64,000 nt of DNA from an uncultured Blautia sp. (GTDB lineage: Bacteria; Bacillota; Clostridia; Lachnospirales; Lachnospiraceae), in the NCBI GenBank assembly GCA_946557785.1, contig CAMNTH010000002.1, positions 62,001 through 126,000 on the forward strand. The letters run 5' to 3'. Every line of letters starts with the position of its first letter. The first letter of the stretch is position 1. Made by a program: the position numbers and the translations under genes. Below the pieces are notes generated by a model. It ran no database searches, had not been told where the DNA came from, and saw only the letters and a program-made list of their open reading frames with translations. Of the stretch, positions 1 through 64,000 are shown piece by piece.

Positions 1-1
1 T

Positions 2-1078
2 TTCGGCAGAGATACGCTGGAAAAGGTTTACGCAGATACCTTCCATACAGAGGCGTGTTTGGTACGTCCTCAGATTGCCTGTGGTACCCATGCGCTGGCT
101 ATCGCACTTTTTGGAAATCTTCGCCCAGGGGATGAGCTTCTGGCTCCTGCCGGGAAACCGTACGATACCCTGGAAGAGGTGATCGGCATCCGTCCGTCTA
201 AAGGATCTCTTGGGGAATATGGTGTAACATACCGCCAGGTAGATCTTCTTGAGGATGGTACTTTTGATTATGAAAGGATCCGCAGCGTCATCCATGAAAA
301 TACAAGACTTGTGGAAATCCAGAGATCCAAGGGATATATGACCCGTCCTTCTTTTTCTGTAAAGGAAATCGGTGAGCTGATCTCCTTTGTAAAAAGCATT
401 AAGCCGGATGTGATCTGTATGGTAGATAACTGTTACGGGGAATTTGTAGATATTATAGAACCAAGCGACGTAGGAGCAGATATGGTAGTGGGTTCTCTGA
501 TTAAAAACCCGGGAGGCGGACTTGCGCCTATTGGAGGATACATTGCAGGAACGAAGGAATGTGTGGAAAATGCGTCTTACCGTATGACCTGCCCAGGTCT
601 TGGCATGGAGGTGGGCGCCTCTCTTGGGGTAAACCGTTCTTTTTATCAGGGATTTTTCCTGGCGCCCATGATTACAAAGGGTGCGTTAAAGGGCGCTGTT
701 TTTGCAGCGAATGTTTATGAAAAACTTGGATTCCCAGTAGTTCCCAATTCCACGGAAGCCCGCCAGGATATTATCCAGGCCGTGACCCTTGGAACGCCGG
801 AGGGCGTAGTGGCATTTTGTCAGGGAATCCAGGCGGCAGCTCCTGTAGACAGCTATGTGGCGCCGGAGCCATGGGATATGCCGGGTTATGACAGTAAAGT
901 TATTATGGCAGCAGGCGCTTTTGTACAGGGATCTTCCATTGAGCTTTCTGCAGACGGTCCTATGAAGCCCCCTTATGCAGTATATTTCCAGGGAGGACTG
1001 ACCTTCGAGCATGCAAAGCTTGGGGTGCTTATGTCTTTGCAGAAGATGATAGATCAGGGTCTTGTGAAACTGCCCTGA
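2..1078 (+). CDS. Methionine gamma-lyase-like PLP enzyme (aluminum resistance protein family), 5' truncated
   Basis: C-terminal part of a fold-type I PLP enzyme of the family annotated as aluminum resistance protein or methionine gamma-lyase family. The frame is open to the window edge and upstream codons read GRDTLEKVYAD, typical of this family just before the VRPQIACGTHAL motif, so the gene starts outside the window and the TTG at 59 is not a start. SLIKNPGGG carries the probable PLP-binding lysine (codon 503-505); VDNCYGEF supplies the cofactor-facing Asp. The true substrate of this family is poorly known, so a C-S lyase role is inferred. The next gene follows after 46 bp. Confidence 0.85.
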   Translation, partial: FGRDTLEKVYADTFHTEACLVRPQIACGTHALAIALFGNLRPGDELLAPAGKPYDTLEEVIGIRPSKGSLGEYGVTYRQVDLLEDGTFDYERIRSVIHENTRLVEIQRSKGYMTRPSFSVKEIGELISFVKSIKPDVICMVDNCYGEFVDIIEPSDVGADMVVGSLIKNPGGGLAPIGGYIAGTKECVENASYRMTCPGLGMEVGASLGVNRSFYQGFFLAPMITKGALKGAVFAANVYEKLGFPVVPNSTEARQDIIQAVTLGTPEGVVAFCQGIQAAAPVDSYVAPEPWDMPGYDSKVIMAAGAFVQGSSIELSADGPMKPPYAVYFQGGLTFEHAKLGVLMSLQKMIDQGLVKLP

Positions 1079-1124
1079 GCCGGATGAGAAACAAAAAGGC
1101 AATAACCAGAAAGCAGGTTAAATT

Positions 1125-2339
1125 ATGGAAAAGAAGCGCGTTTTTATTGTAGGAGGCGGTGCAGCCGGTTTGATGGCTGCGATTATGGCTTCAAGAGCAG
1201 GGGCGGCGGTAACGGTGCTGGAGCATAATGACCGTCCTGGCAGAAAAATCTGTGCTACAGGCAATGGCAAATGCAATCTTACAAATCTGGAGAGACCTTC
1301 CGATGCTTACAGGGGAACAAATCCAGGATTTGCAGAGAAAGCTCTGGAACAATTTCCAGTAGAAAAAACCATTGAGTTTTTTAGTGAACTTGGCATTTAT
1401 ACAGTGAATAAAAACGGCTACCTTTATCCAAGAAGCGGACAGGCAGCAAGTGTAACAGAAGTTCTTTGCATGGAGGCCGCAAGCTTAAAGGTGAAGCAAA
1501 AAACAAACGTCCATGTAACACAGGTGTTTTGGGAACAGGGGATTTGGAAGCTCCGGATTGATGGCTGGATCTATGAAGCAGATGCGGTAATCCTGGCTAA
1601 TGGCTCCTGCGCATCCAATATTCCAGGCTCAGACGGCAGCGGCTATGAAATTGCGAAGGCCTTGGGCCATAGGGTCATCCCTCCTCTTCCTGTATTGACG
1701 GGGCTAAAATGCCAGGCTTTAAATGACTTCCAGGGACAGAAGAAAAAAGGAAATCCATTCCAGCTTTGGGCGGGCGTTCGGACAGAAGGAGAATTGACTC
1801 TTTTAATAGAAGGAAAACCGATGAGGAAGCAAAGAGGCGAGCTGCAGCTTACAGAGTACGGAATATCCGGAATACCGGTATTTCAGCTGAGCAGCTATGC
1901 TGTCAGGGCCGTTTCCATAGGAAAGGATGTACAGATACGCATTGACTTTTTGCCAGGCTTTTCTAAGGAAGAACTTCACGGATGCCTGGAAGACAGAAAA
2001 AAAGCTTGTCCTTACAAAAACACAAGACAGATGCTGACAGGCCTGTTTCCGGATAAGCTGATAAATGTGCTTTGCCAGGCCGCTGATTTGGAGAATGCCA
2101 TCCGGGAATTTCCTTTAAAGGTGATAAGCGGATTGGATTTTAAACAGGCACAGGTATGCTCCGGCGGTGTGGATACGGATGAGATTTATCCGGACACTAT
2201 GGAATCCAGGCTTCACCCAGGCCTTTATTTTGCGGGAGAGCTGGTGGATATTGACGGGGCATGCGGCGGCTATAATCTGCAATGGGCGTGGTCCAGCGGT
2301 GCGGCTGCAGGTTTTCATGCAGCAAAGGAGAAGAAATGA
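1125..2339 (+). CDS. NAD(P)/FAD-dependent oxidoreductase, HI0933/BaiN family
   Basis: 404-residue flavoprotein. The N-terminus has the dinucleotide-binding motif GGGAAGLMAA, followed by the family signature GRKICATGNGKCNLTN (about residues 40-55). The C-terminal FAD motif is GELVDIDGACGGYNLQWAW. The family is often annotated as aminoacetone oxidase or BaiN-like, but the physiological substrate is generally unknown; I do not claim bile-acid activity. Length fits the family. The stop overlaps the next ATG (ATGA at 2336-2339), so it is translationally coupled to the second FAD enzyme. Confidence 0.85.
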   Translation: MEKKRVFIVGGGAAGLMAAIMASRAGAAVTVLEHNDRPGRKICATGNGKCNLTNLERPSDAYRGTNPGFAEKALEQFPVEKTIEFFSELGIYTVNKNGYLYPRSGQAASVTEVLCMEAASLKVKQKTNVHVTQVFWEQGIWKLRIDGWIYEADAVILANGSCASNIPGSDGSGYEIAKALGHRVIPPLPVLTGLKCQALNDFQGQKKKGNPFQLWAGVRTEGELTLLIEGKPMRKQRGELQLTEYGISGIPVFQLSSYAVRAVSIGKDVQIRIDFLPGFSKEELHGCLEDRKKACPYKNTRQMLTGLFPDKLINVLCQAADLENAIREFPLKVISGLDFKQAQVCSGGVDTDEIYPDTMESRLHPGLYFAGELVDIDGACGGYNLQWAWSSGAAAGFHAAKEKK

Positions 2340-3922
2340 TTCAAATAACGCAAATGAAGCTTCCTATTACGCATACAAAGGAAGATATGAAAGAAAAGAT
2401 TAGAAAGACCCTTCGGTGCGGGAAACTGCCTTTTACCTATGAAATCCGGAGACAGTCATTGGATGCACGGTACAAAAACGAGAAAAAATTTGTTTATACT
2501 GTGGATGTGTTTTTAGAGGATGAAAAACGGATTCCCAAGAAAGTTTACAATAATAATGTTATGTCAATAAAAAGAAAACCTTACCGTTTTCCAAAGCCTG
2601 GAGAGGCACACCTTGACTTTCCTCCTGTGATCGTAGGAAGCGGGCCGGCAGGGATTTTTTGTGCATGGTATCTTGCAAGGGCTGGTTACCGTCCTATTAT
2701 TCTGGAGCGGGGTGAGGAGGCAAAAAAGCGTCAGGAACGGGTAAATGCCTTTTGGAAAAACGGCGTTCTGGATCCGGATTCCAATGTGCAGTTCGGAGAA
2801 GGAGGGGCAGGGACCTTTTCGGATGGTAAGCTGAATACATTGGTAAAAGATTCCTTTGGGAGAAACCAGGAGGTTCTGAAGCGTTTTGTGGAGGCAGGAG
2901 CCAATGAGGAAATCCTTTACCAGCAAAAGCCCCATCTTGGTACAGATGTGCTGATTGGAATTGTAGAAACCATGCGCCGTCAAATTGAAGGTATGGGCGG
3001 TTCCTTTCGCTTCCGAAGCAAGGTTACGGATGTGCAGATGGAAGAGGGCGCATTAAAGGCTGTGGTGGTCAATGAGACAGAAGTGCTTCCTGCGTCCGTA
3101 TGTGTTCTGGCTATTGGGCACAGTGCCAGAGATACCTTTGAAATGCTTTATGACAAGGGGATTTTTATGGAACCAAAGTCCTTTGCAGTGGGACTACGCA
3201 TAGAGCATCCGCAGAGAATGATCAATGAAGCTCTTTACGGTGAGCCGGAAAATGAGATTCTTGGGGCAGCCAGCTATAAAGTAACTCATACCTGTGCAAA
3301 TGGGAGAGGGGTATATTCTTTTTGTATGTGTCCCGGAGGCTTTGTGGTAAATGCCTCCTCTGAAGAGGGGATGCTTGCAGTCAATGGAATGAGCTATCAG
3401 GCACGGGATGGAGAAAATGCCAACAGCGCTCTTATCGTTACAGTGACGCCGGAGGATTTTCAAGAGAAAGGGCCTTTGGGCGGGGTGGAATTTCAGCGAA
3501 TGCTGGAAAAGAAAGCCTGGAAAGCCGGAAACGGCAAGGTGCCTGTGCAGACTTTCGGGGATTATAGGATGCATAGGCCAACGGTTTCCTTTGGTGCAGT
3601 ACGTCCAAACATTGGAGGCGCGTACGTTCCGTCAGATGTGCGCTCTATTTTGCCAAAAGAACTGGGGGATTCCATTGAAGAGGGAATTCTTTCTTTTGGA
3701 GAGAAGCTGAAAGGCTTTGACAGGGAGGATGCCCTTTTAAGCGGTGTGGAAAGCAGAACCTCATCCCCTGTTCGTATGGTCCGTAATAAGGAACTGATGG
3801 CTAACATAAGAGGAATCTATCCCTGCGGCGAAGGAGCAGGCTATGCAGGGGGAATTACAAGCGCTGCGATGGACGGCATAAAAATTGCAGAAAGTATTTC
3901 TAAAAAATATAGAAATTTTTAG
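2336..3922 (+). CDS. NAD(P)/FAD-dependent dehydrogenase (COG2509-like)
   Basis: 528 residues from the ATG at 2336, which overlaps the preceding stop and has an AAGGAG site a few bases upstream. A longer frame from 2282 exists but lies inside the upstream gene. A short N-terminal domain (about residues 1-90) precedes the FAD motif VGSGPAGIFCAWYLA. QFGEGGAGTFSDGKLNT and the C-terminal PCGEGAGYAGGITSAAMDG are characteristic of the uncharacterised FAD-dependent dehydrogenases of Firmicutes. The reaction is unknown. It forms a two-gene unit with the HI0933-type flavoprotein upstream. Confidence 0.85.
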   Translation: MIQITQMKLPITHTKEDMKEKIRKTLRCGKLPFTYEIRRQSLDARYKNEKKFVYTVDVFLEDEKRIPKKVYNNNVMSIKRKPYRFPKPGEAHLDFPPVIVGSGPAGIFCAWYLARAGYRPIILERGEEAKKRQERVNAFWKNGVLDPDSNVQFGEGGAGTFSDGKLNTLVKDSFGRNQEVLKRFVEAGANEEILYQQKPHLGTDVLIGIVETMRRQIEGMGGSFRFRSKVTDVQMEEGALKAVVVNETEVLPASVCVLAIGHSARDTFEMLYDKGIFMEPKSFAVGLRIEHPQRMINEALYGEPENEILGAASYKVTHTCANGRGVYSFCMCPGGFVVNASSEEGMLAVNGMSYQARDGENANSALIVTVTPEDFQEKGPLGGVEFQRMLEKKAWKAGNGKVPVQTFGDYRMHRPTVSFGAVRPNIGGAYVPSDVRSILPKELGDSIEEGILSFGEKLKGFDREDALLSGVESRTSSPVRMVRNKELMANIRGIYPCGEGAGYAGGITSAAMDGIKIAESISKKYRNF

Positions 3923-4004
3923 GAGAGAGTGTACATCCAATTTAATTTATGCTAAAATATTTTTGTTATTCTTACCCGTTTATGAGAGCGGCAGGTAACA
4001 GATT

Positions 4005-4715
4005 ATGCAGAAAACAATACGGGAACTGCCTGTTTCGGAAAGACCATATGAAAAGTGTCTGAAAAATGGCCCTGCATCCTTAAACGACAGCGAACTTCTT
4101 GCCGTTATCCTGAAGAATGGAGTTCGGGGCAGCAGTTCCATAGATCTTGCAGCAGAGATATTAAGTGCTGCAGAACATACTCCATATACCGGACTTCTGG
4201 CACTTATGCATCTTTCGTTGGAGGAACTGATGAAAATTAAAGGCGTGGGTCACGTGAAGGCGATCCAATTGAAATGTATCGGGGAGCTGTCTAAGCGGAT
4301 TGCAGCCACGAGCGCCAGCTTTTGTCTTTCCATGAGCCATCCTAAGACCATTGCGCAGTACTATATGGAGCAGCTTCGTCATGAAGAAAAGGAGATACTG
4401 ATTTGTATGATGCTGGACAGCGGTATGCACCTTCTGGGAGAACAGGTTCTTTCTACAGGTACGGTGAATGCATCGCTGATTACGCCAAGGGAAGTTTATC
4501 TGGAGGCGCTTCGGTACCATGCGGTCAGCGTGGTATTGATCCATAACCATCCAAGCGGCATTCCCACGCCCAGCAACGCAGATCTTCAGATTACGGAGCG
4601 AATCTATCATACAGGGGAAATGCTAGGGATTTATTTGGTGGATCACGTTATTATCGGGGATCATTGTTATTTTAGTTTTATGGAACAGGGGATATTAAAA
4701 GAATATGCTGTTTAG
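4005..4715 (+). CDS. radC: RadC family JAMM-domain protein
   Basis: 236 residues. The N-terminal helix-hairpin-helix region includes IKGVGHVKAIQLK; the C-terminal JAB1/MPN-like domain has the metal motif HNHPSGIPTPSNAD. The old name implies DNA repair, but the family's function is not settled. It heads the shape operon, as in many Firmicutes where radC precedes mreB. Its end overlaps the mreB start by 11 bp. The 82-bp gap before it contains TGTACA and TAAAAT hexamers 17 bp apart, a weak promoter candidate only. Confidence 0.92.
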   Translation: MQKTIRELPVSERPYEKCLKNGPASLNDSELLAVILKNGVRGSSSIDLAAEILSAAEHTPYTGLLALMHLSLEELMKIKGVGHVKAIQLKCIGELSKRIAATSASFCLSMSHPKTIAQYYMEQLRHEEKEILICMMLDSGMHLLGEQVLSTGTVNASLITPREVYLEALRYHAVSVVLIHNHPSGIPTPSNADLQITERIYHTGEMLGIYLVDHVIIGDHCYFSFMEQGILKEYAV

Positions 4716-5718
4716 GAATACATATGGGATAGACCTTGGCAACAGTACCATGAAAGTCTATTCCGCTCTGCGAAACAAAACTTTTTTAGAGAAGAATATG
4801 ATTGCGTCCAGGGGGCGCACCATTATCGCCGTGGGCAATGAGGCTTATGAAATGTATGAGAAGGCACCTTCCAACATTTCGGTTAGTTCGCCGATGGCTT
4901 TTGGTATGATAGCCAGCCTGGAGCTTCAGGAGATTGCACTTTACAGCATGCTGAAAAGAATTGACAAAATGATCGGCTTCGGTTCGGATATTTATTTTTC
5001 TGTTCCTCTTGATATGACGGCAGTGGAGAGGCGGGCTTATTTTCATGTGGCAAATGGGCACTGGCTTCGCAAGAACCGGGTATTCATGGTGGAGGCGCCC
5101 ATTGCAGACGCCATTGCCATGGGCGTGAATCCGGATAAGAAAGAAGGAAGCATGCTTGTTAATATCGGGGCGCAGAGCACCCAGTTTTCTATTATTACGG
5201 ACGGAAAGATTATTATCAGCAAAAAAATTGCCATTGGCGGGCGGCAGATGAATGAGGCGATATGCAGCGAGATCCGCAAGCGCTACAGCCTGCAGCTTGG
5301 AACCAGAACAGGCAAGCGATTAAAGCTTGTTATGGGAAGACTGAATGACCAGCGAAAGGATGCCAGGAAGGTTGTGGGAATCGACAGCATTTCCGGTCTT
5401 CCAAGGGAGGAGGTTATTTCCTCTTATGTGGTAAATGCAGGCATTATGAACTGCGTCAATGAAATCGCCGGAGAAATGAAAACATTTCTGGAAAGAATCC
5501 CTCCCCAGATCTCTTATCAGATCGCAAAAGAGGGAATTTATCTTACAGGGGGAAGCACCCGGCTTCCCTACATAGACAATTATCTGGCAAGCTATACGGG
5601 ATATGCCTTTAACTTGTCGGAGCTTTACGAAACTTCCGCTGTCTGCGGACTGGAAAAAATTATCCGCGACAGGGAGCTGAGAAAATGGGCACAGTCCATT
5701 AAACAACGAAAATTATAA
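4705..5718 (+). CDS. mreB: Divergent MreB-like rod-shape actin homologue
   Basis: 337-residue actin-fold protein in the standard radC-mreB-mreC-mreD position; MreB polymers normally guide the elongation machinery under the membrane. Phosphate-1 loop: GIDLGNSTMKVY. The catalytic Glu of the EEP motif is kept (VEAPIADAIAMG, E130), but the phosphate-2 loop, normally DIGGGTT, reads NIGAQST: the Asp is Asn153 and the glycines are changed. The adenosine motif is LTGGSTRLPYID. ATP hydrolysis may therefore be altered. The genome may carry a canonical MreB elsewhere. The start overlaps radC. Confidence 0.85.
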   Translation: MLFRNTYGIDLGNSTMKVYSALRNKTFLEKNMIASRGRTIIAVGNEAYEMYEKAPSNISVSSPMAFGMIASLELQEIALYSMLKRIDKMIGFGSDIYFSVPLDMTAVERRAYFHVANGHWLRKNRVFMVEAPIADAIAMGVNPDKKEGSMLVNIGAQSTQFSIITDGKIIISKKIAIGGRQMNEAICSEIRKRYSLQLGTRTGKRLKLVMGRLNDQRKDARKVVGIDSISGLPREEVISSYVVNAGIMNCVNEIAGEMKTFLERIPPQISYQIAKEGIYLTGGSTRLPYIDNYLASYTGYAFNLSELYETSAVCGLEKIIRDRELRKWAQSIKQRKL

Positions 5719-5758
5719 CCTTTCTTATAGATAGAATCTTTTAGGGGAATGATATTAA

Positions 5759-6658
5759 ATGAAAAACCTGAAAAAGAAATCACATTTTCGAATTAATTTA
5801 AAAAGCAAACACCTGCTTGGCATTATGACCATGTTTTGTGTCAGCACCATTGCAGCAACCTTTGCTTCCGGAGTCACTACAGAGCCATTAAAGGACGCTG
5901 CAGGGATGATCATCGTTCCTTTTGAGAACAGCATCAGCAGGATCGGTTCCTGGCTTACAGATATAAGGGACAGTTTCCAGGAAAAACAGGTTCTGATTTT
6001 AGAAAACCAGAGCCTCAAGGAAGAAATTGACAGCCTGACGACTCAGAATAATAAGCTTCTCCAGGATCAGACTGAACTGGAGCGGCTCAAGCAGCTATAT
6101 AAGCTGGATGAAGAATATTCGGAGTATCCCAAAGTGGCTGCCAGGATCATCTCCAAGGATCCGGGGAACTGGTATGATACCTTTACCATAAACCGCGGCT
6201 CAGAAGATGGAATCCGGGTGGACAACAATGTGATCGCAGGCAAAGGCCTTGTTGGGATCGTCACATCAGTAGGCCCTCACTGGGCAACGGTTCGTTCGAT
6301 AATTGATGACAGCAGTAATGTGGTTGCCATGACTGTTTCAACTTCAGATAACTGTATAGTAACAGGAAATCTGGAGCTGATTGACGAGGGAAAAATAAGT
6401 TTCGGGCAGCTTTATGACCAGGAAGACCGAGTTACCATAGGGGAACGTCTGGTGACTTCCAATATCAGTGAAAAATATCTGGAAGGATTATTTATCGGCT
6501 ATGTAAGCGAAGTGGAGCTGGAAAGCAATAATCTGACAAAGCAGGGTACTCTGGTAACGCCTGTGGATTTCCAGCACCTGAAGGATGTTTTTGTTATTAC
6601 AGTGAATAAACAGGATGTCAGAAGCGTGGAAACGGAGGGAAGCCCGGATGAAGAGTAA
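5759..6658 (+). CDS. mreC: Rod shape-determining protein MreC
   Basis: 299 residues. One N-terminal membrane segment (about residues 18-40, LGIMTMFCVSTIAATF) is followed by a coiled coil (about 65-105, EKQVLILENQSLKEEI) and a beta-rich extracellular domain with the family pattern NRGSEDGIRVDNNVIAGKGL. MreC bridges MreB and PBP2/RodA on the outside of the membrane. It is preceded by an AGGGGA site. The last 11 bp overlap mreD. Confidence 0.93.
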   Translation: MKNLKKKSHFRINLKSKHLLGIMTMFCVSTIAATFASGVTTEPLKDAAGMIIVPFENSISRIGSWLTDIRDSFQEKQVLILENQSLKEEIDSLTTQNNKLLQDQTELERLKQLYKLDEEYSEYPKVAARIISKDPGNWYDTFTINRGSEDGIRVDNNVIAGKGLVGIVTSVGPHWATVRSIIDDSSNVVAMTVSTSDNCIVTGNLELIDEGKISFGQLYDQEDRVTIGERLVTSNISEKYLEGLFIGYVSEVELESNNLTKQGTLVTPVDFQHLKDVFVITVNKQDVRSVETEGSPDEE

Positions 6659-7175
6659 GCTTGTCCTCTTTGGAACTATTTTAGTCTGCTTTTTGCTTCA
6701 GTGCACCTTGCTTCATATGATTTCCATTGGATCCATTACGCCCAATCTCATGCTGATCCTGTGTGTATCCATGGGGCTTATGCGGGGAAGGAAATGCGGG
6801 ATGTGGGCTGGTTTTTTTTCAGGGCTTCTCATTGATCTGTTTTATGGAACACTGTTTGGATTTTATGCCCTGATCTATATGTACTGCGGATTTTTCAGCG
6901 GCTACGCCTGCAGAAATTACTATGATAATGATATCAAGGTACCTTTGGCGTTGACGGCCATTGCGGATGTGCTGTATAATCTGGCCGTTTATGCGCTGCA
7001 GTTTTTGCTCCGGGGGCGTCTGGGGCTTTCTACATACCTTATGCGGATTATTTTGCCTGAGGTTTTTTATACCGTATTTATAGCATTGTTTGTTTATCGC
7101 GTATTCTACTATGTAAACTACCATTTTATGAGTACAACCAGGAAAGAAAGTGAGTCAATTTGGGTTCTAAAATAA
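6648..7175 (+). CDS. mreD: Rod shape-determining protein MreD
   Basis: 175-residue integral membrane protein with about five hydrophobic segments, such as LVLFGTILVCFLLQCTLL at the N-terminus. The start is set at ATG 6648 inside the end of mreC, with GGAGGG upstream; an ATG at 6615 would add residues copied from the mreC overlap. GFFSGLLIDLFYGTLFGFYAL is the conserved MreD core. It overlaps the mrdA start by 16 bp, so mreC, mreD and mrdA look translationally coupled. Confidence 0.9.
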   Translation: MKSKLVLFGTILVCFLLQCTLLHMISIGSITPNLMLILCVSMGLMRGRKCGMWAGFFSGLLIDLFYGTLFGFYALIYMYCGFFSGYACRNYYDNDIKVPLALTAIADVLYNLAVYALQFLLRGRLGLSTYLMRIILPEVFYTVFIALFVYRVFYYVNYHFMSTTRKESESIWVLK

Positions 7176-10057
7176 AAAAATACTTAAAAAAAATCCGGCT
7201 GAAAAGAACAACTGTCCTGGCGCTGGTTTTTGTTTTTTTATCTTCTATCCTGATCCGGCAGATATTTGAGCTGCAGATTATTCAGGGAGAAGATTATATC
7301 AGTAAATTCCGGACACGAACAACAAAACATCGTGTGATCAAAAGCACCAGGGGAAATATTTTTGACAGGAACGGCGATTTGATTGCCTCAAATGTTTTGT
7401 CTTATACAGTGACGCTGGAGGATAATGGAAGCTACGAGACGAACAGGGAGAAAAACCTGACACTGAACGGAGTTGCTTACCAGGTTCTGAAGACTTTGGA
7501 GAAGAATGGGGACAGACCGTCCAATAATTTCCATATTTATATTGATGATCAGGGGGAGTATGCTTTTGATGTGGAGGAAGGTTTTACCCTGAGCCGATTC
7601 CGCGCAGATGTTTATGGACATCCCTTAATTGATGATCTGACAGAAGATGAAAAGAATGCCACTGCAGTGGAGATGGTGGAGCACTTAAGCGGCAGCAAAG
7701 GTTTCTCCATTGTATTGTATGGGGATAATGCTTATACAACGGAAGAACTGGAAACACACCATCTGCCTGGTGAATTGTCAAAACAGGAAATCCTGGATAT
7801 TGCCATTATCCGCTATGAACTGAATAATAACAGCTTTATGAAATATGTGCCTGTGACCATTGCGACCAATATAAGCGAAGAGTCTGTAGCCTCCCTTATG
7901 GAAAATCAGAGCAGTCTTCAGGGAATTGAGGTAGTGGAGGATTCTATACGCAAATATGTGGATGAGGAAAGTATGGGTCCTATCCTTGGCTATATCGGCA
8001 AGGCTTCTGCAGAAGAACTGGAAGAGCTTCGGACGCAGGATTCCAGCTATTCCAATGATGCCGTGATCGGTAAGGCCGGAATTGAACAGTACATGGAGCT
8101 GACCTTACAGGGAACGGACGGGGAAGAGACAGTATCGGTTGATAATATGGGAAAGGTTCTAAAAATTGATAAAAGTACCAAGGTAGAACCTATTGCTGGA
8201 AATGATGTTTATCTTACCATTGATACGGAATGGCAAAGTGCGATCTATCAGATCCTTAAGCAGCGTGTAGCCGGTATCCTTTTGTCAAATATTACAACTG
8301 CCAAGGAATTTGACTATGAGAGTATTAATGACGCAAGCCAGATCCAGATTCCCATTTATGATGTGTACAATGCATTGGTGGAAAACAGTGTGATCGATAT
8401 CACGAAATTCGAATCCGAGGATGCTTCAAAAATAGAAAAAAATTTGCATGCCAAATTTCAACAAAAGCAGCAGGAAGTTTTTGATACAATAACAAAGAGG
8501 CTGACAGGAGATCATTCCCCTGCCCAGAAAGAAGAAAGCGAGGAGATGCAGAAGTATTTCCTCTATATCTGCAATACACTTCTTCGGGATACGCTGGGAG
8601 TTATTTCCAAGAATGCCATTGACACCTCTGATGAGACTTACAAGGCTTGGACCATTGAGGAGAGCATCAGCCTGAAAGACTATTTAACCTATGCAGCCGG
8701 ACAGAACTGGATTGATATTTCCAAGATCGCTCCCGAGGGAGAATATCTGGATTCCGGAGAGGTTTACAGTTCCCTTACGGCATATATTACGGACTATCTG
8801 CGCACAGATCTTGGATTTTCCAAGCTCCTGTATAAATATATGCTTCATGAGGACCGGATTTCCGGTCAGGAATTGTGTCTTGTCCTGTACGAGCAGGGGG
8901 TCCTTTCTAAGGAGGACGGGGTGTATGAGTCCTTATCTTCCGGCGCTACCACTGCATACAATTTTATGATCAATAAAATTGCGAACCTGGAGATTGAGCC
9001 TGCACAGCTTGCCCTGATGCCTTTTTCTGCCTCTGCAGTCATTACAGATGCAAACACTGGTCAGACCCTTGCCTGTGTATCTTATCCCGGGTATGATAAT
9101 AACCGTTTGACTAATAATATGGATACGGCGTATTATGCGAAGCTGGCGACTGATTTGTCCAGCCCGTTTTTTAACAAAGCTACCCAGCAGACCACGGCTC
9201 CGGGCTCAACCATGAAGCCTTTGTCTACTATTGCAGGTATGCTGGAGGGCGTGGTAGATGATAATACCTATATTGACTGTACGGGAGCCTTTGATTATGT
9301 GGAACCTCCCATTCACTGCTGGAACTGGTCAGGACATGGCCCTTTGGAAATTCGTACAGCTATTCAGGAGTCCTGTAACTACTATTTTAATATGATCGGT
9401 TTCCAGCTTGGAAAAACAGGTGAGGATAAGTTTTCGGAGTCATTAAGCCTTTCTAAGCTTTCTCAGTATGTGTCTCTTGTGGGGCTTGACAAAAAGACCG
9501 GAATCGAGCTTACGGAGGCATCTCCCCATGTATCGGATTCCGCAGCAGTGCGCTCCTATATGGGACAGGGTACGCATTTGTATACAACAAGCCAGCTTGC
9601 CCGGTATGCGTCCGTTCTTGCCAATTCCGGCAAGGTTTATAACCTAACCCTTTTGGATAAGGTGACGGACTCCAAGGGTACTGTTCTGGAGGAGCATGAG
9701 CCTGAAATGATAAATACGATGAATGTACCTGATAATGTGTGGGATGATATTCACGATGGTATGCTTCGTGTAATTCAGACTCATGATCAGTTTAATGGCC
9801 TTGGGATTGATGTTGCCGGAAAAACGGGTACTGCCGAAATCGACAAATATCATCCAAACCATGGTTTGTTTATCGGCTATGCACCGGCCTCTGAGCCGAA
9901 GTATTCCATAGCAGTGCGTATTGCCAACGGATATTCCTCTGGTAATGCGTGTCTTGCAGCGAATGATATTTTGAAATACATTTTTGAATTGGCAGATGAA
10001 GAGTCTATTTTAACAGGCTATGCTTCAACGGAAGTTAGTACGACCTCCAATGACTAA
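7160..10057 (+). CDS. mrdA: Penicillin-binding protein 2, elongasome transpeptidase with a large insertion
   Basis: 965 residues from a TTG start at 7160 (AAAGAAAGTGAG upstream, start inside the end of mreD). One N-terminal membrane anchor (about 15-35), a dimerisation/pedestal domain, then the transpeptidase domain with S683-T-M-K686, S738-C-N740 and K888-T-G890. Typical PBP2 is 600-720 residues; the extra length is mainly a segment of about 240 residues (roughly 375-615) inserted between TIDTEWQSAIYQIL and ASAVITDANTGQ, at the start of the catalytic domain. It makes peptidoglycan crosslinks with RodA, encoded downstream. Confidence 0.93.
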   Translation: MGSKIKKYLKKIRLKRTTVLALVFVFLSSILIRQIFELQIIQGEDYISKFRTRTTKHRVIKSTRGNIFDRNGDLIASNVLSYTVTLEDNGSYETNREKNLTLNGVAYQVLKTLEKNGDRPSNNFHIYIDDQGEYAFDVEEGFTLSRFRADVYGHPLIDDLTEDEKNATAVEMVEHLSGSKGFSIVLYGDNAYTTEELETHHLPGELSKQEILDIAIIRYELNNNSFMKYVPVTIATNISEESVASLMENQSSLQGIEVVEDSIRKYVDEESMGPILGYIGKASAEELEELRTQDSSYSNDAVIGKAGIEQYMELTLQGTDGEETVSVDNMGKVLKIDKSTKVEPIAGNDVYLTIDTEWQSAIYQILKQRVAGILLSNITTAKEFDYESINDASQIQIPIYDVYNALVENSVIDITKFESEDASKIEKNLHAKFQQKQQEVFDTITKRLTGDHSPAQKEESEEMQKYFLYICNTLLRDTLGVISKNAIDTSDETYKAWTIEESISLKDYLTYAAGQNWIDISKIAPEGEYLDSGEVYSSLTAYITDYLRTDLGFSKLLYKYMLHEDRISGQELCLVLYEQGVLSKEDGVYESLSSGATTAYNFMINKIANLEIEPAQLALMPFSASAVITDANTGQTLACVSYPGYDNNRLTNNMDTAYYAKLATDLSSPFFNKATQQTTAPGSTMKPLSTIAGMLEGVVDDNTYIDCTGAFDYVEPPIHCWNWSGHGPLEIRTAIQESCNYYFNMIGFQLGKTGEDKFSESLSLSKLSQYVSLVGLDKKTGIELTEASPHVSDSAAVRSYMGQGTHLYTTSQLARYASVLANSGKVYNLTLLDKVTDSKGTVLEEHEPEMINTMNVPDNVWDDIHDGMLRVIQTHDQFNGLGIDVAGKTGTAEIDKYHPNHGLFIGYAPASEPKYSIAVRIANGYSSGNACLAANDILKYIFELADEESILTGYASTEVSTTSND

Positions 10058-10112
10058 AACACCTTAGAGAACACCAGAAGTATGGAACATTTTTTTAGGA
10101 GGAATAGGAAAC

Positions 10113-10901
10113 ATGAGTGAAGTCATTGTCATAACATCCGGCAAGGGCGGCGTAGGAAAAACGACGACTGTAGCCAACATTGGCACCGGACTGGCTATGA
10201 TGGGGAAAAAAGTAGTAGTTGTGGATACAGATATCGGTCTGCGTAATCTGGATGTGGTACTGGGACTGGAAAACAGAATCGTTTATAATCTGGTAGATGT
10301 GGTAAGTGGAAGCTGCCGTCTTCGGCAGGCACTGATCAAGGACAAGCGACATCCGGAGCTCTATCTTCTTCCGTCTGCACAGACGAAGGATAAATCTGCA
10401 GTTTCTCCTGAGCAGATGATCAAGCTTACGGATGAGCTTAGGGAAGAATTTGACTTTATCCTTTTAGACTGCCCAGCAGGGATTGAGCAGGGCTTCCGCA
10501 ATGCCATTGCAGGAGCGGATAAGGCTCTTGTAGTAACCACGCCTGAGGTGTCTGCAATCAGGGATGCAGATAGGATTATCGGCCTTTTGGAAGCAAATGA
10601 TCTGAGGGATATTCATCTGATCATTAACAGGCTCAGGCCTGATATGATCTTAAGGGGAGATATGATGTCTGTAGATGACGTCATTGAGATTCTGGCAGTG
10701 AACCTGATCGGAACCCTTCCGGATGACGAACAGATCGTAATAGCAACGAACCAGGGAGAACCCTTTTCTTCCAAAAACTCAAGGGCAGAGGAAGAATACC
10801 GTAATATCTGCAAACGCCTTTTGGGAGAGGATGTTCCTTTTATGGACATCCGGCAGAAGAAGGGCGTATTTGGCAGATTAGGCGGGCTTTTCCGGAAATA
10901 A
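10113..10901 (+). CDS. minD: Septum site-determining ATPase MinD
   Basis: 262 residues. Deviant Walker A motif SGKGGVGKTTT at the N-terminus, switch and Walker B region LDCPAGIEQGFRNAI, and a C-terminal amphipathic membrane-targeting helix ending FGRLGGLFRK. MinD binds membrane with ATP and is released by MinE. A strong AGGAGGAAT site precedes the ATG. In related bacteria minC usually lies just before minD; here only 55 bp separate mrdA and minD, with no coding capacity for it. Confidence 0.95.
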   Translation: MSEVIVITSGKGGVGKTTTVANIGTGLAMMGKKVVVVDTDIGLRNLDVVLGLENRIVYNLVDVVSGSCRLRQALIKDKRHPELYLLPSAQTKDKSAVSPEQMIKLTDELREEFDFILLDCPAGIEQGFRNAIAGADKALVVTTPEVSAIRDADRIIGLLEANDLRDIHLIINRLRPDMILRGDMMSVDDVIEILAVNLIGTLPDDEQIVIATNQGEPFSSKNSRAEEEYRNICKRLLGEDVPFMDIRQKKGVFGRLGGLFRK

Positions 10902-10933
10902 TGTGCCTTAAGAAACATAAAGGAGGGGAATGC

Positions 10934-11188
10934 ATGAAAGCCTTTCAGATTGTCAAAAAACGTTCCGCAGGCTATGCAAGGGAGCGCATGAAGCTGCTTC
11001 TAGTTTCGGAACGAATTGACTGCTCCCCGCAAATGATGAAAATGCTTCGCAATGACCTGATACATACCGTGAAAAAGTATGTTTTGATAGACGAGGAACA
11101 GGTACACATAAAGATTACCCAGGAACCGTCTGTGATCTATGTGAAAATACCTGTACAGAAGAAGAGGAAACAATTGGATCATGATTAA
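10934..11188 (+). CDS. minE: Cell division topological specificity factor MinE
   Basis: 84 residues from ATG 10934, behind AAAGGAGGGG. A frame open from 10901 adds only the overlap with minD. The RSAGYARERMKLLLVSERIDCSP segment, shown here only as a landmark in two parts (RSAGYARERM, LLVSERIDCSP), is the MinD-interacting helix and start of the topology domain; VHIKITQEP and IYVKIPV are the conserved beta strands. MinE stimulates MinD ATPase and drives oscillation. It overlaps rodA by 8 bp. Confidence 0.93.
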   Translation: MKAFQIVKKRSAGYARERMKLLLVSERIDCSPQMMKMLRNDLIHTVKKYVLIDEEQVHIKITQEPSVIYVKIPVQKKRKQLDHD

Positions 11189-12341
11189 ACAGTATAAGCT
11201 TCGTTTTTACAACTTCAGACTGGTATTTTTCCTGCTGGCACTTAGTATATTCGGCGTTCAGCTTGTAGGAACTGCTGCGGCAGATCTGCGCAATAAGCAG
11301 CTTTTTGGGGTTATTATGGGGGTAATGATCATGGTGATCCTTTCCCTGATGGACTATTCCTGGATCATGAATTTTCAGTGGATCATGTATTTCGGGAATA
11401 TTATAATGCTGCTGGGTGTGCGTCTCTTTGGAGATTCTGCAAACGGTGCTGCACGGTGGATCGACCTTGGATTTATCCGTTTCCAGCCAACGGAGCTGTC
11501 TAAAATTATTATTATTGTGTTTTTTGCAAAATTCTTTATGGACCATGAGGATAAGCTGAATTCTCTTAGGGTGATCGCTGAGTCAGCCCTGCTGCTTTTC
11601 GTCCCCTTGATATTGATTTATAACCAGCCTGACATGAAAAATACCATTACCGTTGCCATCCTGTTCTGTGTGCTGATATATGTTGCAGGACTGAGCTATA
11701 AGATCATAGGAGGCTCAATACTGATCGCAATACCTTTGACCATTGTATTTTTGAGTATTGTTATACAGCCTGATCAGAAGCTTATTAAGGATTACCAGCG
11801 GAATCGTATCATGTCTTTTCTCTATCCGGAAAATGAAGAGTATTCGGATGATATTGAACAGCAGAATAATTCCATAACAGCCATTGCATCCGGAGAACTG
11901 ATTGGGAAGAAATATTCCGGAAAGGAAACAGGCACTTCGGTAAATGAAGGAAATTTTGTGGCAGAGAATCAGACAGACTTCATTTTTGCAGTAGCAGGAG
12001 AAGAGTATGGCTTTATTGGATGTACGGCGATCATCGTGTTTTTGCTTTTTATCTCCCTGGAATGTATCCGAATGAGCCTGCGGGCAAAGGATATGGCCGG
12101 AAAGATCATCTGCTGCGGTGTTGGAACCCTTGTTGCAATACAGGGAACCATCAATATTATGGTTGCAACCGGAATGGGACCCAATACCGGTACGCCCCTT
12201 CCTTTTGTCAGCTATGGACTTACCTCCATTGTCAGTATGTATATCGGCATGGGATTTGTTCTGAACGTAGGTCTGCAGAGCAGTGCCTATAATAAAGAGC
12301 TTCTGAAAAAGAACACATATACGAGAGAGGAATATTTATGA
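11181..12341 (+). CDS. rodA: SEDS-family peptidoglycan glycosyltransferase RodA/FtsW
   Basis: 386-residue polytopic membrane protein, about ten hydrophobic segments. Family marks: GAARWIDLG, FQPTELSKI, NQPDMKNT (equivalent of the QPDLGT motif) and TGTPLPFVSYG near the C-terminus. SEDS proteins polymerise glycan strands and pair with a class B PBP; the mrdA gene three genes upstream fits RodA rather than FtsW. The start overlaps minE and the end overlaps the next gene by 4 bp (ATGA), so the operon is tightly coupled. Confidence 0.92.
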   Translation: MIKQYKLRFYNFRLVFFLLALSIFGVQLVGTAAADLRNKQLFGVIMGVMIMVILSLMDYSWIMNFQWIMYFGNIIMLLGVRLFGDSANGAARWIDLGFIRFQPTELSKIIIIVFFAKFFMDHEDKLNSLRVIAESALLLFVPLILIYNQPDMKNTITVAILFCVLIYVAGLSYKIIGGSILIAIPLTIVFLSIVIQPDQKLIKDYQRNRIMSFLYPENEEYSDDIEQQNNSITAIASGELIGKKYSGKETGTSVNEGNFVAENQTDFIFAVAGEEYGFIGCTAIIVFLLFISLECIRMSLRAKDMAGKIICCGVGTLVAIQGTINIMVATGMGPNTGTPLPFVSYGLTSIVSMYIGMGFVLNVGLQSSAYNKELLKKNTYTREEYL

Positions 12342-13417
12342 CATCTACATCAGAACCACAAAAGAGAAGGCCTGCAGGAAGCAGTGCCAGGGCTGTACGC
12401 CAAAGAAGACGGCGCAGGAAGCGAATTCTCCATACAGTTCTCCTTCTGTTTCTTATGGCGGTACTGGCAGCAGGAGGGATTTATGCGGTATATCTGCTGA
12501 AGGGCGGTACCTTTAGCATGCCGGCGGAGTCTTACAGTGCATCAAAGGAATTTTTTAAATCCGGTGCTCCGGGGAACGACAAAAGAGCTAAAGCGTTTGC
12601 TGCGGATCTGTGTATCGTAGAAAATGATGTGCCTTTGGAATCAGCTGCTTTAGAAAATGACCAGACAGGTCTTCTGTTTGATCTGAACAGCAAGAAGGTG
12701 CTGTTTTCAAAGGGTGCCTATACCAGGGTTTATCCTGCCAGTATTACCAAGATTATGACCGGTATGCTGGCCCTGAAATATGGAAATATGGATGAAACTG
12801 TTACCATCACCCAGGAAAATGTAACACTGGAAGAGGGATCCCAGGTATGCGGGTTCCAGGCAGGGGACAAGGTTACCATGAATCAGCTTGTGAACTGTCT
12901 TCTTGTATATTCGGGAAATGATGCAGCTTCTGCCATTGCAGAGCACGTAGGAGGGTCGACATCAGCATTTGTGGATATGATGAATCAATATGCAGCAAAG
13001 CTTGGCTGTACGGGAACTCATTTTACCAATCCCCATGGCCTGCAGGATGAAAACCATTACACAACGCCTTTTGATATCTATCTGATGCTGAAGGAAGCAC
13101 TGAAATATCCGGAATTTACGGAAATCACCCAAATGTCTTCCTATACAGTAGAATATACCAGGGCAGACGGCAGCTATATGGTTACCAGCCTTCCTGCCAC
13201 AGATCATTACCTTACAGGGGAGGCTATCCCGCCTAAGGACGTTACGGTTTTGGGCGGAAAGACCGGTACTACGGATAACGCAGGAAACTGCCTGGCCCTC
13301 CTTTCACAGAATGCTTACGGAAAGCCCTTCGTCTCCATCGTAATGGGGGCTTCCAGCAAGGAACTTTTATATCAGCAGATGAATTCACTTCTGGAAAGTA
13401 TCAACAGCGCTTCATAG
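12338..13417 (+). CDS. D-alanyl-D-alanine carboxypeptidase, S11 family
   Basis: 359 residues. A very basic cytoplasmic N-terminus (RQRRRRRKR) leads into a membrane segment at about 30-52, so it is probably anchored with the enzyme outside. Active-site motifs of the S11 penicillin-binding family are all present: S-I-T-K in YPASITKIMT, S-G-N in YSGNDAAS, and K-T-G in GGKTGTTD. It trims the terminal D-Ala of peptidoglycan stem peptides. It is the last gene of the shape/division operon and is followed by a hairpin terminator. DacF is the likely class but the symbol is not certain. Confidence 0.9.
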   Translation: MTSTSEPQKRRPAGSSARAVRQRRRRRKRILHTVLLLFLMAVLAAGGIYAVYLLKGGTFSMPAESYSASKEFFKSGAPGNDKRAKAFAADLCIVENDVPLESAALENDQTGLLFDLNSKKVLFSKGAYTRVYPASITKIMTGMLALKYGNMDETVTITQENVTLEEGSQVCGFQAGDKVTMNQLVNCLLVYSGNDAASAIAEHVGGSTSAFVDMMNQYAAKLGCTGTHFTNPHGLQDENHYTTPFDIYLMLKEALKYPEFTEITQMSSYTVEYTRADGSYMVTSLPATDHYLTGEAIPPKDVTVLGGKTGTTDNAGNCLALLSQNAYGKPFVSIVMGASSKELLYQQMNSLLESINSAS

Positions 13418-13441
13418 AAAGCCTGCATATTCTGTAAAAAT

Positions 13442-13487
13442 CAGCTAGCCTTTGGAGAAATTCAAATGGTTAGCTGTTTTCCATTTT
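13442..13487 (+). terminator. Rho-independent terminator of the mre-min-rodA operon
   Basis: CAGCTAGCC pairs with GGTTAGCTG (one G-T pair) around a 17-base loop, followed by TTTTCCATTTTTT. It lies 25 bp after the carboxypeptidase stop codon. Confidence 0.7.
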
Positions 13488-13532
13488 TTACTAGGAAAAT
13501 GTTTGGTAAGATGATAAAATACTGTTATCGGG

Positions 13533-16500
13533 ATGAATTTATGGAAAGGTAGAAAAGAAAACAGGATGAAGGAAAAAATGACATTTCGCCCCATCCCGGG
13601 ACTTAAAAGAGAAGATGAGGAGCAGATGCTCTTAGAGATTATCCGGGTGGCGCAAAGTAACCTTGACAAAACCGAAGGATACATCCAGAGTTTATCAGAA
13701 GAGCTGCATGATCTGATGGAAACCTATGGACCAAAGGACAAGGAGGCTCTGTCCCTCCTGCACAATACGCAGTCGCAGCTTCTGGAAAATAAGCGTGATT
13801 TGCTGCGGTGCCAAAATGCAAGAAAAAAACCGTATTTTGGCAGGATTGATTTTAGGGATTCCAGGCTTCTCAAGGATGAGTCGTATTATGTGGGTCGAGT
13901 GGGAATTTCCAGAAGCGGATCGGAACCTGTTGTAATTGACTGGAGAGCGCCTGTGGCGTCAGTTTATTACGAAAATACCGTAGGACTTTGCAGCTATACG
14001 GTGAAAAACGAGGGGAGCTTTGATATTGAATTAAAGCGTAAGCGGACTTACGAGATTGCAGATGACAAGTTAAAGGATTTTTTTGATTCGGATGTGGTTG
14101 CAAATGACGAGCTTCTGACCAAATATCTGGCGAAGAGCAAGAAAGCGGTTTTAGGAGAGATCATTGCAACCATCCAGAAGGAACAAAATGCCATAATCCG
14201 TAAGTCACCTAAAACAAACATCATCGTGCAGGGTGTGGCAGGCTCAGGAAAGACAACGGTTGCAATGCATCGAATCTCCTATATTCTGTATAATTATGGG
14301 GATGAATTTCGTCCGGAGGATTTTTATATTATTGGAAGCAACCGGATCTTATTGAATTATATTACGGGAGTTCTGCCGGAACTGGATGTATACGGCGTAT
14401 CCCAGATGACCATGGAGCAGTTGTTTGTCAGGCTTCTTTATGAAGATTGGAGCCCAAAGATACACAAGGTCTGTTCTATTGAAAAACAAAGCTATGAATC
14501 CTGCATGAAAGGCAGTTATGAATGGTTTCATGATCTGGAAGCATACTGCCGGGAATACGAATATGAGCATATTCCCAGAGAAGAAATTCGCCTGGAGAAG
14601 AACGGAGTTCTTCTTATGGATGAAAAAACGATTACGGATTATCTGAATGAATATCCGGGAATGTCTATGCAGAGCAAGGCACTTATGCTGAATGAGATGC
14701 TCCTTTCCAGACTGGAAAATGAAATGACAGGAAAATATGTTTCCTATACAAAGACTGAAAAAAAAGAGCTGAATCGGATGTACCGCTGGCACTTTGGAAA
14801 GGATCAGTGGAAGGGAGACATTTTTGAGATTTATGACGATTTTTTGGCATCCCAGTGCAGGAAAGGTAAAAGCATATCTGTTCAGGAAAATACCTATGAT
14901 GTTTACGATCTGGCAGCCCTTTCATATCTTTATAAGCGGATCAAGGAAACAGACGGAATCCGGGAAGCAAGCCATGTGATTATTGACGAGGCACAGGATT
15001 TTGGTATGATGGCATACGCAGCTCTTTCTTATTGTCTGCGTGGCTGTACTTATACAATTATGGGAGATGTGTCCCAGAATATTCATTATAGCTACGGATT
15101 GAATGACTGGAAGGAGCTTAAGGAACTGATCTTAACCGGAACCTATGATGGGTTTGGAATCCTAAAGAAGAGTTACCGGAATACAGTAGAGATTTCGGAT
15201 TTTGCCACAGAAATCCTGCGTCATGGAGATTTTCCGGTTTATCCTGTGGAGCCTATCATCCGCCATGGCAATGAGGTGTGTGTGACGGAATGCATAGACG
15301 GAGACGATATGCTGCTTCAATCCGTAAAAATTATCAAAAACTGGCAGCAGGAAGGGCATGAGACCATTGCGGTAATTTGCCGAGATGCTCAGGAAGCATC
15401 CATGGTGAGCGGCCTTCTTGGACAAGTGATCCGGATTGAGGACAGCAGCCTGGAAACAGCAGAATTTGGAAGCGGTGTCATGGTTCTTCCTGTGGAATAT
15501 ACAAAAGGACTGGAATTTGATGCAGTACTTATATATCATCCCTCTTCCAAAAGCTACCCGGCAAAGGATAGGTATGTAAAGCTTCTCTATGTAGCTGCTA
15601 CCCGTGCGCTGCATGAACTCTCCATTGTTCATACAGGGGATCTGACAGATTTGATCGGGAAGCCGGTGTCAGAGGAAAAGCGAATGCAGTCCCTGGAGGG
15701 ACGGGGGGAGATGGGGCTTTTCAAATATATAAAGCCGGAAAAAGGCGGAAAGGAACAGCATCTTCTGGACGTGGAGACGGGGGATCTTGAACGGGAGCTT
15801 CGTAATCGCTTTGGTCCGAAACCCATTGTGGTACAGCAAAAGAAAAATAGTGTCCGTGAAATTGTTTCCCGAAAAGATCCGGAGGAAAACAAGGTACTGC
15901 ATCCTGCAGGTGCACAAAATCTGCTGAAAAGGAAGAAGCAGGTAAGGGAAGCCCTTCGGAAACCATTAAATACAAGTCCTTTAAATCCGTCCCCATATCC
16001 GTTTTGGGCATGTCCTGACGCAGCTATGCTGCGTCCAAAGGGGCTGATACATATGGATCATTCTATTCGCATTGTACGGAAGATGAAACGATATATTGAC
16101 CTTACAAGCAGATATGGAACTTTGCGGCTGACCCCTCTTGAAGATGGCATGATCCGTGTGCAGTTCCAAAAGGGAGGCTTTGCATCGTTTTCGCCAGGGC
16201 ATTGGAATTATATTCCGGAACATCCTGTTTCATGGACTGCAAAAGAGGGAAAAAAACTGGTGGAGGTTACCGCGGGAAAGCTTATCGTACGGGCAGATAA
16301 AAAGACAGGTGCCCTCAGCTTCTGGAATCTGGAAGGAAAGATGCTGCTTACAGAGAAGGAATCTGGCCCCAGACAGATTGAAGGCAGTGCCGTTCAAAAA
16401 TCCTGGGTTTACTTTGACTGGGAAAGAAAAGAAAGGCTATATGCAAAAGGCATCCTGGCAGAGGATCTGGAACAGATGAACCAGAAGGCCAGATATATAA

Positions 16501-16706
16501 GCTTTGGAGCGTCACAGCTTCGTATGCCGCTTCTGTATTCTGAATATGGATACGGTATCGGCGTAGCAGCGCAGCAGACTGTGATGTGCTGCACAATTCC
16601 TATGTACGGCACTTATCTATATGCAGACGGAATGAATCAAATAGATTATTATTTTCTTTATGGGGGAGATTATAAAACAACCCTTGAATTATATAAAAGG
16701 CTTTAA
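13533..16706 (+). CDS. helD: HelD-type UvrD-like helicase fused in frame to an orphan GH31 N-terminal domain
   Basis: One uninterrupted 1057-codon frame. Residues 1 to about 800 are a HelD-like superfamily 1 helicase: N-terminal coiled arm, Walker A GVAGSGKTT (K240), Walker B VIIDEAQDF (D485), and the C-terminal VEYTKGLEFDAVLI and YVAATRALHEL motifs. HelD removes stalled RNA polymerase from DNA. After a Pro-rich linker, residues 841-1057 resemble the beta-sandwich N-terminal domain of GH31 alpha-glucosidases and end DYYFLYGGDYKTTLELYKRL, exactly where the catalytic barrel would begin; no barrel follows. ATG codons at 13566 or 13578 may be the real start. An internal ATG at 16053 behind AAAGGGG could give a separate 217-residue product. 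Confidence 0.8.
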   Translation: MNLWKGRKENRMKEKMTFRPIPGLKREDEEQMLLEIIRVAQSNLDKTEGYIQSLSEELHDLMETYGPKDKEALSLLHNTQSQLLENKRDLLRCQNARKKPYFGRIDFRDSRLLKDESYYVGRVGISRSGSEPVVIDWRAPVASVYYENTVGLCSYTVKNEGSFDIELKRKRTYEIADDKLKDFFDSDVVANDELLTKYLAKSKKAVLGEIIATIQKEQNAIIRKSPKTNIIVQGVAGSGKTTVAMHRISYILYNYGDEFRPEDFYIIGSNRILLNYITGVLPELDVYGVSQMTMEQLFVRLLYEDWSPKIHKVCSIEKQSYESCMKGSYEWFHDLEAYCREYEYEHIPREEIRLEKNGVLLMDEKTITDYLNEYPGMSMQSKALMLNEMLLSRLENEMTGKYVSYTKTEKKELNRMYRWHFGKDQWKGDIFEIYDDFLASQCRKGKSISVQENTYDVYDLAALSYLYKRIKETDGIREASHVIIDEAQDFGMMAYAALSYCLRGCTYTIMGDVSQNIHYSYGLNDWKELKELILTGTYDGFGILKKSYRNTVEISDFATEILRHGDFPVYPVEPIIRHGNEVCVTECIDGDDMLLQSVKIIKNWQQEGHETIAVICRDAQEASMVSGLLGQVIRIEDSSLETAEFGSGVMVLPVEYTKGLEFDAVLIYHPSSKSYPAKDRYVKLLYVAATRALHELSIVHTGDLTDLIGKPVSEEKRMQSLEGRGEMGLFKYIKPEKGGKEQHLLDVETGDLERELRNRFGPKPIVVQQKKNSVREIVSRKDPEENKVLHPAGAQNLLKRKKQVREALRKPLNTSPLNPSPYPFWACPDAAMLRPKGLIHMDHSIRIVRKMKRYIDLTSRYGTLRLTPLEDGMIRVQFQKGGFASFSPGHWNYIPEHPVSWTAKEGKKLVEVTAGKLIVRADKKTGALSFWNLEGKMLLTEKESGPRQIEGSAVQKSWVYFDWERKERLYAKGILAEDLEQMNQKARYISFGASQLRMPLLYSEYGYGIGVAAQQTVMCCTIPMYGTYLYADGMNQIDYYFLYGGDYKTTLELYKRL
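16017..16055 (+). other. Junction hairpin and internal start site in the helD fusion
   Basis: A perfect 7-bp inverted repeat, GACGCAG/CTGCGTC with a 5-base loop (16017-16035), is followed by AAAGGGG and, nine bases on, ATG at 16053 in the same frame. This looks like a former intergenic region with its own ribosome site now read through. Inference only. Confidence 0.45.
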
Positions 16707-16789
16707 CGGTATTGAAAGTAAAGGGAACCTGATACGGTTCCAAAGAGACTTTGTCATCAGAAGCACATTGATGTTAAGGAGATTTTTTC

Positions 16790-19681
16790 ATGAATAGATT
16801 ACTGGAATTTTTTGACAATATGAATGAGCTTGTATATGTTTTGGACATTGAGGACCATAGTCTGGTCTACGTGAATAAAAAGGGACTGGCGATTCTTGGA
16901 CTTTCTTCCATGGAAGAGGCTTCAGGGAAAATGTGCTATGAGCTTTTGCAGAATTCTTCACTGCCCTGTACTACCTGTAATCCGGAGGAACTAAAGACAG
17001 GATATTTTAAGGAATACCGGTATTATAATCCCGTCCTTGACAGATACCTGATGATGAAGGAAACAGTTTTGGAGGAAGACGGAAGGAAGTACAGGCTGGA
17101 AATAGCGATTGATATAGGTGTACAGGTGCAGAGAGGGAATATGGCAGGAAGGTATCAGAACCTGGAGGCGATCATTAATGAAGGGCTTCGGGTAGCACTT
17201 CAGGAAAAAAAGCCTTCCGGCACACTGGCCGTCCTTCTGGAATATCTGGGCAAGGCTCTTAATGGTGAGCGTACCTATATTTTTGAGAAAAATGAAAAAG
17301 GCGGAGATGATAATACTTATGAATGGACTGCAAAGGGAGTGATGCCGGAGAAAGAGAATCTCCAGGATCTTCCTCCTTCGGTATGCGAAAGCTGGTATAA
17401 AAGCTTCAGCGCAGGAAGGCATATTATGATAGAGGATCTGGAAGATATCCGTTTCACCAATCCTGTACAGTATGAGGTGCTTAAGAATCAGAAGATACAT
17501 TCCCTTGTGGTAGTGCCTCTTTATGATAATGAAAAGACCATCGGCTTTTTTGGCGTTGATAATCCTCCGGGGAAGTCTATGGAGTATGCATCCAATATGC
17601 TGCAGATTACTGCGCATTTTATTGTTTCCTGTTTAAAACAGCGCAATCTTGTGAAGCGGCTGGAGGAGAGAAGCTACGATATTTTTAAATCCCTGAATGT
17701 GGATTATGCAGGTATTTTTGAAATCAATTTTGATACGGATAAATGTGAAGTATATAAAAAGATAGAGCAGCCATGGGGATCCATGGATCTGAACCTTGAA
17801 TTTTGTAAAAGCTATGAGAAAGCAATGGAAAATTATATTTCCCTGTATGTATCCGAGTGGGATCAGGAAAACCTGCGGACTGTAACGGAAAAAAGCTATG
17901 TCATTGAACAGCTTAAAACAAAAAAGAAATATTATATGAGATACCAGGTAAAAGAAAATGCACAGAATGCAGAGAATTTTGAAGTACACTTTGCAAGTAT
18001 GGGAAATGACAGCCATAAGGTGATTCTGGCATTTCGAAACGTGGATTCCGTCGTAAAGGAAGAAGAGCAGTATAAGCTGGAAACAAGACAAAATGTGGAG
18101 GACATTTTGGCTGGCTCAAGAACCGGCATGTGGAGCTTGGAGCTTGAGGAGGGCTGCAGCCCCCGGATGTATGCAGACCGGACAATGCGGATGCTTCTGG
18201 GCGTGGAGGAGAATATCGGACCGGAGGAATGCTATCAAAGCTGGTTTTCCAACATTGATCCGGAGTATACAGACCTTGTGCAGGAATCTGTGAAAGAGAT
18301 TTTGGAAAGCGGACGTTCTGAGACCGTTTATCCTTGGAACCATCCAAAGCTTGGGAAGATTTATATACGCTGCGGCGGCGTGCCGGATTCCAGCTTCTCT
18401 AAAAAAGGCGTTTGTTTAAAAGGCTATCATCAGGATATTACAGAGACGATGGTTACGCGGCAAAAGCAGGAGAAAGCTATACTTGAGGCACTTGATAAGG
18501 CTCAGAGGGCAAATTCGGCAAAAAGCGAGTTTCTTTCCCACATGTCCCACGATATCCGTACACCTATTAACGGAATTCTGGGTATGCTTACGATCAGCGA
18601 AAAAAATCCCTGCGATATGGAACGGCAGAGGGAATGCAGAGCTAAGATCAAGATATCTGCAGAGCATCTTTTGTCTCTTATTAACGATGTTCTTGAAATC
18701 AGCAAGCTGGAAAGAGGGGAGATTTCTTTGCAGGAAGAGTCCTTTGACCTTTGTGATCTCCTGGAAAGCTGTATGACCATTACAAGCCCAAGGGCTTCAG
18801 AAATGGGAATTAACCTGGAGATAAAGCCTTTGCACATACAGCATAGAAAGCTGTTGGGAAGCCCTCTTCATATACGGCAGATCCTGATTAACATTATGGG
18901 AAATGCCATTAAATATAATAGGGAAAAAGGCAGTGTCTGGATTCTGGCAGAGGAAATATCTTCAGAAAAGGACATGGCACAATACAGATTTGTAGTGCAG
19001 GATACAGGAATCGGAATAGGGGAAGAGTTCCAGAAAAATATTTTTGAACCCTTTACCCAGGAAAATCATGATGCAAGAACAGAATACAGAGGAACAGGGC
19101 TTGGAATGTCCATTACCAAAAAGCTTGTGGATCAGATGGGGGGAACCATCCAATTGGAGAGCCAGATTGGCATAGGAAGTACTTTTACCGTATGCCTGCC
19201 CATCCGAATAGATACGGAGATAGAGCTTAAAGAGGAGCCTGCGGTTATGGAGGTGGCCGGTGATATTTCCGGAATGAACATTCTTCTGGTAGATGATAAT
19301 GAGATCAATTGTGAAATCGTGCAGTACATCCTGGAGGATGCAGGTGCATCTGTGGCAATTGCAGGAGATGGCCTGGAAGCTGTGGAAACCTTTGAGAAAT
19401 CCCCATGCGGATCATTTGACTGCATTTTAATGGATCTGATGATGCCTGTGATGGACGGAATGGAAGCCTCTAAAACGATCCGCAGCCTGGAGAGAAGTGA
19501 CGCTAAGCGGATTCCTATTATTGCCCTTTCCGCCAATGCTTTTGAAGAAGACGCTAAAGCAGCAAAAGCGGCAGGGATGAATGAACACCTGGCAAAGCCG
19601 GTGGATATTGAGAAAATGCTGAAAACAATTTCTTATTTGGTAAAGGCAGCAGAAGAGAAAGTGCCTGGAGGAAGGTGTTGA
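16790..19681 (+). CDS. Cytosolic PAS-GAF hybrid sensor histidine kinase with receiver domain
   Basis: 963 residues without any membrane segment. Order: PAS-like domain (about 1-110), GAF-like domain (about 125-290, VVPLYDNEKTIGFFGVDN), a middle region with a probable second PAS (about 430-570), HisKA with SHMSHDIRTP (H587), HATPase with NIMGNAIKYN, DTGIGIGEEF and RGTGLGMSI, then a C-terminal receiver with VDDNEINCE and acceptor D882 in LMDLMMPVMDG. It therefore senses an intracellular signal and passes phosphate internally. No Hpt protein, response regulator or output gene lies nearby, so partner and target are unknown. AAGGAG precedes the ATG. Confidence 0.9.
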   Translation: MNRLLEFFDNMNELVYVLDIEDHSLVYVNKKGLAILGLSSMEEASGKMCYELLQNSSLPCTTCNPEELKTGYFKEYRYYNPVLDRYLMMKETVLEEDGRKYRLEIAIDIGVQVQRGNMAGRYQNLEAIINEGLRVALQEKKPSGTLAVLLEYLGKALNGERTYIFEKNEKGGDDNTYEWTAKGVMPEKENLQDLPPSVCESWYKSFSAGRHIMIEDLEDIRFTNPVQYEVLKNQKIHSLVVVPLYDNEKTIGFFGVDNPPGKSMEYASNMLQITAHFIVSCLKQRNLVKRLEERSYDIFKSLNVDYAGIFEINFDTDKCEVYKKIEQPWGSMDLNLEFCKSYEKAMENYISLYVSEWDQENLRTVTEKSYVIEQLKTKKKYYMRYQVKENAQNAENFEVHFASMGNDSHKVILAFRNVDSVVKEEEQYKLETRQNVEDILAGSRTGMWSLELEEGCSPRMYADRTMRMLLGVEENIGPEECYQSWFSNIDPEYTDLVQESVKEILESGRSETVYPWNHPKLGKIYIRCGGVPDSSFSKKGVCLKGYHQDITETMVTRQKQEKAILEALDKAQRANSAKSEFLSHMSHDIRTPINGILGMLTISEKNPCDMERQRECRAKIKISAEHLLSLINDVLEISKLERGEISLQEESFDLCDLLESCMTITSPRASEMGINLEIKPLHIQHRKLLGSPLHIRQILINIMGNAIKYNREKGSVWILAEEISSEKDMAQYRFVVQDTGIGIGEEFQKNIFEPFTQENHDARTEYRGTGLGMSITKKLVDQMGGTIQLESQIGIGSTFTVCLPIRIDTEIELKEEPAVMEVAGDISGMNILLVDDNEINCEIVQYILEDAGASVAIAGDGLEAVETFEKSPCGSFDCILMDLMMPVMDGMEASKTIRSLERSDAKRIPIIALSANAFEEDAKAAKAAGMNEHLAKPVDIEKMLKTISYLVKAAEEKVPGGRC

Positions 19682-19747
19682 CCATATTTTGAAATATGGG
19701 AATAGTAGCCACCAAAAAACTTTCTTGTAGTTTTTATGAATTTAGGA

Positions 19748-19776
19748 TTGAAATTTCTGATAAAATGCACTATAAT
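19748..19776 (+). promoter_or_regulatory. Strong sigma-A promoter for the 139-residue P-loop gene
   Basis: TTGAAA (19748-19753), 17-bp spacer, TATAAT (19771-19776), giving an untranslated leader of about 60 bases rich in A and T before AAGGAGG and the ATG at 19842. Confidence 0.75.
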
Positions 19777-19841
19777 TGAAACATATTAATTATAGAATTT
19801 GTTCAAAATTAATATTATAGTGTCTAAGGAGGAAAAACAGG

Positions 19842-20261
19842 ATGGTTGAACTGATTGTAGGAAAGAAAGGCAAGGGCAAAACAAAAGTACTGTTAGACAG
19901 AGTGAACGGCGCGATTAAAGACGCAAATGGCAGCATTGTTTACTTAGACAAGAGCACGAAGCATATGTATGAGCTAAACAATAAGGTTCGTCTGATTGAT
20001 GTTTCCGGTTATCCTATTAAGAACTGTGATGAGTTTGTTGGGTTTATCTGTGGTATCATTTCTCAGGATCATGACCTTGAGCAGATATATCTTGACAGCT
20101 TCCTGAAGATTGCGAAGCTGGAAGAAGCTGATGTTACAGGCACATTAGAGCAGCTTGATGCAATTGGAACTAAGTTCGGAGTATCTTTCATGATCAGCAT
20201 TTCTCTTGATAAAGAAGAACTTCCGGCAGCATTCCAGGATAAAGTTGCCGTTGCATTATAA
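19842..20261 (+). CDS. Small P-loop protein of unknown function
   Basis: 139 residues. The N-terminus VGKKGKGKTKVLLDR fits a Walker A motif (GxxxxGKT). I see no clear Walker B or other NTPase motif; a hydrophobic strand at about 60-75 (DEFVGFICGII) and FGVSFMISISLD near the end suggest a small alpha/beta fold. Similar proteins in this family of bacteria are sometimes named twitching motility protein, without evidence. It is monocistronic, with a near-consensus promoter, a good AAGGAGG site and a strong terminator, suggesting high constitutive expression. Function not recognised. Confidence 0.8.
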   Translation: MVELIVGKKGKGKTKVLLDRVNGAIKDANGSIVYLDKSTKHMYELNNKVRLIDVSGYPIKNCDEFVGFICGIISQDHDLEQIYLDSFLKIAKLEEADVTGTLEQLDAIGTKFGVSFMISISLDKEELPAAFQDKVAVAL

Positions 20262-20301
20262 GTAAGTGCAGAGGCTGTACATACAAGAGAATAAAAAAAA
20301 C

Positions 20302-20345
20302 AAAGGGACCATGCGGATTCATAACCGCATAGTCCCTTTTTTCGC
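20302..20345. terminator. Bidirectional rho-independent terminator
   Basis: AAAGGGAC-C-ATGCGG pairs with CCGCAT-A-GTCCCTTT (one mismatch) around ATTCATAA, with T-run on the + side and a run of A before it that serves as T-run on the - side. It serves the convergent P-loop and recombinase genes. Confidence 0.9.
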
Positions 20346-20359
20346 AGATGATTTTATGC

Positions 20360-21412
20360 TCAATCTTCCCGCAGCCTGACTGCAGTGGCAGCCTGACGCC
20401 GTCTGGCGTCATCCAGGGCTGCGTAATGCTTCTTGGTAGTATTTACATCCCTGTGGCCTAAAACATCCGCTACAAGGTAAATATCACCTGTTTCCTGGTA
20501 AAGGGCAGTGCCGTAGGTGCTGCGGAGCTTATGGGGGGTGATCTTCTTGGTAGTGGTTACCTCCCTGGCATATTTTTTTACCAGGTTTTCTACTGACTGA
20601 ACGCCGATACGGCGGCGCTGGGAAGAGTAGAAGAGAGCGTGCTCATGGCCGGAAAGCGGGGTGATCCCTTCCCGCACTGCCAGGTATTTTTTCAATGCTT
20701 TTTCTACCTCAGGGCCAAAATAGACGATCATTTCATTGCCCCCTTTTCTGGTAACTTTAATTCCGTTATTTTTGAAATCCACGTCCTCCACATCCAGACC
20801 TACACATTCGGAAACACGGATCCCGGTTCCAAGAAGCAATGTGACAAGAGCCAGATCACGTTCCTTTGTTTTTTCATAGAACACACGTTTCTGACCTGTG
20901 AGATGATCGCCGCAGTGTTCAATATGATCCAAAAGAATTGCAACCTCGTCTGCATCAAGACGGACAATACTTTTTTGATGGATTTTTGGAACATCAACTA
21001 AAACTGTGGGATTGGTATGGATCATTTCACGCTTGAAATAATAAGCATAAAAACTGCGAAGGGCAGAGATTTTTCGTTTCAGCCCGCGTTCGCCGTTTGT
21101 TTCGGTTTTGTCACCGCTTTGGTATACTTTAAGATATTCCAGGTATTCCTCAATGTCCAGAGCCTGAACCTGATCCAGGACATCAACAGAAAAATCATTC
21201 ATGGAATAGTCCTTAAATGCCGGGTTTTCATCCAAAAGAAATTGAAAGAATATACGGATATCATATGCATAGGAAATTCTTGTTTTTGTTGTTGTAGTTG
21301 GTTCCACAGCACGAAAATAATCCCTGCAGAAAGGCGGCAGTGTTTTTAGAACTTCCCGAAGCTTTAAAGTGTTTTCAATGTCTGTTTGTTCATGATAAGT
21401 AAGTCTGTCCAT
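20360..21412 (-). CDS. Tyrosine-type site-specific recombinase (XerC/XerD-like)
   Basis: 350 residues: SAM-like core-binding domain (about 15-130) and catalytic domain with R199 (GTGIRVSE), H294 and R297 (PHKLRST), LGHRDVNTT, and nucleophile Y330 (KKHYAALDD). All key residues are present, so it should be active. No integrase partners, phage genes or att-like direct repeats are nearby, which argues for a stand-alone chromosomal recombinase (XerC/D class) rather than a mobile-element integrase. An 8-bp inverted repeat lies 60-100 bp upstream. It could act in chromosome dimer resolution, but the target site is not visible. Confidence 0.9.
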   Translation of the reverse strand: MDRLTYHEQTDIENTLKLREVLKTLPPFCRDYFRAVEPTTTTKTRISYAYDIRIFFQFLLDENPAFKDYSMNDFSVDVLDQVQALDIEEYLEYLKVYQSGDKTETNGERGLKRKISALRSFYAYYFKREMIHTNPTVLVDVPKIHQKSIVRLDADEVAILLDHIEHCGDHLTGQKRVFYEKTKERDLALVTLLLGTGIRVSECVGLDVEDVDFKNNGIKVTRKGGNEMIVYFGPEVEKALKKYLAVREGITPLSGHEHALFYSSQRRRIGVQSVENLVKKYAREVTTTKKITPHKLRSTYGTALYQETGDIYLVADVLGHRDVNTTKKHYAALDDARRRQAATAVRLRED

Positions 21413-21472
21413 GGTTTGACCTCAATTTTAAGTTTCAATAATGAAAATGTTGGATAGGTGTTTATTCTACAC

Positions 21473-21510
21473 AGATCTATTTGAAAAACTCGGGTTTGTC
21501 GTATAGATCT
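21473..21510. repeat. Inverted repeat upstream of the recombinase gene
   Basis: AGATCTAT at 21473-21480 and ATAGATCT at 21503-21510, perfect arms around a 22-base spacer, between the recombinase and dtd. No T-run follows. It could be a protein or recombinase binding site; no function shown. Confidence 0.5.
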
Positions 21511-21523
21511 ACATCTACCCTAA

Positions 21524-21970
21524 TTAAAGGATAGATTCATCAAGTACAATGGTGAACGGTCCGTCATTTTCCAGAGATATTTTCATATCAGCACCGAAAA
21601 CGCCATGCTGTACTACCGGGATGGATTTGGCCGCTTCTGCGATCATATATTCATAAAGCTGTTCTGCCAGTATGGGTGCGCCTGCTTCAATAAAGCTTGG
21701 GCGATTGCCTTTTTTGCAGTTGGCATAGAGGGTAAACTGCGACACAAAAAGCAGCTGTCCCTGTACATCATTTAAGGATAGATTGGTTTTTCCTGCATCG
21801 TCTTCAAAAATGCGAAGCCCAAGCAGTTTTTTTAGATATTTATCTGCAATTTCCCTGGTATTGTTCTGCCCAACGCCAATAAAGACAAGAAAACCTTTGC
21901 CGATTTTTCCTACAGATTCTCCATCAACCTTTACTTCTGCATAATTTACACGCTGTATTACTAATTTCAT
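21524..21970 (-). CDS. dtd: D-aminoacyl-tRNA deacylase
   Basis: 148 residues, the usual length. It hydrolyses D-amino acids (and glycine) mischarged on tRNA. Motifs: SQFTLYA (catalytic Ser/Gln region), GNRPSF, and NDGPFTI near the C-terminus, where the family usually has NDGPVT. It follows the AI-2E permease gene after 15 bp on the same strand. Confidence 0.95.
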
Positions 21971-21985
21971 TGAACAAAGTCCCCT

Positions 21986-23467
21986 TTACGATTTTTTACT
22001 TCTCTTGTCCAGTTCCAGCCTGCATTTTTGATAAAATGCTTTTGCTTTGTCTGACAGAATCCTTGAAAGCTCTTTTATTTTTTTCCAGGCAATGATACTG
22101 TATTTCTTAAGGAACTCCCATGCCTTTTTCAAAAATTTAAAAACAAAATTCCAGATCTTCATGAACATGCCATCCGGATTTTTCATTTTTGATAATTCGT
22201 CTGCGCTGCGCTGTGGCTGCTCTTTCGGCATCTGAAGGATTTTCTTTGTGGCAGGATCCAGGCAGTCTATATTGCAGTAATCATTTACCGCATAAGGCAT
22301 TTCCTTATCATGAAGAGATTTCCCAAGAAGCTTCCAGGCTGCAGCATAAATAACGGCGCATACCGGTACCCCGATGATCATTCCCAGGATCCCGAACAGG
22401 CCGCCTCCGATCATAATGGATACAATAACCATAAAGCTGGATAAACCTGTGGAATCTCCAAGGATCTTCGGCCCAAGGATATTTCCGTCAAATTGCTGAA
22501 GAACCAGGATAAAGAGTGCAAAATAAAGACTTTTGAGAGGATCAACCAATAATATCAGCAAGAAACATGGAACCGCTCCCAAATAAGGACCAAAAAATGG
22601 AATGACATTGGTTACGCCTACCACAACGCTTACCAGTACGGCGTATGGCATATTCAGAATGGTTGTTCCAATATAACAAAGCACGCCGATAATGGCAGAA
22701 TCCAGAAGCTTTCCGTTAATAAATCCTCCGAAGGTCTGATGGGTAAAACGCATTGCATGGATGATGGTGTTGGAGATCTTTGCCGGAAAAAGGGCATATA
22801 CTACCATTTTGCTTCTTGCAACAAAGACTTCTTTATCTGCCAGAACGTAAATTGACACAATGGCGCCAATCAGAAAATTCTTCAGGAAAATCAGAATATC
22901 AAAAACCCCTGCTGAAATATTCTTCAGCATTTGCTGCATCTGGGGCAAAATGTTAGTGGATAGGTAATCCTGTGCCTGCTGAGAATACTGCGTCAGCATA
23001 TCGATCATTTCAGGATCCAGCTTCCATCCTTTTTCTACGAAGGTATTAAGCCAGCTTTCAATGCTTCTTACATAATAGGGAAAGCTGTAAATAATGTTCA
23101 TAACGCTTCGAATGAGCTGAGGCAGGATCATCATGATCAGCGTATAGATGATGATCAGCAAAAGGAACAGGGAAAGAAGGACACAAATCCAGCGTACCAC
23201 TCTTCTGCCCCGTTTTTCCAGTATCTTATTCCTCTTCTCCAAAAAGGGAAAAATCAGTTTCTTTTCAAAAAAATTGACTACAGGGCTTAAAATATAAGCA
23301 ATGGCAAATCCGTAAATAATAGGCGCCATAATATTGAGGAATGTTTTGATTCCTGTGATCAGCGTCCGCATATGAAAGATTCCATAATAAAACAGCATAC
23401 TTGCCGCAATGACCAGAAATGCAGTTACACCCCAATGCAGATACTTATTTTCCCAACGATATTTCAT
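21986..23467 (-). CDS. AI-2E family transporter (PF01594)
   Basis: 493 residues from the ATG at 23467, which follows GGAGGAAT; a frame open to 23488 is less likely. Several hydrophobic segments with the family core VTNVIPFFGPYLGAVPC and a C-terminal hydrophilic tail of about 110 residues (after residue 380) rich in Lys and aromatic residues. Family members export autoinducer-2 or exchange Na+/H+; substrate here is unknown. It shares an overlapping divergent promoter with ttcA and is probably co-transcribed with dtd. Confidence 0.88.
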   Translation of the reverse strand: MKYRWENKYLHWGVTAFLVIAASMLFYYGIFHMRTLITGIKTFLNIMAPIIYGFAIAYILSPVVNFFEKKLIFPFLEKRNKILEKRGRRVVRWICVLLSLFLLLIIIYTLIMMILPQLIRSVMNIIYSFPYYVRSIESWLNTFVEKGWKLDPEMIDMLTQYSQQAQDYLSTNILPQMQQMLKNISAGVFDILIFLKNFLIGAIVSIYVLADKEVFVARSKMVVYALFPAKISNTIIHAMRFTHQTFGGFINGKLLDSAIIGVLCYIGTTILNMPYAVLVSVVVGVTNVIPFFGPYLGAVPCFLLILLVDPLKSLYFALFILVLQQFDGNILGPKILGDSTGLSSFMVIVSIMIGGGLFGILGMIIGVPVCAVIYAAAWKLLGKSLHDKEMPYAVNDYCNIDCLDPATKKILQMPKEQPQRSADELSKMKNPDGMFMKIWNFVFKFLKKAWEFLKKYSIIAWKKIKELSRILSDKAKAFYQKCRLELDKRSKKS

Positions 23468-23569
23468 GAATTCTATTCCTCCATACAACTTTTGCTGATC
23501 TCATGATGCGATTTATTAAGCCTTACGGTGCTCTTGTTCTTCAGCAACTCTAAAGCCTGTAATATTTAA

Positions 23570-23599
23570 ATTATACCACGTTTTCTGTTGTCCTGACAA
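23570..23599 (-). promoter_or_regulatory. Promoter of the AI-2E permease-dtd unit
   Basis: On the minus strand: TTGTCA (23594-23599), 18-bp spacer, TATAAT (23570-23575). It overlaps the ttcA promoter by 12 bp. Confidence 0.7.
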
Positions 23600-23616
23600 C
23601 CAAAAAGAGATATAAT
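23588..23616 (+). promoter_or_regulatory. Promoter of ttcA
   Basis: TTGTCC (23588-23593), 17-bp spacer, TATAAT (23611-23616). Its -35 abuts the -35 of the opposing promoter, forming the palindrome TTGTCCTGACAA. Confidence 0.7.
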
Positions 23617-23678
23617 AATTGCAGTTTAAAATGCGGTTGGGTGTAAAAGCCCCAACTATGAAACAGAAAGGGATATTT

Positions 23679-24407
23679 ATGAAATTACAGCAGGTATTAA
23701 GTGTCACACGCAAAGCTGTGGATGATTTTCACATGATTGAAAGCGGGGACAAAATTGCCGTGGGTATTTCCGGGGGAAAAGACAGCCTGACGCTGCTTTA
23801 TGCGCTCCACGGTCTTGCCAGATTTTATCCAAAGCCGTTTACACTGGAAGCAGTTACCGTTGATCTGGGATTACAGGGAGTATCTATGGATCCTATCCGC
23901 AGGCTTTGCGATGAGCTTGGTGTTCACTACACTTCCATTCCCACAGAAATATATAAGATTATTTTTGAAGACAGAAAAGAGAGCAATCCCTGTTCGCTCT
24001 GTGCCAAAATGCGTAAAGGTGCATTGAATGAAACAGCGAAAAAGCTTGGCTGTAATAAGGTAGCTTATGCGCATCATAAGGATGATGCTGTGGAGACAAT
24101 GCTCATGTCACTGATCTTTGAGGGGCGGTTTCATACGTTTTCTCCTGTGACTTACTGGGACCGTATGGGTCTTACCCTTATCCGCCCCATGATTTATATG
24201 GAGGAAATGGATGTGATTGGTTTCCAACATAAATACGATCTTCCTGTGGTCAAAAACCGCTGTCCTGCAGACGGCAATACGAAGCGGGAATATGTGAAGA
24301 AGCTTTTGCGTGAGCTTGGATGCCAGCATCCGGGGGTAAAGGAGCGTATGTTTACTGCGATCACAAATGGAAATCTAAAAGGCTGGAATAAAAACGGGGC
24401 CTCCTAA
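23679..24407 (+). CDS. ttcA: tRNA 2-thiocytidine biosynthesis protein TtcA-like ATPase
   Basis: 242 residues from ATG 23679 behind AAAGGGATATTT; an upstream in-frame ATG at 23619 lies too close to the promoter. PP-loop ATP pyrophosphatase motif ISGGKDSLT, and NPCSLC, the CxxC that ligates an iron-sulfur cluster in TtcA. The family thiolates C32 of some tRNAs; other members of this subgroup have undefined substrates, so the exact base is inferred. Monocistronic, ending in a hairpin terminator. Confidence 0.88.
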   Translation: MKLQQVLSVTRKAVDDFHMIESGDKIAVGISGGKDSLTLLYALHGLARFYPKPFTLEAVTVDLGLQGVSMDPIRRLCDELGVHYTSIPTEIYKIIFEDRKESNPCSLCAKMRKGALNETAKKLGCNKVAYAHHKDDAVETMLMSLIFEGRFHTFSPVTYWDRMGLTLIRPMIYMEEMDVIGFQHKYDLPVVKNRCPADGNTKREYVKKLLRELGCQHPGVKERMFTAITNGNLKGWNKNGAS

Positions 24408-24430
24408 AAAGGAGAAGCCCCATTCTTTTG
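24396..24430. terminator. Terminator between ttcA and the cytidylate kinase-like gene
   Basis: GGGGCCTCCT pairs with AGGAGAAGCCCC (bulged) around AAAA, followed by ATTCTTTTG. The stem includes the ttcA stop codon. It may work in both directions for the convergent genes. Confidence 0.75.
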
Positions 24431-24437
24431 CACAGAT

Positions 24438-25076
24438 TTATTTTTTACATTGATCGAAAATCTCAATCGCTTCGATAATGGTTCTGATCGCTCCGTCAAT
24501 CCCCAATTTACTGCTTTCTACGCAGAGACTATAGCTGGTTGCGGAACCCCATTTTTTATTTGTATAATAATTATAATAGCTTGCACGGCTCTTATCTGCC
24601 TTAACGATCATATCCTTTGCTTCCTTGGCCGAATTATGATGCTTTCCGGAAATACGGCTGATCCTCCAATCAAGATTAGCATGAACGAAAATGCTGAAGC
24701 AATCCTTATTGTCGGCAAGGGCATAGTCAGCGCATCTGCCAACCATTACACAGGGTCCTTCGGATGCCAGTTTTTTAATTGCATCAAACTGCGCCAGAAA
24801 TACTTTATGGTTCATGGGCATATCTGAAAATCCAGCAGAAGAATATCCAAAAGAGTAAGTATCCATTACCAGTGAATATAAGAAGCTGTTGGTGGGTTTT
24901 TCATCGTGGTTTTCAAACAGTTCCTTGCAGATACCGCTGTCATTCGCGGCATGCTCCAGAAGCTCCTTGTCATAACACTTGATCCCGAAATATTGAGCAA
25001 TCGCCTGTCCGATCTGTCTCCCGCCGCTGCCATACTGGCGGCCAATTGTAATAATAGAACTTGTGCTGTTGTTCAT
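24438..25076 (-). CDS. Cytidylate kinase-like family protein
   Basis: 212 residues with a P-loop of the cytidylate kinase-like family, TIGRQYGSGGRQIGQ, then VMVGRCADYAL and a C-terminal helical region. True Cmk has a longer nucleotide-binding insert; this group (PF13189) is common in Clostridia, often in several copies, with unknown substrate. It has its own promoter immediately after rluD and ends at the shared terminator. Confidence 0.85.
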   Translation of the reverse strand: MNNSTSSIITIGRQYGSGGRQIGQAIAQYFGIKCYDKELLEHAANDSGICKELFENHDEKPTNSFLYSLVMDTYSFGYSSAGFSDMPMNHKVFLAQFDAIKKLASEGPCVMVGRCADYALADNKDCFSIFVHANLDWRISRISGKHHNSAKEAKDMIVKADKSRASYYNYYTNKKWGSATSYSLCVESSKLGIDGAIRTIIEAIEIFDQCKK

Positions 25077-25155
25077 AAGCTACACTCCCTTCTGCGAAAA
25101 AACTCACAAAAATGCCTTTTAAAATATAGAACTATCTGATAAATGGTTTAAATGT

Positions 25156-25184
25156 ATTATACTATTTTTGGTGATAAGTGACAA
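25156..25184 (-). promoter_or_regulatory. Promoter of the cytidylate kinase-like gene
   Basis: Minus strand: TTGTCA (25179-25184), 17-bp spacer, TATAAT (25156-25161). It begins one base after the rluD stop codon, so no separate terminator for rluD is seen. Confidence 0.75.
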
Positions 25185-26099
25185 CTACTTTCTTAATTTA
25201 TTTAGCAGATTTACAAAATAATCCGGTAAAGGCGCCTCAAGCTCCAGATATTTTCCTGTCCGAGGATGGATAAATCCAAGCACCATGGCATGAAGAGCCT
25301 GACCCTGAAGATGATATGGATTTTTTCCGGAGCCGTATACCTCATCTCCAAGAAGAGGGTGTCCAATGCTGGAAAGATGAACGCGTATCTGATGCGTGCG
25401 TCCTGTTTCCAGACGGCATTCCAGATAAGCTGCATTTCCAAAACGCTCCAAAACACGGTAGTGCGTGACTGCATCTTTTCCGTTTTTGTAGTTGATGGCC
25501 ATTTTTTTCCGGTCAACAGGATGACGGCCAATAGGACCTTCCACCACTCCTTCATCTTCTTTAAAGCTGCCGTATACAATGGCTCTGTAACGGCGCTTGA
25601 TACTGTGTTCTTTTAGCTGTTCTGCAAGTGCGCGGTGAGTAACGTCATCCTTGCAGATAAGTAGCGCACCTGTGGTATCCTTATCAATCCTGTGAACGAT
25701 CCCGGGTCGGAGCACGCCGTTTATGCCGGAGAGCTTTCCATGACAGTGTGCAAGCACTGCATTGACCAGGGTTCCCTCCATATGGCCTGCGCTTGGATGA
25801 ACCACCATGTTTTTGGGCTTGTTAACCACCAAAAGATATTCATCCTCATAGAGCACATCCAGAGGAATTTCTTCCGGAAGGATGCTGAGTTCTTTTGGAT
25901 CCGGAAGCGTTAAAAGGACATGCTCTTCTTCTTGTACCTTATAATTGGCCTTGACGGCCGTTCCATTGACAGAAACCATCCCGTCCTTTAAAAGTTTCTG
26001 GAGATATGAGCGGGAATAATCCTCACATTTTTCTGCCAGAAACCGATCGATCCGTATTCCGTTTTCCTGTGAATCTATAACAAATTCAAGCTGTTCCAT
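25185..26099 (-). CDS. RluD-family 23S rRNA pseudouridine synthase
   Basis: 304 residues. N-terminal S4 RNA-binding domain (RIDRFLAEKCEDYSRSYLQK) and catalytic domain with the HRIDKDTTG motif containing the nucleophilic Asp, plus GRTHQIRVHL. The family isomerises uridines in large-subunit rRNA; in many Firmicutes it follows lspA, as here. It lies 4 bp after lspA and is the last gene of the HlyD-like to rluD operon. Confidence 0.93.
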   Translation of the reverse strand: MEQLEFVIDSQENGIRIDRFLAEKCEDYSRSYLQKLLKDGMVSVNGTAVKANYKVQEEEHVLLTLPDPKELSILPEEIPLDVLYEDEYLLVVNKPKNMVVHPSAGHMEGTLVNAVLAHCHGKLSGINGVLRPGIVHRIDKDTTGALLICKDDVTHRALAEQLKEHSIKRRYRAIVYGSFKEDEGVVEGPIGRHPVDRKKMAINYKNGKDAVTHYRVLERFGNAAYLECRLETGRTHQIRVHLSSIGHPLLGDEVYGSGKNPYHLQGQALHAMVLGFIHPRTGKYLELEAPLPDYFVNLLNKLRK

Positions 26100-26103
26100 A
26101 ATC

Positions 26104-26622
26104 CTATCCTTTATATTTGGGACTTAAAAATGCAAAATCATCTTCCCTGTATTTCAGGCAGACGAACAGAACCAGAAGGATGCTGCTGCATACCACATAA
26201 ATATCTGCCAGGTTAAATATAGGAAAATCAATGAGGGAAAAATAAATAAAATCAACCACATATCCTCTGAAAACGCGGTCAATAAAGTTTCCTGCAGCAC
26301 CGCTTAGCATTACAAAAAGAATTACCAGAAGAGGCAGATAATACTGCTTCTTCGGGATACGGATAAAGAGATAGATGCCAAGGAGGAAAAAAAGCAGGCA
26401 GATCAGGATAAAAAATAGTTTTTGGCCTTCTAAGAGGCCGAAAGCCATTCCGGTATTTTCCAAATATTTCAATTCCAGAACCCCTGGGATTAATATGACG
26501 GACGGATGACCGGCAAGAAAGGCCGCTGCCAGATGCTTTGCAAATTGATCCAGGGATGTAAGAATAACTACAGCGAAAAGTCCAACCAGGGAACTTATGC
26601 CTAAAGATTTCTCTCTTTTCAT
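26104..26622 (-). CDS. lspA: Lipoprotein signal peptidase (signal peptidase II)
   Basis: 172 residues, four membrane segments. Catalytic Asp motifs GNFIDRVFRGYVVDF and FNLADIYV are both present; YLENTGMAFG matches the conserved NxGxAF. It cleaves prolipoprotein signal peptides before the lipid-modified Cys. The start overlaps the end of aroB by 4 bp. Confidence 0.95.
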   Translation of the reverse strand: MKREKSLGISSLVGLFAVVILTSLDQFAKHLAAAFLAGHPSVILIPGVLELKYLENTGMAFGLLEGQKLFFILICLLFFLLGIYLFIRIPKKQYYLPLLVILFVMLSGAAGNFIDRVFRGYVVDFIYFSLIDFPIFNLADIYVVCSSILLVLFVCLKYREDDFAFLSPKYKG

Positions 26623-27713
26623 GATACGATTCTCCTGATGGCGTCCTTCAGCTCGGAATCCGTTACGGTTTTGTCAATAAAGCTTTTTCCGATTCCATCC
26701 ATAAGAATAAATTTAATCTGTCCCTGCTCCATTTTTTTATCTTTTCTGGTTGCTTCCAGTATGGCGTCAACCTCCAGCCCGTCTACAGATTCAGGAAGAT
26801 CGAATAAACGGCAGCCTTTACAGATTTCTTCATATTCATTGGCATTCAGATGCCCCCTTTTCAGCGAAAGGTATGCAGCAGCCTTAAGGCCAAGGCCTAC
26901 GCACTGGCCGTGAAGAAGCTGAAAATCCTTCAGCTTTTCTACCGCATGTCCTACCGTATGTCCAAGATTTAAAAGGGCGCGCTCCCCATGTTCCTTCGGA
27001 TCTCTTTCCACAACCCCTGCTTTGATCTCACAGCACCTGCGGATAACGGAAGAAAGGAGGGAAAGGTCGCTTAGCTCTTTTAAAGCCCCAAAATGGGCGC
27101 ATATGCCCCTGAAAAGCTCCTGGTCACAGATTAACCCGGTCTTTATTATTTCACCCATTCCGCAGGCAAATTCGGCGGCTGGAAGGGTCTTTAAGGTATT
27201 CATATTCATATAAACAAGACGGGGCTGATGAAAAGCTCCTACCATATTTTTATATTGCTGGAAATCTACGCCGGTCTTTCCCCCCACGCTGCTGTCTACC
27301 TGAGCCAGAAGCGTTGTGGGAACTTGAATAAAATCAATTCCCCGCAGATACGTGGCAGCACAAAAGCCAGTAAGGTCACCCACAACACCGCCGCCTAAAG
27401 CTACAAGAATTCCTTTTCTGTCCATCCCATGCCCGATCAGAGAAGCATATAATTCCTGAACAGTATCAAGATGCTTGCTCTTCTCTCCTGCTTCAAAGAC
27501 AAAAGAAAAAATTTCTTCAGATACTTCCTTTAAAATACTTTCCAAAGCCTTAAGATAAAGCGGTGCAACGTGGGTATCAGATACGATACAAAGCCTTCTG
27601 CCTAAAAGCCCCTCTGCCAAAAGGGCTTCTGCAAGTTTTTGAAAATTTTCTTCGAAATATATGGGATAGGAGAACTCTCCTTCTCTTTTTACAAGTAATC
27701 TTTCTTCTGCCAT
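26619..27713 (-). CDS. aroB: 3-dehydroquinate synthase
   Basis: 364 residues. Converts DAHP to 3-dehydroquinate, second step of the shikimate pathway. NAD-binding ALGGGVVGDLTGFCAATYLRG, metal-ligand regions EIIKTGLICD and LNLGHTVGHAVE are present. Its place between ylmH and lspA is not a biosynthetic cluster; no other aro genes are in the window. Confidence 0.95.
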   Translation of the reverse strand: MAEERLLVKREGEFSYPIYFEENFQKLAEALLAEGLLGRRLCIVSDTHVAPLYLKALESILKEVSEEIFSFVFEAGEKSKHLDTVQELYASLIGHGMDRKGILVALGGGVVGDLTGFCAATYLRGIDFIQVPTTLLAQVDSSVGGKTGVDFQQYKNMVGAFHQPRLVYMNMNTLKTLPAAEFACGMGEIIKTGLICDQELFRGICAHFGALKELSDLSLLSSVIRRCCEIKAGVVERDPKEHGERALLNLGHTVGHAVEKLKDFQLLHGQCVGLGLKAAAYLSLKRGHLNANEYEEICKGCRLFDLPESVDGLEVDAILEATRKDKKMEQGQIKFILMDGIGKSFIDKTVTDSELKDAIRRIVS

Positions 27714-27738
27714 AAAACGCCTCCAAATATTCCAGTCA

Positions 27739-28491
27739 TTATGCGTAACGCAAAAGCCTTACAGCACACCTGCCTTTTTTTGTCCGTCCGGTAATGCCGT
27801 CAAAACGGAACCGGCCTTTTCCGCGAACAGAAATAACATCGCCCTCGTTCGGTTCATATCCATTGGATGTGACCAGCCTGCCATTTACAAATACCAGTCC
27901 GCTTTCAATAAAGGATACCATGCTGCTTCTGGAACCGCCGAAGGCCAGGGAAATAAGGGCGTCCAGACGTACGGAAGCACATGTACCGGTTACAGGCTCC
28001 AAAAGGGGGCTGGGCAGATCCACGGGATTTTCTACTTTACTGACTGTGACCGTGGTATGCTTTACCCTGCAAAGGTTTTTCAGAAAAAATCCGGTCATTC
28101 TCCTAAGACAGAAAAAACATGCTGTGTTTTCCTGTACCAGAATATCTCCGATCACACTGCGGTCTACGCCAAGATTTAATAAAGCTCCCAGATAATCCCG
28201 ATGGGACAGCTTCTCCGAAAATTTCAGTGCTTTTGGCTCCAGCTTCAGACAGTCAATGGGGTATTCCCAGGGAAAGACAAGAGCATCAGGATGAAAGGCC
28301 ACCATCTGACGCTCTGCATGCTCATAACCGCCGAACCATTCCAGGGTGACTCCCGGAACATGAAAACGACAGCTATTAATTATATTTTGTTCATTAAGAT
28401 TAAGAAAATCAGAAAAGGTCACAATATCCCTATGGTAAGCCAAATCGGCAAGCTCTTCAATTCTTTTCTTAAAAAATTCTTCCTGTTTCAT
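27739..28491 (-). CDS. ylmH: S4-domain RNA-binding protein YlmH
   Basis: 250 residues, with a C-terminal S4 domain (RLDALISLAFGGSRSSM, about 175-240) and an N-terminal YlmH-type domain. In Bacillus and relatives ylmH lies in the sepF division cluster, and the protein has been linked to rescue of stalled ribosomes. It is 4 bp after sepF and 25 bp before aroB in transcription order. Confidence 0.88.
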   Translation of the reverse strand: MKQEEFFKKRIEELADLAYHRDIVTFSDFLNLNEQNIINSCRFHVPGVTLEWFGGYEHAERQMVAFHPDALVFPWEYPIDCLKLEPKALKFSEKLSHRDYLGALLNLGVDRSVIGDILVQENTACFFCLRRMTGFFLKNLCRVKHTTVTVSKVENPVDLPSPLLEPVTGTCASVRLDALISLAFGGSRSSMVSFIESGLVFVNGRLVTSNGYEPNEGDVISVRGKGRFRFDGITGRTKKGRCAVRLLRYA

Positions 28492-28495
28492 TGGT

Positions 28496-29128
28496 CTAAT
28501 AACCTGCTCTGACGGAAGGTGCGGATCCGCCTAAAATGTTCTGCAGATCTCCGGTAATATCTACATTATAGGGACCAAGTACGAAAATGTAGCTGGAAAC
28601 CTTCTGAAGGGTTCCGCCCAGTGAGTAGCATGCACCGGAAGTAAAGTCGATGATGCGCTGAGCAAGTTCTACATCAATGCCTTCCAGATTCAGGATTACG
28701 GTAGAATTTTCTACCAGCGTATCGGCAATCTCTCTGGAATCCTCCATGGAAGTAGGCTTGATCACACAAACCTCCATATTGGCAGACTGCCCCTGTCTTC
28801 TGCTGCTTCTCATAGGGGTGATCTTATTGGAAGGCAAAGGACGAACCGGCTTTTCTGCCTTGGCTGCAGCAGTCTTGGTGCTTGCCTTGGAAACTGATTT
28901 TACAGGAGCTTCTTCTTCCTCCAGGTCAAATTCATCATAATCATCCAGATCGTCTTTCTTACGGCTGAACTTCTGGAAGAAATTCTTTTTCGGCTTGTCC
29001 TCTCCGTCATCGTCAAGGAAATCGTCCTCTTCTCCATCATCCAGTAAACTATCGTCCAGAAATTCATCTTCCTCATCGTAATCGTCATTTAATTTTATGG
29101 CATCTAAAAACTTGTCCAAAACGCCCAT
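28496..29128 (-). CDS. sepF: Cell division protein SepF
   Basis: 210 residues. An acidic, low-complexity linker (about residues 14-75, dominated by Asp and Glu) separates the N-terminal membrane-binding helix MGVLDKFLDAI from the C-terminal SepF domain (about 105-195: VILNLEGIDVELAQRIIDF, SLGGTLQKVS). SepF tethers FtsZ to the membrane. Linker length and acidity are at the high end for the family. Confidence 0.92.
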   Translation of the reverse strand: MGVLDKFLDAIKLNDDYDEEDEFLDDSLLDDGEEDDFLDDDGEDKPKKNFFQKFSRKKDDLDDYDEFDLEEEEAPVKSVSKASTKTAAAKAEKPVRPLPSNKITPMRSSRRQGQSANMEVCVIKPTSMEDSREIADTLVENSTVILNLEGIDVELAQRIIDFTSGACYSLGGTLQKVSSYIFVLGPYNVDITGDLQNILGGSAPSVRAGY

Positions 29129-29150
29129 TCTAAATCTCCAATCTTATATT

Positions 29151-29843
29151 CTATCTTAAATATGATCTTTCACCGAAGATACCTGTACCTACACGTACCA
29201 TCGTAGCGCCCTCCTGCACGGCAACCTCATAATCTCCGGTCATCCCCATACTGAGAACACTCATAGTAACATTATTAATGTTTTTAGCTGCAATGTCAAC
29301 ACTTAATTTTTTTAGTTGACGAAATATTCTTCGATTACTTTCGGGATTTTCTACAAAAGGAGCAATTGTCATAAGCCCTTTTACTTCCAAATGAGGGAAA
29401 TCACAAATCTGCAAAAGAAGGGGGAACACCTCTTCTGCTTTGACTCCAAACTTGCTTTCCTCTTCCGCAACATTTACTTCGATCAGAACAGGGACACGGA
29501 TCTGATGCTTTGCAGCTTCCTGCTCAATTGTCTCCGCCAGGCGCAGGGAATCCACGGAATGGATCATAGAAACTTTATCTACAATATATTTTACTTTATT
29601 CCTTTGGAGATGGCCGATCATATGCCATTCAATATCCTCAGGCAGTTTATCATATTTATCCATGATCTCCTGAACCTTATTTTCACCGAAAACCCGGGCA
29701 TCTGCGTCATACGCTTCCTGTAAAAGGGCTGCCGGCTTGGTTTTGCTTACCGCAACCAGAGTTACTTCCCCGGGATCTCTGCCAACGGATTCACAGGCCC
29801 TGACAATATTACTTCGAACCTGTTTCAAATTTTCTGCTATCAT
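29151..29843 (-). CDS. YggS/YlmE family PLP homeostasis protein
   Basis: 230 residues, single TIM-barrel domain. PLP-binding Lys in LVAVSKTKP near the N-terminus; MIGHLQRNKVKY and SMGMTGDYEVAVQEGATMVR are family hallmarks. It buffers pyridoxal 5'-phosphate. It starts the ylmE-sepF-ylmH order seen in many Firmicutes, without ylmG or divIVA. Confidence 0.94.
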   Translation of the reverse strand: MIAENLKQVRSNIVRACESVGRDPGEVTLVAVSKTKPAALLQEAYDADARVFGENKVQEIMDKYDKLPEDIEWHMIGHLQRNKVKYIVDKVSMIHSVDSLRLAETIEQEAAKHQIRVPVLIEVNVAEEESKFGVKAEEVFPLLLQICDFPHLEVKGLMTIAPFVENPESNRRIFRQLKKLSVDIAAKNINNVTMSVLSMGMTGDYEVAVQEGATMVRVGTGIFGERSYLR

Positions 29844-29859
29844 TCTGAAGCCTCCCTGC

Positions 29860-31311
29860 TTAATACAAAATATCTTCTTCCTTTACTGCATCTGCATTTC
29901 TTACAATATGATCATAACGTGCCAGTCCGTAAGAGGTGGATTTGGACACGATGGCATATTCTTCATTCTGGTCGAGAATTTGGATCCTGCGGAAAACCGC
30001 ATAGCCTTTGTTGATGCAGTAGACGCCTTCCAGAACTCCAACATCACCAATGATATATTTGCCCTGATTTTCCTGGTTAATGATCGCATCTCCTTCTTTA
30101 AACTCGCTTTTGTCAACATAGTAAAGATAGGATGGCTCTTCGGCGGAATCCTCCGTTTTTCCCTTTCCGGGCTGTTCTCCTTTTGCATAAATGGAAACAT
30201 TTTTAAAAATGGTAGTTCTTTCTCCGTTTTTATCCCTTGCTTCCATCATGAAGCCTAATTCCTGGCTTTCCTCATTCAGGGCAGAAAACTCAGAAGGAAT
30301 GGTATAGAATTCTTTTGTGACAATGGAGCTTAACGGAATCTTTAGTCCGTTCACGGTATTTGTAACAAGCTCTATTTCCAGGAAACGATCTGTAGCATAG
30401 CGGATCAGTCCTTTGTTAAAATCTATCTGCCCATATTTGCTGCCGCCGATTTCAATTATGGAAAAATCACCGCTCTGGGTCATTCCGTCTTTTAAAAACT
30501 TTACGCGGATAGAGGTTCTGTCCGCAAGCTTTGCCGCCTGTTTTCCGCTTAGTGGAATGAGCAGGCTCCAGCGCTCGTCTGTAATAAGGGTATAAATATC
30601 CTCTCCTGCCTTTACCGGCTTTTCTGTTTTTAAGTCTGTTTCATGGTATGAATTCTGATCAAAATCATCCTCTGTAATGGATGAGATGGATTTTCCTTCA
30701 TAGCCATCTTTGCAATAGAGAACAATTCCGTCAGCAGGCGCTTTGCAGATCGTCTGGTTTCCTAATGTTGAAACAGGCTGAAGTGAGGACAACGGGTCTG
30801 AGATAGCTCCTGCATACTGAAGAATGCTTCCTTCCAGCTGGTATTTGAAGCTGTAGGTATTGTTAAATTTGCTGGGGTTAAAGCCTTTGGAGAAGCTTAA
30901 CATATCGCTGCGGATCCGGGATAGATCCTCCTGACTTAATTCTGTTTTTGATTCCGGGATTTTAGTACTGCTGATACCGTAAACAGCACCGTTGGCATTG
31001 ATCTTATTGCCTTCCCGGGCATAGTAGGTAACGTATCCGTTGGAATCCGCCTGGTATGCTTTCTCCTCCCGTATTGCAAGCCCCGTATATGTTTCATTCC
31101 TGGAAAGAGGTCCTGTGATAACCTGGTAAGATTCGATATTCTGGGAGGTGAGATATAAAGCCGCACTGAAAAGCATATAGATAAGCAAAACTCCAAACAG
31201 TACGGTTCCGATGTTCAACCCAAAAATATTTCGGATTCCTGACAGAATTCCGGCAACCTTTCCTTGCTTTTGTTTATTATGATCAGGCAATGAGCTTGCC
31301 TCCTTTACCAT
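29860..31311 (-). CDS. HlyD-like membrane-anchored protein
   Basis: 483 residues: cytoplasmic N-terminus of about 34, one membrane segment (IGTVLFGVLLIYMLFSAAL), then an extracellular part with HlyD/membrane-fusion-like barrel-sandwich repeats (IREEKAYQADSNGYVTYY, KAPADGIVLYCKDG). No ABC, MFS or RND pump is encoded nearby, so an efflux adaptor role is doubtful; the fixed place in front of yggS-sepF hints at an envelope or division role. First gene of a seven-gene operon with a near-consensus promoter. Confidence 0.8.
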   Translation of the reverse strand: MVKEASSLPDHNKQKQGKVAGILSGIRNIFGLNIGTVLFGVLLIYMLFSAALYLTSQNIESYQVITGPLSRNETYTGLAIREEKAYQADSNGYVTYYAREGNKINANGAVYGISSTKIPESKTELSQEDLSRIRSDMLSFSKGFNPSKFNNTYSFKYQLEGSILQYAGAISDPLSSLQPVSTLGNQTICKAPADGIVLYCKDGYEGKSISSITEDDFDQNSYHETDLKTEKPVKAGEDIYTLITDERWSLLIPLSGKQAAKLADRTSIRVKFLKDGMTQSGDFSIIEIGGSKYGQIDFNKGLIRYATDRFLEIELVTNTVNGLKIPLSSIVTKEFYTIPSEFSALNEESQELGFMMEARDKNGERTTIFKNVSIYAKGEQPGKGKTEDSAEEPSYLYYVDKSEFKEGDAIINQENQGKYIIGDVGVLEGVYCINKGYAVFRRIQILDQNEEYAIVSKSTSYGLARYDHIVRNADAVKEEDILY

Positions 31312-31333
31312 ATTTTATAACAAATATTTATAT

Positions 31334-31362
31334 ATTATATCATTTTTTGCCTATAAAAACAA
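31334..31362 (-). promoter_or_regulatory. Promoter of the hlyD-like/yggS/sepF/ylmH/aroB/lspA/rluD operon
   Basis: Minus strand: TTGTTT (31357-31362), 17-bp spacer, TATAAT (31334-31339). It sits immediately after the protease stop codon, so read-through from the protease gene into this operon is possible. Confidence 0.75.
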
Positions 31363-31367
31363 GTCGC

Positions 31368-34052
31368 TTAAGAAATCCTCACTTTTTTCACAGCCCATTT
31401 TCCATAGACTTTTGTTTTGCCTTTCATGGTATAGGCGCGCACCCCAAGATAATAAGTACCTTTTTCTAGGTTTTTAAGGCTGATGGTTCCGTATTTCCTG
31501 CCGTTATAAAGCTTATACCTGGAAGCCGGGCTTACGGTTGTGCTTTTAAAAGTTTTCTTAGTCAGCACATACTGATAACGGTAAGCATTGGATGCCTTGG
31601 TATAAGAGGCTTTTAGGGTACCTTTTCCTGATTTTACACTTTTGAGCTTAGGCGTTTGGGGAGTCACTGCTGAAACGGAGATTTTTATTGACTTGGACCA
31701 ATTGCCTAAAATCTTCTTTTTAGCGGGAGTAAGATTATACGGCCGGACTGCAGCATAATAAGTCCCCCGGGGAAGGTAGGTAAATGTAACGCTGGTCTTT
31801 GTGATGTTTGAGGCGGTTTTATAATAGGAGCCGGATTTGGTAAAGTCTGAGGATTTTCCCAGTGCAAAGTCATAGCCGCTTACCTTTCCCTGGGAAGAGG
31901 CCACTTTGGCAGTAATGCGGTTGCCGCCGGTCACTTTTGCATAAGAAAGGTTTTTGCTTCCTGGCAGTCCTACAGTAACCTGGATTTTTACAACATTGGA
32001 CCAGGGACTAAAAACCTTCTTTCCGGAAGCATCCAGCCGGTAAGTATGTGCGGCTGCATAGTAAGTGCCTCTTGCCAGAGAGGAAAAAACCGCAGTTCCG
32101 TTGGTTTTATTCTTTACAACCTGCTTATATTTCTTTGTTTTTAAAAAGCTGGAGGAAGTTCCAAGCACAAAATCACAACCGTCTGTATTGCTGGTGTCCG
32201 GAGAAAGTATGGCAGTAATTTTTGTGTAATTGGTGACTTTTACAGACTTAAAAGCAGGTTTTTCCGGCGCAATGGTAATCTTATCGCCAGTTTTCTCTCC
32301 CATGGCTTTGATGCAGATATTGCAGTTGTAGTTAAGATCTGTCATATCTACCCAGGTGCTTCCATTGTAAAGATAACTCTGCCCGGGAAGTGCGCTGAAA
32401 GCCCTGTAGCTGGTTTTTTCATGGGGAACAAAACCGCCGCTATGGTCAAACTGAAGCTGTACCGCAAATTTTTCTCCGGAAGCGATGGGGATTTTCCTGG
32501 TAAGGTCTATGGTGTAATATCCCGCATATGTGGTACTTCCATTCTGTTTATGTACCAGAACTCCTGTATCAGGTGAAGATTTTACATGGCGGTATACGGA
32601 AACAGTGTAGGAAATAGGGGCTGCACAAGCGTAAAAGCTGACTTTTTTCAGGTACTGAGACTCTGCTGCGGTAAACACGTTTGCGCCGGAAATACGCAAT
32701 GTGCTGCTGGGTTCTTTGGGCTTGATGACTGATCCATAGCCTGTTCCGTCATACTGGTGGAGGATATCATCTGATGCCAAGCCAAGTGGTACGGATTCCA
32801 TTTCATAAAATGAAGGAGATTTTATGGAACGGTCTTCATAGGAAATCCAAAAAAGGCCGTTTTCTCCCTGATCATTTCCCCAGCTGTTCTGCATAAGGAA
32901 AGCACCGGGATTGGGTGCTTCTGTGATTTTTTCATCGTCCCAGCCGATCAGGGTAACGGAGTGGTTGGGCGATGCTGCATTGGGCGAATAAAAGCTGTTA
33001 GTCTTGGAATCATAGGGCCATCGAAAGCCATTGGTGTATATGCCGATTTCTACAGCACCATAATTTAGAATGAACTTTTTAATATCGTTTATTCTGGATG
33101 CTCTTGTAGAACCGGATGCTGCATTTACTTCAAAAAGCCAGTAACAGTTTTTCAGCCTGGAAACCGAAGTCTTTTTTTTCTGGTCTGTAATAACGGAATC
33201 CAGGATGCTTTTTTCAGCTCCAGGGGCATCTGATGCATCAGCCTGAAAGGAAAGGGATAACGGATAGTCCCTGTCATAGGATGGACCGTATCCCCGCGAA
33301 AGGGTGGCAATGCTGTAGTAGCGGTTTCCGCCTATCCTAGTCCATTTGCCATTGCTGATAGGAAGAAAAGTTTCATTTGCTGTAGGATCCAAGGAATCTG
33401 CACTTTTGCCGTGAAAGGCGCAATAGGCCAGGTGGGTTTCGGAAAGGCTAAGGGAAGAATCTGCCAGTCCTTTTTTTATGAGCCCGGTCTCAATGGATTC
33501 CAGGGAACTAAAGGCCCAGCAGGTACCCAGGTACATCTGGTCTTTTACCGAGGTGCAGCCATTTACATCCATAAGGCTGTACCGTACAGGGAGTGCGGAT
33601 TCCCTCAAAGAAGGGTCAGAGGAAGGGGATTCTTCTGAAAAAAAGGAAACAGTATCCTCCTCTTCTTCTATGTCCTGAAATTCTATATTATCCGGAATAT
33701 CTGCCGAAAAAGCCGTTCCATCAGAAAATCCGCCGTCTTCTGCTTCATCTCCATCGCCGAAAACGCTTACGGACGATTCCTCAGATGCAGATTCTGAAGA
33801 GGCATGATCGTCAGAAAATGCGGCAGGGACATTGGTATCAGCATCTTCTTCCGGCACAAGGATGTTTTCACCTGTAATTTCCCAAGCAGGATCATATACG
33901 GGAATATATCCGCTTTCAGAAGGCATTCCCTCTACCAGTTCATATAATTCATAGACAGTGCCGGCCTGGGCTGTACAGCAGGTTCCAAGGCTGACCGTCA
34001 GCAATGCGGTCAAAATGATATTTGATTTTCTCTTAAAAACAGAATGAGCCAT
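31368..34052 (-). CDS. Secreted papain-like (C1) cysteine protease with lectin-like domain and three C-terminal repeats
   Basis: 894 residues from the ATG at 34052, behind GGAGG; a GTG at 34067 is upstream of that site. Signal peptide about 1-30 (cleavage near AQA-G). An acidic spacer (about 60-145) precedes a C1 peptidase with C178 (GTCWAFSS), H364 (NHSVTLIGWDD) and N389 (QNSWGN). A lectin-like domain (about 430-590) follows, then three repeats of about 98 residues (roughly 600-894) each ending GTYY followed by an aromatic-rich strand. No LPXTG or membrane anchor. Probably an extracellular or wall-associated protease; substrate unknown. Confidence 0.88.
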   Translation of the reverse strand: MAHSVFKRKSNIILTALLTVSLGTCCTAQAGTVYELYELVEGMPSESGYIPVYDPAWEITGENILVPEEDADTNVPAAFSDDHASSESASEESSVSVFGDGDEAEDGGFSDGTAFSADIPDNIEFQDIEEEEDTVSFFSEESPSSDPSLRESALPVRYSLMDVNGCTSVKDQMYLGTCWAFSSLESIETGLIKKGLADSSLSLSETHLAYCAFHGKSADSLDPTANETFLPISNGKWTRIGGNRYYSIATLSRGYGPSYDRDYPLSLSFQADASDAPGAEKSILDSVITDQKKKTSVSRLKNCYWLFEVNAASGSTRASRINDIKKFILNYGAVEIGIYTNGFRWPYDSKTNSFYSPNAASPNHSVTLIGWDDEKITEAPNPGAFLMQNSWGNDQGENGLFWISYEDRSIKSPSFYEMESVPLGLASDDILHQYDGTGYGSVIKPKEPSSTLRISGANVFTAAESQYLKKVSFYACAAPISYTVSVYRHVKSSPDTGVLVHKQNGSTTYAGYYTIDLTRKIPIASGEKFAVQLQFDHSGGFVPHEKTSYRAFSALPGQSYLYNGSTWVDMTDLNYNCNICIKAMGEKTGDKITIAPEKPAFKSVKVTNYTKITAILSPDTSNTDGCDFVLGTSSSFLKTKKYKQVVKNKTNGTAVFSSLARGTYYAAAHTYRLDASGKKVFSPWSNVVKIQVTVGLPGSKNLSYAKVTGGNRITAKVASSQGKVSGYDFALGKSSDFTKSGSYYKTASNITKTSVTFTYLPRGTYYAAVRPYNLTPAKKKILGNWSKSIKISVSAVTPQTPKLKSVKSGKGTLKASYTKASNAYRYQYVLTKKTFKSTTVSPASRYKLYNGRKYGTISLKNLEKGTYYLGVRAYTMKGKTKVYGKWAVKKVRIS

Positions 34053-34126
34053 GTATTTCCTCCACACCAGATATATCAGTAATCGTGAACAAGTGTATCT
34101 TTCTCCAAAGCAAGAAAGCTATGTAA

Positions 34127-34155
34127 ATTATAAAGGCATTTTCCAGGTTTTGCAA
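34127..34155 (-). promoter_or_regulatory. Promoter of the papain-like protease gene
   Basis: Minus strand: TTGCAA (34150-34155), 17-bp spacer, TATAAT (34127-34132), giving a leader of about 70 bases. The LexA-like boxes start 27 bp upstream of the -35. Confidence 0.75.
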
Positions 34156-34181
34156 CTGTCAAGTTCCATCACATTTGAATG

Positions 34182-34209
34182 CGAACATATTTTCTCGAAT
34201 ATTTGTTTG
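34182..34209. promoter_or_regulatory. Two tandem LexA-like boxes
   Basis: CGAACATATTTTCT (34182-34195) and CGAATATTTGTTTG (34196-34209), each 12 of 14 to the Gram-positive consensus CGAACRNRYGTTYG, directly adjacent. The second overlaps the lexA -35, fitting autorepression. Confidence 0.65.
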
Positions 34210-34235
34210 CATTCTAAAAAGTTTTGTGTTATACT
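34207..34235 (+). promoter_or_regulatory. lexA promoter
   Basis: TTGCAT (34207-34212), 17-bp spacer, TATACT (34230-34235). The -35 overlaps the downstream LexA-like box by three bases. Confidence 0.75.
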
Positions 34236-34275
34236 ATAAAAAAAAAAAGGAAACAAACGATGGAGGTATCGTATT

Positions 34276-34896
34276 ATGGCATATGGAAAAATCAGCAAGA
34301 AACAACAGGAGATTCTTGATTACATTAAGAACGAAATATTGAATCGCGGTTTTCCGCCGGCTGTCCGTGAGATCTGTGAGGCAGTGAATTTAAAATCTAC
34401 CTCTTCCGTGCATTCTCATCTGGAAGCCCTGGAGAAGAACGGTTATATCCGCAGAGATGCTACGAAGCCCCGTGCAATTGAGATTATTGATGATAACTTT
34501 AATCTGGTTCGCCGTGAAGTGGTAAATGTTCCTTTGATAGGTACCGTGGCGGCGGGACAGCCTATTTTGGCGGTAGAGAATATTGAGAATTATTTTCCGG
34601 TTCCGGCAGAATTTATGCCTAATGAACAGAGCTTTATGCTTCGCGTAAAAGGCGACAGCATGGTAAATGCAGGGATTTTCGATGGTGACCAGGTTTTGGT
34701 GAAGCAGCAGGCAGATGCTGTTAACGGTGATATCGTAGTGGCATTGGTGGATGACTCTGCCACGGTAAAAACCTTCTATAAAGAAGATGGATATTATCGT
34801 CTTCAGCCGGAGAATGACACCATGGATCCTATCATCGTTCATGGAGAGGTTCAGATTCTTGGAAAGGTTTTTGGCGTATTTCGTTTTTACTCCTGA
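34276..34896 (+). CDS. lexA: SOS repressor LexA
   Basis: 206 residues. N-terminal winged helix (about 1-65, [25 protein letters not shown]), the Ala-Gly self-cleavage site in GTVAAGQPI, and the S24-type latent protease with catalytic Ser in KGDSMVNAG and Lys in ATVKTFYK. Represses DNA-damage genes until RecA filament triggers cleavage. TGGAGGTATCG is the ribosome site. Monocistronic. Confidence 0.96.
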
Positions 34897-34918
34897 TCTT
34901 TTAGAATATTATGAAGAA

Positions 34919-34941
34919 ACTGCCGCAGATCCTGCGGCAGT
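34919..34941. terminator. GC-rich hairpin between lexA and rsfS
   Basis: Perfect 10-bp arms ACTGCCGCAG and CTGCGGCAGT with a 3-base loop, between the convergent lexA and rsfS ends. The flank on the - side (TTTCTTCAT) is T-rich, the + side less so; probably ends the rplU-rsfS operon and lexA. Confidence 0.65.
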
Positions 34942-34963
34942 CCCATCTTCTATTCCAGATTTT

Positions 34964-35320
34964 TTATTCCAGAAATTCTTTTGCATCCAGAACCTTACCG
35001 TCTCTCCAGATTCTTTCCAGATCATAGAAAAGGCGGTTTTCTTCATCAAAAACATGGACGATCAGATCGCCGTAATCCATTAAGACCCAACTGGAATTTT
35101 TGGATCCTTCAATCTGTTTGGCCTCAAAGCCTGCTCTTCCAAGGGTCTCTTCTACATTGTCAACCATGGCCTGTACCTGGTTCTGATTGCTTCCGCTGGC
35201 AATTACAAAATAGTCTGCAATGACGGATACTTCATGGATATCAATGATTTTAATATCCTGCCCTTTTTTTTCGTCCAAAGCCTTGCAGGCCAGACGTGTC
35301 ATTTCCTGTTCTCTGCTCAT
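34964..35320 (-). CDS. rsfS: Ribosomal silencing factor RsfS
   Basis: 118 residues from the ATG at 35320 behind AAGGAAGTGAT; a GTG at 35329 overlapping the yqeK end is also in frame. Motifs: IHEVSVIADYFVIASG, SSWVLMDYGDLIVHVF. RsfS binds L14 and blocks subunit joining in starvation. Last gene of the rplU operon. Confidence 0.93.
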   Translation of the reverse strand: MSREQEMTRLACKALDEKKGQDIKIIDIHEVSVIADYFVIASGSNQNQVQAMVDNVEETLGRAGFEAKQIEGSKNSSWVLMDYGDLIVHVFDEENRLFYDLERIWRDGKVLDAKEFLE

Positions 35321-35325
35321 TCGTA

Positions 35326-35913
35326 TCACTTCCTTTCCATATGTAAATCTTTATAAAATAAAAATGCATCTTTGGTGGTACTGTCAATGTCCTTGGGATT
35401 TTCGTCCAAATAGACCAGAGTATCTTTTAAAATCTCATATACACATTCATCCAGATCTTCAAATGCAAGCTTTCTTATTTGGGGAAGATTGGGAGCCTTG
35501 TCCCGCATAGGTTCAATGTAATCTGCAATATAGACGATTTTTTCCAGAATGCTCATTCCAGGACGTCCGGTAGTGTGATAAGTGATAGATGTGAGGATTT
35601 CCTCATCCTTGATGTCATATTTCTCTTTAGCAATATAAGCCCCCAACTTGGCATGAAGCAAAAAGGGGTGCGCTTTTTCAAATTCCGTAACAGGTATTTT
35701 ATGCTCCTCACACATTTTTAATTTCTTTTTATTTGGAATGCACTTTGCGCTGTCATGTAAGAGTCCGGCAGCCTGTGCATCTTTAAGATCGTATCCGTGA
35801 GCCATGGCAAGTGCTGCACAGGTGTACATCACTCCAATGGTGTGAGCCATACGGTCATCATCCAGATATTTTGAAAGTTTTTTCTGCATTTTAGGAAAAT
35901 CATACTGTGCCAT
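35326..35913 (-). CDS. yqeK: YqeK-type HD-domain hydrolase (bis(5'-nucleosyl)-tetraphosphatase, symmetrical)
   Basis: 195 residues. HD-domain metal ligands in AHTIGVMY, GLLHDSAKC and HAKLGAYIA. YqeK proteins hydrolyse Ap4A to two ADP. The gene overlaps nadD by 14 bp and adjoins rsfS, the standard Firmicute order nadD-yqeK-rsfS. Confidence 0.92.
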   Translation of the reverse strand: MAQYDFPKMQKKLSKYLDDDRMAHTIGVMYTCAALAMAHGYDLKDAQAAGLLHDSAKCIPNKKKLKMCEEHKIPVTEFEKAHPFLLHAKLGAYIAKEKYDIKDEEILTSITYHTTGRPGMSILEKIVYIADYIEPMRDKAPNLPQIRKLAFEDLDECVYEILKDTLVYLDENPKDIDSTTKDAFLFYKDLHMERK

Positions 35914-36556
35914 CTGTTCTGAATTCCTCTCTTACTGAATGATAAATATTATTCTCATAAATATAATGAATAACATCATCGGGTACGTAGTAACGAAGGC
36001 TTTTGCGCTCCTTCAGCCACTGCCGGATCAGATTACTGGAAATATCAATATTCATGGTGTCCAGGCGCAGAAACTGCCCGCCGAACTGACTGGAAAGATA
36101 GGTCATTTCCTGATTCAGCTCTTTTACAGGCGTGTGATTCCTTGTGGCAACCACCAGGGTACAAGCCCGGCAGATTCTGGCAGGCTCCATCCAGGTTGCA
36201 AAGGAATAAAGAGAGTCTGCACCAATAATAAAGTAGTAATCTGTATCTGGATTTTGTTCCTTCAAAGCTTCCAGCGTACGGTAGGTATAAGAATAACCTT
36301 CCTCATGCATTTCAATTAGGGACAGCTCAAAATGAGGATTTCCTGCTATGGCCTTTTTTACCATAACGGTTCTCTGTTCATCATTGGCTCTTCCCCCTCG
36401 ATTTCTTTTGTGGGGAGGATTGCCAGAAGGCATAAACAAAACCTTATCAAGATCAAGCTGTTCATATGCCTTCTCTCCCAGAATTAAATGTCCTACATGA
36501 ATGGGGTCAAAAGTTCCGCCCATAATGCCGATTCTTTTTCTGACGATGTTTTCCAT
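35900..36556 (-). CDS. nadD: Nicotinate-nucleotide adenylyltransferase
   Basis: 218 residues. Nucleotidyltransferase motif GGTFDPIHVGHL at the N-terminus and SSNLIRQWLKE at the C-terminus (ISSxxIR). Makes NaAD in NAD synthesis. It lies 18 bp after yhbY in transcription order. Confidence 0.95.
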   Translation of the reverse strand: MENIVRKRIGIMGGTFDPIHVGHLILGEKAYEQLDLDKVLFMPSGNPPHKRNRGGRANDEQRTVMVKKAIAGNPHFELSLIEMHEEGYSYTYRTLEALKEQNPDTDYYFIIGADSLYSFATWMEPARICRACTLVVATRNHTPVKELNQEMTYLSSQFGGQFLRLDTMNIDISSNLIRQWLKERKSLRYYVPDDVIHYIYENNIYHSVREEFRTDGTV

Positions 36557-36574
36557 GTATCTGCCTCCATGGTG

Positions 36575-36865
36575 TTATGGAAGAATGATTTTTTTCTTTT
36601 CGTTTTTGCCTTCTCTGTATAAAACGATTTTCTTGCCGATCACCTGAACGACCTGGGAATGGGTTCTTTCTGCAAGAACTTCTGCCATTTCCCTTGGATC
36701 ATAAAGGCAGTTTTGCAGAACGCTGATCTTGATCAATTCCCTTGCGGCAAGGGCTTCCTCAACGGAAGCTGTATTTTCCGGCGTAACCCCGCCTTTTCCA
36801 AGCTGCAGGATCGGTTCGGTTTTCATTGCAAGCCCTTTTAAATAGGCTCTCTGCTTACTTGTCAT
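36575..36865 (-). CDS. yhbY: CRM-domain RNA-binding protein YhbY
   Basis: 96 residues, the whole protein is one CRM domain: LKGLAMKTEPILQLGKGGVT and the C-terminal QVIGKKIVLYRE. Binds pre-50S ribosomal subunits. Located between obgE and nadD as in other Clostridia. Confidence 0.93.
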   Translation of the reverse strand: MTSKQRAYLKGLAMKTEPILQLGKGGVTPENTASVEEALAARELIKISVLQNCLYDPREMAEVLAERTHSQVVQVIGKKIVLYREGKNEKKKIILP

Positions 36866-36879
36866 ATTTGTTTATCCTC

Positions 36880-38169
36880 TTATTTATAATAGTCAAAATC
36901 AAAGCCATACATACGCACAGTATCTCCTTCTTCAATGCCGGCTTTTTCCAGGTCATTTAGAATACCGCCCTCTTTGAGGAAGCGCTGGAAGAAAGCAAAG
37001 CCTTTTTCAGAGTCCAGATTGGTATAGCCAAGCATTTTTTCGATTTTGGGTCCTTCTACAACAAATATAGTAGGATCGTTTGCATCCCTTTCTACTGTAT
37101 AAGGCAGGTTTTCTCTCAAAAGCATATCTTCCGGGAAGAATTCCTGTTCAAAAACGATTTTCTCCTGCCTGGTATTGGCAAGCATTTCTTTTACGTAGTA
37201 TAGAAGCTCCTTTATCCCTTCTCCGGAAACTGCAGAAATAGGGAATACACGGATGCCCTGTGGCTCAAATTCATCCTTCAGAAGGGTGACAGCGCTGCGG
37301 TCTCCGTCATATATACAGTCGATTTTATTTGCCGCAATGACCTGAGGGCGGGCGGCGATTTCCGGGTTGTAAGCTTCCAGCTCCTTGTTGATCTTATAAA
37401 TGTCGTCAATAGGATCCCTTCCCTCTGTAGAGGCTGCATCTACAATATGGATCATTACTCTGGTCCGTTCAATATGGCGCAGGAACTCATGGCCCAGTCC
37501 AACTCCCTGGGAAGCGCCTTCAATGAGCCCCGGAATATCTGCGATGACAAATCCGCCGTTTTCCGTATCTACAACGCCAAGATTCGGGCTTAAGGTGGTG
37601 AAATGATAATTGGCGATCTTTGGCTGGGCATTGGTCACTCTGGAAAGGAAGGTGGATTTTCCCACATTTGGAAAGCCAACAAGACCTACATCGGCAATCA
37701 CTTTTAATTCCAGAAGGACTTCCAGCTCCTGGGCAGGCTGCCCGGGCTGTGCGTATTTCGGTACCTGCATGGTTGCTGTGGCATAGTGTTGGTTACCCTT
37801 GCCCCCATGGCCTCCCCGTAAAATAACCTGCCTTCGGTTTTCGCCGGACATATCTGCAATGACCTTTTTGGACTCTGCATCCATGACAACGGTGCCTTCC
37901 GGAACCTTCAGCACAATGCTTTCTCCGTCTGCACCGTGGCATCTTCGCTTGCCGCCCTCCTGGCCGTCCTGTGCTTTATATTTTCTTCTGTGTCTGTATT
38001 CTCCAAGGGTATTTTGACCTTCATCTACTTCAAAGATCACATCACCGCCCTTGCCGCCGTCGCCGCCGTCCGGTCCGCCGTTGGGAACATATAACTCCCT
38101 GCGGAAGCTTACATGGCCGTCACCGCCTTTACCTGAACGGATGATGATTTTTGCTCTGTCTGCGAACAT
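36880..38169 (-). CDS. obgE: GTPase ObgE/CgtA
   Basis: 429 residues: glycine-rich Obg domain (about 1-157), G domain with GFPNVGKST (G1), DIPGLIEGA (G3) and NKID (G4), and a C-terminal OCT domain (about 345-425). Acts in 50S assembly and stress control. 77 bp separate it from rpmA upstream; the gap has no strong promoter. Confidence 0.96.
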   Translation of the reverse strand: MFADRAKIIIRSGKGGDGHVSFRRELYVPNGGPDGGDGGKGGDVIFEVDEGQNTLGEYRHRRKYKAQDGQEGGKRRCHGADGESIVLKVPEGTVVMDAESKKVIADMSGENRRQVILRGGHGGKGNQHYATATMQVPKYAQPGQPAQELEVLLELKVIADVGLVGFPNVGKSTFLSRVTNAQPKIANYHFTTLSPNLGVVDTENGGFVIADIPGLIEGASQGVGLGHEFLRHIERTRVMIHIVDAASTEGRDPIDDIYKINKELEAYNPEIAARPQVIAANKIDCIYDGDRSAVTLLKDEFEPQGIRVFPISAVSGEGIKELLYYVKEMLANTRQEKIVFEQEFFPEDMLLRENLPYTVERDANDPTIFVVEGPKIEKMLGYTNLDSEKGFAFFQRFLKEGGILNDLEKAGIEEGDTVRMYGFDFDYYK

Positions 38170-38246
38170 ATGACACCTCTCTTCAATCCAATAAATCTAA
38201 AGAAAGGCTCCAAACCTGTTCGATTTGAAGCCTTCTGCCAAACGAA

Positions 38247-38534
38247 TTATTCTGCCTCTACCGGAACGATAGAAACCTGTTTCTTATCGCGTCCTTTTCT
38301 GGTGAATCTTACAACACCATCTGTCAGTGCAAATAAAGTATAGTCTCTGCCGCAGCCTACGTTTACACCAGGATGGATCTTAGTTCCACGCTGTCTGTAA
38401 AGGATGTTGCCGGCTTTTACAAACTGTCCGTCTGCTCTCTTCGCACCCAATCTTTTAGATTCGGAATCACGGCCGTTCTTTGTAGAACCAACACCTTTTT
38501 TGTGTGCGAATAACTGAAGGTTCATTTTCATCAT
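38247..38534 (-). CDS. rpmA: Large-subunit ribosomal protein bL27 with processed N-terminal extension
   Basis: 95 residues. The N-terminus [10 protein letters not shown] precedes [14 protein letters not shown]; the LQLF-A segment is the recognition and cleavage site used by the Prp protease in Firmicutes, exposing the functional N-terminus that reaches the peptidyl-transfer centre. The prp gene lies 4 bp upstream in the operon. GGAGGTGT precedes the ATG. Confidence 0.96.
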
Positions 38535-38538
38535 GTGG

Positions 38539-38859
38539 TTACACCTCCTTGACTTTTACTGTCAAATATTGATTCTCGTAGCTATGTGCGATATCCGTTA
38601 AGCCGAGAATAAGAGAATCCATAAGTAGGATTCCTTTCTCCGTAACAGGCTTTGTAAAGCGGAAAGATACATAGCCGTCCTGTTCCTGCACTTCTATGGA
38701 ATCATCAGTAAAAGCCTCTATGGAATTTACCGTATTGATAACCAGTGCGGAAACAGCGGCACAGATTATGTCCTGCCCTTCCTCTGCATATCCTGCATGT
38801 CCGCTGGACTTAAAGCTGATATACGAATCTTCTCTCTTCTTAACTGTAATTTTAATCAT
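38539..38859 (-). CDS. prp: Ribosomal-processing cysteine protease Prp
   Basis: 106 residues. Catalytic His in [12 protein letters not shown] and Cys in IICAAVSAL. Cleaves the N-terminal extension of bL27. Placed between rplU and rpmA, the invariant order in Firmicutes. Confidence 0.94.
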
Positions 38860-38871
38860 AATGACACCAGA

Positions 38872-39177
38872 TTAGCCATTGATCTTTTCGATTTTCACTT
38901 TAGTGAACTGCTGTCTATGACCGTTTTTCTTGTGATATCCAGTCTTTCTTTTGTATTTGTAAACGATCACTTTTTTTGCTTTGCCGTTTTCAATTACAGA
39001 AGCGGTAACACTGGCATTTGCTACATCAGCACCAACTTTTAATCCGTTATCGCTTACAGCGATTACATTATCAAAAGTAACGGTTTCACCAGCTTCAACC
39101 CCGAGTTTTTCAACCCTGATCACGTCGCCCTCGGCAACTTTGTACTGTTTACCACCTGTTGCAATAATTGCGTACAT
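38872..39177 (-). CDS. rplU: Large-subunit ribosomal protein bL21
   Basis: 101 residues, full length: [14 protein letters not shown] at the N-terminus and [15 protein letters not shown] near the end. First gene of the rplU-prp-rpmA-obgE-yhbY-nadD-yqeK-rsfS operon, preceded by GGAGGTGCC and a leader of about 75 bases. Confidence 0.97.
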
Positions 39178-39252
39178 AATGGCACCTCCTATGAACTTTA
39201 CTCGCCAAATATGGTGGTCACTTGGACTCTTAAACCTCTTTGTGCGGCATAC
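39178..39252 (-). ncRNA. Candidate L21 leader (autoregulatory ribosomal-protein leader)
   Basis: The transcript from the promoter at 39259-39287 has a leader of about 75 bases. It can fold a small hairpin (CCAAGT pairing with ATTTGG) before GGCGAG and the GGAGG site. Position and size match the L21 leader known in Firmicutes, but I could not check the consensus structure. Confidence 0.45.
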
Positions 39253-40503
39253 TCATATATAATAGCATGGTGATTTGGGTTCGTCAAGATGTTTCTTGGA
39301 AATTTCCTGGATATCTTCCAAAACCGGCCGTCTGACCTTTTTTCTGGTCATTTCCAGAATATTTAAAGGCGTTATGTCAATAGCCATACTTTTTACAGAG
39401 TCCTTCCGAAGATGTTTCTGCAGTACATGGAAGAGTTCATCCTGGTGATCAGGATTTTCCATATTGATAAAGTCAATTAAGATAATTCCGGATAAGTTCC
39501 GAAGACGGAGCTGACGGGCGATCTCCCCGGCAGCTTCCAGGTTGATCTTCCGGTAAGTTTCTTCTGCCTTTTTCTTCCCTGCAAATTTTCCGCTGTTTAC
39601 ATCAATGGAAACGAAAGCCTCTGTCTGCTGGATCACAAGAAATCCCCCGCTGTTTAGCCATACCTTTTCTCTCTGGATTTCTTCTAAGGCCGTTTCCAGG
39701 CTGTGAAGCTTATAAAGGGGAAGTAATGCATCCTGATAAAATGTAAGCTGCTCTGTTTGAGCCGGGCTTAAATCCTGAAGATAAGCGGTAAGCTTATCAT
39801 AAACCTCAGGAAGGTCGGTTATGATCTCTTCCAGGTTACGGCTGCATGCATCACGGATGGCATTGAGATAAAAGGGCTCTGCTTCATATAAAAGACTGAA
39901 ACAGGTACGGTTTCTGCCGTCTGAGGCAGCTTTTTTGTATAATTTCCGAAGATAATCCAGTTCCCGGAAAATTTCTTCTTTCGATGCATCTGCGGCATTA
40001 GTACGAACCACAATGCCATATTCTTTTTGGAGGGCAGAAACCTCTGCTTCCAGCCATTTGCTGAGGCGGCTTTTTTCTTCTCCCTTAAGCTTGGAGGAAA
40101 GCCCGAATTTTTTATTGCCTGTTGTAAGTACCAGATATTTTCCTGTAAAATTCAGATTGGCAGTTAAGGCAGGCAGCTTTCCCTTCATGGCTTCTCTGCT
40201 TACCTGAACCAGGATTTCATCTCCGGAACGCAAAGGTGCATTTCCTTTTCTGCCGGAAGTATAAATAACCTTCGCTGCTTCCTCCAAAGGGAAATAACCC
40301 ATTTTACCGTTGCCGAAACGCACAAAGGCAGCATTGATATTTTCTGCGGTTTTATCCACCTGTCCTACATAAATATTTCCCAGAATAGATTGCGTCCCAA
40401 GGGGAGCCAGGCGAAGCTCCATGATTTTGTGCTCTTCTTTTAGTGCGCAGAGGAGGCAGGGACGGTTATGGATATCCATGCAGGTAATGATAAGCTTACT
40501 CAA
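39253..40503 (-). CDS. rng: Ribonuclease E/G family endonuclease
   Basis: 416 residues from a TTG at 40503 that overlaps the previous stop; the resulting N-terminus SKLIITCMD matches RNase G. A longer frame to 40635 runs through the upstream gene. S1-like domain (GNIYVGQVDKT, about 38-120), then the DNase I-like catalytic part with metal-binding Asp in FVSIDVNSGKF and IILIDFINM, and LEMTRKKVRRP. The zinc-link CPxC motif and the C-terminal small domain are not seen, so the protein is shorter than E. coli RNase G. Probably processes rRNA or decays mRNA. Confidence 0.88.
   Translation of the reverse strand: MSKLIITCMDIHNRPCLLCALKEEHKIMELRLAPLGTQSILGNIYVGQVDKTAENINAAFVRFGNGKMGYFPLEEAAKVIYTSGRKGNAPLRSGDEILVQVSREAMKGKLPALTANLNFTGKYLVLTTGNKKFGLSSKLKGEEKSRLSKWLEAEVSALQKEYGIVVRTNAADASKEEIFRELDYLRKLYKKAASDGRNRTCFSLLYEAEPFYLNAIRDACSRNLEEIITDLPEVYDKLTAYLQDLSPAQTEQLTFYQDALLPLYKLHSLETALEEIQREKVWLNSGGFLVIQQTEAFVSIDVNSGKFAGKKKAEETYRKINLEAAGEIARQLRLRNLSGIILIDFINMENPDHQDELFHVLQKHLRKDSVKSMAIDITPLNILEMTRKKVRRPVLEDIQEISKKHLDEPKSPCYYI
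39259..39287 (-). promoter_or_regulatory. Promoter of the rplU operon
   Basis: Minus strand: TTGACG (39282-39287), 17-bp spacer, TATTAT (39259-39264). It is inside the last codons of the upstream RNase G gene. Confidence 0.8.
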
Positions 40504-41203
40504 TTTTTTCACCCAGGGCTTCCAGAGAAAGAAAACTATGCTGAGTTTCACTGCCTGTATCTGCATAGACTTCCAGGCGCTGTATCTGGTAACAGAAATC
40601 TTTAGGTTCACATCCCAGCCATTTCTGGAAGGCATCTATAACAAGCTCCGGTTTCGTATAATTAGCGCTTGCAGATGCCAGCTTCAAAAATACCTGACTG
40701 CCTTTTGGCTTCATTTCATAAATATAGGGACGAATATCAACTTCTTTTTCGCTGCGCTTGGTTTTTTTCAGAACTGTTATGGAAGACAGAGCAAAAAATT
40801 CTTCGATTTTTTCCAACCATGGCACTTCCGGTTCTTTTCCCTCACGGAATTCCACAAGGTAGTCTGCTGCTGCAACCAATGACATAGCCTTGCTTGCTTT
40901 GGCATCCTCTACAGCCCTGGCGCTAAGCACACGAATGCCTTCTGCCATGGTACTGTTTAATTTTCCTTCAATTACAGATGTGGGAACGGTCTGTGTCAGT
41001 TCCAAGTCAAAATATTCTCCAAGACTGGTAGTTCCTACCCCAAGGGGAGCTGCGAAGGACATAATCATATGGGGGCTGTATCCTCCGGAAAAAGCTACGG
41101 GAAGACCTGCCCTTCTGAGAGCCTTCTGGAAATAGCGCATGGTATCCAGGTGACCGATAAATTTTGCAGATCCTTCTTTTGTAAATTTAATTCTTACTTT
41201 CAA
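40496..41203 (-). CDS. TIGR03936 family protein (DUF2344)
   Basis: 235 residues from a TTG at 41203, placed behind GGAGGAGGTG inside the end of the radical SAM gene; a frame open to 41299 is only overlap. N-terminus KVRIKFTKEGSAKFIGHLD and SGGYSPHM are family marks. In many bacteria this domain is fused to, or follows, the TIGR03960 radical SAM protein, suggesting a joint but undefined RNA or protein modification. Overlaps rng by 8 bp. Confidence 0.87.
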   Translation of the reverse strand: MKVRIKFTKEGSAKFIGHLDTMRYFQKALRRAGLPVAFSGGYSPHMIMSFAAPLGVGTTSLGEYFDLELTQTVPTSVIEGKLNSTMAEGIRVLSARAVEDAKASKAMSLVAAADYLVEFREGKEPEVPWLEKIEEFFALSSITVLKKTKRSEKEVDIRPYIYEMKPKGSQVFLKLASASANYTKPELVIDAFQKWLGCEPKDFCYQIQRLEVYADTGSETQHSFLSLEALGEKIE

Positions 41204-43055
41204 AGCACACACCTCCTCCATACTGTTTTGCACCGCAGCCGGAACACCTCTGACGGCAGTTGGGAGTAACTGTTTCTTCGTGAGCCTGTTTCCACTCACG
41301 GATCAGGAACTCTTTTGTAACGCCGGCATCAATGAAATCCCAGGGAAGGATTTCGTCTGTACTGCGCTCACGCAAGGTATAGAAATCAAGATCAATACCT
41401 GTTTCCTCAAAAGCTTCCTTCCAGATATCGTATCGGAAGCTTTCGGACCATGCGTCATAAAGTGCGCCTTTTTGATAAGCCTTTAGAATTACCTCTGCAC
41501 AGCGGCGGTCGCCTCTTGCAAGGAAACCTTCCAGGATCGTTACATCCGGCTCATGCCAGTTGTATCTGATGCTTCTTTGGTTCAGCTGCTCCCGGATTTC
41601 GCTTTTTACAACCTTAGCTTTTTCTATAAAATCATTCTCTGAATACATCCCTGCCCATTGGAAGGGAGTAAAGGGCTTGGGTACAAAAAATGATGTACTG
41701 ACATTAATCTGTACTTTACCGTTACGCTGATCCTTGGGAATTTCGTAGTACTCTTCTGCAATCCGTTCAGCAAGGTGGGCAATACCCTTCATATCATCTT
41801 CAGTTTCTGTTGGAAGCCCCAGCATAAAATATAGTTTCACATGGTTCCACCCTCCCCGGAAGGCTTCCCCGGCACCTTTTAAGATATCCTCTTCTGTGAG
41901 GCCTTTATTGATCACGTCACGAAGTCTTTGAGAGCCTGCTTCCGGTGCAAATGTCAGGCTGCTCTTCTTCACATCCTGAATCTTGCTCATGACATCCAAG
42001 GCAAAAGCATCTATACGAAGGGAGGGCAGGGAAATGTTTACTGCCTGATCCTGAAATTCATCAATCAAGAAGGTGACCAGATCATTAAGCTGGGTATGAT
42101 CACTGGAGCTTAAGGAACTTAAAGAAATCTCTTCGTGCCCTGTGTTTTCCAGCATACGTTTGGCGGAGAGCTTCAGTGTTTCCACATCACGCTCCCTGGT
42201 AGGACGATAGATCATTCCTGCCTGGCAGAAACGGCATCCCCGGATGCATCCCCGCTGGATTTCCAGGGTAATACGATCCTGGGTTGCTTTGATAAAGGGA
42301 ACGACAGGACTTTCAATGGCCCGGTATTCTTTTTCCATATCTACAATAAGCTGCTTGCAGACTTTTTCTGGTACTGCCTCTCTGTTGGGGGCGAAGGATG
42401 CAATGGTTCCATCTTCTTTATAAGTTACATCGTAAAATGCAGGAACATAGATTCCAGGAATCCGGCAGGCCATTAAAAGAAAGTCCTCTCTCGTTCCTCC
42501 TGCTGCCTTATTGGCCTTATAGGCATCAAAGAGGGCATCATAGGAAGTTTCTCCCTCTCCTATATAGAACATGTCAAAAAACGGCGCCAGAGGCTCAGGA
42601 TTATAGGCGCAGGCGCCGCCTCCGATAACAAGAGGATCCGTCTCTGTACGGTCTTTAGCCAAAAGAGGGATGCCGCCTAAGTCAAGAAGCTGAAGTACAT
42701 TCGTGTAGCACATTTCATATCCCAGGGTAATGCCAAGAAAATCAAATATATTCACAGGATCCTGGGATTCCAGTGTAAATAAAGATATTTTTTTCTCCCT
42801 CATAACCTTGTCCAAATCGGTCCATGGAGAAAACAGCCGTTCACACCATACATCCTGGCGCTCATTAAACATGTTGTATAAGATCATCATGCCAAGATTT
42901 GACATGCCGATTTCATAGACATCCGGAAAGGCCATTGCAAACCGAATGTCAACCTTTTCCTTATTCTTCATAACAGAATTGACCTCGCCGCCGATGTAAC
43001 GGGCAGCCTTGTCAACTTTTAGTAATATTTCATCATTTAAAGCAAGTTTTCTCAT
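41187..43055 (-). CDS. TIGR03960 family B12-binding-like radical SAM protein
   Basis: 622 residues. N-terminal B12-binding-like region (about 30-200, ending GEGETSYDAL), radical SAM core with CIRGCRFCQAG (cluster cysteines CxxxCxxC), and a Cys-rich C-terminus (CRQRCSGCGAKQYGGG) that may bind a second metal. Reaction unknown. It begins a three-gene operon with DUF2344 and rng and has a near-consensus promoter 90 bp upstream. Confidence 0.88.
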   Translation of the reverse strand: MRKLALNDEILLKVDKAARYIGGEVNSVMKNKEKVDIRFAMAFPDVYEIGMSNLGMMILYNMFNERQDVWCERLFSPWTDLDKVMREKKISLFTLESQDPVNIFDFLGITLGYEMCYTNVLQLLDLGGIPLLAKDRTETDPLVIGGGACAYNPEPLAPFFDMFYIGEGETSYDALFDAYKANKAAGGTREDFLLMACRIPGIYVPAFYDVTYKEDGTIASFAPNREAVPEKVCKQLIVDMEKEYRAIESPVVPFIKATQDRITLEIQRGCIRGCRFCQAGMIYRPTRERDVETLKLSAKRMLENTGHEEISLSSLSSSDHTQLNDLVTFLIDEFQDQAVNISLPSLRIDAFALDVMSKIQDVKKSSLTFAPEAGSQRLRDVINKGLTEEDILKGAGEAFRGGWNHVKLYFMLGLPTETEDDMKGIAHLAERIAEEYYEIPKDQRNGKVQINVSTSFFVPKPFTPFQWAGMYSENDFIEKAKVVKSEIREQLNQRSIRYNWHEPDVTILEGFLARGDRRCAEVILKAYQKGALYDAWSESFRYDIWKEAFEETGIDLDFYTLRERSTDEILPWDFIDAGVTKEFLIREWKQAHEETVTPNCRQRCSGCGAKQYGGGVCFESKN

Positions 43056-43433
43056 ATATCTCCTCTCAATTTTGGTGTAATATATATAAAATCTGCTGCT
43101 CTTTTAGAAGAACATATTCTGCTATGGTATATAAACCCAATATATTATATCCTTATTACGGAAAGAGTTCAAGCAAATTTGAGTCTTATTTTTTAACTCA
43201 TTTTTTCATAGATCATTTGACCCATCTGCAAAAGATGTGAAAAATTACAGCAAAAAGAGGCATGACATGAAATTGGAAAAAATGCAGACTTTCCTTTTTG
43301 TAAAATCTTACTTTTGTTATTATAACATAGATGTCTGCTTTTAAAGCTACAATTAAACATTACAAACCCATCAAAGTCTACACCTTGGAAGTGTGGGCAA
43401 GCCAAAAAGACTTGCCCATAATATTGTTTGATA
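43056..43433. other. Intergenic region of 378 bp
   Basis: AT-rich, no convincing gene. It holds the radical SAM operon promoter, a second extended -10 candidate near 43325 on the - strand, and an 8-bp inverted repeat TGGGCAAG/CTTGCCCA (43394-43418) downstream of the 76-residue gene that may be a terminator stem although no clear T-run follows. Confidence 0.55.
43144..43172 (-). promoter_or_regulatory. Promoter of the radical SAM-DUF2344-rng operon
   Basis: Minus strand: TTGAAC (43167-43172), 17-bp spacer, TATAAT (43144-43149). A second candidate with extended -10 TGTTATAAT lies further upstream around 43325. Confidence 0.75.
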
Positions 43434-43664
43434 CTACTCATCAAATTCCAAAACTGCGATCTTGGAACGGGGTGTATTCTTTTTTTCAACTATTTTTCCT
43501 TTTCTGCTTAATAAACGCTCACTTATGGGATAAGGCCTGCTCATTCCAAGGGAATTTTCAAGCATATAGGTATAAAAAGTAGTTTCATACTCCTTTATTT
43601 CTACGATCTGCCCGATTTCCAGCATAGGACCATTGTCTTCTATGGAAAATTCCATTAATCTCAT
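43434..43664 (-). CDS. Small hypothetical protein
   Basis: 76 residues. Good AAGGAGGATGCT site before the ATG and 22 bp from the phosphatase gene, so it is probably real and co-transcribed. Sequence features: MLEIGQIVEIKEYET then YMLENSLGMSRPYPISERLLS and a basic stretch before IAVLEFDE. It looks like a small beta-rich fold. No signal peptide or membrane segment. Not recognised. Confidence 0.65.
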   Translation of the reverse strand: MRLMEFSIEDNGPMLEIGQIVEIKEYETTFYTYMLENSLGMSRPYPISERLLSRKGKIVEKKNTPRSKIAVLEFDE

Positions 43665-43686
43665 AGCATCCTCCTTATGGTGCAGG

Positions 43687-44481
43687 TTAGATACAGGGAA
43701 ACTCCTGCCTGATGGTGTCCATCAAAGGTTTTTCAAGGTTTTTCGTAGTGGCGGCAATGTCTGCATTTACAAGATAAGGCAGTTTGCTTGCGTCCCATCT
43801 CTGGATCACACCGCCTGCTTCTGTAAGAATCAGGCTGCCTGCCGCATAATCCCAGGGTTTTAAATCCTGTTCTAGAAATGCATGCTGACGGCCGCAGGCC
43901 ACATAACAAAGATCCAGCTCAGCAGAGCCTGTCCTGCGGAAATCTGCAGCTTCCATAAAAATCCGGTAAAACAGAGGAAACAGTTTTTTTGCCCTGCTCT
44001 TCTCATAAGGAGAAGAGCCAAAGGAGATAACGGCATCCTTTAATTCCACATGTTCTTCTGTAAAAATACGCTGTCCATTGAGATACGCCCCTTCTGCTTT
44101 TTCGGCATGGAACAGTTCCTCGTAAAATGGATTATATACTGCCCCGAAGGTGATTTCCCCTTGTTCATATAAGGCTAAGGATACGGCGCTTAATCCGTAG
44201 TGATGGATGAGATTGGTTGTACCGTCAATGGGATCCAGGATCCAGTATCTGCCGTCAGGGGATAAATCTTTATTTTCTTTTTCCTCTGCGATCATGGGAA
44301 TATCCGGAAAGCGGATTTCCAGCTCCCGCTTCAAAAAATCCTGTACGGCAAAATCCACATTTGTTACATAATCTGCAGCGCCTTTCACCGTAACCCTGGC
44401 TGACTCCAGCTCCTTGTAAATCAATTCCCTTGTTTTTTTCACAAGAGAAAGTATTTCATTTTGTTCTTTCTGTTCAAGCAT
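43687..44481 (-). CDS. Inositol monophosphatase family protein
   Basis: 264 residues. Metal and substrate motifs: EEKE, WILDPIDGTTN and WDYAAGSLILTEAGG. The family dephosphorylates inositol phosphates, sugar phosphates or PAP; specificity cannot be told. It lies 11 bp after the GH95-like gene and shares its operon, so a sugar-phosphate substrate is possible. Confidence 0.92.
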   Translation of the reverse strand: MLEQKEQNEILSLVKKTRELIYKELESARVTVKGAADYVTNVDFAVQDFLKRELEIRFPDIPMIAEEKENKDLSPDGRYWILDPIDGTTNLIHHYGLSAVSLALYEQGEITFGAVYNPFYEELFHAEKAEGAYLNGQRIFTEEHVELKDAVISFGSSPYEKSRAKKLFPLFYRIFMEAADFRRTGSAELDLCYVACGRQHAFLEQDLKPWDYAAGSLILTEAGGVIQRWDASKLPYLVNADIAATTKNLEKPLMDTIRQEFPCI

Positions 44482-44492
44482 TTTGATTCTCC

Positions 44493-46955
44493 TTACAAAA
44501 CAGATAAGGTTACCCTTTCTTCTTTATGGAATCCTATCTCCAGAATATCGCCGGGAAGGATTTCCGTGCGTCCGTCCTCCCGTACTGCTATTACGCTTCT
44601 TAAAGGCCATGGATTTTCTAGTTTTGCGGAATGCCCTTTATGGCTTATGATGGTAACTTTATGTATTTCTCCGTCTTTTAATAGTGCACCTACCTCAAAG
44701 GCGCCGCAGGCCCGAAAGCCCTGGAAACTTGCATTTGGATGACTTTTTCTTGGCCATACGGGGAAAATGCGCAGGATTCCTTCATGGCTTTGAAGCATCA
44801 TCTCCTGCACTGCATCAGGAATGGTATTTAGCTCTTCAATTCCATGAGGATTTTCTTTAAGGAATCCGTTTGGAATTCCGCGGTGCAGAATCATCTGACG
44901 CATTTCCTCCCAAATGATTTCCGGATCATATCCCACCCGGGCAGCAGCGGTGAAAAAGAGACAGCTGAGATTTGCCGCATTAAAAGCGCCAGCTTTGTAA
45001 AAATGAGGGTCTTTTATATCCTCTCCTGCTGCTTTTGTTTTTTCTAATGTATGAGCTGCCAGGGCATTTTCTGCCAGGGCATGGATGTGGACTGTATTTT
45101 TGGCAATGGTAAGTTCTCTCTGGCTGCTGCCAAGTCCCATGGCGCTTCCTGGATAAATATGCATTACGTTTCCAGGGAAATGAAAGGACCATTTGCCCCC
45201 AACGCCTTCATCGTAATAAATTTCAGTATCCATCAGTTCCTCCGGAAGCAACTCATTAAGACTAACATCAGCCTCTGTCCAAAGTGTGGGATTGTCCTGG
45301 ATCTCACGGATTGTTCCGCTTGGATAGTCGGCAAGATGAGCTGCAATATTCCTCCATATTTCCTTTTTGTCCTCATCAAGCCCCAGTGCACTGCCAATCA
45401 CCGGCATCCAGGTAAAAAAGGTTTTAAGATAACCTAAGGTATTCACCGGATCCTGGGGAACGCCATTTTCACGGATATTTCTGTCTGTGCGCTCGTGCAT
45501 GCCGTCTTCTACTACATGGTAAATGCCGTCCCTGCATACCAGATCTTTTTCCCAGAAATCTGCAACACCCCTTAAAAAAGGATAGACCTTTCTTGCATAG
45601 TGCTCATCTTCTGTCAGCCTGTAACGGAAGATCATGTTCAATGCACCATGGAGTGCAGGTGATTTCATGTGGAGCAGAAGCCCCTCGCTGACAACTCCAT
45701 GGGGTCCAAGGCCAAGAGGATAATAAAGCCCTTCATGCTCAAGAAGGCGCTCTGACATTTCAGAAGAGATATCCATAAGCTTCAGATATGGGCTGTCATG
45801 GGGGTCGGACTGCTCAAAATGGCCGGATACCATTAAATTCAGATAAGGAGACTGATGGTTATAATTAATCTTATAGTTGCCATTCCATGCGGGACGGTCA
45901 AAGGTGCTGATGCCAAGGATGTTGGGAGGATATTCCGGATCCCTTGATACGCTGGCAAGCATATATTTGGAAAGGTAATACCGCTGTTCGATGATCTGAT
46001 CGTCCAGGGAAACTTCCGACACGGACCAGAATTTCTTCCACCAGGAAAGGTGCTGTCTCCACAGCTTTTCTACTTCTGCATCTGTCATCCACCTAGCCCT
46101 GGAAAGAGCGTATTCATAAGGTCTGGAATATTTCGCCCAGGAACGTACAGGCAACACAAAAACAGCCTTTTCTCCGGCAGATAATTTTCGGAAGGCATGC
46201 CTTGAAGCCATATCCCGCACTTTTGGATCTTCAATAAAGCAGCCCGCAAAGCCTACCTTTGAAGGAATATCCACATGGTCGCTGAACTGCCGGTATCCGC
46301 TGACAATATTTCCTCGTACCTGTTTTACCTGGAGAGGACGTCCGCTGACCATGCTTACAAACATTTCATTTTGGATCTCATGGGATTCCCCAGCGCCCCA
46401 GATATCTGCCCCACGGTTACAGCCTTTGCCGGTTTCATCCGGAAAATAAAAGTCATATTCCAGTTCCAGGTTAAGCTCCGTATGAAATTCAATCACCAGA
46501 ACATTTTCTGTTGCGGAAACCCAGGATTTTAAGGTGCATTTTTTGCCGTTTTTTGCCGTGAGAAACGTGGTTGTAACTGCAGTGGCGAAATCCTGCTCCG
46601 TATACCAGGCTGCATCCTCCATTGCCGGAATGTCAAAAACCATTCTTCCTGCAGGCCTTGGGCTTCCGGCTCCGTTGGCAGGTCCGCATTTGGCAGATGC
46701 ATTGTCATGAAAGAATTCCCAGTTTGCCACGCTTTCCATCTGCCAGAAGTCATTTGTAGTGATCCAGAATTGAGGATAACGGGCGCTTCCTGCCAGGGCA
46801 GCCAGAAGATCTCCGTTTCCAAGGATCGGGGCATCGATTTTGGTTCCTGCATTCTGCCAGACTTTCCAGATACCGCCTCCGGATACGTCCACATTACCGT
46901 CTGGTACGGCAGCAGGGGGCTGGTAAAATATGGTCTTATTTCTTTGTACTGTCAT
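44493..46955 (-). CDS. GH95-like glycoside hydrolase, no signal peptide
   Basis: 820 residues. N-terminal beta-sandwich (GNGDLLAALAGSARY near residue 45), a central alpha/alpha-barrel (about 310-690: SKYMLASVSRDPEYPPNI, WNGNYKINYNHQSPYLN, PALHGALNMIFRYR), and a C-terminal domain with EMMLQSHEGILRIFPVWP and FRACGAFEVGALLKDG, resembling GH95 fucosidases. The family also holds galactosidases, so the sugar is unknown. No export signal, so it should act on imported oligosaccharides. Start ATG behind AGAGAGA, promoter not clear. Confidence 0.8.
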   Translation of the reverse strand: MTVQRNKTIFYQPPAAVPDGNVDVSGGGIWKVWQNAGTKIDAPILGNGDLLAALAGSARYPQFWITTNDFWQMESVANWEFFHDNASAKCGPANGAGSPRPAGRMVFDIPAMEDAAWYTEQDFATAVTTTFLTAKNGKKCTLKSWVSATENVLVIEFHTELNLELEYDFYFPDETGKGCNRGADIWGAGESHEIQNEMFVSMVSGRPLQVKQVRGNIVSGYRQFSDHVDIPSKVGFAGCFIEDPKVRDMASRHAFRKLSAGEKAVFVLPVRSWAKYSRPYEYALSRARWMTDAEVEKLWRQHLSWWKKFWSVSEVSLDDQIIEQRYYLSKYMLASVSRDPEYPPNILGISTFDRPAWNGNYKINYNHQSPYLNLMVSGHFEQSDPHDSPYLKLMDISSEMSERLLEHEGLYYPLGLGPHGVVSEGLLLHMKSPALHGALNMIFRYRLTEDEHYARKVYPFLRGVADFWEKDLVCRDGIYHVVEDGMHERTDRNIRENGVPQDPVNTLGYLKTFFTWMPVIGSALGLDEDKKEIWRNIAAHLADYPSGTIREIQDNPTLWTEADVSLNELLPEELMDTEIYYDEGVGGKWSFHFPGNVMHIYPGSAMGLGSSQRELTIAKNTVHIHALAENALAAHTLEKTKAAGEDIKDPHFYKAGAFNAANLSCLFFTAAARVGYDPEIIWEEMRQMILHRGIPNGFLKENPHGIEELNTIPDAVQEMMLQSHEGILRIFPVWPRKSHPNASFQGFRACGAFEVGALLKDGEIHKVTIISHKGHSAKLENPWPLRSVIAVREDGRTEILPGDILEIGFHKEERVTLSVL

Positions 46956-47074
46956 GTCATTCTCTCTTTCTGTGTATAATAAGTTTTATTTTACCAAGGA
47001 TCAGTTCCTGATATCTATCCCTTTTTTAATGAAAATCTTATATTATTTTCACAGATTTTTGCTTTAAGAAAAGC

Positions 47075-47779
47075 TTAGATTCCCAGTGCGACTTCCATCA
47101 TCTGGTTAAAGGTGGTTTGGCGTTCCTGGGCAGTCATGGCTTCTTCCCTGTAAATGTGGTCAGAAATCGTCAGGATGCCGAGAGCTTGTTTTCCTGCCCG
47201 GGCTGCATTCATGTATAAGCCAGCACATTCCATCTCAGCACAAAGAACCCCCATTTTTTTCCACTGGTCAGATGCAGCGGCATCATCGCTGTAGAATACG
47301 TCAGAGGATACCACATTTCCTACATGAACCGGAACGTTCAGTTCTTTGGCAACTTCTGCTGCCCGTGTTACCAGATGATAGTCTGCAATGGGAGCGAAAA
47401 CGCCGGGAAGATGGAATTGGCTTCCGTAATTGGAATCTGTACAAGCTCCCAGTGCAATGACAATATCCTTTACATTCAGATCATCCTGCAGAGCGCCTGC
47501 AGAGCCAATGCGGATAATCTGGTCTACATCATAAAAATGGAAAAGTTCATAGCTGTAGATCCCGATGGATGGCATTCCCATACCGCTTGCCATTACGGAA
47601 ACTTCTTTTCCTTTATAAAGTCCTGTATAGCCAAGGATATTGCGGACGGTATTAAAGCATACCGGATTTTCCAGATAAGTCTCTGCAATATATTTTGCGC
47701 GGAGTGGATCTCCAGGCATTAAAACTTTTTTTGCAATATCTCCTTTTTTGGCTGCGTTGTGTGGTGTTGGAATAGACAT
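47075..47779 (-). CDS. deoD: Purine-nucleoside phosphorylase, DeoD type
   Basis: 234 residues from the ATG at 47779 behind GGAGGTAATT; a frame open to 47797 lacks a site. Family marks: PTPHNAAKKGDIAKKVLMPGDPLRA (quoted to locate the N-terminus in two parts: PTPHNAAKKGDIA, VLMPGDPLRA), GSAGAL and ECAGLYMNAAR. Hexameric class, phosphorolysis of 6-oxo and 6-amino purine (deoxy)ribonucleosides. It follows the first deaminase after 36 bp, consistent with import, deamination, phosphorolysis. Confidence 0.95.
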   Translation of the reverse strand: MSIPTPHNAAKKGDIAKKVLMPGDPLRAKYIAETYLENPVCFNTVRNILGYTGLYKGKEVSVMASGMGMPSIGIYSYELFHFYDVDQIIRIGSAGALQDDLNVKDIVIALGACTDSNYGSQFHLPGVFAPIADYHLVTRAAEVAKELNVPVHVGNVVSSDVFYSDDAAASDQWKKMGVLCAEMECAGLYMNAARAGKQALGILTISDHIYREEAMTAQERQTTFNQMMEVALGI

Positions 47780-47815
47780 AGTAATTACCTCCGTCATTTA
47801 TAATGTTTATAATAT

Positions 47816-49114
47816 TTAAAAATAAATTTCAGCCTTTCCTTTTCCTCTTTTAAGAAGCTGCGACTGGAGCCGTGCACCCTCTTTCATAAGATTTTGGATA
47901 TCCATTTTTAAGACACCGTTATATTTCAGGAATTCCCCGCCTACCATGGTGTACTTTACGTTGGTACTGTTGCTGCTGTATAAAATACTGGAAATGGGAT
48001 GATAAAAGGGGAAGGTATCCGGTTCAAACAGATCCCAGATGACTAGATCTGCAGGAGCTCCCTCCCTGATAAGGCCGCTTCCGAAAGAAAAGGCCTTATG
48101 TCCTGCCATGAGATGCCTCCAAAGAGATTCCCCTGAAAAAGAGGCAGCATCGCTTCCAAGGAATTTGCCCAAAAGCCCCAGAAGCCTTGCCTGCTCCATG
48201 GGATTTAAGGTATTGGAGCTTGCGGCGCCGTCTGTGCCGAAGCCATAATTCAGGTATCCATGAAGGTCAAAAAAGCCTCCTTCGCCGGAAGCCAGTTTCA
48301 TATAGGTTTTGGGGCAAAAGGCGAACCAGGTATCTTCTTTGAGATACCTAAGATCCTCTTCTTCTACCCATAAACCATGGGCAATCAAAACCTTCAGATC
48401 AAATGCGCCTGCACGGTCAAGAACCCCAAAGGGAGTAAGTCCTGTCTGGGCTTTGGATCGGCTGATCTGGCCGCTTTCCTCAGCCATATGGATATGAATG
48501 GGAAGCTGAAGCTTCCCGGCCTCTTCCACCATCTGAAAAAGGGTGGGCTCCGGACAGGTGTAATCTGCATGTGGTCCCATATGAAAAGCAATCCGATCAG
48601 AATCATACTGATGGTTTTTGATAAACTCCGATACCTTTGCAAGGCGGTCCACAAATTCTTCAGATGCGCCGAAAAGCGTAGGGGCAAGATCAGCACGGAC
48701 GCCCGTTTCCTTTACTGCTTTTAGTACCTGTTCTTCCCCGAAATAATGATCGGCAAAAACAGTCACGCCGTTGTTGACCATTTCTGCGATTCCCAGGAGC
48801 GTTCCGATATAGATATCTTCATTTGTCATTTTGCTTTCATAGGGCCAGATCATTTCATTAAACCAGGTATCTGAGGTAACATCCTCCGCAATTCCTTTAA
48901 AAATGTTCATTGCCGCATGTACATGAAGATTGGGAAGCCCGGGGCTTACATAGTATCCGGAGCAGTTTATGATTTCTTCTGCTTCGATTTTTAAGGCTCC
49001 ATGGTCTATAATCCGTTTGATTTTTCCATCGGATATGAGAACGTCCTGGTGTCGGATACATTGTGCTTCCTCATTTAGAAGGGAAGCGTCCTTCAGCAAT
49101 ATTCTTTTTGCCAT
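47816..49114 (-). CDS. Amidohydrolase (cytosine/nucleoside deaminase-like)
   Basis: 432 residues from the ATG at 49114 behind AAAGGGG; upstream in-frame codons to 49192 overlap the promoter. Metal motif NLHVHAAM (HxH), LPIHIHMAEE, LIAHGLWV and GTDGAASSNTL fit the ATZ/TRZ, SAH/MTA-deaminase branch of the amidohydrolases. The family usually has NTHTHA; here L and V replace two Thr. Substrate is probably a purine nucleoside analogue, inferred from deoD downstream. Paralogous to the gene at 59004. Confidence 0.85.
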   Translation of the reverse strand: MAKRILLKDASLLNEEAQCIRHQDVLISDGKIKRIIDHGALKIEAEEIINCSGYYVSPGLPNLHVHAAMNIFKGIAEDVTSDTWFNEMIWPYESKMTNEDIYIGTLLGIAEMVNNGVTVFADHYFGEEQVLKAVKETGVRADLAPTLFGASEEFVDRLAKVSEFIKNHQYDSDRIAFHMGPHADYTCPEPTLFQMVEEAGKLQLPIHIHMAEESGQISRSKAQTGLTPFGVLDRAGAFDLKVLIAHGLWVEEEDLRYLKEDTWFAFCPKTYMKLASGEGGFFDLHGYLNYGFGTDGAASSNTLNPMEQARLLGLLGKFLGSDAASFSGESLWRHLMAGHKAFSFGSGLIREGAPADLVIWDLFEPDTFPFYHPISSILYSSNSTNVKYTMVGGEFLKYNGVLKMDIQNLMKEGARLQSQLLKRGKGKAEIYF

Positions 49115-49163
49115 CTCATTCCCCTTTCTTACTTTGTGATTGCATGTAAATACAAACTGTGAT

Positions 49164-49192
49164 AGCATAATTACGGTTTCGCAAATAAACAA
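49164..49192 (-). promoter_or_regulatory. Promoter of the deaminase-deoD unit
   Basis: Minus strand: TTGTTT (49187-49192), 17-bp spacer, TATGCT (49164-49169). It lies in the 100-bp gap divergent from the PfkB kinase gene; the + side has CATAAT at 49166 with no good -35. Confidence 0.6.
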
Positions 49193-49214
49193 TGTATTTA
49201 CAAGGAGTAGCCCT

Positions 49215-50117
49215 ATGAAAAAAGTACTTGTTATCGGCTCTGCCGTAGTTGACGTAATTGTAAATCTGGCGGATCATCTTCCAAAAACAGGGGAGGATGT
49301 CCATGTAAAAAGCCAGAGCCTTTCCCTGGGAGGCTGTGCTTATAATGTTTCTGATTCCATCCGGCATTTTCAGGTTCCCTACATTCTTTTTTGCCCCATT
49401 GGAACAGGGGTATACGGAAACTTTGTCAGGGAAGAATTAAAAAGACGGGGGATTTTTTCACCTATTCCTACTCCGGATGAAGAAAACGGCTGCTGCTATT
49501 GCTTTGTGGAGATCACAGGAGAACGATCCTTTGTATGCTATCACGGTGCTGAGTACCGCTTCAAAAAGGAATGGTTTTCCATCCTTTCCCTTCAGGAAAT
49601 AGATTCTGTATATATTTGCGGCCTGGAGATCGAGGAAAGCACAGGGTTAAACATTGTAGAGTTCCTGGAGGAACACAAGGAGCTTTTAATTTATTTTGCT
49701 CCAGGTCCAAGGCTGACGGTTATTGACCCCTCTCTTGCGGATCGGATTTATAAACTGTCACCTGTTCTTCACCTGAATGAAACAGAGGCTTTGGCTGTAA
49801 GCAAACAGGCATCTGTTTCTGAAGCAGCCCGTTTTCTCTACGGAAAAACAGGGAATACGGTCATCGTTACCCTTGGGGAAAAAGGCTGTTATTATTTCGA
49901 TGGAACCAGGGAAGAAATCATTCCGCCAAATCCTGCCTGTCAGGCAGACACCATAGGCGCCGGAGACTCCCATATAGGGTCTGTCATTGCCTGCCGAAAA
50001 AGAGGCGATACTCTCCCGGAGGCCATCCGAAAGGCAAATCTTGTTTCTTCAAAAGTGGTAGGAACCGTAGGGGCGCTTCTGGATGACCATGAATTTGAAA
50101 AGCTGGGGCTTCTGTAA
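49215..50117 (+). CDS. PfkB-family sugar/nucleoside kinase
   Basis: 300 residues from ATG 49215 behind AAGGAG; the open frame from 49140 overlaps the promoter. LGGCAYNVS (substrate loop) and the catalytic DTIGAGDSHIG near the C-terminus. The family phosphorylates ribose, pseudouridine, nucleosides or related sugars. Divergent from the deaminase-deoD genes and next to the nucleoside transporter, so a nucleoside or ribose-like substrate is inferred. YIGAGDT is usual; here GAGDS. Confidence 0.87.
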   Translation: MKKVLVIGSAVVDVIVNLADHLPKTGEDVHVKSQSLSLGGCAYNVSDSIRHFQVPYILFCPIGTGVYGNFVREELKRRGIFSPIPTPDEENGCCYCFVEITGERSFVCYHGAEYRFKKEWFSILSLQEIDSVYICGLEIEESTGLNIVEFLEEHKELLIYFAPGPRLTVIDPSLADRIYKLSPVLHLNETEALAVSKQASVSEAARFLYGKTGNTVIVTLGEKGCYYFDGTREEIIPPNPACQADTIGAGDSHIGSVIACRKRGDTLPEAIRKANLVSSKVVGTVGALLDDHEFEKLGLL

Positions 50118-50131
50118 AAGAAGCCCCTTTT
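50105..50131 (+). terminator. Terminator of the PfkB gene
   Basis: GGGGCTTC pairs with GAAGCCCC across the stop codon, then TTTTATATA. It may also help end the converging permease transcript. Confidence 0.8.
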
Positions 50132-50147
50132 ATATATAGGATTACTC

Positions 50148-51068
50148 CTATTTTCCGCTTAACCGTTCTTTTTTCTTTTTCTGCGAATAATAGTAAACTC
50201 CAAGCCCGATCAGGGTGGTGAGATAAGGCACCATAAGAATGATTTCGTATGGCATGACCGCTGTGAGCTGCATGACGTTTGCAAGGGCCTGGGCAAGACC
50301 GAACAGAAGGGAAACAAAAAAGCCGCCTACCGGGGTATTGCCGCCCATGCTGGAAGCCGCAAGAGCAATAAAGCCGCGGCCGCCGGACATATCTTTTGTA
50401 AACATGTTCATATAACCGCCGGAGAGATAAAATCCGCCCATAGCAGCAAGTGCGCCGCTGATGATCAGGGCAATATACTGAACCTTGCGGGAATTGATTC
50501 CCACAGATTCGGCTGCATCCTTATTCTCTCCTACTGAACGGATGGAAAGTCCGAGGGGCGTTTTGTACAGGAACAGATGCATGACCAGCACAGCCAACAA
50601 AGACAGCCAGGTGAGCACATTTTGTCCGGAAAGAATCTGTCCGATAAAGGGAATTTTCTCAATCAGGGGAATTGTAATGTTGGGTGCGGAAACGCTTCTT
50701 ACAGAAGAAGAAACGCCGCGGTCGCCGGAATATGCCAGAAGCAATAATACCGTACCCCCTGTGGCAGTAAGGTTAATGGCAATGGCTGCCAGGATTTCGT
50801 CTGTCTTCAGATTCAGGACGAAAAATGCAAGTATCGCTCCGATCAGCCCGCCTACGATCACCGTCAGCAAAAGCCCAAGCCCTGCGCTATGGGTAAAGGA
50901 GGAAAAGATAACTCCGAAAAGGGCGGAAAAAAGCATAATGCCTTCCAGCGCCATATTGGTGATTCCTGATTTTGCAGCAATGGAAGCTGCCAGTGTTGCA
51001 AATAAAATGGGAGTGGCAGATCTTAAAATGGTGCCAAAAAAATCCGGGGATAAAATCGCTTTCCACAT
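50148..51068 (-). CDS. BMP-type nucleoside ABC transporter permease (second subunit)
   Basis: 306 residues, eight or nine hydrophobic segments, C-terminal basic tail KKKKERL. Belongs to the BPD_transp_2 permeases (family of YufQ/NupQ): MALEGIMLF, VGENKDAAESVGIN and GGRGFIALAASSMGG. Lies 1 bp after the first permease gene. With the ATPase and BMP protein it forms a nucleoside importer. Confidence 0.9.
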   Translation of the reverse strand: MWKAILSPDFFGTILRSATPILFATLAASIAAKSGITNMALEGIMLFSALFGVIFSSFTHSAGLGLLLTVIVGGLIGAILAFFVLNLKTDEILAAIAINLTATGGTVLLLLAYSGDRGVSSSVRSVSAPNITIPLIEKIPFIGQILSGQNVLTWLSLLAVLVMHLFLYKTPLGLSIRSVGENKDAAESVGINSRKVQYIALIISGALAAMGGFYLSGGYMNMFTKDMSGGRGFIALAASSMGGNTPVGGFFVSLLFGLAQALANVMQLTAVMPYEIILMVPYLTTLIGLGVYYYSQKKKKERLSGK

Positions 51069-51069
51069 A

Positions 51070-52134
51070 TTAAGCCGCCTCCTCTTCTTTTAGTGCTGCC
51101 TTTGCTTCTTTGGCAATCAGCTTGTGCTTATATCTGCTTAAGAACTGCTCTGCGACTACCAGAAGGATAATGATACCCTGGGTAATCTGAACGATTTCCA
51201 GTGTAACGTCCGTTCGTCTTGCCATAATGGAAGCGCCGGTTCTTAAGTAAGCCAGGAATAAAGCTGCAAATGGCGTATATAAAGGGTTCTTTTTGGAAAG
51301 AGTACAAATGATAATGGCATCCCAGCCGTATCCCAGAAGGGAGGTCCAGGTAAATCTTGCATAAATGGGGCTCAGCATTTCTACGCCGCCGCCAAGGCCT
51401 GCTACAAAACCGCCAAGAAGCTGGGAAATTAAAATAACCTTAACAATGCTGATACCGGAATATTTGGCAAACTCTTCATTTTCGCCGGTGAGGCGAAGCT
51501 CATAGCCGATTTTGGTTCTGTAAAGGAAAATATAGCCAAGAATTGCAACTGCAATGGCAATGATGATTCCAAAATGCACGCGTGTGCCGTCAAAAAGCAC
51601 AGGAAGCTTGGAAGCTTCTGTAAGCTTATAGGATGCAGCACTTGCCTTGGGGTCACCGATTACATTGTTCAGCATGTAGTTTCCAAAATACAGAGCCAGA
51701 TAGTTGATCATCAGTGAGGAAACCATTTCGTCAGCTGTGGTGGTGATCTTCATAACTGCAGGGATAGCGGTAAAAACGGCGCCTACAATACCTGCGCAGA
51801 AAAGCGCTGCAATGGGAGAAACCACTCTTGCGGACATATTAATGGCAACACAGGATGCAATAAGGCCTCCTACATGAAAAGCACCCTCGCCTGAGAGGTT
51901 AATCTGGTTTGCGGAAAACATAATGCAGACACCTGTTCCCGTAAAGATAAGCGGGATCATGGACTCTATTACATTTCCCATATTCCGCTTACTGGTCAGC
52001 GGTCCTACAAGTAAATATTTAATGGCTTCTACGGGCTGTTCACTTACCATAAAAATAATGACAAAAGAAATGGCAAGGGCGATCAGGACGGAAAGAACTG
52101 TCCGCAAAGCATTGAATCTTTTTGCATTATTCAT
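51070..52134 (-). CDS. BMP-type nucleoside ABC transporter permease (first subunit)
   Basis: 354 residues from the ATG at 52134 behind GGAGGGGG; a frame open to 52194 lies inside the ATPase gene. Hydrophobic segments and the YufP/NupP marks FSANQINLSGEGAFHVGG and LLGYGWDAIIICTL. It overlaps the ATPase end by 8 bp and pairs with the shorter permease downstream. Confidence 0.9.
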   Translation of the reverse strand: MNNAKRFNALRTVLSVLIALAISFVIIFMVSEQPVEAIKYLLVGPLTSKRNMGNVIESMIPLIFTGTGVCIMFSANQINLSGEGAFHVGGLIASCVAINMSARVVSPIAALFCAGIVGAVFTAIPAVMKITTTADEMVSSLMINYLALYFGNYMLNNVIGDPKASAASYKLTEASKLPVLFDGTRVHFGIIIAIAVAILGYIFLYRTKIGYELRLTGENEEFAKYSGISIVKVILISQLLGGFVAGLGGGVEMLSPIYARFTWTSLLGYGWDAIIICTLSKKNPLYTPFAALFLAYLRTGASIMARRTDVTLEIVQITQGIIILLVVAEQFLSRYKHKLIAKEAKAALKEEEAA

Positions 52135-53680
52135 ACAGAACCCCCTCCAATACTTCATCTCTCTTGATACCAAGCATATGCTGGCCAAGCTCATCTTCTG
52201 TTACATGTGCTGCATCATTAAAGAAACCTGCAAATTTTCCTTTGTACATAACTGCCAGGCGGTCGCTTAAAGAGAAAATCTCTGTCAGATCGGCAGAAAC
52301 CAGAATGACTGCGCAGCCTGCATCCCGGAATTCCAAAAGCCGCTGGCGGATAAATGCGGCGGCGCCTACGTCAATGCCCCGGGTTGGCTGGTTTGCAATA
52401 ATGATGTCAGGACAGGTAGAAAACTCTCTGGCAACGATCACCTTCTGAATATTGCCGCCGGAAAGCATTCCTACGTTCTGCTTCCTGGATCTGCATTTGA
52501 TCAGAAATTCCTGAATCAGTTCGTCACTGCGTTTTTCAATGGCTTTTCGCTTCAGCATCAGCTTACCGGAATAACGGTGTTTTTTGTACTGGTTGGAAAA
52601 AAGGTTTTCCTGGATACTTAAGTTTTTGGCACAACCGGATGTCATACGGTCTTCCGGAATATGGGAAAGATTCATGGAGCGGATATCACTAATGGAAGAA
52701 TGGGCAATATCCTTTCCTTTAATTTCAATAATTCCTTTATACTTCTTATTTAAGCCTGTCAATGCATCAATAAGCTCTGTCTGTCCGTTTCCCTCTACGC
52801 CGGCAATTCCAAGGATCTCTCCTCCTTTTATATCAAAAGAAAGATCATCTACCTTTAAAACACCCTGGGAATTGTTTACGGTAAGATTACGCACCTTGAG
52901 AAGAACCTGTTCCGTGAGCTGCTGGTCATTTTTCTCAAATGTCAGAGAAACCTCCCGGCCTACCATCAGCTTGGACATTTCCTGGGTAGTAATGTCCGCT
53001 ACTTCATAGGTACCCATGCTCCTGCCGCTTCTCATAATGGTGGCGCGGTCACAGATTTTTTTGATCTCATCCAGCTTATGGGAAATAAAGATAATGGTAT
53101 GTCCTTTTTCCCGAAGTTTCATAAGCTGGATAAATAATTCATCTGTTTCCTGAGGAGTCAGGACTGCGGTTGGCTCGTCCAGGATTAAAATTTCTGCTCC
53201 GCGGTACAGCGCTTTAAGAATTTCCACCTTTTGTTTGATGCCCACCGGAATCTCTTCTACTTTGTCTTTTACATTAATATCAAAATTATATTCCTTTGCG
53301 ATATTTTGGGCAGATTCCACTGCCTTGTCCATGTCAATAAAGATTCCCCTCCTGGGTGCTACGCCGAGAATGATATTTTCAGCCACAGAAAGGGAAGGAA
53401 CAAGCATAAAATGCTGATGCACCATACCGATGCCTTTGCTGATGGCATCCTGCGGAGACTTTATCGTAACAGGCGCTCCGTTTAAGATGAGTTCACCTTG
53501 GTCGGGAGACTCAATGCCGAACAGTACTTTCATCAGGGTACTTTTCCCTGCTCCGTTTTCGCCAAGCAAAGCATGGATCTCTCCTTTGCGAAGCTCCAGG
53601 GATACATCTTCATTTGCAACCACGCCATTGCCGTAGATTTTCATGATGTGGTTCATCTGTAATACGGCTTGATTTTCCAA
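52127..53680 (-). CDS. BMP-type nucleoside ABC transporter ATPase (two ATP-binding domains)
   Basis: 517 residues. First cassette (about 1-250): Walker A GENGAGKST, Walker B LILDEPTAVL. Second cassette (about 265-510): degenerate Walker A GVEGNGQTE, signature LSGGNIQKV. This asymmetry is normal for the YufO/NupO and ribose-type ATPases. A 150-bp gap with a strong hairpin separates it from the binding-protein gene upstream. Confidence 0.93.
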   Translation of the reverse strand: MENQAVLQMNHIMKIYGNGVVANEDVSLELRKGEIHALLGENGAGKSTLMKVLFGIESPDQGELILNGAPVTIKSPQDAISKGIGMVHQHFMLVPSLSVAENIILGVAPRRGIFIDMDKAVESAQNIAKEYNFDINVKDKVEEIPVGIKQKVEILKALYRGAEILILDEPTAVLTPQETDELFIQLMKLREKGHTIIFISHKLDEIKKICDRATIMRSGRSMGTYEVADITTQEMSKLMVGREVSLTFEKNDQQLTEQVLLKVRNLTVNNSQGVLKVDDLSFDIKGGEILGIAGVEGNGQTELIDALTGLNKKYKGIIEIKGKDIAHSSISDIRSMNLSHIPEDRMTSGCAKNLSIQENLFSNQYKKHRYSGKLMLKRKAIEKRSDELIQEFLIKCRSRKQNVGMLSGGNIQKVIVAREFSTCPDIIIANQPTRGIDVGAAAFIRQRLLEFRDAGCAVILVSADLTEIFSLSDRLAVMYKGKFAGFFNDAAHVTEDELGQHMLGIKRDEVLEGVLYE

Positions 53681-53757
53681 ATCTATTCACCCCGTCTCTC
53701 TTCTTATTTTGAACTTCATAGCCTGCCTTTGGCAGTTCCTATATAGTTCCGTAAACG

Positions 53758-53800
53758 GGAAAATCCAGTCCCGGGCCATTTACCCGGAACTGGATTTTCC
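53758..53800 (-). terminator. Intra-operon hairpin between the BMP gene and the ATPase gene
   Basis: 12-bp perfect arms GGAAAATCCAGT/ACTGGATTTTCC enclose a second stem CCGGG/CCCGG. Such attenuators or mRNA-stabilising hairpins usually keep binding-protein mRNA above transporter mRNA. Only partial T-run follows on the - strand. Confidence 0.65.
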
Positions 53801-53831
53801 AAGCCCTTAGCTGTTATGCATTTTTAATTTC

Positions 53832-54956
53832 TCATTTCACTTTTACGGAATCAATGAGGGCCTGAATATCGTCTTCGCTCATAGCATTGTCGCCAAGAGC
53901 TGTAGGAACAACGATTTCACCTGATGTAATCTTTTCCTGAAGTTCAGAAACCTTTGTACGGATTGCTTCCGGAACTATTTCTTCATAATGAGCATCCTGA
54001 AGAAGTTCAACACCGCCCTCTGCAAATCCCAGGTATTCAAGCTGGCCATATGCAAGCTCGCCTTCCATGTCAAGCTTGATGGCACGGATCAGGGAGTTTC
54101 CAACATTTTTAAGAGCGGAGGTAGGAATGTTTGCTGCATAGTCAGGAAGCAGGGTGGCCTGGTCGGAGTCAACGCCGAATGCGTATTTTCCTGCATCTAC
54201 AGCTGCCTCAATCTGTCCGAGACCTGCACTTCCGGCTACGTTAAATCCAACGTCAGCCCCGTTCTGGTACTGGGTCAGAGCCATATCCTTTCCTGCAGCG
54301 GAATCATAAAAGTTTCCAACATATGCGAGGGCAACCTGGATCTCTTCGTCAGTATCTTTTGCACCCTGGATATATCCTACCAGGAAGTCGTTGATAACGG
54401 AGTTTTCCATACCGCCAAGGAAACCGATGATCTTGTTGGAAGGATCTGCTTTGTCAAGGCTTTCGTCTGTGGTCATCATAGCTGCTGCTGCACCTACCAG
54501 ATAGGAAACCTCGTTCTGTTTGTACATAACGTTATAAACATTCTCTCCGCCGGCGCTGAAGTCAAAAGCTTCATCAAAGTAGATGAATTTCTGATCCGGG
54601 TAATCAGCGGAAGCGTTGGTCAGGGCATCCAGCATCTGGAAGGTACCAACGATAATAACGTCATAAGAGCCGTCATCGCAGTAATCGTAAAGGGTTGGTT
54701 CCCATTTTGCCTCGTCAGCGGATGTTGCACCCATCTGCTCTACCTTAAATGTGAACTTGTCCTCTCCCAATTCTTCCTGCAGCTTGGTAAGTCCTTCGTT
54801 TGCAGAGTCATAGAAAGATTTGTCACCGAGAGTACCGTTTAAAAGCAGGGCTGCCTTGTATGGTTCTCCGTCTTCAGCGTGGACAGGAATTGTCACAACC
54901 CCCATTGACACTGCCATTGCAGCACTTAAAGTTACTGCTAACATTCTTTTTTTCAT
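53832..54956 (-). CDS. BMP-family nucleoside-binding protein without lipobox
   Basis: 374 residues. The N-terminal signal peptide KKRMLAVTLSAAMAVSMG ends PVHAED with no Cys near the cleavage site, so it looks like a free secreted rather than lipid-anchored protein. The BMP (PF02608) fold: LLLNGTLGDKSFYDSANEG, IGFLGGMENSVINDF, NVAGSAGLGQIEAAVDAG. Partner of the ATPase and two permeases downstream; it follows the ADP-ribosylglycohydrolase gene after 13 bp. GGAGG precedes the ATG. Confidence 0.92.
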   Translation of the reverse strand: MKKRMLAVTLSAAMAVSMGVVTIPVHAEDGEPYKAALLLNGTLGDKSFYDSANEGLTKLQEELGEDKFTFKVEQMGATSADEAKWEPTLYDYCDDGSYDVIIVGTFQMLDALTNASADYPDQKFIYFDEAFDFSAGGENVYNVMYKQNEVSYLVGAAAAMMTTDESLDKADPSNKIIGFLGGMENSVINDFLVGYIQGAKDTDEEIQVALAYVGNFYDSAAGKDMALTQYQNGADVGFNVAGSAGLGQIEAAVDAGKYAFGVDSDQATLLPDYAANIPTSALKNVGNSLIRAIKLDMEGELAYGQLEYLGFAEGGVELLQDAHYEEIVPEAIRTKVSELQEKITSGEIVVPTALGDNAMSEDDIQALIDSVKVK

Positions 54957-54969
54957 TGTTCGTCCTCCT

Positions 54970-56364
54970 TTATTTGTGTGCTTTTTTTATACTGGATAAA
55001 GTATCATGAACCAATTCATCCAGGCTGATAGAACGGAATTTTCCACGCATGTAGGTGTCCAGTCTTTCAAAAGCCGGATGAAGCAGTTCATTTGGAATGA
55101 TACCCATTCCCTTTTGGATTGCCGGAATCGGCATGATCATTCCTGCATTGCAGTCCACGTCAATTCCGCACATAGTGATAATGTGAAGGGTTTCCCGGAA
55201 ATCCCCCTTTCCGTAATACAGTGCAATGATCTCGCAGCATGCATTAGGATATGTATGAATCCAATTGTACCGCTGGTATTTCTCCTGGCACTTTTTCAGT
55301 GCTTCTGGCCATGTATCATATTTCCCGCAGCATTCCCATGCGAATGAGATGACAGAATAGTATTCACTGTCTGCAGGGATCATGGACATGGCTTTTTGGA
55401 TGATCTGCAAAATATCCGTTTCTGTAAAGGCCAGGGAAGTCATAACTGCATTAAATATTTCTCCAAGGATTCCATTGTTAGCATGGGATACCTCTGCGTC
55501 CCTCCAAGCAAGGGCTGCTGCCAGTGCCGGATCTCCTGGTGCTGCCATTCCGCAGATCCCGCCGCGCATCTGTGCACCGATCCATTCATTGAAGGGATTC
55601 CGGAAGGTACCGCTTTGGGGCGGAAAAATACCGTTCTTGATATTCCGGATGGCGATTTCTTCCGCGGACCAGCCGCAGGGAATCAGTCCTACCCAGGAAA
55701 GGGCAATATCCTGGGATGTTACCTCGTATCCTTTTTTGGAAAAGGCATCTAAAAATGCCAGTTCAAAAGTAATATCGTCATTATATGTATTGGGTTCCCG
55801 CAGATATCCCCGAACATCTCCAAAAGCCTTCCGGAGATTATCGTAGGTGTAGCCTTCCACCATAGTTCCCATGGCCCCGCCAATGAGCTGTGAGAGCCAT
55901 CCTGCCCGAATCTGCTCTTCAAAAGCTTGGCTATCCAGAGAAACCTCCCGTGCCTTTGGAAAATCAACGGAAGCGGCATACTGCTCAAAAGAATGATAAC
56001 AGGTATAATTCCAGTATGGGGAATCAGGATCCTTTTCTGCCTGTGCAAGCTCTCTGCGCAGAAGAGCCGAAACTTCATGCAGCCGGACAAAATCCCCGTC
56101 TTTGTGAGCGTCCAGGCCTTCGCACAGAAAACGATATCCCTCATCGCTTACACGGTAACCGCGGTTTTCAAGCGCTTGTACGGCAGCGATCATAATTTTT
56201 TCCGGTGCGCCGGAACCAGGAACATTGCTTCCCCAGTCAAGAGAGAGATTGTCATCGTAAAAGCGGGATACGTCTACATTATCTGTCCAGGTCTGTTCTT
56301 CTTCCTTTCGAACCACAGGTCTGGCATTTGTAAAAATATCCTGTGCCATTTCCCAAGCCTTCAT
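54970..56364 (-). CDS. ADP-ribosylglycohydrolase (DraG/ARH) family protein
   Basis: 464 residues. An N-terminal region of about 155 precedes the DraG-like helical domain with GGAMGTMVEGYTYD, NDDITFELAFLDAF (metal-binding Asp pair) and GIDVDCNAGMIM (DxD, second metal site). Members cleave N-glycosidic bonds to ADP-ribose, and some groups probably act on other ribosides. As first gene of the transporter operon it may be a nucleoside N-ribohydrolase or work on imported ADP-ribosyl compounds. No signal peptide. GGGGGATGGAATG start. Confidence 0.85.
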   Translation of the reverse strand: MKAWEMAQDIFTNARPVVRKEEEQTWTDNVDVSRFYDDNLSLDWGSNVPGSGAPEKIMIAAVQALENRGYRVSDEGYRFLCEGLDAHKDGDFVRLHEVSALLRRELAQAEKDPDSPYWNYTCYHSFEQYAASVDFPKAREVSLDSQAFEEQIRAGWLSQLIGGAMGTMVEGYTYDNLRKAFGDVRGYLREPNTYNDDITFELAFLDAFSKKGYEVTSQDIALSWVGLIPCGWSAEEIAIRNIKNGIFPPQSGTFRNPFNEWIGAQMRGGICGMAAPGDPALAAALAWRDAEVSHANNGILGEIFNAVMTSLAFTETDILQIIQKAMSMIPADSEYYSVISFAWECCGKYDTWPEALKKCQEKYQRYNWIHTYPNACCEIIALYYGKGDFRETLHIITMCGIDVDCNAGMIMPIPAIQKGMGIIPNELLHPAFERLDTYMRGKFRSISLDELVHDTLSSIKKAHK

Positions 56365-56497
56365 TCCATCCCCCCTGTCCTATTTTTTGAAAATACTGAT
56401 TTTAAGTATTTAATTACTCAGTAAGTACATTCATTTTACAATAAAAGCGGGAAAATTACCATACTTTTTTCAAACTTCATAAAATATTATGTCTGTC

Positions 56498-56526
56498 TTG
56501 CAATTTTTTCCTATCTATGTCATATT
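56498..56526 (+). promoter_or_regulatory. Candidate promoter of the DMT transporter pair
   Basis: TTGCAA (56498-56503), 17-bp spacer, CATATT (56521-56526), 30 bp before the first ATG. The divergent gap (56365-56556) shows no clear promoter for the ADP-ribosylglycohydrolase. Confidence 0.5.
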
Positions 56527-56556
56527 AGAGAACAGAAAATAAAAAGGAGGTTTTTC

Positions 56557-56979
56557 ATGTACGCTTTTTTTACTTTGATCGCAGGTGCATGCCAGTCTGC
56601 AATGGCAAGCTTTAACGGCATGATCACCAATTACCTTGGTATGTTCGGCATGAGTCTTGTTGTTCATATGATCGGCGGACTTCTGCTGATTCTCTATATG
56701 AAGCTTTTTGTCCACGAGAAACTTAAGATCACAGGTATGCCATGGTACCTTTATTCCGCAGGTTTTTTTGGAATTTTTCTGGTTGCAAGCTCCAGCTATT
56801 GTATAGGAGCTTTGGGAGTTTCTGTTACTACCTGCATTTCCGTTACAGGGCAAATGGTTATTTCTGCAGTCATCGACCATTTCGGCTGGTTCAGTGTTCC
56901 GAAGATTCCCTTTAATCCCAAAAGAATTCCCTGTTTCCTTCTGATTCTTGCGGGTCTTATTATCATCAACCTGGCCTGA
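56557..56979 (+). CDS. Half-size DMT-superfamily transporter (DUF606/YdcZ-like), subunit 1
   Basis: 140 residues, four or five membrane segments (FFTLIAGACQSAMASFNG, VVHMIGGLLLILYM, GIFLVASSSYCIGALGV, IPCFLLILAGLIIINLA). Homologous to the next gene; such paired half-transporters are expected to form a heterodimer with opposite topologies. Substrate unknown; the nucleoside genes around suggest a base, nucleoside or metabolite exporter or importer. AAAAGGAGG site. Confidence 0.82.
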   Translation: MYAFFTLIAGACQSAMASFNGMITNYLGMFGMSLVVHMIGGLLLILYMKLFVHEKLKITGMPWYLYSAGFFGIFLVASSSYCIGALGVSVTTCISVTGQMVISAVIDHFGWFSVPKIPFNPKRIPCFLLILAGLIIINLA

Positions 56980-57001
56980 AGCCTGGCAGAAAGGAGTTTC
57001 T

Positions 57002-57436
57002 ATGTCATTTATTTTGACCCTTGCTTTTATTAACGGCTGTGCCACCGTGATTTCCAAAATGATCAATTACCGCTGTACCAAGGTTCTTGGTACATACAAC
57101 GGTTCTCTTGTAAATTATGCGGTTGCCTCCCTGCTGTCCTTTGGCCTTATGCTGGTCTCTCAGAACTTTGAGATTGATTTCTATTCTTTTACACAGGCTC
57201 CCTGGTGGATGTATCTTGGAGGTGCCTTTGGCATTATTGCATTTATCATCTCCATGATCACTCTCACCCGTTTAAATGTAATGGAATCCACCATACTCCT
57301 TTTGGCAGGACAGCTTACAGCAGGCATTTTGTTTGATGCCTTTGTATTCGGCAGCCTGAATCCTTTGAAAATCTTCGGGATTGTTCTTGTAGCAGCAGGT
57401 ATTATCTGGGATAACCGGATTTCGCAAAAAAGATAG
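57002..57436 (+). CDS. Half-size DMT-superfamily transporter (DUF606/YdcZ-like), subunit 2
   Basis: 144 residues from ATG 57002 behind AAAGGAG; an upstream frame from 56948 is overlap. Four or five membrane segments, N-terminus FILTLAFINGCATVISKM resembling the partner's start. It ends 2 bp before the stop of the convergent phosphorylase gene. Confidence 0.82.
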   Translation: MSFILTLAFINGCATVISKMINYRCTKVLGTYNGSLVNYAVASLLSFGLMLVSQNFEIDFYSFTQAPWWMYLGGAFGIIAFIISMITLTRLNVMESTILLLAGQLTAGILFDAFVFGSLNPLKIFGIVLVAAGIIWDNRISQKR

Positions 57437-57438
57437 TG

Positions 57439-58215
57439 CTACTGATTTTCTTTGTCTGCTGCTATCAGGCGGCGGAGTGCACCGATCCCTGCCCGTACTG
57501 CCATGTCCGTATCATGGGCCTGGGGATTATCCAGTCCCTTTTTGGCACGTTCCTGGTTGGCCACCACAAGAAAGGCAGAGCCGCAGCGTACGCGAAGATA
57601 GCTTGCTACTGTGAAAAGAGCTGCGGATTCCATCTCTGAGGCCAGTGTACCAAGGCGAAGCCATGCTTCCCATTTATTTAGCAGCTCGTAGCTTACCGGT
57701 TTTGTTTCAGGGGAATGCTGTCCATAGAAGGAATCCTTACATTCCACGATTCCCGTATGACAAATGGCGCCTGCTTCTTTTGCAGAATCCCTTAGGGCGT
57801 TAACCACATCCAGGTCTGCCACTGCAGGAAATTCAATGGGGGCATATTCCTTACTGGTTCCCTCCATACGGATGGCGCCTGTGGCTACCACGATATCTCC
57901 GCCTTTTACCGAAAGATCCATTCCCCCGCAGGTTCCCACGCGCACAAAGGTATGGGCACCGCACTGAACCAGCTCCTCCATGGCAATAGATGCGGATGGG
58001 CCTCCGATTCCGGTAGAAGTGACGCTGACTTTCTCACCATCCAGATAGCCTGTATAGGTCACGTATTCTCTGCTGCTTGCAACCAGGACCGGATCGTCAA
58101 AGTATTTGGCAATGGATGCACACCGGCCCGGATCACCGGGAAGGATTACGTATTTTCCCACTTCCCCTGGTGCAGCCTGAATGTGATAAAGCTTTCCGTC
58201 ATTTGAATAAACCAT
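57439..58215 (-). CDS. Nucleoside phosphorylase, uridine phosphorylase-like
   Basis: 258 residues of the PNP/UDP superfamily: [41 protein letters not shown] (phosphate and ribose sites), [13 protein letters not shown]. Closer to uridine phosphorylase than to DeoD, but pyrimidine or purine preference is uncertain. Transcribed after the flavodoxin-like gene with a 53-bp gap. Confidence 0.9.
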
Positions 58216-58268
58216 ACTAAAGTTCCTCTCTTTCTATTGTTTTGCTTCTGGCACTATTGCTTTTTCTT

Positions 58269-58865
58269 CTAGCATAATTGGATGCATAGTTCCTCAACTT
58301 TTCTTAATGCAGACTGCATGATGGCGGCACAGTCCAGTTCTGCAACGTCCACCCCGTCAGCAGCTGCAGCATAAAATTTCTGTATGCCGAAAAATCTGGA
58401 GACTGCCTCCATATAGGTGGTTCCCTGTTCCATATCCGTACCTTCCCAGATACCTCCTCTTGTAGTAAGAAACAGCATCCATTTACCATTACAGATTCCT
58501 TTCAGTCCATTTTCTGTGGCAATAAATGTAATTCCGTCAGCGGAAATATTTTCGATATATACTTTAAGAACAGCAGGAACGCTTAAGTCCCAGAAGGGAG
58601 CTGCTATAATTACCCCGTCAGCCTGCTGAAACTGCCGGCCAAGGACAAACAAAGGTGCATCATATTGACCCTTGGCCAGGAGTTCATCCCGTTCTTTCAG
58701 GGTTTCTGTATTCCAGTACTTTAGATTCATATCCATTAATGATAAAATGTCAAAGCTCCAGTCAGGATGCAGACTGCCAAAAGTCTCAAGGGCTTTGTCA
58801 AGCAGCTTTTTCGTCCTGGATTCACTGCGGCGTACGCAGGCATCAATAACCAATATTTTTTTCAA
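58269..58865 (-). CDS. Flavodoxin-like NAD(P)H oxidoreductase
   Basis: 198 residues of the flavodoxin-like (NADPH quinone reductase/AzoR-type) fold: ILVIDACVRRSESRTKKL at the N-terminus, APFWDLSVPAVLKVYIENI (FMN phosphate side), LFLTTRGGIWEG. Electron acceptor unknown. Divergent from the second deaminase; co-transcribed with the phosphorylase. GGAGGTGATG site. Confidence 0.87.
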   Translation of the reverse strand: MKKILVIDACVRRSESRTKKLLDKALETFGSLHPDWSFDILSLMDMNLKYWNTETLKERDELLAKGQYDAPLFVLGRQFQQADGVIIAAPFWDLSVPAVLKVYIENISADGITFIATENGLKGICNGKWMLFLTTRGGIWEGTDMEQGTTYMEAVSRFFGIQKFYAAAADGVDVAELDCAAIMQSALRKVEELCIQLC

Positions 58866-58902
58866 AATTTACATCACCTCCAGATAAATACTTGTCTCTT
58901 TT

Positions 58903-58937
58903 AGTATAACGAATTTGTACAATATGAACAAGTGACA
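58903..58937. promoter_or_regulatory. Back-to-back promoters with a shared semi-palindrome
   Basis: Minus strand: TTGTTC (58926-58931), 17 bp, TATACT (58903-58908). Directly adjacent on the plus strand: GTGACA (58932-58937), 17 bp, TATACT (58955-58960). TTGTACAATATGAACAA (58915-58931) reads nearly the same on both strands (13 of 17) and overlaps the minus -35: a possible operator. Confidence 0.65.
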
Positions 58938-58960
58938 ATGGAAAAATTTTTCGTTATACT
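58932..58960 (+). promoter_or_regulatory. Promoter of the second deaminase gene
   Basis: GTGACA, 17-bp spacer, TATACT (58955-58960); the leader is about 40 bases. Confidence 0.7.
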
Positions 58961-59003
58961 ATATTTAGCTCAGGAATGCATTTTACAGGAGGTAACAAAT
59001 CAA

Positions 59004-60356
59004 ATGAAAATCCTTTTAAAAAACGCCATGGTGATTACCATGAATGAGAAAAGAGAGGTTTACCGGGAAGGAAGCATTCTCATTGAAGATGATAAAATTA
59101 CGAAGGTGGGACATTTTGATTTTCCGGATGACTGTGATGAAATTATGGACTGCAAAGGCAGGACGATCATGCCAAGCTTTGTTAATACTCACACACACAC
59201 CTCACAGCAGCTTGCGAGAGGCCTTGCCGATGACGTGGATCTTCTGACCTGGCTTCATGACCGGATTTGGCCTTATGAAAGCAATATGACGGAAGAAGAC
59301 TCTTATATTTCCACTCTTTTGTTTTGTGTGGAGCAGATTAAGGCTGGCTGCACCTCCATTGCAGAGCCTGGAGGCCAGTTTGTTTCTGGAATGGCAAAGG
59401 CCATTGCCCAGGCTGGTATCAGGGGAAAGCTTGCAAAATCCGTTATGGACTGCGGTGATGGGCTTCCGGGACCGTGGCAGCATACTACAGAAGAAGAGCT
59501 TGCCATTCAGGAAGAGGATCTGAAGAAGTTCCACAATACTGCGGATGGCAGGGTAAAGGTGTGGTTTGGCATCCGTACTATTTTCAATGCAACGGACGAA
59601 CTCCTTCTAAGGACTAAGGAACTGGCGGATAAATACGGTGTGGGAGTTCATATGCATATTGCGGAGGCAAAGGCTGAAGTGGAATATGCAAAGGCAACCA
59701 GAGGCGCCACCACAGTAGCTCATTTGAATGATCTGGATTTTCTGGATAAGAATATTATGGCAGCCCATGCCGTATGGCTTACCAATGAAGAGGTGGAAAT
59801 GTTCCGGGAGCATGAGGTAAAGGTTTCCCACAACCCCGCTTCTGCCATGCGTGTCCTTGGCTTTGCAAAAATTCCCCGTATGCTTCGGGAAGGAATCTGC
59901 GTAACCATCGGAACAGACGGAACTCCCACAAATAACCGCATGAACATGGTGGATGAAATGTGGGTGACTTCCCTGATCCACAAGGGCTGGCGCCTGGAGC
60001 CGGACGTGGTAAAAGCCGAAGAAATCCTTGCAATGGCCACCATTAACGGTGCTAAGGCCGTTGGGGAGGAGGATCTTTACGGGAGTCTGGAGGTTGGAAA
60101 GAAGGCGGATTTGATTATCATTAATCCAAATTCCAGTGCGGATATGATTCCCGTTCATGATCCCATTGCCAACCTGGTTACTTCCATGCACAGTACGAAT
60201 ATAGAATGTACCATGTGCAACGGACGCTGGCTGATGAAAAATCGTGTACTGCTTACACTGGATGAGGAAGCCATTCTCCGTGAAGGCAGGGAACATGCAA
60301 AAGCTATCTGCGAGCGGGGAGGAATCCTTCTGCCGGATAGGTTCCCTATGCAATAG
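59004..60356 (+). CDS. SAH/MTA/5'-deoxyadenosine deaminase-like amidohydrolase
   Basis: 450 residues from ATG 59004 behind AGGAGG; the frame open from 58932 includes the promoter. Metal site NTHTHTSQQLARG, WLHDRIWPYES, MHIAEAKAE, HAVWL and GTDGTPTNNRMN fit the MtaD/ DadD group that deaminates S-adenosylhomocysteine, methylthioadenosine or 5'-deoxyadenosine. Exact substrate cannot be told. Monocistronic, ended by a strong terminator. Paralogue of the gene at 47816. Confidence 0.88.
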   Translation: MKILLKNAMVITMNEKREVYREGSILIEDDKITKVGHFDFPDDCDEIMDCKGRTIMPSFVNTHTHTSQQLARGLADDVDLLTWLHDRIWPYESNMTEEDSYISTLLFCVEQIKAGCTSIAEPGGQFVSGMAKAIAQAGIRGKLAKSVMDCGDGLPGPWQHTTEEELAIQEEDLKKFHNTADGRVKVWFGIRTIFNATDELLLRTKELADKYGVGVHMHIAEAKAEVEYAKATRGATTVAHLNDLDFLDKNIMAAHAVWLTNEEVEMFREHEVKVSHNPASAMRVLGFAKIPRMLREGICVTIGTDGTPTNNRMNMVDEMWVTSLIHKGWRLEPDVVKAEEILAMATINGAKAVGEEDLYGSLEVGKKADLIIINPNSSADMIPVHDPIANLVTSMHSTNIECTMCNGRWLMKNRVLLTLDEEAILREGREHAKAICERGGILLPDRFPMQ

Positions 60357-60366
60357 GATATACGAA

Positions 60367-60398
60367 ATAAAGGCACCATAACCGGTGCCTTTATTCTT
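60367..60398. terminator. Terminator between the deaminase and the sugar permease
   Basis: Perfect 11-bp arms ATAAAGGCACC/GGTGCCTTTAT, loop ATAACC, then TCTTGCC. The A-rich left side makes it suitable for both converging transcripts. Confidence 0.85.
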
Positions 60399-60435
60399 GC
60401 CATATTCTTTTCTCGCTTTAGATTTTGATAAATCG

Positions 60436-61338
60436 TTAGCCCTTTACAGCACCGATCATGACACCCTTTACCAGGTGCTTCTGTACTAACGGATAGAGAA
60501 GCATAACCGGCAGAGACGCGACAACAATGGTGGAGTATTTCAAAAGCTCCGACATACCCTGCAGCTTGGCAAGGTTGGAAGCGTCACCGATCTGGGTCAT
60601 ATCCACCTTATTCTGGATCAGGATCTCACGCATAACAATGGTCAGCGGCTGCAGAGCATCGTCACGCAGATACAGCATTGCAGTATAGTAATCGTTCCAT
60701 TTTGCTACACCATAATACAGTGTCAGAACAGCCAGGATGGGCTTGCAAAGAGGAGTGACAATACGGATCAGATATTTCCACGGAGTACATCCATCAAGCT
60801 GTGCAGCTTCATACATCTCATCCGGAATGCTGTTGGTCATGTAGGTACGGCAAATGATCATGTTGTATGTAGACATAGCAGAAGGAATGATCATAGCCAG
60901 ACGTGTATTGGTCAGATGCAGACTGTTTACCAGCATATATGTAGGTACAAGTCCGCCGCTGAAATACATAGTAAATACAAAGAACATTGCAATGAAATTA
61001 CGTGATTTAAACTCTTTCCTTGAAAGAGGATATGCACAGAGCATAGTCATGACCAGGTTCAAAACAGTTCCCACTATCAGGTAAAAAATAGAGTTTGCAA
61101 ATCCCATAAGAATTTTTTTGTTCTTAAATACGGCTTCATATCCTCTTAAAGTAGGACGTACCGGGAAAATATAAACCTCACCGCTGATAACTGCCTGCGG
61201 GTCAGAGAAAGATGCTGCTACAATGTAAAGTACAGGGTACAATACAACAATAACGATCAATGTCAGGAAAACAAAATTCACAACATCAAAAATTTTGTCC
61301 TCAATACTTAAATTGCGAAATTTTGAATGTGTATTCAT
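60436..61338 (-). CDS. Carbohydrate ABC transporter permease, LplC/YtcP-like
   Basis: 300 residues from the ATG at 61338 behind AAGGAGGGG; the frame open to 61404 is overlap. Six membrane segments and the EAA loop EMYEAAQLDGCTPWKYLIRI. MalG-type subunit. Sits 13 bp after the partner permease. Confidence 0.9.
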   Translation of the reverse strand: MNTHSKFRNLSIEDKIFDVVNFVFLTLIVIVVLYPVLYIVAASFSDPQAVISGEVYIFPVRPTLRGYEAVFKNKKILMGFANSIFYLIVGTVLNLVMTMLCAYPLSRKEFKSRNFIAMFFVFTMYFSGGLVPTYMLVNSLHLTNTRLAMIIPSAMSTYNMIICRTYMTNSIPDEMYEAAQLDGCTPWKYLIRIVTPLCKPILAVLTLYYGVAKWNDYYTAMLYLRDDALQPLTIVMREILIQNKVDMTQIGDASNLAKLQGMSELLKYSTIVVASLPVMLLYPLVQKHLVKGVMIGAVKG

Positions 61339-61351
61339 ATAGTTCCCCTCC

Positions 61352-62278
61352 TTACCACAGACTTGTCTCTGTAACCTTCTTGCAGATCTTGTTAACAGCA
61401 ACAAGAAGTATAAAGGCTACGACTGACTGGAACAGACCTGCTGCTGTGGAAAATCCGAAGTTTCCGCTGACGACGCCGACCTTATATACGAAGGTGGAAA
61501 TAACTTCAGAAACATTTGCATTCAGGTTGTTCTGCATTAAATAAACCTTATCAAAACCGATGCTTACAACGCTTGCACAGTTGAAGATCAGCATGGTGAT
61601 GATGGTAGGGAGAATACAGGGAATATCCACGTGAAGGATTCTTTTTACTCTGGAAGCTCCGTCCACAATAGCCGCTTCCTGCAGATCCGGGCTGACGCCG
61701 GCAAGTGCAGCAATAAAGATAACCGATGAGTATCCCGCAGTCTGCCATAGACCGCTCCATACATACAGGTGCCGAAACATCCCCACGTCACCAAAAAAGT
61801 TAACAGGATCACATCCGATCTTCTGAAGCAGTACGTTGATGATACCTGTACGAAGATCCATCATCTGCATCATCATACCTACCAGTACTACTACAGAAAT
61901 AAAGTACGGTGCATAAGTTACCATCTGGATGAATTTACGGTAACGTACATTTCTAAGCTCGTTCAATCCGATTGCCAGAAGAATCGGCAGCGGAAAGTTT
62001 ACGATCAGGGAATATACACCGAGAACCAGGGTATTCTTAATAACAAGAAGGCTGGAATTAGAAGTTAAAAACTGCTGGAAATATTTAAGCCCAACCCAAT
62101 CACTTCCGAAAATTCCTCTTTTGGGACTGTAGTCCTTAAAGGCCATAATGATTCCGCCCATGGGAACATAAGCAAAAACAATTGCATAAATAACGGGAAG
62201 TGCGATAATGAGCCAGAACTGCCAATTGGCATTTTTGATCTTATTACCGTTAGCCGGGAGATTTTTCTTTTTACCCAT
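61352..62278 (-). CDS. Carbohydrate ABC transporter permease, LplB-like
   Basis: 308 residues. Lys/Asn-rich N-terminus, six membrane segments, VPMGGIIMAFKDYSPKRGI (family mark) and EAA loop DLQEAAIVDGASRVKRI. MalF-type partner of the downstream permease. No ATPase is in the window; such systems share MsmX-like ATPases encoded elsewhere. Confidence 0.92.
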   Translation of the reverse strand: MGKKKNLPANGNKIKNANWQFWLIIALPVIYAIVFAYVPMGGIIMAFKDYSPKRGIFGSDWVGLKYFQQFLTSNSSLLVIKNTLVLGVYSLIVNFPLPILLAIGLNELRNVRYRKFIQMVTYAPYFISVVVLVGMMMQMMDLRTGIINVLLQKIGCDPVNFFGDVGMFRHLYVWSGLWQTAGYSSVIFIAALAGVSPDLQEAAIVDGASRVKRILHVDIPCILPTIITMLIFNCASVVSIGFDKVYLMQNNLNANVSEVISTFVYKVGVVSGNFGFSTAAGLFQSVVAFILLVAVNKICKKVTETSLW

Positions 62279-62337
62279 ACATAAATCCTCCTAAATTATA
62301 GGGTCCGCTTATCCTTCGTATCACTTCAGGATAAGTA

Positions 62338-62367
62338 AAAGGAGCTGCTTAGTGCAGCAGCCCCTTT
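62338..62367 (-). terminator. Hairpin between the sugar-binding protein and permease genes
   Basis: AAAGGAGCTGCT and AGCAGCCCCTTT pair over 12 bp with one mismatch, loop TAGTGC; on the - strand it is followed by TTTTAC. Probable attenuator that keeps the binding-protein message higher. Confidence 0.7.
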
Positions 62368-62387
62368 GCTATTATCACGCTTATGCT

Positions 62388-64000
62388 TTATTCTGCTGCT
62401 TCTGCTTCAACTTCAGTTTCAGCGGTTTCGGCAGCACCAAAAGAACGGTCGTATGCTGTCTGATAGGTAGACAGTAAATCCTGAAGACCTGCATTGTTCA
62501 GAGACTCAATATAGCTGTCCCATTCAGCATCAATGTCTTTTGCACCAGTCATAAATGCAACAGAGGATTCTTCAATAATCTTTTCAATTTCTACTGCGAT
62601 AACAGAAATATTAGAAATTTCTTCATCTGTCATCTTTAAGGTATCCAGAAGCTGGATATCGCTGGTTCCTGCATATGGCTCATAAAGGTCACGGCTTGCA
62701 TCAAAGAGAAGCTTCTCAAGGCCTTCCGGAGCATACGGATCAACGTCAGCATCTACAGCCTGTCCAAGACGATAGTCAGCCGGAGCTACACGGATACCGA
62801 TATCCTGCCAGTCATGGTTCTGTGTTTCAGAGGTGTAAAGGTTCAGTACTTCATATTTTGCAGCTTCGCCGTCAAGACCAGTTTTTCCTTCCGGATTCAG
62901 AACCCAGTCAGTACCTTCTTCCGGTCCGTACTGAGAGCAAAGGTCACCGATCTCGCTGTAGAAGAAGTCTACCCAACGAAGAGCTGCTTCCGGGTTTTCA
63001 CATTTATCAGTAATACAGAATGCACCAGAGTCAACGCCAGGGTTGGGAGTTTCGAATGCGATACGTGTGCCGTCCGGTCCTGCGATCGGAGCCATACATA
63101 CATAATCTCTGTAGAAGTCTGGGTTGCTTGCTGGAGCAATGGCATCGGAAATGGTTCCTGCTGTGAAGAACAGAACCGGTTCATCCGGCTGGTTAACCAG
63201 AGTCTTCATCTGCTCGCCGGTCTGGGTAAAGTCACCATCATAGATTGCGCCCAGATCATAAAGGCTCTTGATCCATTTCATTGCTTCTTTATAACGGTCA
63301 TCTGTTGCTACACAGGTCATCTTTCCATCTTTGTCTGCTGCAACAGCGTCACGAACGACCAGTGTCTGGGACTTATGAGGCATCAGGACAAATGCATCGA
63401 TCAGCCAATCCTGCATACGGGAATACCAGCCCTGAGCGGCACCTGCTACTGCAATACCGTTTGGTTTGTATTCCAGATATTTTGCGCATACATCATAGAA
63501 TTCGTCTGTAGTTGTAGGAATCTCACATCCCATTTCGTCAAGGTAGCGTTTGTTTACCCACATTTTTCTTCCGTACTGGCAATGATAACATACATTGATG
63601 TCTGCCAGAGAGTAAATCTTTCCGTCTGCCTCACGGGTCATATCCAGTCCGTACTGCTCCATCATTTTTAAGTAGTTCGGAACATTTTCTTCTGTCAGAT
63701 AGTCATCCAGAGGAATGATCATTTCCTCTTTGACACCGTATTTTGCCAAGTCAGTGGAAACGCCGAAAATAATTTCCGGATAGTCGCCGGACTGCAGAAG
63801 CATATTCAATTTGTCTTTCCAGTCATCACGTCCCCCTGTCTGGAATTCCATGATCACACCAGTCTTTTCTTCCATGAACTTGGTGAAATCGTTTGTCTGA
63901 ATGTTTTCTACGTTTGGCATAGACATGGTGAATGCTTCGAATTCAATGGTACCATCCTTTACTATAGGATAAGTTCCGGCTGGATTTAACTCCACCTCAT
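62388..64000 (-). CDS. Extracellular sugar-binding protein, LplA/LipO type, 5' truncated
   Basis: At least 537 codons open to the window edge; the signal peptide lies outside, so the GTG at 63995 is not the start. Mature part begins GTYPIVKDGTIEFEAFT and contains SGDYPEIIFG and GAFCITDKCENPEAALRW, typical of large oligosaccharide-binding proteins (family 1). Binds an unknown saccharide for the two permeases downstream. C-terminus is Glu/Ala-rich. Confidence 0.9.
   Translation of the reverse strand, partial: EVELNPAGTYPIVKDGTIEFEAFTMSMPNVENIQTNDFTKFMEEKTGVIMEFQTGGRDDWKDKLNMLLQSGDYPEIIFGVSTDLAKYGVKEEMIIPLDDYLTEENVPNYLKMMEQYGLDMTREADGKIYSLADINVCYHCQYGRKMWVNKRYLDEMGCEIPTTTDEFYDVCAKYLEYKPNGIAVAGAAQGWYSRMQDWLIDAFVLMPHKSQTLVVRDAVAADKDGKMTCVATDDRYKEAMKWIKSLYDLGAIYDGDFTQTGEQMKTLVNQPDEPVLFFTAGTISDAIAPASNPDFYRDYVCMAPIAGPDGTRIAFETPNPGVDSGAFCITDKCENPEAALRWVDFFYSEIGDLCSQYGPEEGTDWVLNPEGKTGLDGEAAKYEVLNLYTSETQNHDWQDIGIRVAPADYRLGQAVDADVDPYAPEGLEKLLFDASRDLYEPYAGTSDIQLLDTLKMTDEEISNISVIAVEIEKIIEESSVAFMTGAKDIDAEWDSYIESLNNAGLQDLLSTYQTAYDRSFGAAETAETEVEAEAAE

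Follow-up and report, generated by a model that had tools for sequence, protein, structure and literature searches.

The window analysed here, a stretch of 64,000 nucleotides from an uncultured Blautia sp., carries a gene that joins three parts in one frame: a HelD-type motor, a linker and the N-terminal domain (N-domain) of a GH31 enzyme (Table 1). The frame is real and open, and translation most probably starts at 13566 or 13578. An earlier description of this DNA (the sequence-only reading) had proposed an in-frame fusion of a HelD-type motor with a GH31 N-domain that lacks its barrel, and the open frame together with the profile and fold matches given below confirms this.

Table 1. Features of the fused gene. 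Positions are those of the window and residues those of the open frame.
Feature	Residues	Positions	Strand	Basis or remark
Fused gene: HelD-type motor, linker and GH31 N-domain		13533..16706	+	Open frame
Predicted helical hairpin, where HelD has its secondary-channel arm	26-98	13608..13826	+	Full model, fold search
SF1 motor core, with divergent middle (301-455)	101-712	13833..15668	+	
Walker A, GVAGSGKT	234-241	14232..14255	+	Pattern in 86/89 aligned rows
Walker B/motif II, DEAQD	485-489	14985..14999	+	89/89 rows
Motif VI, ATRALH	689-694	15597..15614	+	89/89 rows
Linker, variable, predicted disordered, mostly basic	713-812	15669..15968	+	
Conserved peptide ahead of the N-domain, NxSPYxFGxxPDxSxLRPxGHSRID	813-842	15969..16058	+	
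GH31 N-terminal beta-sandwich, without catalytic barrel behind	845-1057	16065..16703	+	
Shortened stretch before the GLG position	~942-966	16356..16430	+	Joint alignment
Tail-specific conserved basic positions K972, K985, R987, R997	972-997	16446..16523	+	Enzymes have GLG and a QYL-type segment there

Conservation was read from 89 aligned rows, namely the window protein and 88 relatives. The full-length model, which is weak as a whole (mean pLDDT 71.1, pTM 0.51), predicts the hairpin as a pair of long helices, H26-64 and H70-98. Within the linker, pLDDT blocks lie mostly between 30 and 55 and the mean entropy in the 89-row alignment is 2.55; counted over residues 713-843, the net charge is above zero in 85 of the 89 rows. 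Its low pLDDT and sequence variability suggest that the linker acts as a flexible tether.

The surroundings of the gene point to no operon partner: clustering of the genes lying up to 5 kb from 47 fused loci revealed no conserved neighbour, the widest cluster (an ABC-type ATPase, by eye) occurring at 12 of the 47 loci in varied positions. A hybrid sensor kinase (by eye; 16790-19681) lies 84 bases downstream of the fused gene in the window, and its cluster is found near six of the 46 other fused loci, which is too few, for too common a kind of gene, to indicate a functional link. The six promoter-like sites against 7.3 expected are uninformative, and we build nothing on the five terminator-like sites against 2.7.

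The motor and its place among HelD proteins

Residues up to about 712 match the HelD_BACSU profile (E = 1.1e-103), and the B. subtilis HelD chain matches the motor by sequence (E = 8.5e-68). The top fold matches of the whole chain are 6wvk_H and 6zca_H, both HelD bound to RNA polymerase (E = 2.0e-25); the motor matches the B. subtilis and the M. smegmatis HelD chains, each solved with RNA polymerase. It is the order of the chain that is matched and not its arrangement, since superposition on 6wvk_H gives an rmsd of 15.8 and a TM of 0.36. The SF1 motifs (Walker A, Walker B and III-VI) are present, each pattern in 86-89 of the 89 rows.

HelD proteins insert their N-terminal helical hairpin into the secondary channel of RNA polymerase and a clamp-arm domain into its main channel. 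Residues 301-455 of the motor, which do not align by sequence with B. subtilis HelD, would occupy the expected site of the clamp arm. By homology to the HelD structures, the motor would act on RNA polymerase, and because its motifs are kept and it matches HelD, clearing of the polymerase is likely to be its main job.

The motor nevertheless falls short of the B. subtilis type. It scores 347.7 bits against the NCBIfam equivalog model NF041464 (HelD_BACSU), whose cut-off is 419 bits, while the genome's other HelD, which has no tail, exceeds it with 463.3 bits; the motor therefore belongs to a distinct HelD subfamily and is not a B. subtilis-type equivalog. Three fused relatives score 343-364 bits, and the tail-less relative L153 scores 374.8. 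With B. subtilis HelD (Class I; 6wvk_H) the window protein shares the SF1 motor motifs, the N-terminal hairpin (here predicted) and the sequence and fold match, but the B. subtilis protein, of 774 aa, has neither linker nor GH31 tail. The tail-less HelDs of genomes G233, G156 and G187 are members of the same subfamily with 48-54% motor identity; their frames stop a few residues from the end of the motor homology, with no linker and no tail. A search of the whole genome that carries the fused gene (G000) for HARE-HTH, the domain of the RNA-polymerase delta subunit, gave no match, with a positive B. subtilis control; we regard this as too little basis for claiming a replacement of the delta subunit.

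Distribution, origin and selection of the fusion

In a first sample of 61 genomes, the tail query found seven places in six genomes (46-100% identity, frames of 1019-1175 aa), one genome holding two fused copies (G021). The distribution is patchy, with the fusion in six of 37 genomes of the same genus. A tail profile then detected 33 of 397 genomes of the family, about one in twelve (E of 1e-12 or better), at 34 places. Frames of 1011 aa or more hold 30 of these places, and one of the 30 (G420) has a TAG within the match. The 34th place (G377:C18) was rejected as a fusion, being a true GH31 enzyme. Motor and tail share one stop-free frame at 28 of the 30 loci returned and also in G174 and G305, that is in 30 of the 33 genomes; in the remaining three, the gene is split between frames (G209), a contig ends before the motor (G066) or a frame of 1023 aa lies outside the count (G417). 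Of 45 genome loci, 42 encode both parts in one frame of at least 992 aa; at two others (L063 and L084) the start of the motor lies in another frame, and the last (L101) is a deleted copy.

Two loci look damaged. An apparently deleted copy (L101:215-975) has motor residues of about 337-538 in frame with the last 53 or so residues of the tail; the two matches overlap by 72 bases, and a short early piece of the motor lies in another frame. In G209 (L137:5782-8887), motor and tail occupy two overlapping frames, through either an assembly indel or a real break.

The protein search returned 437 matches, and all of the 120 that were listed also contain UvrD_C_2. Named carrier records include Blautia, Fusicatenibacter, Mediterraneibacter, Marvinbryantia and Lacrimispora, among them Marvinbryantia formatexigens and Lacrimispora saccharolytica An817. 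HelD of any kind is present in at least 132 of the 397 family genomes, a lower bound since two candidates were scored per genome. When 295 genomes of the order were searched, five of the 27 places among the matches listed lay in frames of 1016 aa or longer; all five belong to the same family (f1), and in each a single frame encodes both motor and tail. The remaining 22 have frames of 769-825 aa and, by this length, are probably enzymes. No fusion was thus found outside the family in this sample of 295 genomes, which is no proof of absence. HelD-type motors also occur in other combinations. One protein of 1297 aa (P0100; 74 member sequences) carries a GNAT-like acyltransferase pair (NAT_N, GNAT_C) followed by the HelD motor and the tail in one frame, and another of 1014 aa (L138:6256-9297; G092:C53) has a ketopantoate reductase (ApbA, ApbA_C) N-terminal to a HelD-type motor.

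In a tree of 79 motors, the 46 tail-bearing rows cluster together with the split G209 row (SH-aLRT 100), and the tail-less HelDs of G233, G156, G187 and others branch off as successive outgroups. This tree requires two label changes, one gain and the G209 split; it was built by a quick method with a midpoint root and has some long branches elsewhere. The tail domains (18) likewise separate from enzyme N-domains (19, all from the same order) with 100/100 support. Three early-diverging tails (L167, L170 and L171) sit on motors that are 52-53% identical to the window motor.

Every defined dN/dS value is well below 1 (Nei-Gojobori with Jukes-Cantor correction), although the values are rough because many dS are near or at saturation. 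For the tail we obtained 0.136 (window versus G024), 0.078 (window versus G028) and 0.127 (G024 versus G028), with a range of 0.078-0.180 over six pairs; the motor gave 0.066, 0.061 and 0.047 for the same three pairs in order, and the linker 0.16-0.31 where defined. These data bear on the prosaic alternative that a truncated glycosidase was joined to helD by chance, as a genomic scar or an assembly chimera. A single genome could look so, and broken copies exist in L101 (internal deletion) and G209 (split frames), yet the fusion is shared by many species across many genera, forms a clade of one origin and is under purifying selection. The scar alternative, raised in the sequence-only reading along with the homologue search that decides it, therefore fails, and we give it hardly any credence. 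That a HelD-type motor has functionally captured a GH31 domain is well supported.

The genome of the window has five strong and five weak GH31 loci. An origin of the tail from the genome's own GH31 enzymes was considered and rejected: the sole enzyme that the tail query found there (on contig C3) shares 28% identity with it across some 100 residues, so the tail is no recent cut from a GH31 gene of this genome. A different, tail-less helD adjoins a GH31 gene in the same direction in five of 18 GH31-centred regions, some of them cut by contig ends (L132:7584-12136, on G000:C3, with a gap of 80 bases; L133; L191; L192; L196). Near the pair, G000 and G005 have sugar ABC transporter-like and two-component system-like genes (by eye).

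The tail compared with GH31 enzymes

The predicted model of the tail has the GH31 N-terminal fold, and alpha-xylosidases are its best profile matches. The window tail scores 20.0 bits against Pfam PF13802 (Gal_mutarotas_2), below the gathering cut-off of 27 bits, and 26 of 45 tails match this family at E up to 0.01. The Pfam matches of the fused protein include no GH31 barrel family, and a stop codon follows the N-domain; the catalytic (beta/alpha)8 barrel is thus absent, which sets the tail apart from alpha-xylosidases and related enzymes (5zn6, 6jr6, 5jov and 7kmp).

A joint alignment of 48 tails with 20 enzyme N-domains (taken from the family and order only, one gene being included twice as L007 and L183) reveals how the domain has changed. 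The GLG motif is present in all 20 enzymes and in a single tail (L170). The stretch before its position comprises 58-61 residues in 19 of the enzymes and 33 in one, compared with 23-28 in the 48 tails. Where the enzymes have an xxQYLYQH-type segment, KARYISFG is found exactly in 38 of the 48 tails; tail-specific basic positions also include K904, K907 and R965. Over the same columns, the median net charge is +8 for the tails (47/48 positive) and -11 for the enzymes (0/20 positive); when the first 23 residues are left out, these medians become +4 (41/48 positive) and -12. The early-diverging tails are less basic (L167 -1, L170 +3, L171 +7). Family and order enzymes thus have an acidic N-domain with GLG and a long loop, whereas the tail is basic, without GLG and with most of the loop gone. 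The inversion of charge probably took place on few branches, so that the 48 tails are not independent; as the sequences share ancestry, the charge and loop counts measure retention of a change and not independent events.

It is chiefly the barrel that builds the pocket of GH31 enzymes. The elements lost from the tail are likely to belong to the pocket or to border it, if the shortened stretch is assumed to correspond to the N-loop of glucosidase II. This loop contributes to the glucosidase II pocket, according to passages of PMC12732852, and in LlGH31_u1 Tyr99 of the N-domain of an adjacent protomer can help to form the +1 subsite, according to passages of PMC9061262. Such contributions, the GH31 ancestry with alpha-xylosidases as best matches and the different tail-less helD beside a GH31 gene in five genomes of the genus would suit a metabolite sensor, in which the tail would have kept a binding site for a sugar, a sugar phosphate or a nucleotide sugar and would link the carbohydrate state to recycling of RNA polymerase. 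Against it stand the loss of GLG and of most of the preceding loop, the absence of a barrel that builds most of the pocket and the opposite charge; loop loss alone does not prove that a sugar site is lost, since one enzyme is also short there (33 residues). We regard a sensor as unlikely, and the 'sugar-binding-like' label of the sequence-only reading does not sit well with these differences from the enzyme N-domains.

A basic, probably tethered domain on a HelD-type motor

Across the 89-row alignment, every tail carries a positive net charge and every motor a negative one. Docking on nucleic acid or on an acidic surface of RNA polymerase would be the simplest reading of a basic domain and a basic linker beside an acidic motor. 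We put at about even the chances that the basic GH31 N-domain of Lachnospiraceae HelD-type motors serves for docking on nucleic acid or RNA polymerase. Stalled RNA polymerase would then be engaged by the arm and motor core, as by B. subtilis HelD, and the tethered basic domain, raising local affinity, would catch displaced DNA or RNA or anchor the motor on the polymerase; the motor would presumably pry the polymerase open while the domain holds nucleic acid or RNA polymerase.

The basic domain could instead serve protein-protein contacts that involve neither nucleic acid nor RNA polymerase, with the domain docking on another acidic protein or joining motors to each other. The N-domain beta-sheet takes part in the hexamer contacts of LlGH31_u1, as passages of PMC9061262 describe, yet the fused loci offer no conserved neighbour and no known partner, and nucleic acid fits the basicity equally well; we consider such a module somewhat improbable, only slightly less so than the sensor. 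The domain might also merely stabilize or solubilize the motor, as a structural cap with no binding partner. Its conserved fold core is compatible with such a passive role, which the tail-specific conserved segments (KARYISFG and the basic positions), beyond those common with the enzymes, and the linker that separates the domain from the motor, variable in length and predicted to be disordered, make very improbable.

The sequence-only reading held that such a protein would be new. The architecture has been seen before, although we found no study of a fusion of HelD with a GH31 N-domain in the main texts of the open-licence literature. Some of these proteins already bear the name 'DUF4968 domain-containing protein', and PMC7749167 (2020), presumably the paper of Newing et al., used CDART categories of that name (74 and 37 hits) to characterize HelD-like parts. 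In its main text, DUF4968 occurs twice, both times in a methods passage; these proteins probably have the architecture of the window protein, and the role of the domain is not discussed in the passages concerned. PMC8655204 (2021) classifies HelD, and DUF4968 is absent from its main text.

According to passages of PMC12802891, stalled RNA polymerase is cleared by HelD factors, and B. subtilis HelD raises rifampicin resistance; Lachnospiraceae are described in PMC8655204 as abundant gut microbes. This family includes a HelD clade with an extra domain on what is likely such a polymerase-clearing motor. More tentatively, and with less conviction than for docking as such, we propose that the domain was captured once, lost its barrel and had its charge inverted to become a nucleic-acid grip, which would define a new HelD class with a tethered ex-glycosidase domain. 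The fusion clearly illustrates how an enzyme domain can be put to new use once its active-site partner is gone; the L170 tail, which has kept GLG, is a living intermediate, and the tail-less sister motors provide ready-made controls.
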